A DNA stretch of 56,960 nucleotides from Lachnospiraceae bacterium (GTDB lineage Bacteria; Bacillota; Clostridia; Lachnospirales; Lachnospiraceae), in contig JAJQCQ010000018.1 of the NCBI GenBank assembly GCA_021202635.1, positions 1-56,960 on the forward strand. Reading direction: 5' to 3'. Below the pieces are notes generated by a model. That model was not told the origin of the DNA. It ran no database searches and was given only the letters and a program-made list of their open reading frames with translations. Shown one piece after another: positions 1-56,960 of the stretch (position 1 is the first letter of the stretch; each line of letters begins with the position of its first letter). Made by a program: the position numbers and the translations under genes.

Positions 1-1
1 A

Positions 2-379
2 AAGAAGCAGATTGTTTTGGGACTTGAGCCTACCGGCCATTACTGGTTTGCAATAACAGGAAAGGATGGGAGAATTCACGCGTATGGGCATGAGGAGGCC
101 GGTATCGCCCTGGCACATCAGCTGCTTACCCGGGTCAATGCGGAAGCAGATACGATGGAATATGTGGAAAATATGGTATTTCTTCATATGAAGCCAAATC
201 GTCTGTACAGGGATCAGTCAAAGGTGAAGTCGACCAATAAAATGTTTGGTGCGTCTGTCTGCCCGGAAGACCTGCTTCTTCTGGCGGAAGCGGATCACTA
301 TGGAAAAAGGGATGCCTCTCCATATGATGAATGCAGGGACTGGTTACAGGAGCGGATGGATTTATACAGGAAAAAATGA
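2..379 (+). pseudogene. Hybrid remnant: IS110 transposase piece fused to C-terminal half of an HD-domain protein
   Basis: The reading frame is already open at the window edge. Its first residues read KKQIVLGLEPTGHYWF; GLEPTGHYW is the conserved motif of the DEDD domain of IS110-family transposases. Directly after it the frame becomes HD-phosphohydrolase-like sequence: HAYGHEEAG, then ENMVFLHMKPN, then KSTNKMF and LLLLAEADHYGK, as in the C-terminal half of HD-domain tRNA-nucleotidyltransferase-like proteins. The metal-binding HD motif itself is absent. The join lies near position 50. A TTG at 17 could serve as a start but has no good ribosome site. Most likely it is the scar of an insertion and deletion, or a misassembled contig edge. 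I am confident of both halves by motif, less so of how they were joined. Confidence 0.6.
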
Positions 380-495
380 ATGATTACACATTTTGCAACA
401 CATATCCATAATAATTGTCACATTTCCAAAAATTGAACTTGAAAGCCCTGCTGTTCTGTGGTACGATTTGCGAAAGGATACTATGAGCAGAAGGG

Positions 496-555
496 GTACT
501 GGTCACACCTGTAGAGGTAAAAATAAGGTAAATCTGGTCAAGGTGTGACCTGTAA
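496..555. repeat. Inverted-repeat element of the GGTCACACC family in the leader of the sulfotransferase gene
   Basis: The arms TACTGGTCACACCT and AGGTGTGACCTGTA pair with one mismatch around an A/T-rich centre of about 30 bases. A copy about 94% identical lies at 31450-31512 and a half copy at 56875. It ends just before the ribosome site AAGGAGG (about 560) of the next gene, so it should form a hairpin in that mRNA leader. Confidence 0.8.
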
Positions 556-576
556 CGCAGAAGGAGGACGAACGAT

Positions 577-3500
577 ATGATATGGACGAGAAAAAAGAAT
601 TTGCCTGCAATTTTGCTGCGCCTGCTCTTACTGGGTTGTGCCTTATGTATGATAGCCTTTGGCAGCAGGAGCATTGCAGCGGATGAGACGGAACGTGTGG
701 TCTATGAAGTGGCGGGCTGGCAGATTTGTCTGGAGGATTCTGTGCGTACCGTGTCTTTGAATACGGTGAGCGTATCACTGGGATATTCCAGCGTGGAGAC
801 GACGGATCTGGAGCAGAGCGCTGCGGAAGGATATGAGTATTGTCTGCTGAAGCTGTCTTTTGTTAAGGTGGACAGCACGGAGGCGATTGCCTGGGATAAC
901 GTTGCCCTGACAGACGGGGAAGGAAACTGTTATTCGCGCATAGACGACAGCTTTATTTCCGATTATGATATGTCGCGCCTGCCGGGGACGGATCTGAATT
1001 TTGGCAGCTATGAGGGGTGGATTTGTTTTGAAATTCCGGAGACGGCAGAGAACCTCACACTGATCTGTTCTTTTGAGGAGGAAGAGCTGTCCATTCAGGT
1101 GGCTGAGGAGGATTCCACCGGGAGCGAAACGGAGAGTGGCGCGGAAGAGACCACGGAAGGCAGCAGCGAAGGGGGCACGGAAGATGCCAGCGAAGCAGCC
1201 GGGGAGAATGGCGGTGAAATGACCACAGAAAATGACAGCGAGGCGGTTTCTGCGTCCGATATTTCCTGGACAGAAATGGATTACGAGGATTACCTGGAGG
1301 AGCAGGCGGCGATTGACGACGCCCTGTATGCGGAGGCGCAGAGCGGGTATTCGTTTGAAGTTCCGTTTGTGGTGGTGGATCCGTATCAGAATTCACCGCT
1401 GACCGCGATGGTGATTTTTACAACCTCGGAGGAGACCGGGGTGGAAGTCGTGGTCTGCGGCAAGGACGGGGAAAATAATATTACGACTGCTTTTGAAGCG
1501 GAGACGACGCATATCCTGCCGATCTACGGGCTTTACGCGGGGGAGACGACGGAGGTGGTGCTGACGCTGGACGATGGGACGAGCACGACCCTGGAGATCA
1601 CGACGGAAGCACTGGACTCTTCCCTCACGGAGGCGGAGGTGACGGTCTGCGAGGAGGCCGCGCTGGATATCCTGGCGGAGGATGAGCTGACGTTTGCCTT
1701 TATTCAGAGTGCCCAAGAGGGAGCAAGCGGCGTGGTGGCCTATGACAATGCGGGCGATATCCGCTGGTATATGGATGAGGAGTATGTGTCTGCTTTTTCG
1801 ATGAAGCGTCTCTCGAACGGACGGATGATGGCTTCTACAGCGGAGGTGATCAGCGGGTATTATTACTCGACCGGTCTGGTGGAGTTTGACCTTTGCGGAA
1901 AGTTTTATGCGATATATCTGATTCCGGGCGGCGAGCATCATGATTTTGTGGAGCTCTCGAACGGGAATCTTCTGGTGTGCTCCTGCACCGAGGATTTTTC
2001 GATGGTAGAGGATCGGATTGTGGAGATTGACCGGGAGACCGGGGAGGTGGTCTATGAGCTGAATCTGGCGGACCTGATTGAGCCGGGAGATGGCGGCTCG
2101 GTCAATGCGACGGAGGATGACTGGTGTCATAATAATTCGATTGACTACGACGAGGAGACCGATACGATCCTGCTTTCCTGCCGCCATCTGGACGCTGTAC
2201 TGGCGATCAATAAGACAGAAAAGGAGCTGGTGTGGATTCTGGGTGATCCGAGTGGATTTACCAGTGTTTCCGAGGACCTGTTTTTCACACCGGTCGATGA
2301 GGACGGGGATTTTGAGTGGCAGTATGCCCAGCACAATGCGACCTTTCTGCCGGATGGGGATATCCTGCTTTTTGACAACGGCACCCATCGGACGAAGGTC
2401 GGCGCGGAGGAGGAGGGAACCACGGGAGACGACGTTTACTCGCGTGCGGTTCGTTATCACATTGATACAGAAAACATGACCATCGAGCAGGTATGGAGCT
2501 ATGGCGAAGACCGGGGAGAAGCGTGGTATTCTTCTTATATTTCCGGCGCGGATTACCTGGATGAGGATACCTACTGGATTACCTCCGGAAGCAACAGCTA
2601 CAGCACGGAGCTGGAGACATACGACCTCACGGTGGCGCAGACCACGCAGGGCATCCTGTGTACCTATATTGATCTGGTTGTGGGGGAGGAACTGCTCTAT
2701 GAGATGACGATCCCGGCTTCGACGTATCGCAGCATGCGCGCGACTCTTTATACGGAGGAAAACACATACAGCGTCACAGAGGAAGCCGTCTGGTACGGCA
2801 GTCTTGGCAGTGTCGCTCAGGCTGACGCAGAGGAACTGACAGTGACGGCAGATGGAGAGACGGCTGCGCTGGCGGATTTCCTTGCGGTCTGGGAGGACGG
2901 CGAAGGAGACCTGGCAGATAACACGGAATCAGACGTTGCTTCTGATGAAGATGGGACAGTATCTTCTGCAGCAACGGAAAGTGACGTGGAAAATATTACG
3001 GAATATCTGGCTGCGGTATCTGAGACGACAGGATTTACGCTTTCTGAGCTCGTTGAAACGCCGGATCGTGTCTGCATTTCCGGCTCCTGGCCGGAGACGG
3101 GGGAGGATGCTTCCCTGGTGCTGATCAGTGAGTCCGGCGACATCTGCCGGTTTGCGATGGAAGCGTCTTCTGCGCAGACCACGGAGGTCGAAGAAACATT
3201 CAGTCTGTGGATTACTGCCGATTCGGTGACAGCGGGGCACCGCTATTACGTGTATCTTTACAACCAGGGTATTTTATACGCGACCGGTATCTACTGGAAT
3301 GTCTATGTGGATACCAGAGAATCGCTGGAAGATCAGGGCGCGCAGGAAGTGCTCTATGATGTGGACGGGCGCGTTTATACGGTGGTAACGGCTGTGCCAG
3401 CGGAAGAAGCCGCTGTCATAACGGCGACGGGTATTGAGACGGAGCTGACCATGCCGGAGCAGACGCAGGCGATTTCCGACGCGATCGTCGAGGAGGTAGA

Positions 3501-5244
3501 GGCGAATGACTATACTTTTGACGATCCGCTGGTGATCCTGAACCCTTATCAGAACACCCCGCTGACCGCAGTGATTGCTTTTGAGACGGATGAAGCGTGT
3601 GAAGTGCGCGTGACCGTTAGGGGCAAGACAGAAGAACAGGATATCACGGATACGATTGATGCGGATACACTGCACATTGTTCCGGTTTTGGGGCTGTATG
3701 CCGCGTATGACAATGAGGTCGTGCTGGAGCTGCTGGATGCGGATGGAAATGTGACTGAGACAAAGAGCGTGACCATCACCACCGAGGCGCTACCGTCTTC
3801 CCTGCAGAGTGAGGTGGAGGTCGATACGTATACGACAGAATCCTCCATGGGGCTGATGCTGGTGTCCGGATTGTCCGCTCCATATGCTTACGCATTTGAT
3901 GAGACCGGAGAGATTCGCTGGTATTGCACCGTTGAGTGGGAATACTACGGATTGTTTCTTCTGGAAAATGGGCATTTCCTGATCGAGGCGGAGAATGTTC
4001 TGTACCCGAACGCCAGCATGCCGAATTCCTGTGAATTCTGGGAGATGGATTACCTCGGGCGGGTGTACAATGTGTATTACTTCCCGGAGGGCGTCCACCA
4101 CGACATCCAGGAGATGACGCCGGACGGCAACTTCCTGATCCTGACGAATTCCAATGACGGCTATGAGCAGAACATGATTCAGGAAATCGACCGTGAGACC
4201 GGCGAGGTCGTGAAGTCACTCAATCTGAACGAGCTTTTTGCGGGGTTAGACTATATTGACAGCGAAGACTGGTGTCACACCAACACGGTTTCTTATGATG
4301 AGGAGACGGATACCATTCTGATCAGCTGCCGGAACCTGCATTCGGTCATCCGGATTGACTGGTCGACCGATGAAATCCTCTGGATTCTCGCGGACCCGAC
4401 TGTCTGGGAGGGAACGGACTATGAAGATAAAGTACTGACCGCTACGGAGGAGTTCCAGTGGCAATACCAGCAGCATGCGGCCTATGCCCTGGAGGAAGAC
4501 CTGGACGGCAACCCGGACACCGTGGAAATTATGCTGTTCGACAACCATTATTCCGCGCATCGAAAAGTGTCCACCTATGACTATACACAGGCTTCTTATG
4601 TGAAAATATACGCGGTTAATGCGGAAGACATGACCGTGACGCTGCTGAAAAATTATGAGACCGCTTATTCTGTCATTACGTCCAACGCGTTTTATGACAG
4701 TGACGCAAACCGGGTATTTTCCGTAAACGCGTATCTGTCTACGTACCTGAATACGACAAACCGCGGGGAAATATACGAGATTGATTATGAGAGCGGAGAG
4801 ATCTTAAATTCCTGGAAGATTACGCACCGGTTCTACCGGGGGTATTCCGTGTCCTTCTCCATGAATGACTGTGCCGGAGCCTTCGAGCTGTCAGAGAACT
4901 ATATCCGCGGAACGCTGCGGACGCCGGTAGAAGTGGATGCGGAAGACGCGGTAAGAATCATGGAAAATGAAATCCTCTCGACGGATACGCTCAGCTTTAC
5001 CCTGCGCGGTGATGTCCTTTATATGGAAGGCAGTGATCACATGTACACGCAGATCATCTTCAACGGGGCGGAGCATACTTATGTTTATGACATCACGGAT
5101 ATCAAATCCCAGTCGAGCGATGTAGACAGCTATCGCTATGAGATTCCGATTCCGCTTGGTGAGCTGGAAGCGGACACCTATACGATACAGGTGATGTATG
5201 ACGACGAGCTGTATAATATGGAGGGAAGCTTTACGATTTCATAG
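577..5244 (+). CDS. Exported tandem arylsulfate sulfotransferase (two ASST units in one chain)
   Basis: A 1555-aa protein with an N-terminal signal sequence (about 1-35). It carries two arylsulfotransferase (ASST, PF05935) units, which move sulfate from one phenolic ester to another phenol without PAPS. Each unit opens with a beta-domain (NSPLTA near residue 272, NTPLTA near 993) followed by a propeller. Residues matching the E. coli AssT active site occur in both: unit 1 H454/H455 (GEHHDF), H518 (DWCHNN), R536 (SCRH), H586 (AQHNAT); unit 2 H1174/H1175 (GVHHDI), H1234 (DWCHTN), R1252 (SCRN), H1300 (QQHAA). Spacing between matching residues is 714-720. An acidic Ser/Thr/Glu linker lies near 178-225 and another near 775-810. 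Residues 40-175 look like a separate beta-sandwich. The family is usually about 600 aa with one unit. The start has AAGGAGG about 10 bases upstream, and a terminator follows. It appears to be a single-gene unit. Confidence 0.88.
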   Translation: MIWTRKKNLPAILLRLLLLGCALCMIAFGSRSIAADETERVVYEVAGWQICLEDSVRTVSLNTVSVSLGYSSVETTDLEQSAAEGYEYCLLKLSFVKVDSTEAIAWDNVALTDGEGNCYSRIDDSFISDYDMSRLPGTDLNFGSYEGWICFEIPETAENLTLICSFEEEELSIQVAEEDSTGSETESGAEETTEGSSEGGTEDASEAAGENGGEMTTENDSEAVSASDISWTEMDYEDYLEEQAAIDDALYAEAQSGYSFEVPFVVVDPYQNSPLTAMVIFTTSEETGVEVVVCGKDGENNITTAFEAETTHILPIYGLYAGETTEVVLTLDDGTSTTLEITTEALDSSLTEAEVTVCEEAALDILAEDELTFAFIQSAQEGASGVVAYDNAGDIRWYMDEEYVSAFSMKRLSNGRMMASTAEVISGYYYSTGLVEFDLCGKFYAIYLIPGGEHHDFVELSNGNLLVCSCTEDFSMVEDRIVEIDRETGEVVYELNLADLIEPGDGGSVNATEDDWCHNNSIDYDEETDTILLSCRHLDAVLAINKTEKELVWILGDPSGFTSVSEDLFFTPVDEDGDFEWQYAQHNATFLPDGDILLFDNGTHRTKVGAEEEGTTGDDVYSRAVRYHIDTENMTIEQVWSYGEDRGEAWYSSYISGADYLDEDTYWITSGSNSYSTELETYDLTVAQTTQGILCTYIDLVVGEELLYEMTIPASTYRSMRATLYTEENTYSVTEEAVWYGSLGSVAQADAEELTVTADGETAALADFLAVWEDGEGDLADNTESDVASDEDGTVSSAATESDVENITEYLAAVSETTGFTLSELVETPDRVCISGSWPETGEDASLVLISESGDICRFAMEASSAQTTEVEETFSLWITADSVTAGHRYYVYLYNQGILYATGIYWNVYVDTRESLEDQGAQEVLYDVDGRVYTVVTAVPAEEAAVITATGIETELTMPEQTQAISDAIVEEVEANDYTFDDPLVILNPYQNTPLTAVIAFETDEACEVRVTVRGKTEEQDITDTIDADTLHIVPVLGLYAAYDNEVVLELLDADGNVTETKSVTITTEALPSSLQSEVEVDTYTTESSMGLMLVSGLSAPYAYAFDETGEIRWYCTVEWEYYGLFLLENGHFLIEAENVLYPNASMPNSCEFWEMDYLGRVYNVYYFPEGVHHDIQEMTPDGNFLILTNSNDGYEQNMIQEIDRETGEVVKSLNLNELFAGLDYIDSEDWCHTNTVSYDEETDTILISCRNLHSVIRIDWSTDEILWILADPTVWEGTDYEDKVLTATEEFQWQYQQHAAYALEEDLDGNPDTVEIMLFDNHYSAHRKVSTYDYTQASYVKIYAVNAEDMTVTLLKNYETAYSVITSNAFYDSDANRVFSVNAYLSTYLNTTNRGEIYEIDYESGEILNSWKITHRFYRGYSVSFSMNDCAGAFELSENYIRGTLRTPVEVDAEDAVRIMENEILSTDTLSFTLRGDVLYMEGSDHMYTQIIFNGAEHTYVYDITDIKSQSSDVDSYRYEIPIPLGELEADTYTIQVMYDDELYNMEGSFTIS

Positions 5245-5275
5245 ATGAGAACCGGATTGGAAAACAAGAAGCAGA

Positions 5276-5300
5276 GGGGGAGCGAAAGCTTCCCCTTTGT
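5276..5300 (+). terminator. Intrinsic terminator after the sulfotransferase gene
   Basis: GGGGGAGC (5276-5283) pairs with GCTTCCCC (5288-5295), with one G-T pair, across a GAAA tetraloop. A short T tract follows. Confidence 0.75.
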
Positions 5301-5591
5301 GTCTGTGTGCAGGGCTTCGAGAAGTATTTTCCGGCTGCCTCCGGACGCAGTTTACGCTTGTGAATGGATTTGCAGGGAATCGTTCCGATGTCCTGCAACG
5401 GTGCAGACGGGCAGGATATGGAAGGCTGCATCTGCTCGATAGAATCCAGAATGTTGTCTTGATAATACTATACAAAAATTCCCATGAAGAAAATGTAAAT
5501 AACAACAAAAAAACGTTGTTTTTTTTGTTTCAAAAGCATATACTAACAGGAAAGGCTATAAATGCATGATTATTAGAGGGGCGGTGATGAG
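5301..5591. other. Intergenic stretch without a gene
   Basis: No convincing gene on either strand. A TATACA-like -10 sits near 5470. AACAAC and GTTGTT (about 5500-5518) followed by a T8 run form a weak hairpin of uncertain role. The rest shows nothing I can name. Confidence 0.4.
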
Positions 5592-6902
5592 ATGTATCGT
5601 TTTGCAATAGAAAAACTAAGAGAATGGAAAAAGAGTAAATATCGCAAGCCACTTATCATAGAAGGTGCCAGACAGGTCGGGAAGACCTGGCTTATGAAAG
5701 AATTTGGATGGCAGGAATATGAGGATGTGGCCTATATTAATTTTGACCACAACAGCAAAATGGAAAAGCTGTTTTCCTCGGATCTGAATATTGAGCGGCT
5801 GATTATGGGTATGGAAATCTATATCGGAAAAAAGATCGATCCGCAAAAAACGCTGCTGATTTTTGATGAGGTGCAGGAGGTTCCAAGGGCACTCACCAGC
5901 CTGAAATACTTTTATGAAAACGCGCCGGAATATCAGATTGTATGTGCCGGATCGCTTCTTGGAATTGCACTGCACGAGGGGACGTCCTTTCCGGTAGGAA
6001 AGGTAGATTTTCTGCGCCTTTGGCCTTTGTCCTTTCAGGAATTTCTGATGGCAGTCGGGAAAGAGCAGTATGCGGAACTTCTAAAAAAACGAGATTTTAG
6101 CTTAATTACGCCTTTTCGAACTGTGTATACGGATATTCTGAAACAGTATTATTATGTCGGGGGAATGCCGGAGGTGGTTGCAAGGTTCGCTGAAAACCGG
6201 GACTTTTATGAGGTTCGGAAGATACAGCGGCAGATTCTTTCGGATTATGAACAGGATTTTTCCAAACACGCACCAAACGAGATTGTTCCGCGAATCCGGC
6301 TGGTCTGGAACAGCATTCCTTCGCAGCTGGTGAAGGAAAATCGAAAGTTCATTTATGGACTTCTGCGCGAAGGTGCGAGAGCGAAGGACTACGAGACCGC
6401 GATTATGTGGCTGTCAGACTGCGGGCTTGTGCACAAGGTAAGCCGGGTAAATGCCCCCGGACTGCCGCTTAAAGCTTATGAAGACCTGAAAGCCTTCAAA
6501 TTGTTTCTGGTGGATGTGGGTTTGCTTTCCTGTATGGTTGGCCTCAGACAGACGATTCTGCTGGATGGAAACGATCTGTTTGTAGAATTTAAGGGAGCGT
6601 TGACGGAACAGTTTGTATTACAGCAGCTGAAAACAGTCGAGGATCTGAATCTCTACTATTATACCAATAACCGTGGTACCTGTGAGATCGATTTTATAGC
6701 AGATACCGGGGAGGCAATCATTCCGATAGAAGTAAAAGCAGAGGAGAACCTTCGGGCGAAAAGCCTGCGGGCTTACTATGAAAAATATCAGCCGGAGCTG
6801 GCCGTGCGGACGTCGATGTCTGATTATCGGCGGCAGGACTGGCTGCTGAACCTGCCGTTGTATGCAATCGAGACATTTCCGGGTGTAACAGAGGCGCACT
6901 GA
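5592..6902 (+). CDS. AAA_14/DUF4143 ATP-binding protein
   Basis: A 436-aa protein with an N-terminal P-loop ATPase domain and a C-terminal DUF4143 domain that has a PD-(D/E)XK-like fold. Walker A is GARQVGKT (25-32) and Walker B is LLIFDEVQ (88-95, D92 E93). The sequence EIDFIADTGEAIIPIEVKAE near the C-terminus has the E/D-x-K spacing of the nuclease-like core. The family is widespread and often horizontally mobile. Its role is not settled; toxin-antitoxin or DNA-related functions have been suggested. It stands alone between long intergenic gaps. The start follows GAGGGG with about 10 bases between. Length is normal for the family and the frame is intact. Confidence 0.85.
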   Translation: MYRFAIEKLREWKKSKYRKPLIIEGARQVGKTWLMKEFGWQEYEDVAYINFDHNSKMEKLFSSDLNIERLIMGMEIYIGKKIDPQKTLLIFDEVQEVPRALTSLKYFYENAPEYQIVCAGSLLGIALHEGTSFPVGKVDFLRLWPLSFQEFLMAVGKEQYAELLKKRDFSLITPFRTVYTDILKQYYYVGGMPEVVARFAENRDFYEVRKIQRQILSDYEQDFSKHAPNEIVPRIRLVWNSIPSQLVKENRKFIYGLLREGARAKDYETAIMWLSDCGLVHKVSRVNAPGLPLKAYEDLKAFKLFLVDVGLLSCMVGLRQTILLDGNDLFVEFKGALTEQFVLQQLKTVEDLNLYYYTNNRGTCEIDFIADTGEAIIPIEVKAEENLRAKSLRAYYEKYQPELAVRTSMSDYRRQDWLLNLPLYAIETFPGVTEAH

Positions 6903-7079
6903 CATCCGATATACGAGGGGATTGTAGCTGCGCAGCTTTTCCGCGGCGCTTTTCAGGCAGCTGTTACCGCAGTAATCATAGAAAATCAGGTGAAAGCGGT
7001 CAGAATAATAGATCCAGGATTCCTATCGGCTCCTCGACCATTTCGCCCATGATTCTGCCTGCTGTTTGTCGCGCGGGTT

Positions 7080-7125
7080 AGGTGCGACTTCAGCCGCAAA
7101 TTTCCACACCCGCCTGTGCGCATAA
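7080..7125 (-). repeat. Dispersed 46-bp repeat, copy 1
   Basis: On the minus strand this reads TTATGCGCACAGG and on through GGAAATTTGCGGCT. It aligns without gaps to 33377-33422 on the plus strand (about 38 of 46 bases identical). Both copies lie outside genes. The surrounding 6903-7169 gap holds no gene I can support. Confidence 0.65.
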
Positions 7126-7152
7126 AAAGCGGAGGAACAAGAATTCCTCCGT
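7123..7152 (-). terminator. Terminator for the Rpn remnant
   Basis: On the minus strand CGGAGGAA and TTCCTCCG (7130-7137 and 7144-7151) form an 8-bp stem followed by CTTTTT. It sits just after the stop at 7170. Confidence 0.8.
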
Positions 7153-7169
7153 TTACTGGTACCGTATAA

Positions 7170-7492
7170 TTAAATGTTAAATTCCTTTTTTAATTTTAGA
7201 CAATAAGTCTTATCCTCTGTTGCTTTTTTTAGATCGTCAATTCTGTTGCTGTCAAGCAGCTTTCGGATCAAAGAACACATATCTTCATTCTCCTGTGCCT
7301 TGCCTTTTTCGATGCCTTTTTCGATACCTTTTTCGATACCTTTTTCAATACCTTTCTCAATGCCATCATTCACTAACATTTGTCCAAGGCGCGTCATATA
7401 GATCATCTCCTTTACTTCAGAAAGTTCTTCCATGTTTAAAAATTTGTCTGCAAAAGCAAAAAGTATAGCAATTACTCTAAGAGAAACAGATA
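7170..7492 (-). pseudogene. C-terminal remnant of an Rpn/PD-(D/E)XK transposase-associated nuclease
   Basis: The last ORF with a start codon here is 87 aa (from 7433), but the same frame runs open upstream to the plsC stop. The added part (VIAILFAFADKFLNMEE) and MTRLGQMLVNDG match the C-terminal end of Rpn-type proteins (PF12784-like). After it come five IEKG units coded by a near-perfect 12-base tandem repeat (about 7310-7370), a length-variable linker typical of these proteins. The catalytic N-terminal domain is gone. A terminator follows. I call it a truncated relic; a functional short peptide from 7433 is possible but unsupported. Confidence 0.65.
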
Positions 7493-8233
7493 TTAAACCT
7501 TTTGCAGCTGCCTCTGCAGCATTTCGCTGATGACTCCCTGGGTATACTTCCCGAGTGCTTTCTGGTCTTCCCGGGAGAGCTGCGCGGGATAAATCGGTGC
7601 GCCGTATTCAATGGTTACATCTTTGTGGCGCACGTAGGGCTTATGGTCTTCAAAGATTGCGGAGGAGCCGCTGATCGCGATCGGGATGATCGGGCAGCCG
7701 GATTTGGCTGCGACTTTAAAGGAACCTTCATGGAAAGGCAGCATCTCCAGTTCATTGCTTCCCTTGCTGCGCGTTCCCTCCGGAAAGATCGTGATGGAGA
7801 CGCCGCTCTTTATAAGGTCTATGCATGAAAGAATCATCTTCATACCCGCGCGCAGGTCGCTTCGGTCAAGAAACTGACAGTGCAGAAACTTCATCCAGCG
7901 GGAGAGCAGCGGAATTTTCAGCATTTCTTTTTTCGCGACATACCCCGTCGGCCGCGGACAGCGCGCGTAGGTGAGGATAATATCGAAATAACTGCGGTGG
8001 TTACTGATGTACAGGACAGGTGTGTCCTTTGGCACATGCTCCTCTCCGATCACGGTAAGCCGGGTCCCGGCCAGCCACGCAATCACCTTCAGCGCCCACT
8101 GGACGATCCGCAGAGAGCTGATGTCGCGCGCATAAGGCCAGCGCTTTCCGATCAGCCATTCCGCCAGAAAGATGGGAATGGATGCGATCAGAAAACAGGT
8201 CACAAACGCAATAATCAAGATAAAACGAATCAT
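7493..8233 (-). CDS. plsC: 1-acyl-sn-glycerol-3-phosphate acyltransferase
   Basis: A 246-aa membrane-associated acyltransferase that turns lysophosphatidic acid into phosphatidic acid in phospholipid synthesis. It has an N-terminal hydrophobic segment (about 3-25), the catalytic HX4D motif NHRSYFD (H79, D84) and the glycerol-phosphate motif FPEGTR (150-155). Length and motif spacing are normal. It lies downstream of malQ on the same strand with a 15-base gap, so the two are probably co-transcribed although unrelated in pathway. Confidence 0.92.
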   Translation of the reverse strand: MIRFILIIAFVTCFLIASIPIFLAEWLIGKRWPYARDISSLRIVQWALKVIAWLAGTRLTVIGEEHVPKDTPVLYISNHRSYFDIILTYARCPRPTGYVAKKEMLKIPLLSRWMKFLHCQFLDRSDLRAGMKMILSCIDLIKSGVSITIFPEGTRSKGSNELEMLPFHEGSFKVAAKSGCPIIPIAISGSSAIFEDHKPYVRHKDVTIEYGAPIYPAQLSREDQKALGKYTQGVISEMLQRQLQKV

Positions 8234-8248
8234 AGAAAGGTCGCCTCT

Positions 8249-9796
8249 TTAATTCTGATATCTTCCGTATAATTTAGTCACTCCCAGCAGCCAATTCGCC
8301 AGTCCGTCGTGCAGGTCGCTCTTTTTGAAGCGGAATGCCCAGTTTGCTGCCGCGACGCCGGGCGTGTTCATGCGCGCTTCGCTGCCGAGCTGCAGCACAT
8401 CCTGGAATGGGAAAATCGCGTATTTTGCGATGCTGCCCATAGCGAAGCAGATAAAATCATGGCCAACATTGTTGCCGTCTGCGTTCGCCAGGCGGCGGAT
8501 CCGATCCTGGACGATGTCCGGCTGCGTCCGGTACCAGCCGACGGTCGTGTCATTGTCGTGTGTGCCGGTATAGCAGATGCAGTTCGGTGTCGTGTAGTAA
8601 AACGGAACGTAGGTCGTGTCGTTCATATCGCCAAAGCCAAACTGCAGCACCTTCATGCCCGGGAAGCCGAGTGAATCGCGCAGGTGCTCGACCTCCGGTG
8701 TGATGACGCCGAGATCCTCTGCCCAGATGGGGAGATCCTCGCCGAGCTCCTTTTCAATCGCCCGGAACAGCTTTTCACAGGGCCCCTTTATCCACTGTCC
8801 GTTGATGGCGGTCTCTTCCCCCGCGGGAACAGCCCAGTACGCTTCAAAGCCGCGGAAATGGTCAATACGCAGGTAATCGGTCAGCGAGAGCTGGCGGCGT
8901 ACGCGGTTAATCCACCATTTGTAGCCGGTTTCCTCGTGATAGTCCCAATCATAGAGCGGATTGCCCCAGAGCTGTCCGGTCGCGCTGAAATAATCAGGCG
9001 GAACGCCTGCCACTTTGCTGGGATATCCCTTCGCATCCAGCTGGAAAAGTTTTTTATTGCTCCACACATCGGCGCTGTCCGGTGAGACAAAGATTGGGAT
9101 ATCGCCGATGATCTGGATGCCCTTTTCATTTGCATAGGTGCGCAGCGCATCCCACTGCTCCTGGAAGAGGAACTGAAGAAAGCAATAATAACGAATCTGT
9201 TCAGCAAATTCGGCGCGCAGCGCCTTTTTCTGCTTTTCCGACGGATCCCGGTATTCAGGTTCCCACTCCAGCCATGAGATGCCTTTTTGGGCATCCTTGC
9301 ATGCCATGAAAAGCGCATAGTCGTCCAGCCAGCTCTTCTGCTCCTCACAGAAGGCTTCAAAGTTTTCAATCATGGTCTTGTCCGGCGTATGTAAAAAAGA
9401 AGTCCATGCTTTTTTCAGAAGCATATTTTTAAATGTAATCGCGGGACCGTAATCAATCTTATCCTCGTCCCATTCGGGCATATCTGCCACGTCTTCCTTT
9501 GTCAGCAGATGCTGCTTCATCAGCAGGTCCGGACTGATCAGAAGTGGCTGACCGGCGAACGCCGAAGGTCCCTGATAGGGGGAGTCGCCAAAACCAGTCG
9601 GGCCAAGCGGCAGTACCTGCCACAGATGCTGGCCGGATTTTTCCAGAAAATCAACAAAATCATAGGCGCCGGGACCGAGGTCGCCGATCCCGTACGGCGA
9701 CGGAAAGGAGGTCGGATGAGCCAGAATGCCGCTTAAGCGGACACACTTTGGCTTATCAATCGGTTCCACGGAAAATGGAGCAGTATAAGCAGTCAT
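8249..9796 (-). CDS. malQ: 4-alpha-glucanotransferase (amylomaltase, GH77)
   Basis: A 515-aa cytoplasmic enzyme that transfers alpha-1,4-glucan segments in maltodextrin or glycogen metabolism. The GH77 catalytic residues are visible: nucleophile D312 (LRIDHFRG), acid/base E360 (IWAEDLG) and D414 (GTHDND). The start at 9796 is chosen because GAGGAG lies just upstream, and the conserved opening LSGILAHPTSFPSPYGIGDLG begins near residue 21. The frame is open further upstream but that part overlaps the promoter. It leads a likely malQ-plsC unit. Confidence 0.93.
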   Translation of the reverse strand: MTAYTAPFSVEPIDKPKCVRLSGILAHPTSFPSPYGIGDLGPGAYDFVDFLEKSGQHLWQVLPLGPTGFGDSPYQGPSAFAGQPLLISPDLLMKQHLLTKEDVADMPEWDEDKIDYGPAITFKNMLLKKAWTSFLHTPDKTMIENFEAFCEEQKSWLDDYALFMACKDAQKGISWLEWEPEYRDPSEKQKKALRAEFAEQIRYYCFLQFLFQEQWDALRTYANEKGIQIIGDIPIFVSPDSADVWSNKKLFQLDAKGYPSKVAGVPPDYFSATGQLWGNPLYDWDYHEETGYKWWINRVRRQLSLTDYLRIDHFRGFEAYWAVPAGEETAINGQWIKGPCEKLFRAIEKELGEDLPIWAEDLGVITPEVEHLRDSLGFPGMKVLQFGFGDMNDTTYVPFYYTTPNCICYTGTHDNDTTVGWYRTQPDIVQDRIRRLANADGNNVGHDFICFAMGSIAKYAIFPFQDVLQLGSEARMNTPGVAAANWAFRFKKSDLHDGLANWLLGVTKLYGRYQN

Positions 9797-9868
9797 AGTG
9801 AAGTCTCCTCGCATGTAATATTTGTCGTTGTCCAGAACAGCGGGCTGCCCTGGACTGGCTATGGACAA

Positions 9869-9897
9869 ATTATATCCAAAAATCATTCCTATGGCAA
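9869..9897 (-). promoter_or_regulatory. Sigma-A promoter for malQ
   Basis: On the minus strand TTGCCA (9892-9897), a 17-base spacer and TATAAT (9869-9874). It lies about 75 bases upstream of the malQ start. Confidence 0.75.
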
Positions 9898-9985
9898 CGA
9901 AAAATTGGAGTTCGTTTCCAGACAAAGGAATAAATGTGTCTGATTTCCCATAAAAATAATTAAAAGTCGAATCTCCGGAGACAGG

Positions 9986-10444
9986 ATGAAAGAACACGAC
10001 GCGTACAAACAGAAAAAAACGGCCGGGAAGGTTCCTGGCTTTGTGCGTCCTGGCCGTCTGCTGCTGATCGGCGCTCTGGTTCTGTTTCTTCTGGCAGGCT
10101 GCCGGAAGATGGAGGAAGGGGAACGGACGGAGGTGGATTTTTCCGTCATGATAGACAAAGAGTTGCCGCAGGAGCTTCTGGCGGTCATTGAGGAGAACAA
10201 AGAAAACGAGATGCGCCTGACCTGGATGGATGGGGAGGAAATGTATCTGATCCGGGGGTATGGGAAACAATCCACTGGCGGCTACAGCATTGCGGTGGCG
10301 GAATGTGCGGAGGATGAGGAAACCCTGTGGTTTGATACCAGGCTGATCGGGCCGCAGGATACAGAGAATCTTTCGCAGGAGGCTTCCTATCCTTACCTTG
10401 TTGTGAAGATTGCTGCGACAGAGAAAGAGGTAGTGATTGAGTAA
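9986..10444 (+). CDS. PrcB-like lipoprotein
   Basis: A 152-aa protein with a basic N-terminus, a hydrophobic stretch (about 25-38) and a lipobox LLAGC (C39), so it should be lipid-anchored on the outer face of the membrane. The C-terminal half (YLIRGYGKQSTGGYSI, then FDTRLIGPQD and SYPYLVVK) matches the PrcB C-terminal domain family. That domain is named for the spirochaete protease complex subunit, but its role in Firmicutes is not established. It is divergent from malQ. Its TAA stop coincides with the first bases of a dispersed GTAAC repeat (10441). Confidence 0.8.
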   Translation: MKEHDAYKQKKTAGKVPGFVRPGRLLLIGALVLFLLAGCRKMEEGERTEVDFSVMIDKELPQELLAVIEENKENEMRLTWMDGEEMYLIRGYGKQSTGGYSIAVAECAEDEETLWFDTRLIGPQDTENLSQEASYPYLVVKIAATEKEVVIE

Positions 10445-10507
10445 CGATTCAGGACAGCATCGAAGGGAAACGTCCGGGACGCCGATCTGCGGCCTGCTGT
10501 TCGAAAC
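10441..10507. repeat. Dispersed GTAAC/ATTCAG repeat, inverted pair
   Basis: GTAACGATTCAGGACAGC (10441-10458) faces a reverse-complement copy of the related end (GCGGCCTGCTGTTCGAAAC, ending 10507). The same GAACAGCAGGCCGCAGA core recurs at 56917-56934. The repeat supplies the TAA stop of the preceding gene. Confidence 0.65.
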
Positions 10508-10537
10508 AGGTAAAGCATTTATAGAAGGGAGTCAGAT

Positions 10538-12208
10538 ATGGATTTATTGATGAAAAATATTCACATGTGCAATCAGACAAAGCGCGCCGCAACGCAGATT
10601 ACGCTGGATGAGGACCTGAATGTGCCGGATGTGCGTCCGGATGTGGAGATGATTATTCAAAGCCGGGAAAATGTGAGCCTGGAGCATACGAGGGCAGAGA
10701 CGGGAAAGCTCTTTCTGGACGGCTTCATGGAGGTCAGCATTCTGTACATGGACGATACAAAGGAGCGGCGGATCCAGAGGCTGGATACCAGGCTCTCTTT
10801 TGAGGAGACGCTCGCCATGGAAGGACTCGAGCCGGGAGAAACCGTGCGGGTCCGTCATGAGACGGAAGACCTGAACGTGTCGCTGATCAATTCCAGAAAG
10901 CTGGCCGTCCGTGCACTGGTGAGCTTCGACGCCTCTGTGGATGAGATTTACGACCTGTCCGCAGCAGTAGAAGTGCGTCAGGAGGAAACGGGCAAAGCAC
11001 AGCTGCCGCTGTGTGAGAAAAAACAGCAGCTGGAATATCTGCAATTAGAGGTACAGAATAAGGATATCCTGCGTGTGAAGGAAGACGTACAGCTGCCCTC
11101 CAATAAACCGGATATCCGGGAAATTCTGTGGGAAAATGTACAGTTCCGCGGGTGCCGGACGCGCCTGGACGCCGATAAGCTTCTCGTGCAGGGCAGCCTG
11201 TTTCTGTTTGTGCTCTATCGGGCGGAGGACGAGAAGGAAAGCCTTCAGTGGATTGAGCAGACGATCCCGGTCGAGGGAACCCTCTCCTGTGCCGGTGCCG
11301 CAGCGGGACTCGTGCCGGATATTGAGGTAACCCTTGCTGGCGCGGATCTGACAGCCAAAGAGGACATTGACGGAGAACTGCGCACCCTTCACCTGGAAGG
11401 TGTGCTGGAGCTCAACATCCGTCTGTACGGAACGGATACGGCGGAGCTCCTTTTCGATGTCTATTCTCCGGAGAAAAATCTGGAGCCGGTGACAGAAGAG
11501 GAAACTTATGAGAGCCTGGTCGTAAGGAATGAATCCAAATGCAAGGCGCAGGGAAAAATCCGCATCCAGAGTGCCAAACCGCGAATTCTGCAGATCTGCC
11601 ATTGCAGCGGAACGGTGCGGATCGATCAGACAAAAATCGAAGCGGGTATGAAAATCGAAGGAGCGCTTTTTGTCTCCATTCTTTACATTTCCGCGGACGA
11701 TACCATGCCTTTTTCCGTGCTGGAAGGAACCATACCGTTTACCTATCTGGCTGAAGCACAGGGAATCGACGAAAGCTGCCGCTATACATTGACCGCGAAC
11801 CTCGATCAGCTCTCAGCGGCCATGTCGGACAGCGAGGAGATCGAAATACGTGCCACCATTGCCCTGAACCTGTTTGCGGTGCGTTCCGGAACGGTGCGCT
11901 GCATCCGGGAGATTCAGGAGCAGGATTATACGTCAGAACAACTGGAGGCCATTCCGGGACTGACCGGATACATTGTTCAGGAGGGAGAAAGCCTCTGGGA
12001 TATCGGGAAAAAATATTTTCAGACACCACAGCAAATCATCGAAATGAACGGCCTTTCCTCCGACCAGATTCAGAAAGGCGAATGCCTGATTCTGATGAAA
12101 AATGTAAATCCGGGTTACTGGTCACAACCCGGCCACGCACCTGCTGCGAGGTCAGGGCTTATCCCACACGAAGTGAGGGATGCCACCCGGCGAGGGGCGA
12201 AAGCGTAG
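10538..12208 (+). CDS. DUF3794 (SPOCS) plus LysM protein, SipL-like spore morphogenesis factor
   Basis: A 556-aa protein. Three DUF3794/SPOCS-type repeats fill about 1-460 (for example LDEDLNVPDVRPDVEMII at 24-41 and KEDVQLPSNKPDIREIL near 185). A LysM domain follows at about 478-523 (YIVQEGESLWDIGKKYF). This is the layout of C. difficile SipL, which binds SpoIVA through its LysM domain during coat assembly in the mother cell; that role here is by family. Residues 524-556 are coded by a dispersed repeat (12113-12156 and what follows) and do not look like an evolved domain. GAAGGGAG lies upstream of the start. Confidence 0.85.
   Translation: MDLLMKNIHMCNQTKRAATQITLDEDLNVPDVRPDVEMIIQSRENVSLEHTRAETGKLFLDGFMEVSILYMDDTKERRIQRLDTRLSFEETLAMEGLEPGETVRVRHETEDLNVSLINSRKLAVRALVSFDASVDEIYDLSAAVEVRQEETGKAQLPLCEKKQQLEYLQLEVQNKDILRVKEDVQLPSNKPDIREILWENVQFRGCRTRLDADKLLVQGSLFLFVLYRAEDEKESLQWIEQTIPVEGTLSCAGAAAGLVPDIEVTLAGADLTAKEDIDGELRTLHLEGVLELNIRLYGTDTAELLFDVYSPEKNLEPVTEEETYESLVVRNESKCKAQGKIRIQSAKPRILQICHCSGTVRIDQTKIEAGMKIEGALFVSILYISADDTMPFSVLEGTIPFTYLAEAQGIDESCRYTLTANLDQLSAAMSDSEEIEIRATIALNLFAVRSGTVRCIREIQEQDYTSEQLEAIPGLTGYIVQEGESLWDIGKKYFQTPQQIIEMNGLSSDQIQKGECLILMKNVNPGYWSQPGHAPAARSGLIPHEVRDATRRGAKA
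12113..12156 (+). repeat. Direct repeat copy 1 of a 44-bp element, inside a coding end
   Basis: GGTTACTGGTCACAACCCGG and on to GGTCAGG. It is 37 of 44 bases identical, without gaps, to 12294-12337. It lies within the frame of the SipL-like gene and codes its tail. Confidence 0.75.
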
Positions 12209-12293
12209 TGGCAGCACGCATCCGGCTCATCGCGTGTAGAAAAAGATTGTTTTTTTGGCGCGTTTCCTTTATACTGGTGAAAGCGAGCGATGA

Positions 12294-12351
12294 GGTTACT
12301 GTTCACAAGCCGGTCACGCATTTGCTGTGTGGTCAGGTTGTGACCTGTAAC
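12294..12351 (+). repeat. Direct repeat copy 2, a complete inverted repeat before hisH
   Basis: GTTACTGTTCACAA (12295-12308) and TTGTGACCTGTAAC (12338-12351) are imperfect inverted arms. The element lies 36 bases upstream of the hisH start and could form a leader hairpin. Confidence 0.75.
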
Positions 12352-12387
12352 AGCGATGCGGCTTATGTTACGGAGAGGAAATGACCA

Positions 12388-12993
12388 ATGATAGCGATAA
12401 TCGATTATGATGCCGGCAACCTGAAGAGTGTAGAGAAGGCGCTCAATTCTCTGGGAGAGGAGACGCTGATTACACGCGACCGGGAAGAAATTTTGCGGGC
12501 GGATAAGGTAGTATTGCCGGGAGTCGGTGCGTTTGGAGACGCGATGGATCAGCTGCGTCAGTTTGGGCTGGTGGATGTGATACGTGAGGTTGCGGATGGA
12601 GGAACACCTTTTCTGGGGATTTGCCTGGGCCTGCAGCTTTTGTTCGAATCCAGTGAGGAGTCGCCGGGTGTGGAAGGACTTGGCATCTGCAAAGGACGGA
12701 TCCTGCGGATTCCGGATCAGGAAGGACTGAAAATTCCGCATATGGGCTGGAATTCCCTGCATTTTGACCATCCGGGACGTCTGTTTGCGGGGATCCCGGA
12801 GGAAGCGTATGTGTACTTTGTACATTCTTATTATCTGAGTGCGGCGGATCCGGGGATTGTCACGGCATCCACGCAGTATTCTGTGAAGATTCATGCCTCC
12901 GTGGAGCAGGGAAATGTGTTTGCCTGCCAGTTTCATCCGGAGAAAAGCAGCCAGGTCGGGCTTGCGATTTTGAAAAACTTCATTTCTCTGTAG
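12388..12993 (+). CDS. hisH: Imidazole glycerol phosphate synthase, glutaminase subunit
   Basis: A 201-aa class I glutamine amidotransferase. It releases ammonia from glutamine and passes it to HisF in histidine synthesis. The nucleophile is C79 (GICLGLQLLF) and the catalytic pair is H183/E185 (QFHPEKS). The start follows GGAGAGG. hisF begins 18 bases after its stop, so the two subunits are co-transcribed. No other his gene is present in the window. Confidence 0.96.
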   Translation: MIAIIDYDAGNLKSVEKALNSLGEETLITRDREEILRADKVVLPGVGAFGDAMDQLRQFGLVDVIREVADGGTPFLGICLGLQLLFESSEESPGVEGLGICKGRILRIPDQEGLKIPHMGWNSLHFDHPGRLFAGIPEEAYVYFVHSYYLSAADPGIVTASTQYSVKIHASVEQGNVFACQFHPEKSSQVGLAILKNFISL

Positions 12994-13011
12994 GAAGGAG
13001 GAACGGCAAAC

Positions 13012-13773
13012 ATGTTTACAAAACGTATCATCCCCTGTCTGGATGTAAAAAATGGCCGGGTGGTCAAGGGCGTAAATTTTGTAAATCTGCAGGATGCGGG
13101 CGATCCGGTTGAGATCGCGGCCGCGTATGATAAAGCCGGAGCGGATGAGGTTGTTTTCCTGGATATTACCGCTTCTTCGGATGCGCGCAATACGGTGGTT
13201 GATATGGTGCGCGAAGTCGCGAAGAAAGTCTTTATCCCGTTTACTGTGGGCGGAGGGATCCGCACGGTGGAGGACTTTCGGCTGTTGCTGCGGGAGGGCG
13301 CGGATAAGATTTCGATTAATTCCGCGGCGATCATGAATCCGCAGCTCATTGCCGACGCGGCGGAGAAGTTCGGACGCCAGTGTGTGGTGGTGGCGATTGA
13401 CGCGCGCCGCAGGCCGGATGGCTCCGGATGGAATATTTTCAAAAATGGCGGGCGCGTAGATATGGGGATTGACGCGGTCGAATGGGCGATGCGGGCGGAT
13501 CAGCTGGGAGCAGGGGAGATTCTGCTGACCAGTATGGACTGTGACGGGACAAAGGCAGGCTATGATATCGAGCTGACGCGCACGATCGCGGAGCATGTGT
13601 CTGTTCCGGTGATCGCTTCCGGCGGAGCCGGGACGAAAGAGCATTTTTATGACGCCCTGACAGAGGGGAAAGCGGACGCAGCGCTGGCAGCTTCGCTGTT
13701 TCACTATAAGGAGTTGGAGATTCGCGAGGTGAAGGAGTATCTGCGGGGACGAGGCGTCAGTGTACGGCTGTAG
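13012..13773 (+). CDS. hisF: Imidazole glycerol phosphate synthase, cyclase subunit
   Basis: A 253-aa (beta-alpha)8 barrel that makes imidazole glycerol phosphate and AICAR from PRFAR and ammonia. The catalytic aspartates are D11 ([15 protein letters not shown]) and D130 (VVAIDARR). The phosphate loops TVGGGIRT and ASGGAGT are present. AAGGAGG lies 10 bases upstream of the ATG. It pairs with hisH directly upstream. Confidence 0.97.
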
Positions 13774-13808
13774 TTTTCCGAGCATGACCCTGCGAACCGG
13801 CAGCAGGA

Positions 13809-13834
13809 AGCTGTTCCATACCTTCACTGTTATC
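13809..13834 (-). repeat. Dispersed GTGAAGGTAC repeat, minus orientation
   Basis: The reverse complement contains ATAACAGTGAAGGTATGGAACAG, a member of the same family as 16949-16975 and 36420-36446. It sits between hisF and ung. Confidence 0.6.
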
Positions 13835-13865
13835 CGGATGATACAAAAGAAAGGGGAGAGTGTGC

Positions 13866-14543
13866 ATGCCACCGATTTCCAATGACTGGCTGGTTCCGCT
13901 GAAAGCGGAGTTTTCTAAGCCTTATTACGCAAAGCTGTACCGGCAGATCAACGAAGAATATCGCAGCCGGGTGATTTATCCGCCTGCGGATGATATCTTT
14001 AACGCATTTGCCTTCACGCCGCTTTCCCAGGTGAAGGTCGTGATCCTGGGACAGGATCCCTATCATGAGGAGGGACAGGCGCATGGGCTTTGTTTTTCTG
14101 TCAAACCGGGGACCCAGACACCGCCGTCGCTGGTAAATATTTACCAGGAGCTGCATGAGGACTGCGGCTGCTACATACCGAACAATGGCTATCTGACAAA
14201 ATGGGCCAGCCAGGGCGTCCTTCTTCTCAATACCGTGCTGACGGTGCGCGCCCATCAGGCGAATTCCCACCGGGGGATCGGCTGGGAGGAGTTTACAGAC
14301 GCGGCGCTGCGTGCGGTAAACGAGATCGACCGCCCGATCGTCTATATGCTCTGGGGGCGTCCGGCGCAGATGAAAAAATCAATGCTGAATAATCCAAAGC
14401 ATCTGATTCTGGAGGCGCCGCATCCGAGTCCGCTCTCTGCGTACCGCGGCTTTTTCGGATGCAGGCATTTTTCCAGGGCAAACAAATTTTTAAAACAGAA
14501 TGGCATCGAGCCGATTGACTGGCAGATAGAGAATATTTACTGA
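13866..14543 (+). CDS. ung: Uracil-DNA glycosylase, family 1
   Basis: A 225-aa base-excision repair enzyme that removes uracil from DNA. Catalytic D64 lies in GQDPYH (62-67) and H186 in HPSPLSAYRGFFG. The ATG at 13866 is chosen over the GTG at 13860 because GGGGAG (about 13853-13858) gives a 7-base gap only to the ATG. Its stop overlaps the end of the convergent transporter gene by 7 bases. Confidence 0.96.
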   Translation: MPPISNDWLVPLKAEFSKPYYAKLYRQINEEYRSRVIYPPADDIFNAFAFTPLSQVKVVILGQDPYHEEGQAHGLCFSVKPGTQTPPSLVNIYQELHEDCGCYIPNNGYLTKWASQGVLLLNTVLTVRAHQANSHRGIGWEEFTDAALRAVNEIDRPIVYMLWGRPAQMKKSMLNNPKHLILEAPHPSPLSAYRGFFGCRHFSRANKFLKQNGIEPIDWQIENIY

Positions 14544-15798
14544 TTCAGCTTTGCCGCCTTGCCAAACAGCAGGAATCCGATGATAAACATGACAGCCAGG
14601 ATGGATACGCCTGCGTTTGCGGCACCGGTGATCTGAGCGACGACACCCACCAGAAAGGTTCCCATAAAGGAAGCGCCTTTTCCGCAGATATCGTAGATGC
14701 CGAAGTATTCACCGGATTTTTCCGCCGGAATGATCTTTGCAAAATAGGAGCGGGCGAGTGCCTGGATCGCCCCCTGGAACATTCCGACGCAGACGGCGAG
14801 CAGCCAGAATTCCCACTGCTTATCCAGCTGGATAGCGAAAAGCGCGATCAGCGTATAGGCTCCGATGCAGAAGCGGATGAGCTGATCCGTGCGGAATTGT
14901 CTGGAAAGCCGTCCGAAAAGCAGGGCAAATGGAAAAGCGACAATCTGTGTTACCAGAAGCGCCAGCAGAAGTCCTGTCGTGTCCAGTCCCAGAGCGCTGC
15001 CGTAGGCGGTCGCCATATCGATGACGGTATACACGCCGTCGATGAAGAAAAAGAAGGCCAGCAGATAGTAAAAGATATTTTTCTGGTGATAGATTTCCAC
15101 AAACGTATGGCCAAGCCGTGAAAAGCTGTCTTTGACCAGAGAAGGAGCGGCTGGGGTGCCGTCGGCAATGGAGCCGGTGTCAACAAAGTGCGTCTGCTTA
15201 TAGTTCTTCAGAAGTGGCATTGTGACGAGCAGCCACCAGGCGGCATTCAGGAAAAAGGCGATGGTCATCGCCGTCTGGAAAGAGATGCCGATGGTGTCGT
15301 ACAGCAGCACAAAGACCAGCGATACGACAAACGGCACGCAGCTGCCGATATATCCCCAGGCATAGCCGGCGGAAGAGACCGTGTCAAGCCGTTCGTCTGT
15401 CGTGACATCCGTGAGCATGGAATCATAGAAAATCAGGCTGGCGTTAAAGCCGATTTTTGCAATGACAAAAACGGCCAGAAAGACAATCCAGGAAGTCGGA
15501 ACAGACAGTGCGGCGCATCCGATGACGCCCACCATCATGCATGCGGTAAACAGCGGTTTTTATAGTTCCGGGTATCCGCGATGCTGCCGAGCACCGGGCC
15601 GATCAGAGCGACGGCAACGGTTGCCACCGAAGTCGCATAACCCCAGTAAGCCAGATAATCCACCTCGCTGATTCCGGCAGAGCTGGCCAGGTAGTTAAAA
15701 TAAATCGGAAGTATCGTAGCGACAAGTAAAACAAAAGCGGAATTCCCCACATCATAAAGGATCCAGTATTTTTCGAGTCTGGTCAGTTTTGTATTCAT
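14537..15798 (-). pseudogene. MFS transporter (UMF1-like), split by a one-base homopolymer deletion
   Basis: Two reading frames together make one transporter of about 420 aa with about 12 membrane segments. The N-terminal part (15798 to about 15540) begins MNTKLTRLEKYWILYDVGNS, the typical opening of UMF1/Atg22-like permeases, and runs into RNYKNRCLPHA and a stop. The C-terminal part continues from MMVGVIGCAALS in the other frame. Adding one A to the run of five (15557-15561 on the plus strand as TTTTT) restores NYKKPLFTACMMVGVIG with no stop. Everything else looks intact, so a sequencing error or a recent mutation is likely. The substrate is unknown. It lies 69 bases downstream of the phospholipase gene on the same strand. 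Confidence 0.8.
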
Positions 15799-15867
15799 AA
15801 CATCTCCCCTGTTGTAAATGAATGAACGATATCAGGCAGATATCATTTCGATGCTGCTCTGAATTGG

Positions 15868-16658
15868 TTACTCAAAGTTTCGGTGGAAACGCTCCGGGAG
15901 CTTTGCGCCCGTGCGCAGACACTGGTCAAACTGCGCCTGCAAAGAGGCAGCGAGAGGAATAGCATTCTCAAACCGTTTCCGCAGCTCTTCGTTGCTTTCC
16001 TCACAGGCCGGATTATCCTTTCGCTGGTTCATCAGGCCGTTCATTTTATGGTACTGGCCGATCAGCTTCAGAATCGAATTGATGGTGCCCTGCTTCAGGG
16101 CTCCGGGGGCGCAGAAAAGCTTTTTAACGAAGCGCATTCCGAGGAGGGAATCATGGACCTTTTTCTGATCCATCGAAGGGAAAAATGGTTCAATCGCCGC
16201 CGCGGTGTCCAGGTCTGTATAGACCAGATTCGCGGAAGGAAATCCGACCGGATCCAGATGATTCTCCTTTAGCAGGAATTTATCAAATTCGGCTTCTATC
16301 TCGAGATGGGCGACACCGCTGCGTTTAATCTGCGCCTCGATATAGGGATGACACTCACTGTCCAGGGTAAAATGGCAGATAAAGCCGAGCATATAAGCGT
16401 ACTGACTGCTGTCCCGCCCATATTTCCGAATGACCGAAAGCGCGTGCCGGAAAAGCGGAGCCGCGTCATTCTCGTGTAGATGCACGCCGTAGCGCTGCAC
16501 CCGGTTTTTGTACCAGGGATGATAAAAGAAAAAATATCCGGTCCCTGCAGTCCCTCCTGATATGCAGAATGATATCGATTTGCGATCACAGCCAGATCCG
16601 CATCCATCTGTTCACGAACCTTCACTCCAAAAAGGTCATGGGCATAGACAGCTGGCAT
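15868..16658 (-). pseudogene. Zinc-dependent phospholipase C-like protein, split by a one-base homopolymer deletion
   Basis: The N-terminal frame starts at 16658 (MPAVYAHDLFG, with GGGGGAA upstream) and fails near residue 50. The other frame carries VQRYGVHLHENDAAPLFRHA and MLGFICHFTLDSECHPYIE through to 15868. Lengthening the T6 run (plus strand AAAAAA near 16529-16534) by one restores DIFFFYHPWYKNRVQRYG across the join, giving about 263 aa. The His/Asp-rich helices match the Zn_dep_PLPC fold (PF00882), a family that includes true phospholipases C and many uncharacterised cytoplasmic proteins. There is no signal peptide. Its substrate is not known. Confidence 0.78.
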
Positions 16659-16856
16659 AGAAAATTCCCCCTTTATGCGATAAATGAGCACCGGCGAAAG
16701 CCGGTTGGCTGTACTTATAATCGTGCATCGGCGAAAGCCGATCACGCAAGCGCCGGGCGCAGACCGCGAAGCGGTCAGATTCCTTGTGCGCCCGTGTGCA
16801 TATTATACCACAAAGACGGAAAAATAATAGTAAGATTTACGTAATTATTTAGGATA
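16659..16856. repeat. Cluster of small GNRA-type hairpins
   Basis: This gap holds no gene but several perfect short hairpins: ACCGGCGAAAGCCGGT (16690-16705), ATCGGCGAAAGCCGAT (16727-16742) and GACCGCGAAGCGGTC (16762-16776). The first two have identical GAAA loops and arms differing only in the outer pairs, as in REP-like elements. Confidence 0.7.
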
Positions 16857-16881
16857 GTACTTCGCACTTGCTGCGAAGTAC
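16857..16881. repeat. Hairpin at the left edge of the 103-bp repeat
   Basis: GTACTTCGCA and TGCGAAGTAC are perfect 10-base arms around CTTGC. Only the right arm is present at the second copy (33204). Confidence 0.7.
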
Positions 16882-16975
16882 GTATGAAAACGAATATTGT
16901 GTGAGGAAAAGCCCCATCGCGCAGCGATTTTAAATGGGCTTTTCCCTTGTAACTGTGAAGGTACTGAACAGTTAC
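16873..16975 (+). repeat. 103-bp dispersed repeat, copy A
   Basis: It aligns without gaps to 33204-33306 with 8 differences (about 92%). It holds a long stem (GGAAAAGCCC with GGGCTTTTCC), an inner hairpin ATCGC-GCA-GCGAT and a 27-bp terminal palindrome from GTAACTG to CAGTTAC (16949-16975). Confidence 0.88.
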
Positions 16976-17124
16976 AGATTTACGTAAAAACATGAGAATA
17001 AAATGCAACATAAGCAAAAAGAGGATAATAAAAACAACTTGATATCGAAGGAGAAGTGTGCTATAGTGGGTATAGTGATTGATCGCCAGGATGACGTGTA
17101 AGGGAAAAGGAAGGAGTGTGTGAA

Positions 17125-17430
17125 ATGAGTATCATGGATGCGCTATTTGACGGCAGAATTTATCCGGGGGAGCAGGTTCTGTCAAAAGATCCGAAGTATG
17201 CAAAGACCGACAGAGAAATGGATCTTCTGATGAGCAAACTGGAGGACCGGCTGAGTAAAGAGGATTATGATCTGGTAGAAGAGATGTGTGATCTGCTCTC
17301 TGTCTCACAGGATATTCAGAATAAAGAGTTTTTTCGCTATGGACTTTCTATGGGCCTTCAGCTGATGCGGGAGGCATATGAGTATGAGCTGCCCGGTTTA
17401 CAGAAAGCCGCGAAGTCTGAGAACCTGTAG
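17125..17430 (+). CDS. DUF6809-like small protein
   Basis: A 101-aa acidic, largely helical protein (MSIMDALFDGRIYPGEQVL, then MSKLEDRLSKEDYDLVEEM and FRYGLSMGLQLMREAY). It resembles small uncharacterised proteins common in Lachnospiraceae; the DUF6809 label is from memory and unchecked. There is no signal or membrane segment. The ATG at 17125 has GGAG 8 bases upstream and is preferred to the GTG at 17116. A strong terminator follows. Function unknown. Confidence 0.75.
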   Translation: MSIMDALFDGRIYPGEQVLSKDPKYAKTDREMDLLMSKLEDRLSKEDYDLVEEMCDLLSVSQDIQNKEFFRYGLSMGLQLMREAYEYELPGLQKAAKSENL

Positions 17431-17472
17431 GCGGATGATGGATAGATCAGATGGATGCAGCGGACATGGAGG

Positions 17473-17506
17473 AAAAGCGAGGAGATGGGACTGTCTCCTC
17501 GCTTTT
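17473..17506. terminator. Bidirectional terminator between convergent genes
   Basis: AAAAGCGAGGAGA (17473-17485) pairs perfectly with TCTCCTCGCTTTT (17494-17506). The A and T tracts serve both strands. Confidence 0.88.
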
Positions 17507-17530
17507 GGCATTCAGGTTTTTTAATTAAGT

Positions 17531-17907
17531 TCATGATTCAGCCGTTTTCGGATCCTGGTTCTGTTTTTCAAGCTCTTCCATTGCAGCGTTTAGCATCGCA
17601 AGCACGACTTTTTGCGTGGAATAGGACGTTTTTTATACAAGGCAGCCGCATCTTTGACCGCAGACAGTTCGTTTTCCACCAGCTGATCCTGCAGCAGATA
17701 GTCCGGTGAGATGTGAAACAGATTACAGATGGAGACAAAAACAGCGAGGCTGGGTGTTTTCGTGCTTTTTCCGGATTCAATCTGCCGGAGGTAGGTCTGA
17801 GAAATATTCAGCTGATCGGCGGCCCCTCTGGTGGTGTATCCATTGCTTTTCCTTACTTCCCGGATTCTTTTTCCGAGCAGGCCCTGATCAAATGCTTTGG
17901 TTTCCAT
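17531..17907 (-). pseudogene. XRE-family transcriptional regulator with a frameshift near its C-terminus
   Basis: The start at 17907 follows GGAGAG. Residues 10-72 form a Cro/CI helix-turn-helix (GKRIREVRKSNGYTTRGAADQ, then LNISQTYLRQIESGKS). The frame then reads YKKRPIPRKKSCLRC and stops. Adding one A to the run of six (plus strand TTTTTT, 17629-17634) instead gives YKKTSYSTQKVVLAML and then NAAMEELEKQNQDPKTAES, ending at 17531 with 125 aa. That is a natural helical tail for this family. The DNA-binding domain is intact either way. It probably controls itself through the inverted repeat at 17932-17968 and perhaps the divergent gene at 18091. Confidence 0.8.
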
Positions 17908-17931
17908 ATTGATTCTCTCCTTATCTGAATG

Positions 17932-17968
17932 AATTACGGATAAAGCAATCGCTTGAATATCCGTAATT
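17932..17968. promoter_or_regulatory. Perfect inverted repeat, likely XRE operator
   Basis: AATTACGGATA (17932-17942) and TATCCGTAATT (17958-17968) are perfect 11-base arms with centres 26 bases apart. It lies 25 bases upstream of the XRE start, in the gap between two divergent genes. Confidence 0.75.
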
Positions 17969-18090
17969 TCAGCATACATTATGATTGCAGAAAGCGGGTG
18001 ATTCTGGTAGACTACACAGTGTAAGCCTGTAGCATACAAAACCGGATCCGGTTACTTCTGAAAGGCAGAATAAGAGAGGAGCAGGAGAGA

Positions 18091-18567
18091 ATGAAAATCG
18101 AGAAAAAGTTTTACACGGAGGAGGCAGCGCTGTGGCGCAGCTTAGAAAGGGAAGCGGATGGACTGGGGATGGGAATGTCCCTGGGGGAAGCGGAAGAAGA
18201 CCAGCTGCGGCTGGAGCGCGAAGCGTGGCAAATGGAAGAAAAGGCTGAAAATGAGAAAAAACAGAACTATCAGGTCATCCGCCAGGAAAAGCTGGATCGT
18301 TTTCAGGTGTTAACAAAAAAGGCACTGGAATTTGCGGAGCTTGCCCCGATGGACATCACAGTGAATACAGAAAACTTCTTTGGCAGGATTGACCTGAGCG
18401 CCGACTGTCTGATGATTTTGCCGTCATCGCCGGACGAGATGCGGACCGGGCTTCTGACACTGTTCAGGGAAGCAGAAAGTATCAGTATTTTGCGCAAGGA
18501 TAACGACCAGATCATCGTGTCTCTGATTTATCCATTCTGCACGGAAATTCCGCGGAGCGCAGAGTAA
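18091..18567 (+). CDS. Hypothetical protein, charged N-terminal helix
   Basis: A 158-aa protein I do not recognise. Residues 1-75 are rich in Glu, Lys, Arg and Gln (EADGLGMGMSLGEAEEDQLR, then EREAWQMEEKAENEKKQ) and are probably a coiled coil. The rest alternates beta and helix (MDITVNTENFFGRIDLSADC, then AESISILRKDNDQIIVSLIY). It has no signal or membrane segment. AGAGAGGAG lies upstream of the ATG. It sits between two XRE-type regulators and may belong to a small mobile regulatory module, but nothing shows its function. Confidence 0.7.
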   Translation: MKIEKKFYTEEAALWRSLEREADGLGMGMSLGEAEEDQLRLEREAWQMEEKAENEKKQNYQVIRQEKLDRFQVLTKKALEFAELAPMDITVNTENFFGRIDLSADCLMILPSSPDEMRTGLLTLFREAESISILRKDNDQIIVSLIYPFCTEIPRSAE

Positions 18568-18590
18568 GAGGGCGTCCATTTGCATGGGAA

Positions 18591-18614
18591 AATAGTAGCT
18601 GTCTGGCTACTATT
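18591..18614. repeat. Perfect hairpin after the hypothetical gene
   Basis: AATAGTAGC and GCTACTATT are perfect 9-base arms around TGTCTG. There is no T tract, so it may be an operator for the next XRE gene or an mRNA end structure. Confidence 0.6.
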
Positions 18615-18695
18615 AGCAGCCAACAAACAGTCTAATAAAAAATCACTCTTACAGGTACAATGATCCCATCATTTTAGAAAGTGAGGGACACCTGT

Positions 18696-19094
18696 ATGTG
18701 TGAAAAGGAAACCACCGAACCGGTTTTCTGTCAGGAAGAACCGGCACCCGCGACCTACTCGCCGGTCATTGACTACATAGGACCGAGAATTCAGGAGCTT
18801 TGCGAGAAAAAGCATATGTCGAGGTACCGTCTGGCACAGCGCTCCGGCGTACCGTCGATCAGTATCTCAAGATATATCAAAGGTTTGAAATCGCCAGCGG
18901 TCACAACACTTGAAAAGCTCTGCACGGGGTTCGGCATCAGTCTTTCCGAGTTCTTTGAGGACATTGGATTTCAGCCGGATCCCGCGCTTACCGCGGATCA
19001 GAATCATATGCTGGACGTTATGAGCAGACTGAGCGACGCGGAACTGAAAAATCTGATTGCGTACGCGGACTATCTTTCGGCGCGTAAGGAATGA
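18696..19094 (+). CDS. XRE-family transcriptional regulator
   Basis: A 132-aa protein. After about 20 variable residues comes a helix-turn-helix (IGPRIQELCEKKHMSRYRLA, then QRSGVPSISISRYIKG and SPAVTTLEKLCTGFGISLSE). The last 30 residues (HMLDVMSRLSDAELKNLIAY) form a helical tail. The ATG at 18696 is preferred to the GTG at 18681 because GTGAGGGA lies about 8 bases upstream. A hairpin with a T5 tract follows (19178-19212). The target is unknown; the hairpin at 18591 is one candidate operator. Confidence 0.85.
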   Translation: MCEKETTEPVFCQEEPAPATYSPVIDYIGPRIQELCEKKHMSRYRLAQRSGVPSISISRYIKGLKSPAVTTLEKLCTGFGISLSEFFEDIGFQPDPALTADQNHMLDVMSRLSDAELKNLIAYADYLSARKE

Positions 19095-19177
19095 CATTGT
19101 CGGTGTATGGCGCGTAAGTGGCATATGGTCATGACAAAACAGAACGGTTTTGGCAGATGGTAAAATAGTAGAAACAG

Positions 19178-19212
19178 GGGCATGGCGGCGATGATGTTGT
19201 CATGCCTTTTTA
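19178..19212 (+). terminator. Probable terminator after the XRE gene
   Basis: GGCATG (19179-19184) and CATGCC (19201-19206) are followed by T5. The loop is 16 bases, so the stem is only moderately stable. Confidence 0.6.
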
Positions 19213-19260
19213 GCTTTGCTGTATAGAACAGGTATATGAAAAATAAAAACGAAAATTTCG

Positions 19261-19289
19261 TTGATAATATATTAAAATGTTGATATAAT
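19261..19289 (+). promoter_or_regulatory. Near-consensus sigma-A promoter for the ATPase gene
   Basis: TTGATA (19261-19266), a 17-base spacer and TATAAT (19284-19289). The palindrome ACGAAAATTTCGT (19250-19262) overlaps the -35 and may be an operator. Confidence 0.85.
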
Positions 19290-19354
19290 CATGAAAAATC
19301 ATTATACTATTGAAAATAAAAACGGATTTTTCGTGAATGGAAAGGAATGCGCAT

Positions 19355-20503
19355 ATGAAGATTCTTAGAATCATGGCCCGGGGACTGGAATTGTTTCAAG
19401 ATGACCTGGATATCGTGTTTTATACACAGCAGCGGGTGTCTGAGAATGACAGGGAGAAATTATATCCCCTGTTTTCCAATATTTATCTGAATTGTGCCGA
19501 AGCATTCATTGGAGTGAATGCTTCTGGAAAAACGTCTGTGCTGAAGGTCATTCTTCTTGCGCTGGGCATTTTGAATAATGAGCCTGTCAACCATCTGGAG
19601 ACAAAGGAAATACTTGGTGAGTCAAAGAGGGCTGTATTCAATCTTTATTTCTACTCGGATGCAGGGGAGGTCTGCCGACTGGAGACTGTCATTACCTCTG
19701 TGAAAAAGCAGGCGGAAGGCATACGCTATAAAATTTTGGAAGAAAGCCTGTGGGCAAAGTCGGTCAATGCGGTAAAAACCAAAAAGAGCATGATCGATTT
19801 TTCAAAATCAGTTCCGGTCGCTGTGAGAAGTGAAGAGGAAGATTTTTTATCCGAAGATGTCAGCATTGTGATCGCATACAACAGGAAACACAGGGAGCAT
19901 ATCGAAGTCTCGAGTCTCCTTTCTTTTACGAATAGCAACAGCCTGCCATTTTCAGAGGATATTTCCGAATATATTGTTTCTTTTTTAGATCCGACGATCG
20001 AGAAACTGTATTTTGACCGGAGCGATAAGAAAACACTGGTACACGTCAAATTCAAGGGTAAGGATGAAATTATAATAAACAATCCCGCAGATCTGGAAAT
20101 CTATCTTTCATCAGGTACGATCAAGGGGATTGTAACGTTCCAGATGGCACGCAATGTGCTCAAATCCGGCGGTTATCTGGTGATAGATGAGATTGAGAAC
20201 CATTTTAATAAAGAAATTGTGGCTACGCTCATCCGCTTTTTCATGGATACGAAAATGAATAAACATGGGGGCACGCTGATTTTCACAACACATTATCCGG
20301 AAATTCTGGACGAATACGACCGGAATGACAGTATTTATATCATGCGGAACAGGGACGGGATCACTACGGATAATCTGTGCAGTCTGCTGAAGCGGAACGA
20401 CATCAAAAAAAGTGAAGCCTATGAAAGCGGATTGCTGGATGGGACGGTTCCTGCCTATGAGGCTTATCTTCGGTTGAAGAAAAGTCTGGCGGCATCTCTG
20501 TAA
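19355..20503 (+). CDS. OLD-like AAA ATPase, probable defence protein
   Basis: A 382-aa ABC/SMC-type ATPase related to AAA_15/AAA_21 proteins. Walker A is GVNASGKT (53-60), Walker B is YLVIDEIEN (D278, E279) and the switch histidine is H313 (FTTHYPEIL). No TOPRIM nuclease domain follows, so it is shorter than true OLD proteins. Such ATPases often work with a separate effector in phage defence. Here the next genes are the AbiE pair, but 256 bases and a separate promoter lie between, so a joint role is inference. The start at 19355 has AAAGGA about 9 bases upstream. The region is A/T-richer than its surroundings, as expected of an acquired module. Confidence 0.82.
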   Translation: MKILRIMARGLELFQDDLDIVFYTQQRVSENDREKLYPLFSNIYLNCAEAFIGVNASGKTSVLKVILLALGILNNEPVNHLETKEILGESKRAVFNLYFYSDAGEVCRLETVITSVKKQAEGIRYKILEESLWAKSVNAVKTKKSMIDFSKSVPVAVRSEEEDFLSEDVSIVIAYNRKHREHIEVSSLLSFTNSNSLPFSEDISEYIVSFLDPTIEKLYFDRSDKKTLVHVKFKGKDEIIINNPADLEIYLSSGTIKGIVTFQMARNVLKSGGYLVIDEIENHFNKEIVATLIRFFMDTKMNKHGGTLIFTTHYPEILDEYDRNDSIYIMRNRDGITTDNLCSLLKRNDIKKSEAYESGLLDGTVPAYEAYLRLKKSLAASL

Positions 20504-20641
20504 GGATGCAGAAAGTATATGACTCTCTATATGATCAGCTGGGCGATAAATTGAGCGAGTTCGAAGTGCCTCTTCGTGTGCGTTGGTGAATGATGATTTT
20601 GATATCTTGATTATGGAAAAGAGCCGTATTATGTTTATGAA

Positions 20642-20671
20642 ACCATATCGGCAAAAAAACGATTTTTTGCC
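20642..20671. promoter_or_regulatory. Upstream AbiEi operator (inverted repeat 1)
   Basis: GGCAAAAAA (20650-20658) and TTTTTTGCC (20663-20671) are inverted. The segment ACCATATCGGCAAAA (20642-20656) is an exact direct copy of 20709-20723 in the second operator. It ends 7 bases before the -35. Confidence 0.8.
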
Positions 20672-20678
20672 AAAACAG

Positions 20679-20707
20679 TTGACTTGCAAATAATAGAGTG
20701 CTATTAT
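20679..20707 (+). promoter_or_regulatory. Sigma-A promoter of the abiE operon
   Basis: TTGACT (20679-20684), a 17-base spacer and TATTAT (20702-20707). It is bracketed by two inverted repeats. Confidence 0.88.
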
Positions 20708-20747
20708 GACCATATCGGCAAAAATTTATGCTTTTGCCGATATGGTC
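20708..20747. promoter_or_regulatory. Downstream AbiEi operator (inverted repeat 2)
   Basis: GACCATATCGGCAAAA (20708-20723) and TTTTGCCGATATGGTC (20732-20747) are perfect 16-base arms around 8 bases. It starts directly after the -10 and covers the expected transcription start. Confidence 0.9.
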
Positions 20748-20759
20748 AGAGGTGGTTAC

Positions 20760-21488
20760 ATGAAAAAAGAAGAATTGGAAAAAAATCTTAAAACGGGAAA
20801 AGTAATGAGCCGTCAGGATATTTGCAACATTGCAAGAAGCGTGGATGATACTTTTCGTGACACACTTCTTAGGAACCTTATTGAAGAACTGATGTCAAGC
20901 GGAACGATTATTCGAATCGGAAGAAACTGTTATATAAAAATGTCTGAAACACAGAACCATAAAAAAGCTTATAGCGGTATGTATTCAGAACGTGCGAAAG
21001 AACTGATTCAGACGGTGGGAGACGCCTTTCCCTTATTGACTTTTCAGGTATGGGAGCTACGCTGGCTCAATGAATTTCTGAATCATCTCGTAGGTGAAAA
21101 CATTATTTTTCTTGATATAGAGAAAGATGGCTATGATTTTGTATATGAAGAACTTAGAGATAAATATGATGGTGAGCTGTTGCTGAAACCTGATGCAGAA
21201 CAAATATACCGCTATGGAAAAGATGGAACCATAGTGATAGGGCGATTAGTGACGGAAGCTCCAAAAGGAGATGCAAGGGCTTCTGTCCCATTGGAAAGAA
21301 TCATGGTCGAATTAGAAGCGAACAAGCTTTTACGAAGCTTGATCAGTACAGGGGAGATTCCGCAGATTATAAAAGATATGTATGATAAGTATCAGGTAGA
21401 TAGCGTTAAGCTGCTGCGCTATGCCAGACGGAGAAATAAAAAGGATATTATGCTGGAAGTCCTGGGTGACAGGATTATGAAGAAATAG
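20760..21488 (+). CDS. abiEi: AbiEi-family antitoxin and autorepressor
   Basis: A 242-aa protein. The N-terminal winged helix (MSRQDICNIARSVDDTFRDT, then LLRNLIEELMSSGTIIRIGR) and the longer C-terminal domain are as in type IV antitoxins of the AbiE system. The antitoxin represses its own promoter and counteracts the AbiEii toxin without forming a stable complex; that is family knowledge. The ATG at 20760 follows AGAGGTGG and lies just after the second operator. An earlier in-frame ATG at 20706 falls in the -10 and operator and is rejected. abiEii starts 14 bases after the stop. Confidence 0.87.
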   Translation: MKKEELEKNLKTGKVMSRQDICNIARSVDDTFRDTLLRNLIEELMSSGTIIRIGRNCYIKMSETQNHKKAYSGMYSERAKELIQTVGDAFPLLTFQVWELRWLNEFLNHLVGENIIFLDIEKDGYDFVYEELRDKYDGELLLKPDAEQIYRYGKDGTIVIGRLVTEAPKGDARASVPLERIMVELEANKLLRSLISTGEIPQIIKDMYDKYQVDSVKLLRYARRRNKKDIMLEVLGDRIMKK

Positions 21489-21502
21489 GGGAGAAGAACG
21501 CT

Positions 21503-22543
21503 ATGATAAAGGAAGAAACTTTTGATATTCTGCACATAAAAGGACTTGCAGACGAAAAAAGATGCGATCCGATTCTGCTTGAAAGAAGTATTCACGCATT
21601 TGGTCTTCTGGAATCCCTGGTGCGGGTAAGTATGCCGTTTATTTTTAAAGGTGGTACGAGCTTGATGGTCTTGTTGGATCACCCGCGCAGATTATCTACT
21701 GATATAGATATAATCGTGGAACCGGGGACTGATATTGACCGTTATCTTGAGCTGGCATCAGAGATATTCCCTTTCAAGCGGCAGGAGGAACAGGTCAGAG
21801 TTGGGAAGAATAATGTGGTAAAACGCCACTTTAAATTTTACTATGATTCGCCTGTAGAAAACCGGGAATTCTATATCCTGCTTGATGTGCTGTTTGAGGA
21901 AAACCATTATCGTTCACTTGTTGAAAAAGAGATTAAGAATGACCTGCTGATTACGGAGGAACCTTATTTAAAAACGATTGTTCCGAGTGTAAATTGTATC
22001 CTTGGCGATAAAATGACCGCTTTTGCTCCTCATACGACAGGAATACCATTTGGAACAGACAAAGAAATGGAAATAATCAAGCAGCTGTTCGATGTGATTT
22101 CGCTTACGGAAGTATGCGATAATTTTCAGGATGTTTATGATTCCTATATGAGTACAGTAGAATCGGAAATTGCTTACCGGGGAAACCAATGCAGCATAGA
22201 GGAATGCCTGCGTGATACGATTGAGACTGCGGCGTGCATTGTGTCCAGAGGTTCAACGAATCAGGAGGAATACCGATTGCTATCCAGGGGGATCAAAAGT
22301 GTAAGATCGCACATCTATGGAGAAAAATTCTCCGGAGAATTGGCTGCCTGCGGCGCCTGCACGGTAATGTATCTCGCCACCTGTATTTTAAAGAACAAAC
22401 CATTTCAGAGGATAACAGAGCCGGAAAAATATATTGATTCACCGATAGCAAAAAGCAAATACGGAAGGCTGTCGTACATAAAAAAGCTGAAATTAGAGTC
22501 CTACGGCTATTTGGTTGAAGCTGTCCGGCTGCTGGAAGAGTGA
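21503..22543 (+). CDS. abiEii: AbiEii/AbiGii-family nucleotidyltransferase toxin
   Basis: A 346-aa nucleotidyltransferase of the DUF1814 family. The signature is present: FKGGTSL (48-54), then RLSTDIDI with D67 and D69 as the metal-binding pair. Relatives add nucleotides to tRNA acceptor ends or otherwise block growth, giving abortive phage defence. GGGGAG lies upstream of the ATG. It is the second gene of a two-gene operon and a terminator follows. Length is normal, the frame is intact and the catalytic residues are there, so it should be active. Confidence 0.9.
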   Translation: MIKEETFDILHIKGLADEKRCDPILLERSIHAFGLLESLVRVSMPFIFKGGTSLMVLLDHPRRLSTDIDIIVEPGTDIDRYLELASEIFPFKRQEEQVRVGKNNVVKRHFKFYYDSPVENREFYILLDVLFEENHYRSLVEKEIKNDLLITEEPYLKTIVPSVNCILGDKMTAFAPHTTGIPFGTDKEMEIIKQLFDVISLTEVCDNFQDVYDSYMSTVESEIAYRGNQCSIEECLRDTIETAACIVSRGSTNQEEYRLLSRGIKSVRSHIYGEKFSGELAACGACTVMYLATCILKNKPFQRITEPEKYIDSPIAKSKYGRLSYIKKLKLESYGYLVEAVRLLEE

Positions 22544-22572
22544 CTCCTAAATTACGGAACCAATATATGATG

Positions 22573-22622
22573 GAAAGCAATCAAAAACCAGCTATTTGGT
22601 GATAATTGGTTGCTTTTTTATT
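22573..22622 (+). terminator. Terminator of the abiE operon
   Basis: AAGCAATCA pairs with TGGTTGCTT (one G-T pair), with an inner ACCA/TGGT stem, and T6 follows. Confidence 0.75.
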
Positions 22623-22931
22623 ACCATATGCTTTGTGACGGCCGAACCCCGTTTTCAGAGTGCATTTAAGTCCAGGATGTGGTGTAGACCGGCGTTTTTC
22701 CTATTTGCTGTATGCCTTGAACAAATTATATTCGGCACAGATATGTACATGCATAATGATGATAAACGCGCAGGATGAAAATTCGATGACATAATTTTAA
22801 ACGACAAGTGGCAGGTATCTTCTGAAGGCGAAAATAGTGACAGGTATCCTGTTTTTTGCCCACGATTTCTTTGTATAAACGTCCTCTTCTCCGAATAGAC
22901 TTTGATAAGAAGTCGTTTCGGGGGATTTTCC
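22623..22931. other. Gap upstream of spoIIID
   Basis: No gene seen. A short direct repeat (GTGGCAGGTATC, GTGACAGGTATC; 22808-22848) ends in a small terminator-like hairpin, ACAGG-TAT-CCTGT plus a T run (22840-22857). A sigma-E promoter would be expected for spoIIID, but I cannot point to one with confidence. Confidence 0.45.
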
Positions 22932-23186
22932 TTGAAGGATTACATAGAAGAGCGTGTTTTGACAATTGCGGTCTATATTACGGAGAACAATGCGACGGTG
23001 AGGGAGGCCGCAAAGCGGTTCGGAGTCAGCAAAAGCACGGTGCACAAGGACATGGTAGACCGCCTGGCGGAGATCAGTCCGTCCCTTTCCGGGGAGGTGA
23101 GGAAGGTTCTGGATGTGAATAAGCAGGAGCGGCACATCCGCGGCGGAATGGCGACGCGGGAAAAATATCTGCAGAGAAAAGGGTGA
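22932..23186 (+). CDS. spoIIID: Sporulation transcriptional regulator SpoIIID
   Basis: An 84-aa mother-cell DNA-binding protein that acts between the SigE and SigK stages of sporulation. The helix-turn-helix core ATVREAAKRFGVSKSTVHKD (21-40) and the tail RHIRGGMATREKYLQ match the family almost residue for residue. The start is TTG at 22932: the product then begins with the (M)KDYIEER segment equivalent to MHDYIKER of B. subtilis, and GGGGGA lies 7 bases upstream. The usual neighbour spoIIQ (an M23 peptidase) is not here. A strong bidirectional terminator follows. Confidence 0.95.
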   Translation: MKDYIEERVLTIAVYITENNATVREAAKRFGVSKSTVHKDMVDRLAEISPSLSGEVRKVLDVNKQERHIRGGMATREKYLQRKG

Positions 23187-23199
23187 AATCCCGGCCGAA

Positions 23200-23243
23200 A
23201 AAACGCCCGCCGGAAGGGGAGAAACCTTCCGGCGGGCGTTTTC
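23200..23243. terminator. Strong bidirectional terminator between spoIIID and the solute-binding protein gene
   Basis: An 18-bp perfect stem (AAAACGCCCGCCGGAAGG at 23200-23217, complement at 23225-23242) with A and T tracts at the ends. Confidence 0.93.
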
Positions 23244-23280
23244 AGCTGTTTTCAGCCATATTGTTTTTTGTATTGATTCT

Positions 23281-24762
23281 TTACAGAGAAGCGATATACG
23301 CATCAATCTGTGACTGTGCTTCAGCGATTACGGTATCGATGCCCGCGATTTCCATCATAGACTGATACTGCTCCAGACCGGAATCCTTGTCGGTGTAGCC
23401 AAGCTCCAGCGGCCACCAGTACTGCTGCTGTACATTCACGCAGGTAGAAAGCTCGGTCTCGATGGAGGAAGTATCGAATACGAACGGAGCAAATTTCTCA
23501 CTGTTAACGCCTTCGACGATCGATGCTTCGATCTCTTCCTTCATGGTGGTGTAATCTTCCGGATAGCCGTCTGAATCGCGGTTCAGTTCGTCCGAGCGTG
23601 CGGCCCAGAGTGCGCCGATGGCATACAGATCAGCATCCAGGATGCGCACCTGTCCCAGATCATTCAGCTCATAGGTAACACCCTCTACGCCATACATCAG
23701 CGCGTCAAATGCTTCCTGGTCGGTTGTGATGAGGTTGATGATCGCAAGCGCTCTCTCCGGGTTCTTGGAGGTGCTGGAAATCACCATGCAGTCCTGTGTA
23801 AACGGCAGATGAGAGTTGTCTGCAACAAAGTTCGAGTAAGCCCAGCTCTGTCCGACGTCCTCACCATAGGTTGCGTAGAAGCTTGCGTAGGTATCAATGT
23901 TGTGGATTCGCAGGGCAGCCTTGCCGTTCTGCGGCTTCATGCTGTCTGTGTCAGACAAAGCGGATTTTGGCCAGAAGCCTTTCTCATTAAATCTGGCTGT
24001 CATCTCCAGGAAATCCTTGATTTCGTCAAACTGATAGAGGGATTTGACGGTCGGGTTTTCCTCTGTCGGGTCAAACCACAGCCACGGATAGGACTTGGAT
24101 ACCCACATATACCCCAGGCTCTGCATGTAGATCTGCATCAGCTCCGGTCCCACGGAATAGATATCAATTGGCTCGATTGCCTGATTGTTTGCCAGAACAG
24201 CGTCGCAATACTCTTCCAGATCCTCCCAGGTCTCCATCACGCCGTCCCAGTCTTCGCCGGTAATGTCTGTGCGGTAGCTGGGGCCTAATGCCGTGTAGGT
24301 AGAGAGAAGGGTCGGGACGCAGTAATAATGTCCGTCAATCGTTGCTTCTGCGAGTGCGGTTTCGGACTGCAGAGCGAAGTTATCCGGTGCGCATTCCGGC
24401 CACATGTCGTCCAGACTTAAGAACGCACCCTTCTGTGCCAGGGAGGCGAAGTTCAGCCAGGTCGCGCAGTACGCAATGTCAAAGGTTTCTCCGGAAGAGA
24501 ACAGCAGCGGATACTTGTTCTGGTATTCCGCCCATCCGATCCAGTTGATCTTCAGCGTGCAGTTCAGCTTTTCCAGTAAGAGCTGGTTCAGGTTCTCATC
24601 TACCACGTCCTGGCCGGCCGGGCGGTCGCTTACTACATACATGATTACCTCAACCTGCTCCGAAGTATCGACATCTGCGGATGCAAGCCCCGGGAACATC
24701 ATCGTGCCGGCAACAGCGGCTGCGCTGCCGCGCAGAAAATCTCTTCTGGTTATTTTTCGCAT
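23281..24762 (-). CDS. Sugar ABC transporter solute-binding protein (DUF3502 type) with a twin-arginine signal
   Basis: A 493-aa extracellular binding protein. The C-terminal part (FVFDTSSIETELSTCVNVQQ, then MEIAGIDTVIAEAQSQIDAY) matches DUF3502, found in binding proteins that serve LplB/LplC-type oligosaccharide importers. The N-terminus has T5-R6-R7-D8-F9-L10-R11, a textbook Tat motif, then an Ala-rich hydrophobic stretch and ASA near 27-29 as a cleavage site. There is no lipobox cysteine, unlike most Gram-positive binding proteins, so how it stays at the cell is unclear. It is the last gene of the importer unit. Confidence 0.9.
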   Translation of the reverse strand: MRKITRRDFLRGSAAAVAGTMMFPGLASADVDTSEQVEVIMYVVSDRPAGQDVVDENLNQLLLEKLNCTLKINWIGWAEYQNKYPLLFSSGETFDIAYCATWLNFASLAQKGAFLSLDDMWPECAPDNFALQSETALAEATIDGHYYCVPTLLSTYTALGPSYRTDITGEDWDGVMETWEDLEEYCDAVLANNQAIEPIDIYSVGPELMQIYMQSLGYMWVSKSYPWLWFDPTEENPTVKSLYQFDEIKDFLEMTARFNEKGFWPKSALSDTDSMKPQNGKAALRIHNIDTYASFYATYGEDVGQSWAYSNFVADNSHLPFTQDCMVISSTSKNPERALAIINLITTDQEAFDALMYGVEGVTYELNDLGQVRILDADLYAIGALWAARSDELNRDSDGYPEDYTTMKEEIEASIVEGVNSEKFAPFVFDTSSIETELSTCVNVQQQYWWPLELGYTDKDSGLEQYQSMMEIAGIDTVIAEAQSQIDAYIASL

Positions 24763-24884
24763 CTTTTTTTCCTCCTGATTTTGAATATTAGGGTACGGCG
24801 TAAGCCATTTCCCTTTGCGCCAGGCGCGAGGCTGCGGTAGCAGCCATTTCCCGCGCGTTTTACGTTTTTATGTGTAGCCGGTTG
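24763..24884. repeat. Gap with GCGC-rich short palindromes
   Basis: CTTTGCGCCAGGCGCGAGG and GCTGCGGTAGCAGC lie between permease and binding-protein genes. CAGCCATTTCCC and AAGCCATTTCCC (about 24792-24850) are direct repeats. It may form a processing or partial-termination hairpin that raises binding-protein mRNA relative to the permeases. Confidence 0.45.
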
Positions 24885-25772
24885 TCATCCTTTCACGGAA
24901 CCGACAGCAACACCTTTGACAAAGTACTTCTGTACGAACGGGTACACCAGAATAATCGGTCCCGTAGCCACTACGGCCATGGCCAGCTTCAGGGAGTTCG
25001 ACGGCATATCGGATACGGAGATGCCGGCCTGGCTGGCGATCGAAGCGAGAGCCTGTGTCTTCTGCATCAGAGAATAGAGCATATACTGCAGCGGATATTT
25101 CGTATCTGTGTTGATGTACAGCATGGCGTTGTACCAGTCATTCCAGTAGCCGAGAGCGAGGAACAGACCGATGGTAGCCAGACCGGATTTCAGCAGCGGG
25201 AAGATCACGCTGAAGAAGGTACGCCACTCCCCGGCGCCGTCGATCTTGGCGGACTCGACCAGCTCGTGCGGCAGAGCCTCGATAAAGGTTCTCATGATCA
25301 GCAGGTAGAAGACATTGAACATTCCCGGCAGGATCAGCGCCCAGTAGCTGTCTTTCAGGTGCAGGTACTGGATGTAGAAGATATAGGTACATACCATACC
25401 GCCGTTGAAGAGGGTGGTAAAGTAGAAGAAAAACGAAAACCAGTTCCGGTACTTGAAGTCCTTGCGGCTGAGTACGTATGCGGTTAATGTGGTGAGAAGC
25501 AGCCCGAGAGCCGTACCGACGACTGTGATCATGATCGACACTCCGTAAGCACGGATGACGGTCATGGGCGTTTTAAAGATCAGTTTGTAGGCTTCCAGCG
25601 TAAAATCCTTTGGCAGGATGCCAAATCCGGTGAAGCGGATGGCCTGCTCAGAGGAGAAGGAACCGGACACCATGATGATAAATGGGAGCAGACAGATCAC
25701 CGCCATCAGGCCGACGACTATATATGCAATTGTGTAAAACGCTCTGGTAGAGCCGCTTTGTTTGATTTTCAT
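24885..25772 (-). CDS. Carbohydrate ABC transporter permease (LplC/MalG-like)
   Basis: A 295-aa inner permease with six predicted membrane segments. The EAA loop (IEALPHELVESAKIDGAGEW) contacts the ATPase. The C-terminus YPFVQKYFVKGVAVGSVKG is typical of this family. The ATG at 25772 is chosen because GGAGG lies 9 bases upstream; in-frame ATGs nearer or before that site are less suitable. It follows the first permease by 19 bases. No ATPase gene is present, so a shared MsmX-type ATPase elsewhere is expected. Confidence 0.93.
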   Translation of the reverse strand: MKIKQSGSTRAFYTIAYIVVGLMAVICLLPFIIMVSGSFSSEQAIRFTGFGILPKDFTLEAYKLIFKTPMTVIRAYGVSIMITVVGTALGLLLTTLTAYVLSRKDFKYRNWFSFFFYFTTLFNGGMVCTYIFYIQYLHLKDSYWALILPGMFNVFYLLIMRTFIEALPHELVESAKIDGAGEWRTFFSVIFPLLKSGLATIGLFLALGYWNDWYNAMLYINTDTKYPLQYMLYSLMQKTQALASIASQAGISVSDMPSNSLKLAMAVVATGPIILVYPFVQKYFVKGVAVGSVKG

Positions 25773-25791
25773 TGTTGTCATCCTCCTCTTC

Positions 25792-26706
25792 TTAGAATAA
25801 TGCATAATCTGCATCGATGTGTTTTACGATCGCGTTTACAACCATAATGATGACAAAGCAGAGTACGGACTGATACAGGGATGCCGCCGCTGTCATGCCA
25901 AGGTTCGCGTTCTGCAGCAGGGAGCGGAATACATAGGTATCAATCACGTCTGTGGCATTGTACAGCTGTCCGTTGTTGCCGACGATCTGATAGAACATCT
26001 CGAAGTCGCCGCGGAGAATACGTCCTACCTGAAGAAGAATCATGGTGATCAGAGTCGGACTGATGCTCGGAAGAGTGATGCTTTTTACACGCTGGAACAT
26101 GGTCGCGCCATCGATGGAGGCTGCCTCGTAGATGCCGGAATCAATTCCCATGATCGCCGCTATGTAAATAACAGAGTTATATCCACACCATTTCCAGGCA
26201 TTGAAGCAGCAGATGATGATCGGCCAGATGCCCGGCATGGAGTAGACATTGACCGGATCCACGCCGAAGTAGCCAAGAATCGTATTCATCAGACCTGTCT
26301 CGTAGTTGAAGATATTATACACGAACACACCTACGATAATCCAGGAAATGAAATAGGGAAGAAAAATTACAGACTGCGTAAATTTCTTGAAATATTTACC
26401 GTTCAGCTCGGTAATAAAGATTGCAATGATGACCGCCAGAGCCTGTGAAGTGACCAGGTTCAGCAGGTTGTACAAAATGGTGTTTCTGGTGATCAGCCAG
26501 CCGGTGCCAGACGCGAACAGGAAACGGAAATTCGTAAATCCGTACCACTCGCTGCCAAACACACCCAGATCATACCGGTAGTTTTTGAATGCCAGTACCA
26601 GTCCGCTCATAGGCAGATACTGCATGATAAAAACGAAAATCACTGCCGGTGCCAGCATCGCAAAGAGCGCTTTGTTCTTTTTGAACTCTTTTACAAAACC
26701 TTTCAT
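25792..26706 (-). CDS. Sugar ABC transporter permease (LplB-like)
   Basis: A membrane permease of about 304 aa with six segments. The EAA loop reads IDSGIYEAASIDGATMFQRV. It pairs with the downstream LplC-like permease and the DUF3502 binding protein to form an oligosaccharide importer. Two in-frame ATGs compete (26715 and 26706). AAAGGAAG abuts the first, so the second is slightly preferred; the difference is three residues. It is the first gene of the importer unit, with a possible promoter just upstream. Confidence 0.93.
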   Translation of the reverse strand: MKGFVKEFKKNKALFAMLAPAVIFVFIMQYLPMSGLVLAFKNYRYDLGVFGSEWYGFTNFRFLFASGTGWLITRNTILYNLLNLVTSQALAVIIAIFITELNGKYFKKFTQSVIFLPYFISWIIVGVFVYNIFNYETGLMNTILGYFGVDPVNVYSMPGIWPIIICCFNAWKWCGYNSVIYIAAIMGIDSGIYEAASIDGATMFQRVKSITLPSISPTLITMILLQVGRILRGDFEMFYQIVGNNGQLYNATDVIDTYVFRSLLQNANLGMTAAASLYQSVLCFVIIMVVNAIVKHIDADYALF

Positions 26707-26715
26707 TTTCTCCAT

Positions 26716-26828
26716 CTTCCTTTCAAAACATTTTTACAAAACATGCTGAAATTATAGAAGATATTTCGTCAGTTTTCCATGTACAAAACTAAGAAATCCA
26801 AGAAAATTTTAAGGTTTTTGTCAGATTG
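26716..26828 (-). promoter_or_regulatory. Promoter region of the importer unit
   Basis: On the minus strand a perfect TATAAT (near 26753-26758) has only a poor -35 (TGGAAA at 17 bases). A weak -35 with a strong -10 fits a promoter that needs an activator such as the neighbouring YesN regulator. The region is A/T-rich. Confidence 0.5.
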
Positions 26829-28637
26829 CTACATGAGGACAGCTTCGGCTTCGGCCATGCTCATAGCCGGGAACAGAATGTAAGCGGTAGTACCCTTCCC
26901 CGGGGCACTGTCGTAGTGCACACCGTATTTTTCGCCGAAGCAGAGCTTGATCCGGAAATTGATATTCTTGATGCCGTATCCCTTTTCCAGCTTGCGGGAG
27001 TCCATCGATACGGCATCCTCCATCTGCTGTGCGGTCATACCCGGGCCGTCGTCCTGCACACAGAGCAGGATGTCGCCCTGTTCCAGATGAATGGAGATAT
27101 GGATATGGCAGGAGGTGATATGGGAATCCTCCGCGATTCCATGAACAATGGAATTTTCTACGAACGGCTGTAAAATAATGTTCAGACAGGCCAGGTCCAG
27201 CAGGTCTTCGTCGATATCGGTGGTCATCTGAATCTGGTTGTCATAGTGATAATTCTGCAGGTTGACGTAGACCTGGGTGTGTTCCATTTCGTCCCGGATG
27301 CTGATGAGACTCTTCCCGTGATTCAGACTGAGCCGGTAGAAGCGGGCCAGGTTCCAGGTGATGGCCTCAATCTCATCCGCCTGGTAATCCATAGCGATCC
27401 AGTTCACCAGATCCAGGGTATTGTAGAGAAAGTGCGGGTTGATCTGTGCCTGCAGCGCGCGCAGCTCGGCCTCCTGGACGGATTTACCGAGCTTGTACTG
27501 CTCCTGCATCAGATGGCGCACTTCGGCGACCATCAGATTGAAGTTGTGGTAAACCTCTTCAATCTCATCCCCCTGCTGCACGTCCTGCAGACGCACATTC
27601 AGGTCGCCGTCCTCCAGGTCCTTCATCTTGGCGCTCAGAAAGCGCAGCCGATTGACATAGTTTCTGGAAAGAAGCGCGGAGTCCGCGACAATGATCAGGA
27701 TTATAATGACGATCAAAGAGAGAAAAAGAGAACGGAAGACGCGGGACTGCTGATGAAATTCCCAGACCGGCACGAGAGTCAGCATGCTCCAGCCCGTCTC
27801 ATTCAGGGTGTCGCAGAAGACATAGTAGTCTGCGCCGGAGAGGGAGACCGGTTCCCATGCGGTCGAGTCGCTGTCGGGAAAGCTGGTTTCAGACGCGAGC
27901 GCGGCGGCCAGCTCCTCATTGGAGGATAGTACCATTTCTCCAGTGGCATTCAGCAGGCAGGTCAGCCCGTCGACCGTAATATCTGTATTTTCCATGACCG
28001 TCTGGAAACGCTCGGCAGACACACTGATGCTGCAGACCCAGAAGGCAGAAGAAAACAGATTGGACTGGTTATGGATGGCGTGATACAGGGTGACCATCTG
28101 TGTCAGAGTACTGGAGCTGGAGGAGGTCTTTTCCTCACTGATGGCAATATAGTCGTTTCCTGCGGAAAGCACGGTTATCATTTCTTCGTAATCACTGCGC
28201 TCAGCCAGCCGGGATTCCCCGTAAAAGAAATACTGGTTTTCGGAGTAAGAGAGTTCGTCCGGGACGTACAGGCAGAGCCGGTACACAGAATTCGAGAATT
28301 CGATCTGATCCATCGCGCGGTTCATGTTATAGAAATCGTAATATTGTTCATTGAGGGGCTGGCTGACCTGAAAGTCATCAGAGAAAAGGATGGACTGAAT
28401 TTCCCCGTCGTTTTCCACGATCTGCGCCAGCAGCGCCATGTTCTGCAGGCAGCTCTCCACGAAAGAGACCGCCTGGTCAAAGGATTTTTCTTCCGAGGAG
28501 CGCATTTCATCGGTATAGTCCTCGATGAGGTAAGGCCAGAAAATCCGATAGAGTATGATCAGCAGAAGTATCAGGGGAATTGCGAAGGAGAGCGTCATCC
28601 GCTGCTGCATGGGAAGTTTTTTCAGTCGGTTTCTCAT
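26829..28637 (-). CDS. YesM-type sensor histidine kinase
   Basis: A 602-aa membrane kinase. It has a first membrane segment at about 13-34, a large extracellular sensor to about 290, a second membrane segment, a HAMP domain (AKMKDLEDGDLNVRLQD) and a His_kinase domain with H402 (QINPHFLYNT). The ATPase N box (LQPFVENSIVHGI) and G box (DDGPGM) are intact. The start is set at 28637 because its ATG overlaps the TGA stop of the response regulator (ATGA), meaning translational coupling. It should sense an extracellular glycan or the loaded binding protein and phosphorylate that regulator. Confidence 0.93.
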   Translation of the reverse strand: MRNRLKKLPMQQRMTLSFAIPLILLLIILYRIFWPYLIEDYTDEMRSSEEKSFDQAVSFVESCLQNMALLAQIVENDGEIQSILFSDDFQVSQPLNEQYYDFYNMNRAMDQIEFSNSVYRLCLYVPDELSYSENQYFFYGESRLAERSDYEEMITVLSAGNDYIAISEEKTSSSSSTLTQMVTLYHAIHNQSNLFSSAFWVCSISVSAERFQTVMENTDITVDGLTCLLNATGEMVLSSNEELAAALASETSFPDSDSTAWEPVSLSGADYYVFCDTLNETGWSMLTLVPVWEFHQQSRVFRSLFLSLIVIIILIIVADSALLSRNYVNRLRFLSAKMKDLEDGDLNVRLQDVQQGDEIEEVYHNFNLMVAEVRHLMQEQYKLGKSVQEAELRALQAQINPHFLYNTLDLVNWIAMDYQADEIEAITWNLARFYRLSLNHGKSLISIRDEMEHTQVYVNLQNYHYDNQIQMTTDIDEDLLDLACLNIILQPFVENSIVHGIAEDSHITSCHIHISIHLEQGDILLCVQDDGPGMTAQQMEDAVSMDSRKLEKGYGIKNINFRIKLCFGEKYGVHYDSAPGKGTTAYILFPAMSMAEAEAVLM

Positions 28638-30147
28638 TTTAATAGCTGCCTCTCTTTGTATTCGGAAAGGGTGCATCCATTCTGTTTCTTGAAAATTCGC
28701 GCAAAGTAATTGGAATCCTCGTAGCCGACCAGGTTCGCCACCTCATAAAACTTCAGCTGCGGATCCCGGAGCAGACGCTTTGCCTGTTCCATCCGGTAAT
28801 CGGCGAGGTACTGGTTGATCGTGAGATGCTGGCTCTTTTTGAAAAGATTGCTTAAGTAAGTCGGGGCGAGCCCTACATAGTCCGCGAGAACCCGGATGGA
28901 GAGGGAGGAATCGGCATAATTTTTGTGAATATATCCGATCACCTTCTGCACCGCATATGGATTTTTGCTGCTCAGGCACTCGGTTCGATACAGGTTCCGC
29001 AGGCGTTTGCTCAGACAGTTGTGCAGCTCCTCACAGGTTTCCAGCTGCTCCAGATACTCAATCCGGCTTTTTTCCTCCGCGGCGAGAGCGGTCTCCTCTT
29101 TGCGGGAAGGAAACAGGTATTTTTCCGCTTTGGAAAGGCTCTGATCCAGCGTGACGTAAAGGTAATGGACGTTACTGTCCATAAGAATTTTCTGTTCTTT
29201 CAGACTGGCCAGCAGCTTGTCGAGAAATTCCTGTGCCTGCTTTTGCTCCTGTTTCGCGAGCAGACTGGCCCACTGGTCGGTGAAACCATCCTCGATTTTC
29301 AGAGGCAGGGGGGGTTTTGCGGTTCGGTATCTCCCGCATAGAGCACATGATTCCAGCCGGTATAGGAAAGCGCTTTCTGGGCATAGTAAGCCTCCTGCCA
29401 GGAACGGACCAGGCAGTCCTTTCCGCTTCCGGTCGTGCCGAAGGTCAGAAACCAGCTGCCTTTATCCGCTACGCAGGCGCAGATCACATGCGAAATCTCG
29501 GCCAGCTGTGCTTTTTTCAGATCCAGGTGGCCGCTGTCAAACAGAAATCCAAGAAGATTGTCAGGAAACACCTCCATCAGAAGCCGCATCCCGTATTTGA
29601 GAAAAATTGGCTTCAGAGGGGATTGCAGCTGCTCTTTCAGGGCATAGAGATCCGCCTGCCCCTTCAAGTGGAGGAGGCCGATGGTATGATTCAGCTTCCA
29701 GTTCAGATGAAAGGAATCCGCAGAGGCATTTCGGAACAGGACATGGAATGCCGCCTCCTCCCGGCGGCGTACCTGCCGGATCAGCTGCACGGCTTCCTGA
29801 ACCGCTTCCTGGTATGCCGTGATCTGAACGGGTTTCTCGATGTAGCGGACCGCGTGCAGGTCAATGGCGGCCATCAGGTATTCTTTGTCCGCATAGCCAG
29901 TGATGAAAATAATCTCCGTGTCCGGAAATTCCTCCCGCAGTCTTCGGCACAGCGTAATGCCATCGCTGCCCGGCATCCGGATATCGGAGGTGATAATATC
30001 CGGCATGAAGTCCCGGCAGATGGCGTACGCTTCCTCCGCGTTGGCGGCAGCGCGCACTTCATCCACCTCACACTGCTCCCATTTGACGTGCCGGAGCAGG
30101 CCGTTCCGGATTACCTTTTCGTCTTCTACTACCAATAATCGGATCAT
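28634..30147 (-). pseudogene. YesN-type response regulator (REC plus AraC HTH), split by a one-base G-run deletion
   Basis: The first frame (30147-29299) has a receiver domain with D55 (IITSDIRMPG) and a conserved lysine (YIEKPV), then an all-helical linker, and ends GDTEPQNPPCL. The AraC-type helix-turn-helix is in another frame ending at 28634 (IGYIHKNYADSSLSIRVLAD, then GYEDSNYFARIFKKQNG). Adding one base to the G7 run (29308-29314) joins them as QNPPLPLKIEDGFTDQWASL with no stop, giving a normal protein of about 505 aa. Both halves look under selection, so this may be a sequencing error or a switchable tract. It is coupled to the kinase by ATGA overlap. Confidence 0.87.
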
Positions 30148-30190
30148 ATGCCTTCCCTCGCTCCCCTGCCGCTGTAAGAATAATGGATAC

Positions 30191-31366
30191 TCAGGCGTCC
30201 TTTACCGGGAACCATCCGAAGTCCACGCATCGTCCCAGGTCCCAGCTGTCCCAGCCAACCCAGCCGGGGGTGTTGACGGTATCTGTCAGCAGCTTGTAGC
30301 TCCAGTAGAAATAGCCATGGCCGTGCTTCCAGGCGTCGAGCTGTGCCTTTGCCAGTGCGTTGTAGATCTGCTTCTTTTTCTCCGGGGAGATCACCTCTTC
30401 GGACATTCCCTCTACCCCGTTCAGGACGGTTTGTCCGCCCTGTGTATCGTGGCCGACCGCCATGGAATTGAACAGGCACCACTCACCAACGATGACCGGA
30501 AAGTATGCTTCCATCTCCTCGATGTCTTTGACGTAATGTTCATTGATAAAGGCAATATAGGCCTCTACCGTCTGCTCGCATCCATACATCTCCGCCATCA
30601 TCAGGTACTGGTGCGTATCCAGTACGACATTTTTATAGTTGTCTTCCTGCATAAAGTCTTTCCATTTTTTCATATTGAAGCCGTCATGGATTACGACATA
30701 TTTTTCTTCCGGCAGATAGCGGCGCAGCCGCTCATAGGCGGTGGTGTAGAATTCCCGCAGGAACTTCCAGGTGTTCGGTGCGGTGCCTTTGGCGAGCTCA
30801 GGGTCCACCGGCGGATAGCGCTTCTGGATATCCATGCCGTCCCAGACCTCTCCTTCCGTGATCGGCTCGTTGAGCACCTCAATGCCCCAGAGTCCCCTGC
30901 GCTGCCCATAGCGCTCGGCCAGGCGCTCCAGTACCGTCAGGACAAATTCCACTTCCTCCGGCTCCTGCGACCATTTGCATACGCCGCAGATGCCCCCGTT
31001 GTCAAAGCCGTTCTGTCCGTCGGGGGCGGTATGAAGGTCGATCAGGATCTGAAGGCCGTATTTTTCCGCCCAGCAAAACGCCCGGTCCAGGTCTTCGATG
31101 CACCCGATGAAGGGTTCCCTGTCTCCAAAAATAAAATATGGAACCGGAATCCTCACGGTATTCAGGCCGTAGGATTTGATGGTGACAAAATCGCGTTCGG
31201 TAATGTATTCCGAGCGATGGATTTTGATGCGCGCTTCATATACTTCCTTTGAAAGCTGCCGCGGCAGATAATATTCATCCTCTGCGGTGGTGCCCGCAAA
31301 CAGAGCCGGGTTCATCCATTTTTCCAGAACCAGCCAGTTTCCTAAGTTTACTCCTTTTATATACAT
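30191..31366 (-). CDS. Glycoside hydrolase family 5, exo-beta-1,3-glucanase-like
   Basis: A 391-aa (beta-alpha)8 hydrolase with no signal peptide, so probably cytoplasmic. The acid/base is E167 (EVLNEP) and the nucleophile E295 (VIVGEWCLFN). The opening KGVNLGNWLVLEKWMNP resembles fungal-type exo-1,3-glucanases. Predicted action is cleavage of imported beta-glucan oligosaccharides. AAGGAGA lies about 7 bases before the ATG. It follows GH30 with a 181-base gap that holds a dispersed inverted repeat, and ends 43 bases before the response regulator gene. Confidence 0.9.
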   Translation of the reverse strand: MYIKGVNLGNWLVLEKWMNPALFAGTTAEDEYYLPRQLSKEVYEARIKIHRSEYITERDFVTIKSYGLNTVRIPVPYFIFGDREPFIGCIEDLDRAFCWAEKYGLQILIDLHTAPDGQNGFDNGGICGVCKWSQEPEEVEFVLTVLERLAERYGQRRGLWGIEVLNEPITEGEVWDGMDIQKRYPPVDPELAKGTAPNTWKFLREFYTTAYERLRRYLPEEKYVVIHDGFNMKKWKDFMQEDNYKNVVLDTHQYLMMAEMYGCEQTVEAYIAFINEHYVKDIEEMEAYFPVIVGEWCLFNSMAVGHDTQGGQTVLNGVEGMSEEVISPEKKKQIYNALAKAQLDAWKHGHGYFYWSYKLLTDTVNTPGWVGWDSWDLGRCVDFGWFPVKDA

Positions 31367-31449
31367 AGATTTTTCTCCTTATATGAATGACACGCTTCGC
31401 AGCGGTAAAAACTCTCTGTCGGCTGCGAGAGCAGCCTGCAGTGCGGGGC

Positions 31450-31512
31450 GTTATAGGTCACACCTGCAGAGGTAAAATATAAGGTAAATCTGGTCAGGGT
31501 GTGACCGGTAAC
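31450..31512. repeat. Inverted-repeat element of the GGTCACACC family, copy 2
   Basis: It is about 94% identical to 496-555, with one indel. The arms GGTCACACC and GGTGTGACC frame the A/T-rich centre. It lies in the leader of the GH5 gene. Confidence 0.82.
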
Positions 31513-31547
31513 GTGGGCCAGGGATTCCGGGCGGATCGTGAAGGGAA

Positions 31548-33014
31548 TCACTCCAGTGTGACCGCCGAGATCGTATGAGCCGGAAGCGGGAGGCTCAGAA
31601 GCTGACCTTCGATCCGGATATTTGCCAGGGTGTCGTTTTCGCCGGAATTCAGGAAAATGGCACATACGCTGCCGTCCGGATTTTTGACAGCAGTCATATC
31701 AAAATCGTCGCAGTAGCGGGAAAAACCGATGCGGACCGCCCCCGGCTGTATGCTTTTTGCGATCAGCGTGACATAGGCGGCAGACATCTTTTTACGGTAA
31801 GTGCCGTCCGGATTGGCGATGACAGTGGCCGCAAATCCGCTGCCTTTGACATGGCGGGGCCCGCCGGATGCATCCAGCACCAGGTTCCAGTCGATCCAGC
31901 GCTGCATACCGGCGTTCAGATTTCCGATGATGTCATGCGCATAGTGAACCGCTTCCCGCAGCTCCAGCGTACTGTCGGAGCATTTGTCGAGTCCCATCAT
32001 AGAAGCCATGGGAGAGCGCTTGAAGCCGACCAGGTTCATCTCGCAGCATTCACTGGAGAGGAGCACCTTCTCCGGATAGAGGCGGGAGAGAAGCTCCACG
32101 GCCTCAAAGTGATCGCCGGAATACCAGTGGAAGGCGATGCCCTGCACGGCGTCACGCACGTCTTTGTCTGAGAAGGTGGTCTGGGCCCGCTCTACGGCGC
32201 GCTCTTTGTTGTGATCCCAGATATAGAGTCCGACCTTGTCGGAGATGTCGGCTTTTTTCATTTCCGGATACAGAAAATCGCGGATAAACACGCGCTCTTC
32301 CTCGGCGCTCCACACACAGCTGTCCCAGTTGGTGGCGGCGGTCTCTTCGTTCTGCACGGAAAGCATGGTCACAGGGATTCCTTCCTCGAGGTAGGCACAG
32401 ACAAATTTCACCATGTATTTCGCCCAGGAGGCGTAGTATTCCGGCTTCAGGCTGCCGCCATTGCAGCGGCTGGGTTCATCGGAGACATCGTCTTCCATGA
32501 GACCATAGATCGCGCCGTTTCCACCCTTGCGTGTCGGAGGCGTCTTCCAGCAGGCAGGCGGCGACCAGGGGGAGAGCAGCACGCGGATGTCGTGACCGGC
32601 GGCCAGTGCTTCTTTTAACATGGGAAGAATATATTCCTGATCCCGTTTCAGGGAAAAGGTCTGAAGCTCCGGATCCGCGATCGGATCCTCTACCGCCTGG
32701 TATTCAGAAAGAGAATAGTCGCAGCTGTCCATGTGCACACGAATAAACCGCATGTTCAGTCCATCTGCACCGAAAAAATAGTCCATCAGCTCCCGGCGGG
32801 TATCCGCCGGCATTTTAGAGAGCAGCCACGCGGTGGATTCTGTCATCGCGCCGCCGAAGCCATCGATGGTCTGGAAGGGGATCTGCGGGTAGAGATTCAC
32901 CACGCTGTTCTCCACATGGTCCGGGGGAGCCGCCTCCCCGGCTACCGGTATCTCCGCTGTCTTTACCACAGCCTCCTCCGCAGCCATATAGAGCGTTTTA
33001 CAGGTTGCTTTCAT
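31548..33014 (-). CDS. Glycoside hydrolase family 30 (beta-glucosidase or beta-1,6-glucanase-like)
   Basis: A 488-aa enzyme with a (beta-alpha)8 barrel and the C-terminal beta-sandwich usual for GH30. Acid/base is E223 (LSVQNEE) and nucleophile E322 (LLSSECCEM). FQTIDGFGGAMTESTAWLL near 47-65 and LLSPWSPPACWKT near 146-158 are family hallmarks. It has no signal peptide. GH30 includes beta-1,6-glucanases and beta-glucosidases; next to GH5 and GH3 a beta-glucan substrate is likely. AAAGGAGA lies upstream of the ATG. It is the first gene of the minus-strand series. Confidence 0.92.
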   Translation of the reverse strand: MKATCKTLYMAAEEAVVKTAEIPVAGEAAPPDHVENSVVNLYPQIPFQTIDGFGGAMTESTAWLLSKMPADTRRELMDYFFGADGLNMRFIRVHMDSCDYSLSEYQAVEDPIADPELQTFSLKRDQEYILPMLKEALAAGHDIRVLLSPWSPPACWKTPPTRKGGNGAIYGLMEDDVSDEPSRCNGGSLKPEYYASWAKYMVKFVCAYLEEGIPVTMLSVQNEETAATNWDSCVWSAEEERVFIRDFLYPEMKKADISDKVGLYIWDHNKERAVERAQTTFSDKDVRDAVQGIAFHWYSGDHFEAVELLSRLYPEKVLLSSECCEMNLVGFKRSPMASMMGLDKCSDSTLELREAVHYAHDIIGNLNAGMQRWIDWNLVLDASGGPRHVKGSGFAATVIANPDGTYRKKMSAAYVTLIAKSIQPGAVRIGFSRYCDDFDMTAVKNPDGSVCAIFLNSGENDTLANIRIEGQLLSLPLPAHTISAVTLE

Positions 33015-33203
33015 AAAAAGTCTCCTTTCAGATGAAAAATTGTGAAGCTTTTGTGTTCACTATAACACAATTTGCCAGCTGTGGGAAGGATAAATTGTGA
33101 AGGTTTTTGAAATTGCTGCTACTGATCGGAGGAAAAAACTGTCTTTTTTGTGCAGACTGTGCCAGGTTTACCTGCTAAAGACTGTATTTTCATTTCGGGA
33201 TGG
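33015..33203. promoter_or_regulatory. GH30 leader with three AAATTGTG sites
   Basis: AAATTGTGAAG occurs at 33037-33047 and again at 33092-33102. CACAATTT (about 33066-33073) is the same site inverted. TTGTG and CACAA flank a TATAGT-like -10 on the minus strand. The array is consistent with an operator for a locus-specific regulator. No gene is present. Confidence 0.55.
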
Positions 33204-33306
33204 GCGAAGTACGTATGAAAACGTTTATTATGTGGGAAAAAGCCCCATCGCGAAGCGATTTTAAATGGGTTTTTCCCTCGTAACTGTGAAGGTACTGAAC
33301 AGTTAC
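33204..33306 (+). repeat. 103-bp dispersed repeat, copy B
   Basis: It has the same length as 16873-16975 with 8 substitutions. The C-to-T change in the right arm keeps pairing as G-U, and the inner loop changes GCA to GAA while its stem is kept. This suggests the folded form matters. Confidence 0.88.
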
Positions 33307-33376
33307 ACTTATTTTTTTATAGATTTTGAGGAACAGATATGGTATGATTTGACCGATCAGTACGTAAATCCGCCTG

Positions 33377-33422
33377 TTATGCACACAGGTGGATGTGGAA
33401 ATTTGCGGCTTGCGCCGCACCC
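33377..33422 (+). repeat. Dispersed 46-bp repeat, copy 2
   Basis: About 83% identical to the minus strand of 7080-7125. It is followed by GCGCC/GGCGC palindromes and a GACAGGG/CCCTGTC hairpin near 33440-33465, filling the GH3 leader up to 33510. Confidence 0.65.
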
Positions 33423-33510
33423 GCCTGGCGCAGCGGACAGGGATACGAGCACTCCCTGTCTGATTTTGCGATGGAAGAGACAGCAGGCAGAAAAAGAGAG
33501 GAGAAAAAGC

Positions 33511-36417
33511 ATGCAATTTACAACCTATCCCAAGTTCTTTACCCGCAGGGATTACAAGATTGAAGATGAGCAGACGACGCAGAGGAAGATCGATGCTCTG
33601 GTGCGGGCGATGACGTTTGAGGAGAAATGCCGCCTGCTGGGCGGTGCGAAAGAGCCGGCGGATAAAGGAAAGATCGGAAATGCCGGCTATCAGTGGGGCG
33701 TTCCGAGACTTGGCGTCCCGGAGGTCGTGATGTACGACGGGCCGGCCGGGATTACCGGGATTGTGGAGACCACCGGCCTGCCGCAGCCAAGTCTCCTTGG
33801 CTGCACCTGGGACGATGAGATGGCGTATCAGTTCGGGCGGGTAGCCGGATCAGAGGATGCGGCCTGCTCCGGCAATTTCCTCCTGGCTCCGCAGGTGGAT
33901 GTGATCCGCAGTCCGCATTTTGAGAGAAATAAGGATATCAAGAGTGAGGACAGCTTTCTGGCAGCGCGGCTTGGCACCGCAGAGACGAAGGGAGCGCAGG
34001 ACGAGCATGTGGTGGCGACCATCAAGCATCTGACAGCCGGTAACATCATGGGTTCCCCGATGGCGGAGCATCCGGTGCGCACGCTTGTGGATGAGCAGAC
34101 ACTTCATGAGAATTATCTGAAGCCCTTTGAAGAGGCGATCCGCAAGGGCCATGCGGGCAGCGTGATGGACGCCTATAATGTGATCAATGATGGCTATATG
34201 ACTGCCAGCACAGCGCTTAATGTGGATGTGCTCCGCAAAATGTGGGGCTTTCAGGGCAGTATCATGTCGGACTGGGGCGCCGTGCATGAATTTACGCTGA
34301 ATAAAGGAATGGATATGGAGATGCCGTATCCCGCTTACAATGACAGCGCGAGGATCGCCCGCAATATCCGGCGCGGCACCTTCATCTGGGAGCAGCTGGA
34401 TGAGAATTGCCGTCACGTGCTGTACGGCATGTCGGTGGTCGGCCTTCTTGGCCTTGTCGAGCTGGATGAGGACGGCAATGTAAAGGCAGAGCCGGACCGC
34501 ACGGAGCCGATCCAGATGGAGTGGTATTATGAGGAAGCGGTGGAAAACGGACTGCTGGAGAGGAACGCGGCGCTTGCGGCGGATATGGTCCGCGAGGGAA
34601 TTGTTCTGCTGAGAAATGAGAAGGAAGCTCTGCCGCTGCATGAGAAAGACTTCTCCGGGAAGGTGATTCTGGCCGGTCCGGGGGCAAAATACCCGCTCTG
34701 CGGGGAAGCCCAGGAGAGAAGCTTCGGGCGTCTGGAGCGCATGATTGAGCCTGCGAAAGCGTTGCAGGAGATGAGCGGGACAGCGGTTCCGGTTTATGAG
34801 GGCATTGACTATGTGGGGGAAGCGGTTCCGGCGGAGTATCTCTGGCAGGATGAAAACTGCCGGGAACCAGGTCTTGTGAGAACCTGGGGGATTTTACCGG
34901 AAGAGCGGGCGAAGGTGCAGACCGCTGCCGGTCCTGGCGGTGCGGGGATGGCGTTCTTCGGAGAGATGAAGCTGGATGAGGACGGAGAGCCGGTCAATAC
35001 GGGGCTTTCCAGCTACGCAACCTCCGGGGAGAAGCCGATGGATGAAAAGCTGCTTGGCACCCTGGCGGCGATCGATTCCCAGATCAATTTTACCTGTGGG
35101 ACGGACGCGGAGGGAAATCCCATGAAGCACTATCGCAACGGGGAGAACGGAACCGCGTTTACGGACGGCGTTTCTTACACCTGGAAGGGTTTTCTGAAGG
35201 CGCCGGAGGACGGCGAGTATACGCTTCTTCTGGAATGCATCGGAGGCGAAGGCGTATTCCTGCTGCAGATGGACGGACAGTGGCAGGTGATCGGGAACGC
35301 GCAGTTCCGCGAATGGACGCAGTGGCCATGGGAGCATATCGCGCACACACCGGAAGGCATGGGCATTACGGGAAAGAAGCTTACACTGAAGAAGGGGGAA
35401 GCTTATCCGATCGTTGTTTTCGGGCGGCAGGCGGTGAAAAACAAGGACCTTCAGCTTCGGCTTGCCTGGTCCACACCGACCCGGAAAAAAGAACGGCTTG
35501 ACGCGATGATGGAGGCGGTTTCCACGGCGGATACCGTGATCTATTACGCGTGTGATACCTGGGACGCCAAGAGCCCGTTTGCCGGTATGCTCGAAAAGAA
35601 AGACGGCAGTTCTATCGAGATTTCGGAAGAGCAGACTGAGCTGCTGGAGAGCGCCATCGCTCATCGGAAGGAGAATGGCAGGTTCATCGTTGTTTTACAG
35701 ACCTCCAATGCGCGTGCAATCGGCAGATGGGCAGATCAGGTCGACGCGATCCTGTGTACCTACCTGCCTGGACAAGAAGGGAGCCGGGTGATTGCCGAGA
35801 TTCTGACCGGGAAGACGAACCCTTCGGGCAAGCTTTCTCAGACCTGGCCTGCGTCGAATGAAGATACTCCGCTGTCGGATACGCCGGAACACCAGCAACG
35901 CCGCCAGATCGGCGTTGCTGCCGGGGATGACCGGATTGCAGAAATGTCGGAAGGGATTTTCAGCGGTTACCGCTGGTATGAGCGGGAAGGCCGGAGGCCT
36001 CTGTATGAATTTGGATATGGCCTCAGCTATACGACCTTTGCTTACAGCGACCTGGATATCCGGGAAGAGGGGGATGGGTATGCCGTTTCCCTGACCGTGA
36101 CCAATACCGGAGAGGTCAGCGGCGACGAGATCGTGCAGGTATACCTTGGCGCGGCGGAGGTTCCGGCGCACATCCAGATGGCCCAAAAGCAGTTGGCGGG
36201 ATATGCCCGTGTGAAACATCTGGCGCCGCAGGAGAGCTTTCCGGTGACGATCCACATTGAAGAGAGAAGTCTCTGCTACTGGAATCCGGCCATGGTATTA
36301 CAGAGCCGTCCGGATGGAACGAAAGACAAATGGGTGCGCGCGACCGGTCAGCGGGACGTGTATGTCGGCGCGTCCAGCAGAGATATTCGCCTGACCGGGA
36401 CGATCGAAGTGGCCTGA
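33511..36417 (+). CDS. Glycoside hydrolase family 3 beta-glucosidase with a PA14 insert
   Basis: A 968-aa enzyme. The N-terminal TIM barrel carries nucleophile D254 (IMSDWGA) and a substrate-binding KH pair (TIKHLTAGN). A PA14-like domain (about 541-650) is inserted in the C-terminal sandwich, as in several beta-glucosidases where it shapes specificity for short oligosaccharides. A fibronectin III-like domain ends the protein (ADEIVQVYLG-type motif DEIVQVYLG). It has no signal peptide. The ATG at 33511 follows AGAGAGGAG; the frame is open upstream, but that part is repeat sequence. It is divergent from GH30 and followed by a PfkB kinase. Confidence 0.93.
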   Translation: MQFTTYPKFFTRRDYKIEDEQTTQRKIDALVRAMTFEEKCRLLGGAKEPADKGKIGNAGYQWGVPRLGVPEVVMYDGPAGITGIVETTGLPQPSLLGCTWDDEMAYQFGRVAGSEDAACSGNFLLAPQVDVIRSPHFERNKDIKSEDSFLAARLGTAETKGAQDEHVVATIKHLTAGNIMGSPMAEHPVRTLVDEQTLHENYLKPFEEAIRKGHAGSVMDAYNVINDGYMTASTALNVDVLRKMWGFQGSIMSDWGAVHEFTLNKGMDMEMPYPAYNDSARIARNIRRGTFIWEQLDENCRHVLYGMSVVGLLGLVELDEDGNVKAEPDRTEPIQMEWYYEEAVENGLLERNAALAADMVREGIVLLRNEKEALPLHEKDFSGKVILAGPGAKYPLCGEAQERSFGRLERMIEPAKALQEMSGTAVPVYEGIDYVGEAVPAEYLWQDENCREPGLVRTWGILPEERAKVQTAAGPGGAGMAFFGEMKLDEDGEPVNTGLSSYATSGEKPMDEKLLGTLAAIDSQINFTCGTDAEGNPMKHYRNGENGTAFTDGVSYTWKGFLKAPEDGEYTLLLECIGGEGVFLLQMDGQWQVIGNAQFREWTQWPWEHIAHTPEGMGITGKKLTLKKGEAYPIVVFGRQAVKNKDLQLRLAWSTPTRKKERLDAMMEAVSTADTVIYYACDTWDAKSPFAGMLEKKDGSSIEISEEQTELLESAIAHRKENGRFIVVLQTSNARAIGRWADQVDAILCTYLPGQEGSRVIAEILTGKTNPSGKLSQTWPASNEDTPLSDTPEHQQRRQIGVAAGDDRIAEMSEGIFSGYRWYEREGRRPLYEFGYGLSYTTFAYSDLDIREEGDGYAVSLTVTNTGEVSGDEIVQVYLGAAEVPAHIQMAQKQLAGYARVKHLAPQESFPVTIHIEERSLCYWNPAMVLQSRPDGTKDKWVRATGQRDVYVGASSRDIRLTGTIEVA

Positions 36418-36419
36418 GG

Positions 36420-36446
36420 GTAACTGTGAAGGTACGGAACAGTTAC
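36420..36446 (+). repeat. 27-bp dispersed palindrome between GH3 and the kinase gene
   Basis: GTAACTGTGAAGGTACGG and on to CAGTTAC. It differs from the ends of the two 103-bp repeats by one base. It begins 3 bases after the GH3 stop. Confidence 0.85.
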
Positions 36447-36530
36447 GCCTGAGGGAAGAAATGCAGGAAACGGCATCAGATACGCTGTCCGTTTCTGAAA
36501 CGGAAAGGATAGCGGAGGGAGAGACAAAAG

Positions 36531-37484
36531 ATGGGAATTGTGGTGATTGGAGCCGTGTTTGTGGATATAAAAGGGTTTCCGCTGGATACCTATATTCCAA
36601 ATGGACGGAACGCGGGTACGGTGGAGTATATCCACGGCGGTGTGAGCCGGAATGTAGTGGAAAATATTGCAAATCTGGAGCTGAGGCCGACCTTTGTCAG
36701 CCTGGTGGATGACAGTGCCCTGGGGGTGGAGGTCATGCAGAAGCTGCGGCGGCATAAGGTGAGGCTGGACTATGTCCGGACAGTTCCGGGTGGAATGGGT
36801 ACCTGGCTGGCGGTGTTTGACAGCAGCGGCGATGTAGCCGGTTCTATTTCCAAACGCCCGGACCTGATGCCGATTCTCCAGATTCTGGAGGAGCATGGGG
36901 ACGCGATTTTTGCTGACGCGGAATCCATTGTGGTAGAGATCGATATTAATAAGGAAATCATTAAAAAGGTATTTGAGCTGGCCGAAAAATATGACAAGAA
37001 GGTCTACGCGGTGGTATCGAATATGAGCATTGCCCTAAAGCGGAGAGATTTTATCAAGCGGCTGGACTGCTTTGTCTGCAACCAGCAGGAGGCCGGCCTT
37101 CTTTTTGCGGCCGATTATTCGGAGAAAGAACCGGAAGAGATGGCCACGCTGCTGGCGGAACAGCTTCCGAACGCGCAGTATAAGGCAATGGTCGTGACCA
37201 TGGGCAGCAAAGGCAGTGTTTATGCGGATGAGACGGGACAAAAAGGGTTTTGCCCGGCGATGTCGGTGCAGGTGAAGGATACGACCGGTGCGGGGGACGC
37301 TTTCTGTTCGGGACTGGTCGTCGGACTGACGTATGGAAAAACTCTGCGGGAATCCTGCGAAATCGGGACCAGACTGTCTGCCTCTGTGATCATTTCGAAC
37401 GAAAATGTGTGTCCGCGGTTTCTGCCAAGAGAATTAGGGATTGAAGTGGATGTGGAAGAAGAGACGGACAGCGAAGAAGCGTGA
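36531..37484 (+). CDS. PfkB-family sugar or nucleoside kinase
   Basis: A 317-aa ribokinase-like kinase. The N-terminal GG motif region reads HGGVSRNVVENIA and the ATP and anion-hole motif is DTTGAGDAFCSG with the catalytic aspartate. The GGVSRN form is common in pseudouridine kinase-like members, so the substrate cannot be read from sequence. Its place after GH3 suggests it may phosphorylate a sugar freed by the hydrolases. GGGAGAG lies before the ATG. The C-terminal tail is acidic (EVDVEEETDSEEA). Confidence 0.88.
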   Translation: MGIVVIGAVFVDIKGFPLDTYIPNGRNAGTVEYIHGGVSRNVVENIANLELRPTFVSLVDDSALGVEVMQKLRRHKVRLDYVRTVPGGMGTWLAVFDSSGDVAGSISKRPDLMPILQILEEHGDAIFADAESIVVEIDINKEIIKKVFELAEKYDKKVYAVVSNMSIALKRRDFIKRLDCFVCNQQEAGLLFAADYSEKEPEEMATLLAEQLPNAQYKAMVVTMGSKGSVYADETGQKGFCPAMSVQVKDTTGAGDAFCSGLVVGLTYGKTLRESCEIGTRLSASVIISNENVCPRFLPRELGIEVDVEEETDSEEA

Positions 37485-37510
37485 AAACAGGAAAGCGACG
37501 GTTGAAGAAT

Positions 37511-38005
37511 ATGCAGGAATATCAGAGAATTTCACATCCCTTTGGGCCTTTATATGATGAAAACAGCAGGATTCTGATCCTGGGGAGCTTTCCATCCGTA
37601 AAATCGCGGGAGCAGCAGTTTTTTTACGGCCATCCGCAGAACCGTTTCTGGAAAGTGATGGCGGGTGTGCTGCATGTCCCGGTTCCGCAGACAATCGAGG
37701 AAAAGAAGCAGATGCTGCGGCAAAACCGGATCGCCCTGTGGGATGTCATTGCGGAGTGTGATATCATTGGTTCCAGTGACAGCAGCATCCGCAATGTGGT
37801 TCCGACCGATTTGGGACAAATCCTGGAATGTGCGCAGATCCGGCAGATTTATACCAATGGCGGCACAGCGACAAAGCTGTTTGAAAAATATCAGAAGCCG
37901 GTCCTGGGGCGCAGCCCGGTCGGCCTGCCGTCCACCAGTCCGGCAAATGCAGCCTGGTCACTGGAACGGCTGCAGGAGGCCTGGCGGGAAGCGCTGAGGT
38001 GTTGA
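37511..38005 (+). CDS. Uracil/hypoxanthine-DNA glycosylase, UDG family 6
   Basis: A 164-aa repair enzyme of the HDG type, which removes hypoxanthine (deaminated adenine) and in some members uracil. The family motif ILGSFPSVKSRE and the following FYGHPQNRFWKV are present, as is the C-terminal RSPVGLPSTSPANAAWS in place of the usual HPSP motif. ATG 37511 is preferred because relatives begin just before HPFGPLYDENS; a GTG at 37481 would overlap the kinase stop. The ychF promoter starts within its last codons. Confidence 0.88.
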   Translation: MQEYQRISHPFGPLYDENSRILILGSFPSVKSREQQFFYGHPQNRFWKVMAGVLHVPVPQTIEEKKQMLRQNRIALWDVIAECDIIGSSDSSIRNVVPTDLGQILECAQIRQIYTNGGTATKLFEKYQKPVLGRSPVGLPSTSPANAAWSLERLQEAWREALRC

Positions 38006-38029
38006 TTTTCGAATAAAATAGTGTATAAT
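38002..38029 (+). promoter_or_regulatory. Sigma-A promoter of ychF
   Basis: TTGATT (38002-38007), a 16-base spacer and TATAAT (38024-38029). It gives a 5' leader of about 115 bases. Confidence 0.8.
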
Positions 38030-38124
38030 GCACACAGGCGCAAAAGGAAGGCAGCAAGCTGCCTGCGCCTGGCGCAGCGAACATACGGCGAAGCACCGAA
38101 GTTCGGATAAAGCACACAGGCGCA
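38030..38124 (+). repeat. Structured ychF leader bounded by a 13-bp direct repeat
   Basis: GCACACAGGCGCA occurs at 38030-38042 and 38112-38124. Between lie GGCAGC-AA-GCTGCC and TGCGC-CTG-GCGCA hairpins and CCGAAGTTCGG. The ACACAGGCG core also appears in the 46-bp repeat (33377, 7080). This is either a mobile palindrome cluster or a leader regulator. Confidence 0.55.
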
Positions 38125-38151
38125 TTTACTATATAGGAGGTAAGGAATAAG

Positions 38152-39249
38152 ATGAAACTGGGGATTGTAGGACTGCCGAACGTGGGGAAAAGCACGTTGT
38201 TTAATTCTCTCACGAAGGCCGGCGCGGAGTCGGCGAATTATCCGTTTTGCACGATTGATCCGAACGTGGGAGTAGTGGCGGTTCCGGATGAGCGGCTGAA
38301 GCTGCTGTCGGACCTGTACCATTCGGCGAAGGTGACTCCGGCGGTGATCGAATTTGTCGATATTGCGGGTCTGGTGAAGGGCGCGTCAAAGGGCGAGGGC
38401 CTGGGGAACCAGTTTCTGGCGAATATTCGTGAGGTGGACGCGATTGTTCACGTGGTGCGCTGCTTTGAAGATACGAATGTGATCCATGTGGATGGGTCGG
38501 TCGATCCGGTGCGTGACATCGAGACGATTAACCTGGAGCTGATCTTTTCCGATCTGGAGATTCTGGAGCGCCGTATGGCAAAGACGGGCCGGGCGGCGAA
38601 TAATGATAAGGCTGCGGCCAAGGAGCTGGCGCTGATGAAGGCGCTGAAGGCGCACCTGGAGGATGGGCAGCTTGCGATCACATATCAGACGGACGATGAG
38701 GATGAGTTGAAATGGCTGTCTGAATACAACCTGCTCACGGCGAAACCGGTGATTTTTGCGGCAAATGTCGCGGAAGAAGACCTTGCTGATGACGGACAAT
38801 CGAATGATTACGTTGGTAAGGTGCGCGCGTATGCGGCCCAGTCCGGCAGCGAGGTGTTTGTGATCTGCGCTAAGATCGAGGAAGAGATTTCAGAACTTGA
38901 GGATGACGAAAAGCAGATGTTTCTGGAGGATCTTGGATTGCAGGAGTCCGGTCTGGAGAAACTGATAAAGGCGAGCTACAGTCTTCTGGGACTTCTGAGT
39001 TATCTGACGGCGGGCGAGAAGGAGACGCGTGCCTGGACGATTAAAAAGGGAATGAAAGCGCCGCAGGCGGCCGGTAAGATTCATTCCGATTTCGAGCGCG
39101 GGTTCATCCGGGCAGAGGTCGTGAATTACCAGGATCTGCTGGACTGCGGTTCTCTGGCCGCGGCGAAAGAAAAAGGACTGGTCGGAATCGAAGGAAAGGA
39201 TTATGTTGTGCAGGACGGCGACGTGATCCTGTTCCGGTTCAACGTGTGA
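38152..39249 (+). CDS. ychF: Ribosome-associated GTPase/ATPase YchF (OLA1)
   Basis: A 365-aa cytoplasmic P-loop protein. G1 is GLPNVGKST (7-15), G3 is DIAG and the C-terminal TGS domain carries YQDLLDCGSLAAAKEKGLV. NVAEEDL stands in the position of the usual NKXD motif, which explains why the family prefers ATP. It binds ribosomes and is linked to stress and redox response. AGGAGG lies upstream of the ATG. Length is standard. Confidence 0.96.
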   Translation: MKLGIVGLPNVGKSTLFNSLTKAGAESANYPFCTIDPNVGVVAVPDERLKLLSDLYHSAKVTPAVIEFVDIAGLVKGASKGEGLGNQFLANIREVDAIVHVVRCFEDTNVIHVDGSVDPVRDIETINLELIFSDLEILERRMAKTGRAANNDKAAAKELALMKALKAHLEDGQLAITYQTDDEDELKWLSEYNLLTAKPVIFAANVAEEDLADDGQSNDYVGKVRAYAAQSGSEVFVICAKIEEEISELEDDEKQMFLEDLGLQESGLEKLIKASYSLLGLLSYLTAGEKETRAWTIKKGMKAPQAAGKIHSDFERGFIRAEVVNYQDLLDCGSLAAAKEKGLVGIEGKDYVVQDGDVILFRFNV

Positions 39250-39330
39250 GGCGGAACCGCGAAGCGGTTCGTTCACACGTTAAGTGGTGAAAAGTGAGCC
39301 GGGCGTATGAGAGGAGGCAACATCTTTTAA

Positions 39331-40242
39331 ATGGAAGGTTCGATCCGTTTTCCCCATTTGGGCATTACGCTGACGAATGTGGTAAAGAGCTTTCAGATTG
39401 GCGGGCTTACGATCGCCTGCTATGGGGTGGTTCTGGCGGTGGCGATGATGACGGGGCTTCTTCTGGTGATGAAGGTGGCAAAGGCGACCGGGCAGAAGGA
39501 GGACGATTATTTTGATCTGGGGATTCTGGCGATTGCCATCGCGGTGGTCTGCGCACGGATTTATTATGTCGTGTTCTCCTGGGATTACTACAGCAGCCAT
39601 CTTGCCGAGATTTTTAATCTGCGCAGGGGCGGCCTGGCGATCTATGGCGGTGTGATTGGCGGTGTGCTGACGGTGCTGGTGTATTGCCATGTCCGGAAAC
39701 GCAATACCTGGCGGACACTTGATACGATGTCGGTGGGTCTTGTGTGGGGACAGGCATTGGGCAGATGGGGCAATTTCTTCAACCGGGAGGCATTTGGAGA
39801 GTATACGGATAACCTGCTTGCGATGCAGCTTCCGGTCAGCGATGTGCGGGCCTCGGAGATTACAGAGACGATGTACGCGTATATGCAGACAATCGATGGG
39901 ATTGCATATATTCAGGTACACCCCACCTTTCTGTATGAGTCTTTGTGGAACTTGGGGGTACTGACGGTTCTGCTGCTTGTCACATGGCGGCTGCACCGCA
40001 GGGAGAGAGAGGATGGACTGCCAGACAGGGGAAACGACGGGGTTGTTTTTCTGCTTTATCTGCTCCTGTATGGCCTGGGGCGGTTCTGGATTGAAGGACT
40101 GCGCACGGACCAGCTGATTTTGTTCGGAACCGGGATGCCGGTATCACAGGCACTGTCGGGAGTTCTGGTAATTCTTTCCCTGGTGCTGCTCATCTGCATG
40201 CGGGTTCGGAAGAAGGCCGGAAGAAAAGAAAAAACGGAATAA
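39331..40242 (+). CDS. lgt: Prolipoprotein diacylglyceryl transferase
   Basis: A 303-aa integral membrane enzyme that attaches diacylglycerol to lipobox cysteines, for example of the PrcB-like lipoprotein at 9986. Seven membrane helices are visible. The signature GRWGNFFNREAFG is present, as are RRGGLAIYGGVIG and HPTFLYES, which line the active site. GAGGAGG lies 13 bases before the ATG, slightly far. A terminator follows, separating it from the dcw cluster. Confidence 0.95.
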   Translation: MEGSIRFPHLGITLTNVVKSFQIGGLTIACYGVVLAVAMMTGLLLVMKVAKATGQKEDDYFDLGILAIAIAVVCARIYYVVFSWDYYSSHLAEIFNLRRGGLAIYGGVIGGVLTVLVYCHVRKRNTWRTLDTMSVGLVWGQALGRWGNFFNREAFGEYTDNLLAMQLPVSDVRASEITETMYAYMQTIDGIAYIQVHPTFLYESLWNLGVLTVLLLVTWRLHRREREDGLPDRGNDGVVFLLYLLLYGLGRFWIEGLRTDQLILFGTGMPVSQALSGVLVILSLVLLICMRVRKKAGRKEKTE

Positions 40243-40266
40243 GTATGGGAAGATTCCCCACCAGGA

Positions 40267-40297
40267 AGCTGTCGCAGAGGTTTGCGGCAGCTTTTTT
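40267..40297 (+). terminator. Terminator of lgt
   Basis: AAGCTGTCGCA pairs with TGCGGCAGCTT (one G-T) and T6 follows. Confidence 0.9.
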
Positions 40298-40300
40298 GTC

Positions 40301-40320
40301 GCTGTTCTGAACTGTTACTT
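40301..40320 (-). repeat. Short GTAAC/TTCAGAACAG repeat, minus orientation
   Basis: The reverse complement reads AAGTAACAGTTCAGAACAGC. It matches the GTAAC-TTCAGAACAG core at 56907-56924 and 46912-46932. Confidence 0.6.
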
Positions 40321-40381
40321 ACAAGATATTGTATCAAATCCTGAAATTCACACAAGTTTCAAAAATTCACGGAAATAAAGC

Positions 40382-40410
40382 TTGTTTTTTGGGGGAAATT
40401 AATGTATAGT
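40382..40410 (+). promoter_or_regulatory. Sigma-A promoter of the dcw cluster
   Basis: TTGTTT (40382-40387), a 17-base spacer and TATAGT (40405-40410). Confidence 0.75.
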
Positions 40411-40416
40411 AGCTTC

Positions 40417-40445
40417 AAGTGGTAAAAAGTGGTGCTTCGTGGTGG
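40417..40445 (+). promoter_or_regulatory. MraZ box: three GTGG repeats at 10-bp steps
   Basis: AAGTGG, AAGTGG and TCGTGG place GTGG at 40419, 40429 and 40439, exactly one helical turn apart. A further GTGG lies at 40460. MraZ is known to bind such short direct repeats at its own promoter. The array starts at the expected transcription start, which fits repression. Confidence 0.82.
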
Positions 40446-40572
40446 ACGAATGGGGGATTGTGGGGAGACAATTTCTGTCAGACACCATGAGCCGAAATGC
40501 CGGCGGCACAGCTCTTCGCCCTTTGAGGCGTATGGAGAAAGCCGCCAGTTTTTCTTGAGAAGGTGCGTCATG

Positions 40573-41004
40573 ATGTTTATGGGAGAATACAATCATACGA
40601 TTGATTCCAAAGGCAGACTGATCATCCCGGCAAAATTCAGAGAACTGTTAGACGATGAATTTATTGTGACGAAGGGATTGGATGGATGCCTGTTTGCTTT
40701 TCCCAAAAACGAATGGCAGATCTTCGAGGAGAAGCTGCGTAAATTACCGCTTACACAGAAGAACGCCAGAAAATTCACACGTTTCTTTATGGGTGGAGCG
40801 ACCATGTGCGAACTGGACAAGCAGGGGAGAATTCTCTTACCACAGAGCTTAAGAGAATTTGCGAAGCTGGATAAGGACGTGGTGCTGTCGGGAAACCTGA
40901 ATCGTATTGAAATCTGGAACAAAGCAGACTGGACGGAAAACAATGCTTATGACGATATGGACGAGATCGCGGAGCAGATGTCAGATCTGGGCTTAGATAT
41001 ATAA
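40573..41004 (+). CDS. mraZ: Transcriptional regulator MraZ
   Basis: A 143-aa DNA-binding protein with two SpoVT/AbrB-like units (MFMGEYNHTIDSKGRLIIPA near 1-20 and FFMGGATMCELDKQGRILLP near 72-91). It forms a ring and represses its own dcw operon. ATG 40573 gives the conserved MFMGEYNH opening, and AAGGTG lies about 7 bases upstream. The leader is about 155 bases and carries no ORF of note. rsmH follows after 114 bases. Confidence 0.96.
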   Translation: MFMGEYNHTIDSKGRLIIPAKFRELLDDEFIVTKGLDGCLFAFPKNEWQIFEEKLRKLPLTQKNARKFTRFFMGGATMCELDKQGRILLPQSLREFAKLDKDVVLSGNLNRIEIWNKADWTENNAYDDMDEIAEQMSDLGLDI

Positions 41005-41118
41005 GGCCATTGATTTGCGGAGTAAACCGATAGCGGGAAACAGGCCGCGGCAAGAAGGGCTGCCTGGGATGACGTGATTTCCCTGGAAGACATGGTTTAC
41101 CCGTAAGGGGAGGATTAT

Positions 41119-42093
41119 ATGGAATTTCACCACAGATCGGTACTTCTTTCCGAGAGCATTGAGGAACTGCGGATAAAACCAGATGGAATTTATGTGGATG
41201 GTACGCTCGGCGGTGGCGGCCATTCCCTGGAAATATGTAAACGGCTGACCGGAGGCGGACGACTGATTGGGATTGATCAGGACGCGGACGCGATCGAGGC
41301 GGCCACAAGGCGTTTGGATGAGTATATGGAACGCGTGACGATTATACGCAGTAATTACTGTTATATGAAAGACGAGCTCCGGAAACTCGGTGTGTTATCT
41401 GTAGATGGAGTCATTTTGGATCTGGGGGTCTCCTCTTACCAGCTTGACACGGCAGAGAGAGGATTTACCTACAGAGAGGACGCTCCGCTGGACATGAGGA
41501 TGGATCAGCGGCAGACCCTTACGGCGATGGATGTTGTGAACGAATATGACGAGATGGAGCTGTACCGCGTCATCCGTGATTATGGGGAGGAAAAGTTCGC
41601 AAAGAACATAGCCAAACATATCGTGAACGCCCGCAAACAAAAAAAACTGGAAACAACTGGGGAGTTAATTCATGTTATAAAAGCGGCGATCCCGATGAAA
41701 GTGCGGGCAGTAGGAGGACACCCGGCCAAAAAGACATTTCAGGCCATACGGATTGAGGTAAATCGAGAGCTTGAGGTTCTTGAGGAGTCTCTGGAGGATA
41801 TGGTGGATTTATTGAATGAGGAGGGACGTATCTGCGTGATTACATTTCATTCGCTGGAGGACCGGATTGTGAAGAACAAGTTCCGGACTCTGGAAAATCC
41901 CTGCACATGCCCGAAGGATTTTCCGGTATGTGTGTGCGGGAAGAAGCCGAAGGGAAGAGTGATCACTCGCAGGCCGATCGTTCCGTCAGAGGAAGAACTG
42001 GAGACGAACAGCAGGGCCAAGAGCGCGAAGCTGCGCGTGTTTGAATCATATGGCTCTGCCGGTCATGGAAATAGCAGACAGATTGAGCAGTAA
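41119..42093 (+). CDS. rsmH: 16S rRNA (cytosine-1402-N4)-methyltransferase
   Basis: A 324-aa SAM-dependent enzyme (formerly MraW). The SAM site reads [12 protein letters not shown] (about 25-36) and [11 protein letters not shown] near 97-107. [10 protein letters not shown] and the [18 protein letters not shown] segment with paired cysteines are typical of the C-terminal part. GGGGAGG lies upstream of the ATG. It is in the usual second place of the dcw cluster. Confidence 0.97.
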
Positions 42094-42126
42094 AACAGGT
42101 TTTGGAAATCAGAGCGGGAGAGAATC

Positions 42127-42657
42127 ATGGCGGAAAAAAGATACAGCAGGGGGACATCTCCGAATGGTGGCAATGGCAGGACAAGAAGCAGGACAAAGGG
42201 TTCGGCTGGAAGCAGGGACTCCTATACCTATGTGGATGGGAATACGGTGCGCCAGCTCCATGTGGAGACAGCCCCCGAAGCGGAAGAATCGGTTTCTGTC
42301 AGCCGTGCGACCAGGAAAAACCGGGAGAGGGCGCTTCAGATGAATGTTGGCTATGTGGCGTTTCTTACGCTGGCAGCGGTGCTTACGGTAGCTGTCTGCG
42401 TGAATTTTCTGCAGCTGCGCGCGGTGAACACACTTCTTCAGGAGAAGGTGGCTTCTCTCACCGCTGAGCTTGATTCGGCGGTTCTGGAAAATGATTCCGA
42501 TTATAACCGTGTGATGAACAGCGTGGATCTGGAGCATGTAAGAGAAGTGGCGACAGAGGAATTGGGAATGCAGCTGGCCACATCGAATCAGGTAGTGACT
42601 TATGAAGCAGAGACCAACGACTACGTCAGACAATATTCTGAGATACCAGAAGAGTAG
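42127..42657 (+). CDS. ftsL: FtsL-like cell division protein
   Basis: A 176-aa bitopic protein. The first 70 residues are cytoplasmic, Arg/Ser/Gly-rich and apparently disordered. A single membrane segment lies at about 72-93. After it comes an extracytoplasmic coiled coil (LLQEKVASLTAELDSAVLEN) and a short DLEHVREVATEELGMQ motif usual for FtsL/DivIC-type proteins. The call rests on topology and position between rsmH and the PBP, since FtsL sequences are poorly conserved. It is longer than most FtsL because of the N-terminal tail. Confidence 0.85.
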   Translation: MAEKRYSRGTSPNGGNGRTRSRTKGSAGSRDSYTYVDGNTVRQLHVETAPEAEESVSVSRATRKNRERALQMNVGYVAFLTLAAVLTVAVCVNFLQLRAVNTLLQEKVASLTAELDSAVLENDSDYNRVMNSVDLEHVREVATEELGMQLATSNQVVTYEAETNDYVRQYSEIPEE

Positions 42658-42667
42658 GTGAAGTGAT

Positions 42668-45010
42668 TTGGCGAATCGGGTAAAAAGAGAACGCAAATTT
42701 TCAAAACGAATGCAGATAAAGCTTCTGGCTTTATTTGGATTCGTTTTGTTGGGATTGGTGGTTTTACTGATTCGGATTGCGTATATTAATGTGACAAAGG
42801 GGAATACCTACGCAAAGCAGGTGCTTTCCCAGAACAATTATGACAGCCAGACGCTGGTTGCCCGCAGGGGCGAGATTCAGGACACAAACGGGATTGCGCT
42901 CGCTTACAGTGAAAAGGTCTACAATCTGGTTCTGGACTGCAAGGCCATCAATGAGGACCTGGATACGTATCTGGAGCCGACGGTGACAGTTCTGAGCGAG
43001 TACTTTGGACTGGATGAGCTGGAGCTGCGGAAGCTGATCACGGATGAAAGTACGGCGAGCAGCCAGTATCAGGTACTGAGCGTAAAAGCGGAGGATGAAG
43101 AGCAGTATCTGACTGCTGATGAAAAAAAGGCCTATGAGGACTACATTGACGAATACGCGGATGTCTCCTCAGATGACCTGACAGAGGCGGAAAAGACGGA
43201 AAAGAAATACCGCTCTCTGGTGACGGGGGTTTCCTTTGAGGAAAAATACATCCGGCATTATCCGTATCATTCCCTTGCCAGCAATACCATCGGTTTCGCG
43301 AACAGCCTGGGGGATGGAATCGTTGGCCTGGAGGCGTATTACGATGAGCAGCTGCAGGGGACGAACGGCCGTATCTTTGGCTATCTGGATGAAGACAGTG
43401 ATTACCAGACCAAGACGATCGCCCCGGAAAATGGCTATACGCTCGTGACGACTCTGGACGTGAATATCCAGGAGATCGTGGAGCGGGTGATCGCGGAGTT
43501 TGACGAGACCTATGGCGACGATACGGATGACGGGACTGCCAAGCATGGCGCGGCGAATGTCGGCGTGGTGGTGATGGACCCGGATTCGGGCGCGATTCTG
43601 GCGATGGCTTCCAACCAGAGCTATGATCTCGAAGACCCGGACAGCGTCATTTACGACTGGTATACAGAAGAAGAAGTCGAGGAGATGGTGGACACGGTCG
43701 TCACGGATGAGTATGGGAATGAGACGACCGAGTATGTTTCTACCCTCTATGATCTGTGGGGAAACTTCTGTGTTTCCGACAGCTTCGAGCCGGGGTCGAC
43801 GTATAAGCCGATCACGATTGCGGCGGCGCTGGAGATCGGTGCGATTTCGACGGATGACACATACTACTGTGACGGCGGCGAATATGTGACGGATACGGAG
43901 ATTCACTGTGACGCCTATCCGGGCGCACACGGACTGGAGACTCTGGAGGACGCGCTGGTGAATTCCTGCAATGACGCCCTGATGCAGATTGCGGCGAAAA
44001 TGCATGTCTCGAATTTTCTCAAATATCAGACGCTGTTTGGCTTTGGCCAGAAAACCGGCATTGACCTGCCGAATGAGTCGGCCGGCGTGATTTATACACA
44101 GGAAAAGATGAATGAGGTTGAGCTGGCGACCTGTTCCTTTGGCCAGGGCTTTACCTGTACCATGATTCAGGAAATCGCCGCCTTCTGCGCGGTTGTAAAT
44201 GGAGGGTATTATTATCAGCCGCACGTCGTGGACAAGATTCTCGATGAGGACGGCGCGATTGTAAAAGACAATTCCAGTCTGCTGTTAAAGCAGGTCATTT
44301 CCACCTCGACCTCGGATATACTGAAGGAATACCTGGAGAGCGTTGTAGAAGAGGGTACCGGAAGGACGGCCCGTGTGCCGGGGTACCGGGTGGGCGGAAA
44401 AACCGGTACGGCGGAGAAGATTGATTCCGAGACCGGAGAGCGTGCGGACGGACTGTATCTTGTTTCTTTCATTGGTGCGGCGCCGATCAATGACCCGGAA
44501 GTTGTTATTTATGTGGTCGTCGATGAGCCGAACGTGGAAAACCAGGCGAGCAGCAGCTATGCACAGAAGATTTTCCAGTCGATTGCCCTGGAGGTATATC
44601 CTTATCTGGGACTTACGGCGACGGAAGAGATCACGGACAGTCTGCTGGCGGAGCTGGGACTGACCGAAGAGGACGTAGAGGATGTGGATTCTACAGCCGA
44701 GAGCGTGACGACGTTCCAGGCATTCGATTCCTATGGGAATCTCTACAGCAATGCGCGTGTCGTGGACGGCGAGGTTGTGGATGAAAATGGAAATGCGATC
44801 GCCGGCGCCTATATTGACGAGGACGGCACGGTCTATGACGGCTATATGAACGCGGTCTCCTCGGTGAATACAGACGGCAGCAGTGAAGATGACGATACGG
44901 AGGAATCCATTGCGACGAACCCGGATATGGCGGTGCCCCTGGATGAAAATTCAGCGGACGACTCAGATACCACCCTGGTGGACCCGACGGATATTGCCGA
45001 AGAAGAATAG
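42668..45010 (+). CDS. Division penicillin-binding protein (FtsI/PBP2B-like) with an extra C-terminal module
   Basis: A 780-aa class B PBP that cross-links septal peptidoglycan. Membrane anchor at about 17-40, PBP dimer domain to about 270, transpeptidase with S377-T-Y-K380, S433-C-N435 and K578-T-G-T581. The start is TTG at 42668 after AGGTGA; no ATG fits. After the catalytic domain (ends about 660) comes an unusual tail: a 46-residue module (685-730, AFDSYGNL at its start, DGEVVDENGNA in the middle) and then an acidic end. The module aligns without gaps to the C-terminus of DivIB encoded at 52093. No PASTA domain is seen. Confidence 0.93.
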   Translation: MANRVKRERKFSKRMQIKLLALFGFVLLGLVVLLIRIAYINVTKGNTYAKQVLSQNNYDSQTLVARRGEIQDTNGIALAYSEKVYNLVLDCKAINEDLDTYLEPTVTVLSEYFGLDELELRKLITDESTASSQYQVLSVKAEDEEQYLTADEKKAYEDYIDEYADVSSDDLTEAEKTEKKYRSLVTGVSFEEKYIRHYPYHSLASNTIGFANSLGDGIVGLEAYYDEQLQGTNGRIFGYLDEDSDYQTKTIAPENGYTLVTTLDVNIQEIVERVIAEFDETYGDDTDDGTAKHGAANVGVVVMDPDSGAILAMASNQSYDLEDPDSVIYDWYTEEEVEEMVDTVVTDEYGNETTEYVSTLYDLWGNFCVSDSFEPGSTYKPITIAAALEIGAISTDDTYYCDGGEYVTDTEIHCDAYPGAHGLETLEDALVNSCNDALMQIAAKMHVSNFLKYQTLFGFGQKTGIDLPNESAGVIYTQEKMNEVELATCSFGQGFTCTMIQEIAAFCAVVNGGYYYQPHVVDKILDEDGAIVKDNSSLLLKQVISTSTSDILKEYLESVVEEGTGRTARVPGYRVGGKTGTAEKIDSETGERADGLYLVSFIGAAPINDPEVVIYVVVDEPNVENQASSSYAQKIFQSIALEVYPYLGLTATEEITDSLLAELGLTEEDVEDVDSTAESVTTFQAFDSYGNLYSNARVVDGEVVDENGNAIAGAYIDEDGTVYDGYMNAVSSVNTDGSSEDDDTEESIATNPDMAVPLDENSADDSDTTLVDPTDIAEEE

Positions 45011-45091
45011 CGGCAGGGAACCGTTGCGAAATCCGCATGTAAGGCCGGAGACCGGAATAAAATATATGGATCGAACGTCTCTGGAGTCCTT

Positions 45092-46915
45092 ATGCAGAAA
45101 ACAAAATCCTTTCACCGCAGAAAAATCCTGCTGATTTTCGCGGTGTGTATGCTGGCGCTGGTCTTCCTGATCGGAAGACTGGCGTATCTGATGATTGGAA
45201 GGTCCGAATATTATACTGCCCTGGCGGAGGACCTGCATGAACGGGAGCGCTCGATCAAGGCGGCCCGCGGCAGGATTCTGGACCGCAATGGGATCATCCT
45301 TGCGGATAACCGGACGGTCTGCACCGTATCAGTGATCCACAGTCAGATCACAGACCCGGAGACCGCCATCGCGGTGCTGAGTGAGGCGCTTGGCATGGAG
45401 GAAGAGACGGTTCGGACGAAGGTAGAAAAGGTCAGCTCGATGGAGCGGATCAAAAGCAACGTTGACAAGGAGACGGGCGATCTGATCCGCAGCTGCGGAC
45501 TGGACGGTGTGAAGGTCGATGAGGACTATAAGCGCACCTATCCGTTTGGAAGCATGGCGTCTAAGGTGCTTGGCTTCACCGGCGCAGATAATCAGGGAAT
45601 CATCGGCCTGGAAGTACGCTATGAGGAGGTCCTTTCCGGGACACCCGGAACGATCCTGACTCTCACGGACGCGCGCGGAGTGGAGCTGGAGAATACCGCG
45701 GAAACGCGTGTGGAGCCGGTGGCGGGCGATGACCTCGTCATCAGCCTTGATTATAATATCCAGCAGTATGTGGAACAGGCGGCTTATAATGTGCTGGAGC
45801 AGAAGCAGGCAGACAGTGTGTCCATCATCGTGATGAACCCGCAGAACGGGGAAATCTACGCGATGACCAACGTGCCGGAATTCGACCTGAATGATCCGTA
45901 TACACTGACGGAGCTGTATCTGGAATTAAATAGTGAGGAGCAATCGGCTGTCGGTGAAGGGACAGCAGACACTCTGGCAGAGACAGCGGCCGGAACACTG
46001 ACGAATGAGGAGCTTCAGGACGCGCTCAACCAGATGTGGCGCAACGGCTGCATCAATGATACCTACGAGCCGGGTTCCACGTTTAAAATCATCACCGCGG
46101 CGGCCGGACTGGAGGAGGGTGTGGTCACACTGGACGACACGTTCTATTGTCCGGGCTATAAGCTGGTGGATGACCGGCGGATCCGCTGTCATAAGACGGC
46201 GGGACATGGCGCGGAGACATTTCTGGAGGCGGCGCAGAATTCCTGCAATCCGGTCTTTATTGAGGTCGGACTGCGCCTGGGAGTGGACAGCTATTATCGC
46301 TATTTTGATCAGTTTGGCTTAAATGACAAGACGGGGATTGACCTGCCGGGCGAGGCGGCGACGATCATGCATCAGAAGGAAAACGTAGGGCAGGTGGAGC
46401 TTGCCACGATTTCATTCGGTCAGTCGTTCCAGATCACGCCGATTCAGCTCATCACGACCGTCAGCTCAATTATCAACGGCGGCGTGCGTGTCACCCCGCA
46501 TTTTGGTGTGCGCGTAAACGCGGAAGACGGCACGCTGCTGGAGGTATACCAGTATGACAACGGGGAGCGGATTCTTTCTGAAGAGACCTCAGAGACGATG
46601 CGTTACCTGCTCGAACAGGTGGTAGACGGCGGTTCCGGCAAAAACGCTTATATCGAAGGCTATCGGATCGGAGGAAAGACCGCGACATCCGAAACGCTTC
46701 CGCGCGGCCAGGGAAAATATATTTCTTCATTCGTCGGTTTTGCTCCGGCGGATGATCCGCAGGTGATCTGCCTGTGTGTGATCAACAATCCGCAGGGAAC
46801 GTATTACGGCGGCACCATCGCAGCACCGGTGGTGAAGGATATTTTTGAAAATATACTGCCGTATCTGGGACTGGAAAAGGAAGCAGAGGAAACGACAGAA
46901 AAAGATTTCAGGTAA
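45092..46915 (+). CDS. Class B penicillin-binding protein, SpoVD-like
   Basis: A 607-aa transpeptidase with a membrane anchor at about 13-35, a dimer domain (ARGRILDRNGIILADNRTV) and a catalytic domain with S329-T-F-K332, S384-C-N386 and K529-T-A531. The third motif is KTA instead of the usual KTG. I recall this in SpoVD-type proteins of Lachnospiraceae, but could not check it. Position between the division PBP and mraY fits spoVD (spore cortex). It lacks a PASTA domain. Its TAA stop lies inside a GTAAC repeat (46912-46932). Confidence 0.85.
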   Translation: MQKTKSFHRRKILLIFAVCMLALVFLIGRLAYLMIGRSEYYTALAEDLHERERSIKAARGRILDRNGIILADNRTVCTVSVIHSQITDPETAIAVLSEALGMEEETVRTKVEKVSSMERIKSNVDKETGDLIRSCGLDGVKVDEDYKRTYPFGSMASKVLGFTGADNQGIIGLEVRYEEVLSGTPGTILTLTDARGVELENTAETRVEPVAGDDLVISLDYNIQQYVEQAAYNVLEQKQADSVSIIVMNPQNGEIYAMTNVPEFDLNDPYTLTELYLELNSEEQSAVGEGTADTLAETAAGTLTNEELQDALNQMWRNGCINDTYEPGSTFKIITAAAGLEEGVVTLDDTFYCPGYKLVDDRRIRCHKTAGHGAETFLEAAQNSCNPVFIEVGLRLGVDSYYRYFDQFGLNDKTGIDLPGEAATIMHQKENVGQVELATISFGQSFQITPIQLITTVSSIINGGVRVTPHFGVRVNAEDGTLLEVYQYDNGERILSEETSETMRYLLEQVVDGGSGKNAYIEGYRIGGKTATSETLPRGQGKYISSFVGFAPADDPQVICLCVINNPQGTYYGGTIAAPVVKDIFENILPYLGLEKEAEETTEKDFR

Positions 46916-46932
46916 CGGTTCAGAGCAGTTAC
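46912..46932 (+). repeat. Short GTAAC palindrome overlapping a stop codon
   Basis: GTAACGGTTCAGAGCAGTTAC. The TAA at 46913-46915 is the stop codon of the SpoVD-like gene. Confidence 0.7.
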
Positions 46933-46963
46933 GATTTCAGGAGCATGTAAGGAGGAAAAAAGT

Positions 46964-47947
46964 ATGAACATGAATCCGGATATTTTTATTCCACTGTTTG
47001 TGGCGTTTGCGATCAGCGTGGCGCTCAGCCCGTTTGTCATCCCCTTTCTGCGGCGGCTAAAGGTGGGACAGACAGAGCGTGTGGAAGGCGTGCAGTCTCA
47101 TCTGAAAAAAGGCGGCACCCCGACGATGGGCGGACTGATTATGCTGATTGCGATTGTGATCACTTCCTTAATTTATATCGGGCGTTATCCGCGCATGATC
47201 CCGGTGCTGTTTCTGACGCTGGGATTTGGCATCATCGGATTTCTGGACGATTATCTGAAGGTTGTGCTGCACCGGTCGGATGGCCTGTATCCGAAACAGA
47301 AAATGCTGGGGCAGAACATCGTGACAACGATATTCATTGTTTATATCTGGAAAATGGACAACTCCTGCCTGGAGCTTCTGATTCCGTTTAGCGGGGGCTA
47401 CGTGATCACAGGAGATTCCTTTGGCGGGGTTTTTCGCTATCTGTCCATCCCGCTGGCGTACTTTGTGATCATCGGAACGGTCAATGGCGTGAACTTTACC
47501 GATGGCCTGGACGGGCTGGCGAGCAGCGTAACCCTGATGGTGGCGATTTTCTTTACCGCTGTGTCGATGATTCTCGGAGGCGGGATTGAGCCTCTGACTG
47601 CGGCAGTGGCGGGTGCCTTGATCGGTTTTCTGCTGTTCAATGTTTACCCGGCGCAGGTATTTATGGGCGATACCGGTTCACTGGCACTCGGAGGGTTCGT
47701 GGCGGGGAGCGCTTACCTTCTGCGCATGCCGATTTTCATTTTGATTGTAGGCCTGGTGTATCTGGTAGAGGTGCTTTCTGTCATCATACAGGTGACTTAT
47801 TTTAAGGCGACAGGCGGAAAGCGGTTTTTTAAAATGGCGCCGATTCACCATCATTTTGAACTCTGCGGATGGTCCGAGACGAGGATTGTGACGGTGTTCA
47901 CGGTGGTAACCGCGTTTCTGTGTCTGTTGGCGCTGTATGCGCTTTGA
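46964..47947 (+). CDS. mraY: Phospho-N-acetylmuramoyl-pentapeptide transferase
   Basis: A 327-aa polytopic membrane enzyme that makes lipid I from UDP-MurNAc-pentapeptide and undecaprenyl phosphate. About ten membrane helices. Catalytic and Mg-binding sequences FLDDYLK (about 90-96), NGVNFTDGLDGLAS (about 174-187) and the histidine-rich APIHHHFEL (about 295-303) are intact. AAGGAGG lies 9 bases before the ATG. It follows a GTAAC repeat and precedes murD. Confidence 0.97.
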   Translation: MNMNPDIFIPLFVAFAISVALSPFVIPFLRRLKVGQTERVEGVQSHLKKGGTPTMGGLIMLIAIVITSLIYIGRYPRMIPVLFLTLGFGIIGFLDDYLKVVLHRSDGLYPKQKMLGQNIVTTIFIVYIWKMDNSCLELLIPFSGGYVITGDSFGGVFRYLSIPLAYFVIIGTVNGVNFTDGLDGLASSVTLMVAIFFTAVSMILGGGIEPLTAAVAGALIGFLLFNVYPAQVFMGDTGSLALGGFVAGSAYLLRMPIFILIVGLVYLVEVLSVIIQVTYFKATGGKRFFKMAPIHHHFELCGWSETRIVTVFTVVTAFLCLLALYAL

Positions 47948-47954
47948 GGTGCAT

Positions 47955-47996
47955 GGTCACACAAAGCCTGTAACGATAAAGGTACGGAATTGTTAC
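47955..47996 (+). repeat. Dispersed GGTCACAC plus GTAAC...GTTAC repeats between mraY and murD
   Basis: GGTCACACAAAGCCTGTAAC joins directly to the 27-base palindrome GTAACGATAAAGGTACGG through TTGTTAC (47970-47996). The first seven bases and the AAGGTACGGAA core are shared with 36420-36446. Confidence 0.75.
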
Positions 47997-48048
47997 GGGA
48001 TTTTAAGGCGTCTGCCATAGGCGGATTTTTTGCAAGGAGGAGAAAGTC

Positions 48049-49434
48049 ATGGATCTGAAGAACAGCCGCGTTCTGGTATTTGGTGCGGGAAAAAGCGGGA
48101 TTGGCGCGGCAGGGCTGCTTTTGCGCGCTTCTGCCGCTGAAGTAATTTTATATGACGGGAATGAACAGCTGGACAAAGAGCAGCTGCGCGCGAAGGTGAC
48201 AGAAGTCTCTTCGACGGAGGCAGCGGCGTCCCTTAAGGTGATTCTGGGTGAGCTTCCGCCGGAAGTGATCAGAGGACTGGATCTGGCGATCCTCAGTCCG
48301 GGCGTGCCGACGGACCTGCCGCTGGTGAATACCATACGGGAGAGCGGCGTGCCAATCTGGGGCGAGGTCGAGCTCGCCTGGGAGTGCGGGAAAGGCGATG
48401 TCCTGGCAGTGACCGGGACGAATGGCAAGACGACCACCACGAGCCTGCTCGGTGAGATCATGGAGAATTACGCAAAAGGCCAGGTTTATGTCGTAGGCAA
48501 TATCGGCAACCCTTATACGGACGTGGCAGATCGGATGACGGAAAAGTCGATCACCGTCGCGGAGATTTCGAGTTTTCAGCTGGAGACGATTGAAGGCTTT
48601 GCGCCGAAGGTCAGCGCCATTCTGAATATTACGCCCGATCATTTAAACCGCCACCATACGATGGAGGAATACATACGGGTGAAGGAGCTGATCACGGAAA
48701 ATCAGGGCGTGGAGGATACCTGTGTCCTGAATTACGAGGATGCGCTTCTGCGGGAGTTTGGAAAGACCTTAAAGACGAAGGTCATTTACTTCAGCAGTCT
48801 GCATAAACTGGATAAGGGACTGTATCTGAATGGAGACCAGATCTGTTACAGCGACGGGGAGAATGAGACCGTTCTCTGCCGTACCGGTGAGCTGAACATT
48901 CTGGGCCGCCACAATCATGAGAATGTCATGGCGGCGGCGGGGATGGCGCTCGCTTACGGTGTTCCTGTGGAAATCATTCGCGATACGGTCTGCGCGTTTC
49001 AGGCGGTAGAGCACCGGATCGAGTATGTGACGGAGAAAAAAGGGGTTGTCTACTACAACGATTCAAAGGGGACGAACCCGGATGCGGCCATCAAGGGCAT
49101 TCAGGCAATGAACCGCCCGACTCTGCTGATCGGCGGAGGGTATGATAAAAATTCTTCCTACGAGGAATGGATTCAGGCGTTTGACGGAAAAGTGAAATAC
49201 CTGGTATTGATCGGACAGACGAGAGAAAAAATTGCCGAGGCGGCAAAGAACTGCGGCTTTGAAGCCTGTGTGCTGAAGGATTCTCTGGAAGAGGCGGTTG
49301 CGTTCTGTGCGCAGAATGCTGTCAGCGGAGACGCAGTGCTGCTCTCACCGGCCTGTGCCAGCTGGGGGATGTTTCCGAATTATGAGGAGCGCGGCAGGCA
49401 GTTTAAAGAACTGGTAAATCAGCTTGACGGATGA
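48049..49434 (+). CDS. murD: UDP-N-acetylmuramoyl-L-alanine--D-glutamate ligase
   Basis: A 461-aa cytoplasmic Mur ligase that adds D-glutamate to the peptidoglycan precursor. The N-terminal UMP-binding Rossmann domain has VFGAGKSGIGAAG. The ATP site is GTNGKTTT (123-130). ITPDHLNRH and EHRIEYV (hinge) and the C-terminal SPACASWGMFPNYEERG motif are normal. CAAGGAGG lies before the ATG. Its stop (49432-49434) is 9 bases before the proposed CTG start of ftsW, so the two are likely coupled. Confidence 0.97.
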   Translation: MDLKNSRVLVFGAGKSGIGAAGLLLRASAAEVILYDGNEQLDKEQLRAKVTEVSSTEAAASLKVILGELPPEVIRGLDLAILSPGVPTDLPLVNTIRESGVPIWGEVELAWECGKGDVLAVTGTNGKTTTTSLLGEIMENYAKGQVYVVGNIGNPYTDVADRMTEKSITVAEISSFQLETIEGFAPKVSAILNITPDHLNRHHTMEEYIRVKELITENQGVEDTCVLNYEDALLREFGKTLKTKVIYFSSLHKLDKGLYLNGDQICYSDGENETVLCRTGELNILGRHNHENVMAAAGMALAYGVPVEIIRDTVCAFQAVEHRIEYVTEKKGVVYYNDSKGTNPDAAIKGIQAMNRPTLLIGGGYDKNSSYEEWIQAFDGKVKYLVLIGQTREKIAEAAKNCGFEACVLKDSLEEAVAFCAQNAVSGDAVLLSPACASWGMFPNYEERGRQFKELVNQLDG

Positions 49435-49443
49435 GGTGATACT

Positions 49444-50589
49444 CTGAGTTGGGAACCGGATTCTGAAAGGAAGACGATACAGGCCAGTGGTCCGGCCGAC
49501 GGACTGCTGATACTGGCGATCCTTTTTCTGTGCGGGTTTGGGCTGCTTGTCCTCTCCAGCGCCAGCGCTTACAATGGGCAGGTTCGCTTTGGCGATGCGG
49601 CCTGGTATCTGAAAAAACAGTTTTTTGCCATGGCGCTTGGCCTGGCGGCGATGGCGGGCATTTCCGCGATTGATTACCACAGGCTGAAACGCTTTTCCGG
49701 GGCGGCTTACCTGCTCTCTCTGCTTTTATCCGGGGCGGTGCTGCTGTTCGGGGATGCTTATAATGGTTCCCGGCGCTGGTTGTCCATCGGACCGCTGTCG
49801 TTCCAGCCTGCGGAATATGCCAAACCGGCAGTGATTCTGCTGCTTGCCGGTGTGGTCAGTCAGAGGCTGGGGAGGCTGCGCGGCGGTGGGATGATTGCCG
49901 CGGTCTTTCTGATGGTATTGCCGATCGTCGCCCTGGTGGGGACGAACAATCTGAGCACAGCGGTCATCATTCTGGGAATCGCGGTCATCATGATTTTTAT
50001 CTCAAACCCGAAGATTTTACCGTTTCTGTGGGTCGCAGTGGCGGGCGCCGGATTCCTGGCGGTTTTCCTGAGCCTGGAATCCTATCGGCTGGAGCGTCTG
50101 GCGATCTGGCGCAACCCGGAGCTCTATGAGAAGGGATACCAGACGCTGCAGGGGCTGTACGCGATTGGCTCTGGCGGCCTTTTCGGTCTCGGACTTGGCA
50201 ACAGTCTGCAAAAGCTGGGATTTGTGCCGGAAGCGCAGAATGACATGATTTTCTGTGTGATCTGTGAGGAGCTGGGATTTGTGGGCGCCAGCCTTCTGAT
50301 TCTGCTGTTTTTGCTGCTGCTGTGGCGGTTTATGGTCATTGCGACGCATGCGCCGGATCTCTTCGGCTCGCTGATCGTGGCGGGCATCATGGGGCATATT
50401 GCGATTCAGGTGATTCTGAACATTGCGGTCGTGACGAATACGATTCCGAACACCGGTATCACGCTTCCGTTTATCAGCTATGGCGGCACCTCCATGCTGT
50501 TTCTGCTCGCGGAAATGGGACTGGCGCTTTCGGTCAGCCGCTGCAGCGTCTGGCCGGGAAAACGGCGGCGGTCCGCACAATCGGTCTGA
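49444..50589 (+). CDS. ftsW: Septal peptidoglycan glycosyltransferase FtsW, CTG start
   Basis: A 381-aa SEDS-family polymerase with ten membrane segments; it polymerises lipid II at the septum with the division PBP. The first membrane helix and its conserved end (LLVLSSASAYNGQVRFGDAA) lie upstream of the first ATG (49630), in a frame that opens only after a stop at 49432. No ATG, GTG or TTG lies in between. CTG at 49444, with GAGGTGA (49434-49440) just before it, is the only plausible start. Later hallmarks are intact, including FQPAEYAKP and the C-terminal NTGITLPFISYGGTSM. Losing the first helix would be unusual for the family. Confidence 0.85.
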   Translation: MSWEPDSERKTIQASGPADGLLILAILFLCGFGLLVLSSASAYNGQVRFGDAAWYLKKQFFAMALGLAAMAGISAIDYHRLKRFSGAAYLLSLLLSGAVLLFGDAYNGSRRWLSIGPLSFQPAEYAKPAVILLLAGVVSQRLGRLRGGGMIAAVFLMVLPIVALVGTNNLSTAVIILGIAVIMIFISNPKILPFLWVAVAGAGFLAVFLSLESYRLERLAIWRNPELYEKGYQTLQGLYAIGSGGLFGLGLGNSLQKLGFVPEAQNDMIFCVICEELGFVGASLLILLFLLLLWRFMVIATHAPDLFGSLIVAGIMGHIAIQVILNIAVVTNTIPNTGITLPFISYGGTSMLFLLAEMGLALSVSRCSVWPGKRRRSAQSV

Positions 50590-50726
50590 TTCATGCATAT
50601 AGTAATCTACAGGTTATGGTTTCGCCTGACGGAGCAGGCAGCTGTGGGAACCGGGAAGGCAGGGAGCAGCTGCGGGCTGCGGGTGCCCTGACAGCCGCAG
50701 CCGGATGGCGAACCGGATATGTATGA

Positions 50727-52088
50727 ATGGAGGCAGACCGCTTGCGCTATCTGGAAATTGCAGGGAGAAGGCCGCTTTGTGGCGAATTGACGATACAGGG
50801 GTCAAAGAATGCGGCGCTGCCGGTTCTGACGGCCTGTCTGTTGGGGGATGGCCCATGCATCATCGATAATTGCCCGCAGATTCAGGATGTGGAGGATACG
50901 CTCGCGATCCTTCGAATGCTTGGATGCAAAACAGAACGTACCGGCCATACCGTTTCGGTTGACCCATCCGGAATGGAAAAAACTGCGATTTTCGGCCCGC
51001 AGGCGGAAAGAATCCGTTCTTCTGTCTTGTTTTTAGGGGCGCTTCTTGGTAGAATGGGAGAAGCGGCGCTTCCCTATCCGGGAGGGTGCGCGATCGGCAG
51101 CCGTCCGATTGATTATCACCTGCGCGCGCTGGAGAAGCTGGGCGTGCGGTTTTCAAAGAGCTCCCCATCCGGCGCGTCAGGCGGCGCTTCTTTCCGGCAG
51201 ACGGAGGGCTCTGACGGAGAAGATGGTTCGGGTCTGGGCAGTGACGGCATTTACGCAAGCGCGACGCGGCTGCGCGGCGCCGGGATCCGCCTGCCGCAGC
51301 CCAGTGTCGGGGCGACGGAAAACACGATTCTCGCGGCAGTTCTTGCCGACGGGGAGACGGTGATTGAGAACGCGGCGCTGGAGCCGGAGATAGACGAACT
51401 CTGCCGGTTCCTGAATCTGCGCGGGGCTAAAATCCGGAGAGAGCGCGGCAGACGAATCCGGATTTTCGGAAAACAGACGCTCGGACCGGTGCGGTATCGG
51501 CTGGACGCGGACCGTATTGTAGCAGGGAGCTACCTGCTGGCGGGGGCAGCCTGCGGAGGAAGCATTCATTTTCGCAATTTACCGGCTGAGCAGCTTTCGG
51601 CACTGCTTGCAGTCCTTTCCCGCATGGGGGTACAGGTGGCGGAGGATGGCCGGATGTGTGCCGGGGAACGGCCTCTGGCTGTGGAAAATATTGCGACGGC
51701 TCCTTATCCCGGCTTTCCGACAGACCTGCAGTCTCCGCTCATGGCAGCTCTTGGCCTTGCCCGGGGAGAGAGCCGGATCTGGGAGCGCATGTTTGAAAAT
51801 CGATTCCGCACGGCGGCCTGTCTGCGCAAAATGGGCGCGGATATTACCATAGAAGGCAGCTGCGCGCGGATAAAGGGAACAGCCACCCTGCGGGGGGGGG
51901 CAGAGGTACGCGCGCCGGATTTGCGCGGCGGCGCGGCTCTGGTGACGGCGGCGCTGGCCGCGTCCGGCCGCTCCAGAATAGAAGGGTACGAATACATTGC
52001 GCGGGGATATGAGGATATCTGCCGTGATTTTCAGAGCCTGGGGGCGGAAATCCGCCTGACGGAAGACAGGGATGAAAAGGTTTGGTGA
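50727..52088 (+). CDS. murA: UDP-N-acetylglucosamine 1-carboxyvinyltransferase
   Basis: A 453-aa enzyme of the first committed step of peptidoglycan synthesis. K27 (GSKNAALP) and the PEP-reactive, fosfomycin-target cysteine C121 (YPGGCAIGSRPIDYH) are present, as are DRIVAGSYL and PGFPTDLQSP. An insert of about 30 Gly/Ser-rich residues (about 143-175) interrupts the domain after HLRALEKLGVRFSK; it is low-complexity and unusual. Some GC-rich codon runs occur here (for example a G8 tract at 51893-51900, in frame). It stands between ftsW and divIB, where murG and murB lie in B. subtilis. Its stop lies 4 bases before the preferred divIB start. Confidence 0.93.
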   Translation: MEADRLRYLEIAGRRPLCGELTIQGSKNAALPVLTACLLGDGPCIIDNCPQIQDVEDTLAILRMLGCKTERTGHTVSVDPSGMEKTAIFGPQAERIRSSVLFLGALLGRMGEAALPYPGGCAIGSRPIDYHLRALEKLGVRFSKSSPSGASGGASFRQTEGSDGEDGSGLGSDGIYASATRLRGAGIRLPQPSVGATENTILAAVLADGETVIENAALEPEIDELCRFLNLRGAKIRRERGRRIRIFGKQTLGPVRYRLDADRIVAGSYLLAGAACGGSIHFRNLPAEQLSALLAVLSRMGVQVAEDGRMCAGERPLAVENIATAPYPGFPTDLQSPLMAALGLARGESRIWERMFENRFRTAACLRKMGADITIEGSCARIKGTATLRGGAEVRAPDLRGGAALVTAALAASGRSRIEGYEYIARGYEDICRDFQSLGAEIRLTEDRDEKVW

Positions 52089-52092
52089 ACAT

Positions 52093-53256
52093 ATGAGAAA
52101 GAGACGAAAACGGATTCTGAAAAATATCGGTATGCTGCTGGCACTGGCTGTTCTGGTGCTGGCAGGCCTGTTTGTATTCCGGGTGAGCAATGTGACCGTG
52201 TCCGGCAACAGCCGTTACTCTTCAGAGCAGATTGAGGAAGGATTGCTGACCGATTTTTTTTCCAGGAATACGCTATGTCTCTGGTGGACTTATAAAGATG
52301 GGAGTATTCCCGATACCATGCCTTATCTGGAGAGTATGGAGATTACGGTCAATTCTCCTTTCTCCATTACCGTCACAGTCACGGAAAAAGAACTGGTCGG
52401 CTATTTTGACACCGGAAGCTATGTATATTTTGACGACAGCGGCGTGGTTCTGGAGATCACGGATACCATTTACAGCGACATACCGGTGATTACAGGGATC
52501 AGCCTCGGGGAAGTGACCCTGTACCAGAAAGCGCCGACAGAGAGCAGCTCTCAGCTCCGCACGATACTGACCCTGCTCGATCTGCTGGACTATCAGGGGC
52601 TGACGGCAAAGGAGATTCGCTTCTCGGATAATTCCGAGATTACCGTGACGATTGGCTATATCGACGTGATTCTTGGTCAGGATGAATATCTGGAAGAAAA
52701 AGTGGCTAACTTAAGAGCGATTCTCGACACGATGACAAGTACGACCGCCGGCACGCTGCATCTGGAAAACGTGACGGGGAAGAATGAGGACATTGTCTTT
52801 TCGCCTTCCGATGAGGTGATCGAAGAGACCGAGACCGAAACAGAGACGTCGGAAAACGACGGCTCGGAGGAAAGCACGGCGGCGGACACCTCCACGCTCG
52901 GCGGCGCCACTACGGACGGCAGCGCGGCCGGCACCACGGACAGCTCCGGAGAGGATGCCGCGGATGACGATTCGGGAAGCGACGATGCGGATTCGGCCGG
53001 CACCGCGGATGAAGACAGCGATGATTCTGCGGACGATGCGGATGATGCTTCCGATGAGGTGGTTTCCACCGCGGATGTGATGGCCTTCAACTCCAGCGGT
53101 CAGCTGATCCATCATGTATCGATTCAGGACGGCGTAGTGGTAGACTCCAGCGGAAATGCGGTGGACGGCTGCTATGTGAACGAGGATGGAAATATCGTGG
53201 ACGCTTATCAGAATATTATTGATCCGGTGACCGGGGATGCGCTGAACCTGCAGTAA
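52093..53256 (+). CDS. Cell division protein DivIB/FtsQ with an acidic linker and C-terminal module
   Basis: A protein of about 387 aa. Short basic cytoplasmic N-terminus, membrane segment at about 12-33, POTRA (FRVSNVTVSGNSRYSSEQIE) and beta domains to about 240. Then about 85 residues of nearly pure Asp, Glu, Ser, Thr, Ala and Gly, and finally a 46-residue module (about 331-376; AFNSSGQL at its start, DGVVVDSSGNA in the middle) that matches the tail of the division PBP (42668). ATG 52093 has GGTGA 5-6 bases upstream; an ATG at 52072 would overlap murA. DivIB helps recruit and control the FtsW-PBP pair. Confidence 0.9.
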   Translation: MRKRRKRILKNIGMLLALAVLVLAGLFVFRVSNVTVSGNSRYSSEQIEEGLLTDFFSRNTLCLWWTYKDGSIPDTMPYLESMEITVNSPFSITVTVTEKELVGYFDTGSYVYFDDSGVVLEITDTIYSDIPVITGISLGEVTLYQKAPTESSSQLRTILTLLDLLDYQGLTAKEIRFSDNSEITVTIGYIDVILGQDEYLEEKVANLRAILDTMTSTTAGTLHLENVTGKNEDIVFSPSDEVIEETETETETSENDGSEESTAADTSTLGGATTDGSAAGTTDSSGEDAADDDSGSDDADSAGTADEDSDDSADDADDASDEVVSTADVMAFNSSGQLIHHVSIQDGVVVDSSGNAVDGCYVNEDGNIVDAYQNIIDPVTGDALNLQ

Positions 53257-53261
53257 GCGCA

Positions 53262-53280
53262 GACTGTTCTGAACTTTACG
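53262..53280 (-). repeat. Short TTCAGAACAG repeat after divIB, minus orientation
   Basis: The reverse complement reads CGTAAAGTTCAGAACAGTC. It is a degenerate member of the GTAAC family, as at 40301-40320. Confidence 0.5.
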
Positions 53281-53300
53281 AAAAAAAAACAAGAAAAGAC

Positions 53301-53329
53301 TTGATAAATCCGGCGAGAAATTATATTAT
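53301..53329 (+). promoter_or_regulatory. Sigma-A promoter of ftsZ
   Basis: TTGATA (53301-53306), a 17-base spacer and TATTAT (53324-53329). It gives ftsZ its own transcript with a leader of about 65 bases. Confidence 0.85.
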
Positions 53330-53401
53330 AGAGTTTAGTATTGTACGCAGAAAGCATACATATACCGGATGTGCCGGACTTGCAAGAAGGAGGAAACACG
53401 G

Positions 53402-54571
53402 TTGTTAGAGATAATGTCAAATGAAACGGAATCCGCTGCGAAGATTATCGTGATCGGAGTGGGCGGCGCTGGAAATAACGCGGTGAACCGCATGGTGGAG
53501 GATACGATTGCCGGGGTAGAGTTTATCGGGATCAATACAGATAAGCAGGCACTGCTTCTGTGCAAGGCACCTTCGACGATACAGATTGGGGAGAAAGTGA
53601 CAAAGGGTCTTGGCGCGGGCGCCAGACCGGAGATCGGCCAGCAGGCGGCTGAGGAGAGTACCGAGGAGATTCGCCAGGCGATGCAGGGCGCGGATATGGT
53701 ATTTGTTACCTGCGGTATGGGCGGCGGTACCGGTACCGGTGCAGCTCCGGTAGTGGCCGGGATTGCGAAGGAGATGGGGATCCTCACGGTCGGCGTGGTG
53801 ACGAAGCCGTTCCGTTTTGAGGCGAAGACCCGTATGAATAATGCCCTGACGGGCATCGAGAAGCTGAAGGAGAATGTGGATACACTGATTGTGATCCCGA
53901 ATGATAAGCTGCTGGAGATTGTAGACCGCCGTACGACGATGCCGGAGGCATTGAAGAAGGCGGATGAGGTATTGCAGCAGGCGGTACAGGGCATCACAGA
54001 CCTGATCAATCTGCCGGCTCTGATTAACCTTGACTTTGCGGATGTGCAGACGGTTATGAAGGACAAGGGCATCGCGCATATCGGTATCGGCCAGTCCAAG
54101 GGCGACGACAAGGCGCTCGAGGCAGTGAAGCAGGCGGTATCGAGCCCGCTGCTGGAGACGACCATCGCGGGTGCGAGCCATGTGATTATCAATATTTCCG
54201 GAGATATCTCCCTCATCGACGCGAACGACGCGGCAAGCTACGTGCAGGAGATGACGGGCGACGATACGAATATTATTTTCGGTGCGATGTACGACGACAC
54301 CTACGCAGACGAGTGCAGCATCACGGTGATTGCGACCGGACTGGAAGATACCAGCGGCGCAAAGCAGGACAGGCCTGTGAGACGGAATTATTCATCCACG
54401 ACCTCGACCTCCTCTCACAGAGAGACGTCCACCGGTCCTTCTGCGTTCCCGAAGATGCCGAGCAACGTATCTCCGATCCGCAGCTCGTCTTCGTCCACCT
54501 CGACGCGCGTGCCGACCGGAAAGGTACAGGAGAAGGACATCCAGATTCCGGATTTCCTGCGCAGAAGCTGA
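53402..54571 (+). CDS. ftsZ: Cell division GTPase FtsZ
   Basis: A 389-aa tubulin-like GTPase that forms the Z ring. The GTP site [12 protein letters not shown] and the tubulin signature [10 protein letters not shown] are intact, as is the synergy loop region. The Ser/Thr-rich linker (about 325-375) ends in the partner-binding peptide [10 protein letters not shown]. The start is TTG at 53402: AAGGAGG lies 8 bases upstream and the product begins MLEIMSNE, like MLEF of B. subtilis. An in-frame ATG at 53369 has no ribosome site. A strong terminator closes the cluster. Confidence 0.97.
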
Positions 54572-54591
54572 TCGAAGCAAATATATGAATG

Positions 54592-54620
54592 AAAAAAGGG
54601 CTGCCGGGGCAGCCCTTTTT
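54592..54620 (+). terminator. Terminator of ftsZ
   Basis: GGGCTGCC (54598-54605) and GGCAGCCC (54608-54615), flanked by A and T tracts. It could work on both strands. Confidence 0.93.
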
Positions 54621-54639
54621 ATGCGCAGGGCAGGGCAAG

Positions 54640-54750
54640 GAATCTTGCGGCTAAAGCCGCACCCAGCCCGCGCAGGCGAGTAGGAGCCGACAAGCCGCCT
54701 CCTACTCGATCAGGGCAGCGAGAGGTAATTTCCGGCTGTCGCCGGATGCA
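54640..54750. repeat. Cluster of palindromes between ftsZ and aroE
   Basis: TGCGGC-TAAA-GCCGCA, GAGTAGGAG with CTCCTACTC around a CCG/GCCG core, and TCCGGC-TGTC-GCCGGA follow one another. They resemble the hairpin cluster at 16690-16776. Confidence 0.65.
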
Positions 54751-54759
54751 GCGCGAAAA

Positions 54760-55635
54760 TCACGCTTCCGGATCGCTGAAATATTTTGCGCGGATCGCCT
54801 CGACGGGCATATCCTGTCCGGTCCAGATGCGGAACGCGGCTTCCCCCTGGTAGAGGAGCATATAGAGACCGTTTGAGGTACGGCAGCCGATTTTGTCCGC
54901 TTCTTCGAGCAGCCGGGTGCGGCGCGGGTTGTAGATGATATCGGATACGGTCAGCTCCGGATGCAGACAGGAGAGATCGGCGATCGGCAGCCCATCAGTG
55001 TGCGGAGCCATCCCCACGGAGGTCGCGTTGGTCAGCAGAGAGCTGCCCTCCAGCGCCTGGCGGACGGCGGCCGGATCATTCAGGTCTGTCACGTCTGCTT
55101 TGCAGGAGGTCCCGGCATTGATCTGCTCCGCGAGCCGGATCGCGTTCGGGAAGGAGCGGCCATTTTTCCGGTTCAGAATGTGCAGGACGGGCACGCCGCT
55201 GAGAGCGGCCTGGACTGCGATGGAGGAGGCGGCGCCGCCCGCGCCGAGCAGACTCATCGCTCCGCCGGTAAAGTCATAGCCGATGCTCTGCATGGAATGG
55301 ATATAGCCGATCCCGTCTGTATTATAGCCGACCAGACGGCCGTCCTCATTTTTGACGGTGTTGACTGCGCCGATCATCCGGGCGGCGTCGGAAATGTCGT
55401 CGAGGTGCTCCATGATGCGCTCCTTGTCCGGCATGGTCAGATTAAAGCCAAAGACATTCATGTCGCGGAGAATCCGCACCATGGTGCCCAGATCGGTATG
55501 ACTGGTGTCAAAGCACAGATAGACATAGTCAATGTCCAGAAGCCGGAAAGATTCGTTGTACATAGCGGGAGAGATACTGTGTGCCACCGGCGAGCCAAGC
55601 AGGCAGCCGAGGCGTGTGTGACCGGAAATTTGCAT
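54760..55635 (-). CDS. aroE: Shikimate dehydrogenase
   Basis: A 291-aa NADPH-dependent enzyme that reduces 3-dehydroshikimate in aromatic amino acid synthesis. Shikimate site: HSISPAMYNESF (19-30), K71 (NLTMPDK), N92 and D107 (GYNTDGIG). The nucleotide site has LGAGGAASSIA. AGGAGG lies upstream of the ATG. It is divergent from aroD, which acts just before it in the pathway, so the 181-base gap may hold shared control. Confidence 0.95.
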   Translation of the reverse strand: MQISGHTRLGCLLGSPVAHSISPAMYNESFRLLDIDYVYLCFDTSHTDLGTMVRILRDMNVFGFNLTMPDKERIMEHLDDISDAARMIGAVNTVKNEDGRLVGYNTDGIGYIHSMQSIGYDFTGGAMSLLGAGGAASSIAVQAALSGVPVLHILNRKNGRSFPNAIRLAEQINAGTSCKADVTDLNDPAAVRQALEGSSLLTNATSVGMAPHTDGLPIADLSCLHPELTVSDIIYNPRRTRLLEEADKIGCRTSNGLYMLLYQGEAAFRIWTGQDMPVEAIRAKYFSDPEA

Positions 55636-55816
55636 GGGATGATGCCTCCTGATATTTTTTTGGATTGGTACAGATGGAGGAAGCGGCGTTCACCGTCTGT
55701 TACAGGTCGCACCCCATCTGACGATGATGAAAACTACACCTGCCACTATATCACAGGAGGGGTGGGATAGGCAAGCCTCTCCCCGGTGAAAAAGAAGAAA
55801 AGAAAGGAGAAAAACC

Positions 55817-56557
55817 TTGAATTATCATACAATTACAGTTCGAACTCTTACCCTTGGGGATGGGCGCCCCAAAATCTGTGTCCCGATCACCGCGCGTAAC
55901 CGGGCGGAGCTGGGAGAGCAGCTGTTGAAGGTCCGGGCGGTTCCCTGTGACATGGTAGAGCTGCGCGCGGATTATTATGAGGGAGACCCGATCGGGGAGC
56001 TGGCCGCGCTGCGTGAGCAGATGCCCAAGATGCCACTTTTGTTCACCTTCCGCACGAAGGCGGAGGGCGGAGAGCGTGCGATAGCACTGGAGGAATACGC
56101 TTCGCTGAATCGCCGGGCAGCCGCAGCAGCGGACCTGATTGATCTGGAATATCATCTGGGTGCGGAATTTCTGCGGGGACTCTGCCGGGAATTACAGGAG
56201 AGCGGAGTAAAAGTGATCGCTTCGTTTCATGATTTTCAAAAGACCCCGGAGGCGGATGCCCTGGTTCAGCTGCTCTGCACCATGCAGGAGCTGGGCGCGG
56301 ATGTGACGAAAGCAGCAGTGATGCCCCGAAAGGATGGAGACGTATGGACGCTTCTGCGGGCGGCGGCAGAGATGAAAGAACAGTATGCCGACCGACCTTA
56401 TATTATGATGTCCATGGGTCGTCTGGGCGGGATCAGCCGCCTGGCCGGGACGCTGACCGGGTCCGCTGTAACCTTTGCGACCGCCGCGGCCTCCTCCGCT
56501 CCGGGCCAGATGGACGCCAGACTGGTGGCGAGCGTCCTGGCAGCACTGGGAGAGTGA
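55817..56557 (+). CDS. aroD: 3-dehydroquinate dehydratase, type I
   Basis: A 246-aa Schiff-base enzyme that dehydrates 3-dehydroquinate to 3-dehydroshikimate. Catalytic K165 (ADVTKAAVMP) and H138 (SFHDFQKTP) are present, as is the substrate sequence VELRADYY. The start is TTG at 55817 with AAAGGAGA 6 bases upstream; there is no nearby in-frame ATG. Its last 14 codons are repeated just after the stop (56563-56604). Confidence 0.95.
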   Translation: MNYHTITVRTLTLGDGRPKICVPITARNRAELGEQLLKVRAVPCDMVELRADYYEGDPIGELAALREQMPKMPLLFTFRTKAEGGERAIALEEYASLNRRAAAAADLIDLEYHLGAEFLRGLCRELQESGVKVIASFHDFQKTPEADALVQLLCTMQELGADVTKAAVMPRKDGDVWTLLRAAAEMKEQYADRPYIMMSMGRLGGISRLAGTLTGSAVTFATAAASSAPGQMDARLVASVLAALGE

Positions 56558-56604
56558 CCGTTACTGGCAGCGAGCGTCCTGGAAGCGCTGGGAGAATGAT
56601 CGCG
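56521..56604 (+). repeat. 42-bp tandem duplication of the 3' end of aroD, stop codon included
   Basis: ACTGGTGGCGAGCGTCCTGG starts copy 1 (56521) and ACTGGCAGCGAGCGTCCTGG starts copy 2 (56563). The period is exactly 14 codons. Both copies translate to a version of SVLxALGE plus a TGA stop. Confidence 0.88.
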
Positions 56605-56743
56605 ACCGGTCACAATCCGTTAAAAGTTGAAAACGCAGTGATTACAGGCATCCGGTCGAAAGATGCTCCTTTCTGTCTTATTTTCATAGAGAATGTCGTA
56701 AAAAAAATCGAATAAGCCCCCTGGTTTTGACAAAATGTGAACC

Positions 56744-56788
56744 CTCCGCGGAGTATACTGGCAACAGATACGGCCGCGGAGTTTTTTT
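56744..56788 (+). terminator. Terminator-like inverted repeat after aroD
   Basis: CTCCGCGG (56744-56751) and CCGCGGAG (56774-56781) are perfect arms followed by T7. The loop is long (22 bases). The 56605-56743 stretch before it holds no gene. Confidence 0.7.
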
Positions 56789-56804
56789 CGGTATGCAAAA
56801 AACG

Positions 56805-56856
56805 GTAACGATTCAGAACCGCAGGCCGCAGACCGCCTGCCGCTCTGAGTGATTAC
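56805..56856 (+). repeat. Dispersed GTAAC...GATTAC repeat with a GCAGGC hairpin
   Basis: GTAACGATTCAGAACCGC and then GCAGGC/GCCTGC arms. Bases 56811-56840 recur at 56913-56942 with one change, 102 bases on. Confidence 0.8.
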
Positions 56857-56874
56857 AAAAAAGCTGTTTCGGAA

Positions 56875-56942
56875 TTACTGGTCATACCTGTAAGGGTAAA
56901 AATAACGTAACTATTCAGAACAGCAGGCCGCAGACCGCCTGC
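56875..56942 (+). repeat. Mosaic repeat: GGTCACACC left half joined to the GTAAC/GCAGGC element
   Basis: The left half (TTACTGGTCATACCTGTA, then GGTAAAAATAA) matches 496-535. The right half (GTAACTATTCAGAACAGC on to GCCTGC) matches 56805-56840. The window ends 18 bases later without a further gene. Confidence 0.78.
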
Positions 56943-56960
56943 GATGCAGGCTATATGCCG

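What the first reader, a model, noticed from the sequence alone, without database searches (positions are those of the whole stretch)
44711..53240. Same 46-residue C-terminal module on the division PBP and on DivIB
Residues 685-730 of the PBP (42668-45010) and about 331-376 of DivIB (52093-53256) align without a single gap; I count 21 identities in 46, with shared AF, SxG, DG-VVD, GNA, G-Y, EDG and D-Y-N positions. The rest of the two proteins is unrelated. Both modules are outside the cell and next to a long acidic, Asp/Glu/Ser/Thr-rich stretch (before it in DivIB, after it in the PBP). FtsI-type PBPs and DivIB act in the same complex. A shared, probably short beta-repeat module on two partners could be a co-recruitment, wall-binding or Ca-binding tag of the septum. 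I know of no description of it. This is my best candidate for an undescribed system.
Basis: partly seen in the sequence, partly recalled or inferred. Interest (0 to 1): 0.82.

Follow-up and report, generated by a model that had tools for sequence, protein, structure and literature searches.

The report
Twin domain on two division proteins
In one group of Lachnospiraceae bacteria the cell-division wall enzyme and its partner DivIB each carry a copy of the same small, conserved outer domain, which was found on no other protein of these genomes and suggests a lineage-specific way of coupling the two partners at the division septum.

Summary
The C-terminal segments of the FtsI-type PBP (44708-44866) and of DivIB/FtsQ (53071-53229) are homologous (BLASTP E=7e-11; family against family 99.8% HHalign probability). 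The module is a real domain: in DivIB it is more conserved than the DivIB body, beyond a fast-evolving acidic linker, and AlphaFold2 folds it confidently (56 of 68 residues at pLDDT 90 or more). It is dedicated: 47 of 47 genomes of the genus have it, 45 with two copies (one PBP-sized, one FtsQ-sized frame) and none with three; 3 of 150 family genera have it, each on both proteins. The tree fits one old duplication. One genome lost the PBP copy by an in-frame deletion. Pfam sees it only at the border of DUF3659, function unknown. It sits where four order relatives tested have PASTA domains, which in B. subtilis and S. aureus are reported to contact DivIB. Best reading: a divisome-only domain coupling FtsI to DivIB, by module-module contact or through one shared ligand. 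Function is untested.

The parts
42668..45010 (+). FtsI-type class B PBP (780 aa) that carries the module; dimerisation and transpeptidase domains, no PASTA
   Evidence: Pfam PF03717, PF00905; best NCBIfam SpoVD 448 bits, under its cut-off of 688; no PASTA match
44621..44674 (+). Short conserved T-E-E-x-T-D-x-L-L-x-x-L-G-L stretch between transpeptidase and module (aa 652-669)
   Evidence: seen in the same-genus PBPs; also in sister genus G067, which lacks the module; lost with the module in L054
44708..44866 (+). Module copy on the PBP (about aa 681-733)
   Evidence: E=1.3e-26 with profile A2 in the whole genome
44879..45007 (+). Acidic C-terminal tail of the PBP (43 aa, 40% D/E) with an N-P-x-[MIL] motif
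   Evidence: mean pairwise identity 0.40, median dN/dS 0.53
52072..53256 (+). DivIB/FtsQ gene (ATG at 52072 or 52093): POTRA and FtsQ_DivIB domains, then linker and module
   Evidence: PF03799 23.3 bits, over its cut-off of 21; PF08478 17.9 bits, under its cut-off of 23
52813..53067 (+). Acidic, fast-evolving linker of DivIB (85 aa, 38% D/E, no K/R)
   Evidence: linker mean identity 0.24, median dN/dS 0.76
53071..53253 (+). Module copy on DivIB, reaching to its C-terminus (adds a D-P-x-T-G end)
   Evidence: AlphaFold2 mean pLDDT 88.8; mean identity 0.68, median dN/dS 0.20
42127..42657 (+). FtsL-like ORF just upstream of the PBP (context; no module)
   Evidence: position and a single hydrophobic segment seen in the translation; FtsL name inferred from synteny, not tested by a profile
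45092..46915 (+). Second class B PBP, SpoVD-like (context; no module)
   Evidence: TIGR02214 587 bits, under its cut-off of 688

Best explanation
The module is a divisome-dedicated coupling domain. A small all-beta domain (probably three D-x-x-G-N hairpin repeats) arose or was captured in an ancestor of this Lachnospiraceae clade, was duplicated between ftsI and ftsQ, and has been kept on both since. On DivIB it sits at the tip of a flexible acidic tether; on the PBP it follows the transpeptidase domain closely. It most likely joins FtsI to DivIB outside the membrane, standing in for the PASTA-to-DivIB contact reported for B. subtilis and S. aureus, so that the DivIB/FtsL/DivIC complex can hold or switch on the septal transpeptidase. 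I think direct contact of the two modules somewhat more likely than two modules on one common ligand. Shown: homology, confident fold, purifying selection, near-exclusive pairing, place in the proteins. Inferred: binding, partner, and effect on septal synthesis.
For: One-plus-one copy number at E up to 0.01: 45 of 47 genus genomes have one frame of 621-798 aa and one of 178-477 aa with the module, none has a third (carriers read as PBP or FtsQ, the others judged by frame size). The two other genera with it also have both. In 33 of the 34 genome-contig loci with a PBP end inside the locus both proteins carry it. Protein-database searches scored on the module alone: 16 of 16 hits to the PBP module are PBPs; of 110 hits to the FtsQ module 109 hold FtsQ sequence and one looks like a CdsA chimera. 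Two families, one split, support 97/93. Module more conserved than the DivIB body. Confident fold. Four of four order outgroups tested have PASTA at that place, 0 of 63 aligned family PBPs do. Literature passages: truncating PASTA of S. aureus PBP1 reduced two-hybrid interaction with DivIB and FtsW (PMC9426605); an AlphaFold-Multimer model has DivIB beta and gamma domains mediating contact with PBP1 PASTA (PMC10994846); in B. subtilis PASTA helps to hold PBP2B to DivIB (second-hand, PMC7654740). Weak residual co-variation of the two modules, partial r=0.20, p=0.026, 32 pairs.
Against: No binding data. One genome (G469, taken to be L054's) has lost the PBP module by an in-frame deletion while its DivIB module is intact, so pairing is not obligatory there. 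Both modules are acidic (mean net charge -8.0 on 46 PBP and -6.7 on 47 FtsQ modules), which does not favour simple self-association. 21 of 21 module-less family PBPs in the alignment also lack PASTA, so FtsI can do without either. In pneumococcus DivIB and PBP2x failed to co-purify when a membrane segment was missing (PMC3798694, passages), and the B. subtilis PASTA domains are reported as not essential (PMC7654740). The co-variation signal is small and its permutation test ignores the tree.
Confidence: 0.42

Rival explanations
1. Shared-ligand domain: both modules bind the same third thing at the septum (nascent peptidoglycan, a wall polymer, or another divisome protein such as FtsW or FtsL) and so bring the two proteins to the same place without touching each other.
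For: The same residues are kept in both families (columns G40, D51, N55 invariant in 95 of 95 rows), as expected for one ligand. In S. aureus PBP1 PASTA binds peptidoglycan, and DivIB is called a peptidoglycan-binding protein there (PMC9426605, passages). The DivIB module persists after loss of the PBP module in G469.
Against: A wall-binding domain would be expected on autolysins and other wall enzymes of the same genome; no third copy was found in 47 genus genomes at E up to 0.01. No known wall-binding family among the Pfam matches shown (25 of 27 families shown).
Confidence: 0.36
2. Passive tip or spacer: the module is a stable end-cap or spacer on acidic tails, present twice, with no specific partner.
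For: FtsI tails of other family genera are variable, mostly acidic, and in some almost absent; one genome does without the PBP copy.
Against: In DivIB the module is more conserved (mean identity 0.68, median dN/dS 0.20) than the body (0.54, 0.26) and far more than the linker (0.24, 0.76); a mere cap would not need one shared family on two interacting partners.
Confidence: 0.12
3. Ordinary DUF3659-type or carboxypeptidase-regulatory-like repeat that happens to be on these two proteins, one of many surface repeats.
For: DUF3659 matches 90 of 95 module sequences at E up to 0.1, best 4e-6; two relatives' PBPs pass its cut-off (25.8 and 25.2 against 24.8 bits), and two PBPs and one FtsQ (with its neighbours in the frame) in the genome search; weak generic matches in PDB chains such as SusC, E=0.012.
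Against: In most proteins scanned singly the DUF3659 score is under the cut-off, and different thirds of the module align to different parts of it. The module profiles give no third copy in genus genomes and no convincing hit in other order, class and phylum genomes; the weak hits read are unrelated proteins, many with a G-x-V-x-D-x-x-G-like motif.
Confidence: 0.06
4. Sporulation-septum device: the dcw PBP and FtsQ of this genus act mainly in asymmetric division, as in C. difficile, and the module serves that.
For: C. difficile uses its dcw PG synthases and FtsL, FtsQ, FtsB for sporulation (PMC10693644, abstract and passages); SpoIIE-like genes in 26 of 26 genus genomes searched, none over the family's cut-off.
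Against: The window has two class B PBPs in the cluster, the second more SpoVD-like (587 against 448 bits), the arrangement that the same paper reads as FtsI plus SpoVD in sporulating Bacilli.
Confidence: 0.12

Closest known systems
PASTA domains (PF03793) of division PBPs: S. pneumoniae PBP2x, B. subtilis PBP2B, S. aureus PBP1
   Same: Small extracellular domain after the transpeptidase domain of the division PBP; in B. subtilis and S. aureus tied to DivIB binding (passages)
   Different: No sequence match (0 of 63 PBPs). PASTA is also on serine/threonine kinases (PMC9426605) and, as far as I recall, not on DivIB; the module is on both partners and on nothing else found
Gamma (C-terminal) domain of DivIB in S. 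aureus
   Same: C-terminal extracellular part of DivIB; in the S. aureus model it takes part in contact with the PBP PASTA domains
   Different: Gamma is not known to me as a copy of a domain of the PBP (recalled, not tested); here the DivIB end is homologous to the PBP end
Pfam DUF3659 (PF12396)
   Same: D-x-x-G-N repeats; 90 of 95 modules match at E up to 0.1, a few carriers over the cut-off
   Different: Function unknown, no paper in the library; small DUF3659 lipoproteins of the same genus look otherwise unlike the module by eye
Beta-flower folds (PF21784, PF21785; clan CL0395)
   Same: Small beta-hairpin repeat proteins with a [DNEQ]xxG tip motif (PMC10584680, passages); 21 of 95 modules touch PF21785 at E up to 0.1
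   Different: Far below that family's cut-off (10.8 against 38 bits in the one score shown); about 3 repeats here against 4-6 petals

Membership tests
PASTA (PF03793) | Sequence match to the PASTA profile | tested here: not met
   0 of 63 aligned FtsI-type PBPs (63 of 78 collected; 42 with, 21 without the module) match at E up to 0.01; 4 of 4 order outgroups given do
PASTA (PF03793) | Binds peptidoglycan or DivIB | not testable with these tools
   needs purified protein
DUF3659 (PF12396) | Whole-protein score over the curated cut-off of 24.8 bits | tested here: inconclusive
   window PBP 20.0 and DivIB 16.5 bits; two relatives 25.8 and 25.2; among 41 genomes 5 have a match over the cut-off, three on module proteins (two PBPs, one FtsQ with its neighbours in the frame) and two on small proteins; none over the cut-off in the 14 control genomes
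Beta-flower (PF21785, clan CL0395) | Profile score over cut-off | tested here: not met
   10.8 against 38 bits in P0120; best E among 95 modules 0.0019, which cannot correspond to 38 bits
Beta-flower (PF21785, clan CL0395) | 4-, 5- or 6-fold petal symmetry of the structure | not tested
Carboxypeptidase regulatory-like (PF13620) | Profile score over cut-off | tested here: not met
   22 of 95 modules match at E up to 0.1, best 0.0083; 14.7 against 32.3 bits in the one score shown
Known PDB fold | Clear structural match to a solved domain | tested here: inconclusive
FtsI and DivIB/FtsQ as hosts of the module | PBP_dimer plus transpeptidase; POTRA plus FtsQ_DivIB_C | tested here: met
   PF03717, PF00905 and PF03799 over their cut-offs, POTRA under its cut-off; FtsI versus SpoVD role is inferred from gene order and scores

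The most novel reading that the evidence does not exclude
A homotypic latch of the divisome: FtsI and DivIB carry duplicated copies of one domain that bind each other, perhaps bridged by Ca2+ given the acidic hairpin tips, so that a tethered DivIB tip grasps the PBP and licenses septal synthesis. This would be a partner pair wired by domain duplication, taking the place of PASTA in this lineage.
Probability: 0.25. Interest if true: 0.8.

Novelty: new variant of a known kind. Interest (0 to 1): 0.64.

Why it matters
How DivIB/FtsQ is wired to the septal transpeptidase outside the membrane is, as I understand the field, still an open question. Here evolution points to both ends of one possible contact: a domain of about 50 residues that marks the FtsI end and the DivIB end, is small enough for biochemistry, was found on no other protein of these genomes, and has a natural loss to compare (G469). 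It makes the coupling question testable with two small recombinant domains, and if true it shows that a core divisome contact can be rebuilt in a single lineage.

Full report
What was checked. BLASTP aligns only their C-terminal segments above chance, without a gap: 23 of 53 identical, E=7e-11. A 48-residue core has 21 identities and scores 20 SD above shuffles; the two acidic tails, compared in the same way, are near chance. Family against family: a profile from FtsQ tails alone finds the 25 same-genus PBPs of 29 given, the weakest at E=0.0019, and not the 4 order outgroups; the PBP profile finds 100 of 109 FtsQ homologues; HHalign of the two families gives 99.8%. The 9 FtsQs missed are three that stop before the tail and six distant ones that lack it.

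It is a folded, selected domain. In 44 FtsQs the mean pairwise identity and the median dN/dS are 0.54 and 0.26 for the body, 0.24 and 0.76 for the acidic linker, and 0.68 and 0.20 for the module, which has practically no gaps. In 32 PBPs they are 0.71 and 0.18 for the body, 0.40 and 0.53 for the tail, and 0.56 and 0.28 for the module (dN/dS only from pairs with dS between 0.1 and 1.5, 108 to 223 pairs per region of 946 or 496). So in the PBP the module is less conserved than the catalytic body, and in DivIB it is more conserved than the body. AlphaFold2 with 95 rows (48 FtsQ and 47 PBP modules) gives a compact all-beta model of the DivIB module: mean pLDDT 88.8, 56 of 68 residues at 90 or more, pTM 0.75. 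DSSP shows short strands at 12-13, 19-20, 24-26 / 29-31, 37, 42-43 / 49-50, 56-57, 64. With the D-x-x-G-N-like pattern in each third this suggests three hairpin repeats of about 18 residues (inference; no coordinates were available). Three columns are invariant in all 95 rows: G40, D51, N55.

It is dedicated to two partners. In the window's own genome the module profiles find two real copies; a third, at E=0.37 in a 97-residue frame, looks like chance. In the genus, 47 of 47 genomes have it at E up to 0.01; 45 have exactly two copies, one in a frame of 621-798 aa and one in a frame of 178-477 aa (the shortest are fragments or broken frames); none has three. The carriers were read as PBP or FtsQ; for the other genomes this rests on frame size. 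The two one-copy genomes: G009 (78% complete) shows no ftsQ body in its assembly; G469 (98% complete) has an FtsQ with the module, and its PBP, read in locus L054, whose contig has the same length of 49,071 bases, lost the module and the segment before it by an in-frame deletion and kept the distal tail. In the family, sampled one genome per genus, 3 of 150 genera have the module and each has both copies; the 10 weaker hits in 7 other genomes (E 2.8e-4 to 0.0072) look unrelated on reading. In 295 genomes of the order (E up to 1e-4), 391 of the class and 398 of the phylum (E up to 0.001) only the window's own genome has it; six weak hits, five in the class and one in the phylum (the last at E=4.8e-6), look unrelated on reading (the samples overlap). 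Of 47 loci in the GTDB contig collection one is a 15-residue chance match in Chitinophaga; the other 46 are titled Lachnospiraceae, Clostridiales, Ca. Choladousia, Ca. Merdiplasma, one Oscillospiraceae and one Bacterium 1XD42-54. In 33 of the 34 of these loci with a PBP end inside the locus both proteins carry it, L054 being the exception; in 12 no PBP end was found. That scan used FtsQ-derived patterns, so it would miss very different carriers. Protein-database searches scored on the module alone: 16 of 16 hits are PBPs; of 110 hits with the FtsQ module, 109 contain FtsQ sequence (60 were already among the FtsQ homologues; 49 of 50 new ones match an FtsQ-body profile, one of them a SerS-FtsQ chimera) and one is a CdsA chimera that looks like a misassembly.

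History. In a tree of 95 modules the PBP copies and the FtsQ copies fall on the two sides of one branch (support 97/93; 96% of bootstrap trees), so the duplication seems to predate the radiation of the clade and there is no sign of later exchange (few columns, many unresolved forks, root unknown). FtsIs of family genera outside the clade have variable, mostly acidic tails, in some hardly any; none of 63 aligned PBPs, 21 of them without the module, matches PASTA, while the four order outgroups tested (of 16 genomes) have two PASTA stretches each. So PASTA may have been lost first and the module gained later. The sister genus G067 has look-alike D-x-x-G-N stretches at the ends of both proteins, but not at a significant level.

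What it probably does. The PBP and DivIB act in one complex (established knowledge). In S. aureus, truncating the PBP1 PASTA domains reduced two-hybrid interaction with DivIB and FtsW, and PASTA binds peptidoglycan (PMC9426605, passages); [quoted passage not shown] in B. subtilis PASTA strengthens PBP2B-DivIB binding but is not essential (Morales Angeles 2020, not held, seen second-hand in PMC7654740 and PMC9426605). Here the two places concerned, the PBP end and the DivIB end, carry two copies of one domain. A coupling role is therefore the best reading, by contact of the two modules or by one common ligand. A partial Mantel test shows a small excess co-variation of the two modules over the bodies (r=0.20, p=0.026, 32 pairs), which I count as weak. 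Against direct pairing stand the natural loss in G469, the acidity of both modules, and the pneumococcal finding that DivIB and PBP2x did not co-purify when a membrane segment was missing (PMC3798694, passages). Against a wall tag stands the absence of a third copy.

Verdict. Observation confirmed; interpretation partly supported: a real, paired, divisome-only domain of one Lachnospiraceae clade, with an inferred coupling role.

Noticed in passing
L054 1-2082 / G469:C198: Natural in-frame loss of the PBP module and of the segment before it, while the distal acidic tail and the DivIB module are kept; single MAG.
   Followed up: partly
window 44879-45007 and relatives: After the module the PBP tail keeps a motif N-P-x-[MIL]-x-x-P and, in 18 of the 25 same-genus PBPs (not the window's own), a W-D-[GAP]-like motif near the end; the tail is retained in L054. 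Possibly a second short binding motif.
   Followed up: no
L156 9781-10828, L128 (genus G067): Sister genus without the module has an FtsQ end ...DENGN...IDPYTGSYIN and D-E-Y-G-N-V repeats in the PBP tail: possible precursor or decayed module, not significant by profile.
   Followed up: partly
L143, L151 (other family FtsI): PBP tails end in repeated D-P-[DEN]-T-G units, like the D-P-x-T-G end of the DivIB module.
   Followed up: no
P0107: An FtsQ homologue with a long repetitive tail of D-T-Y-V-D-W-Y-G-D units.
   Followed up: no
P0008 (an FtsQ, longest contig 97821): A public record names this FtsQ 'MSCRAMM family adhesin SdrC', perhaps because of its acidic linker.
   Followed up: no
L173 (G010:C136) and L176 (G007:C67): Two genomes of the genus encode small lipoprotein-like proteins (147 and 121 aa) with D-x-x-G-N repeats over the DUF3659 cut-off; by eye, in L173 the next gene looks like a sigma factor.
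   Followed up: partly
G000:C19:22160-23566 and 25 other genus genomes: SpoIIE-like proteins match only positions 313-763 of the family model (main hits in frames of 465-602 aa), under its cut-off: the N-terminal membrane part seems to be missing in the genus.
   Followed up: no
window 49435-50589: The SEDS (FtsW/SpoVE-like) frame is open back to 49435 but has no ATG/GTG/TTG before 49630, although a hydrophobic, FtsW-like N-terminus lies upstream by eye: an unusual start codon, or a sequence error.
   Followed up: partly
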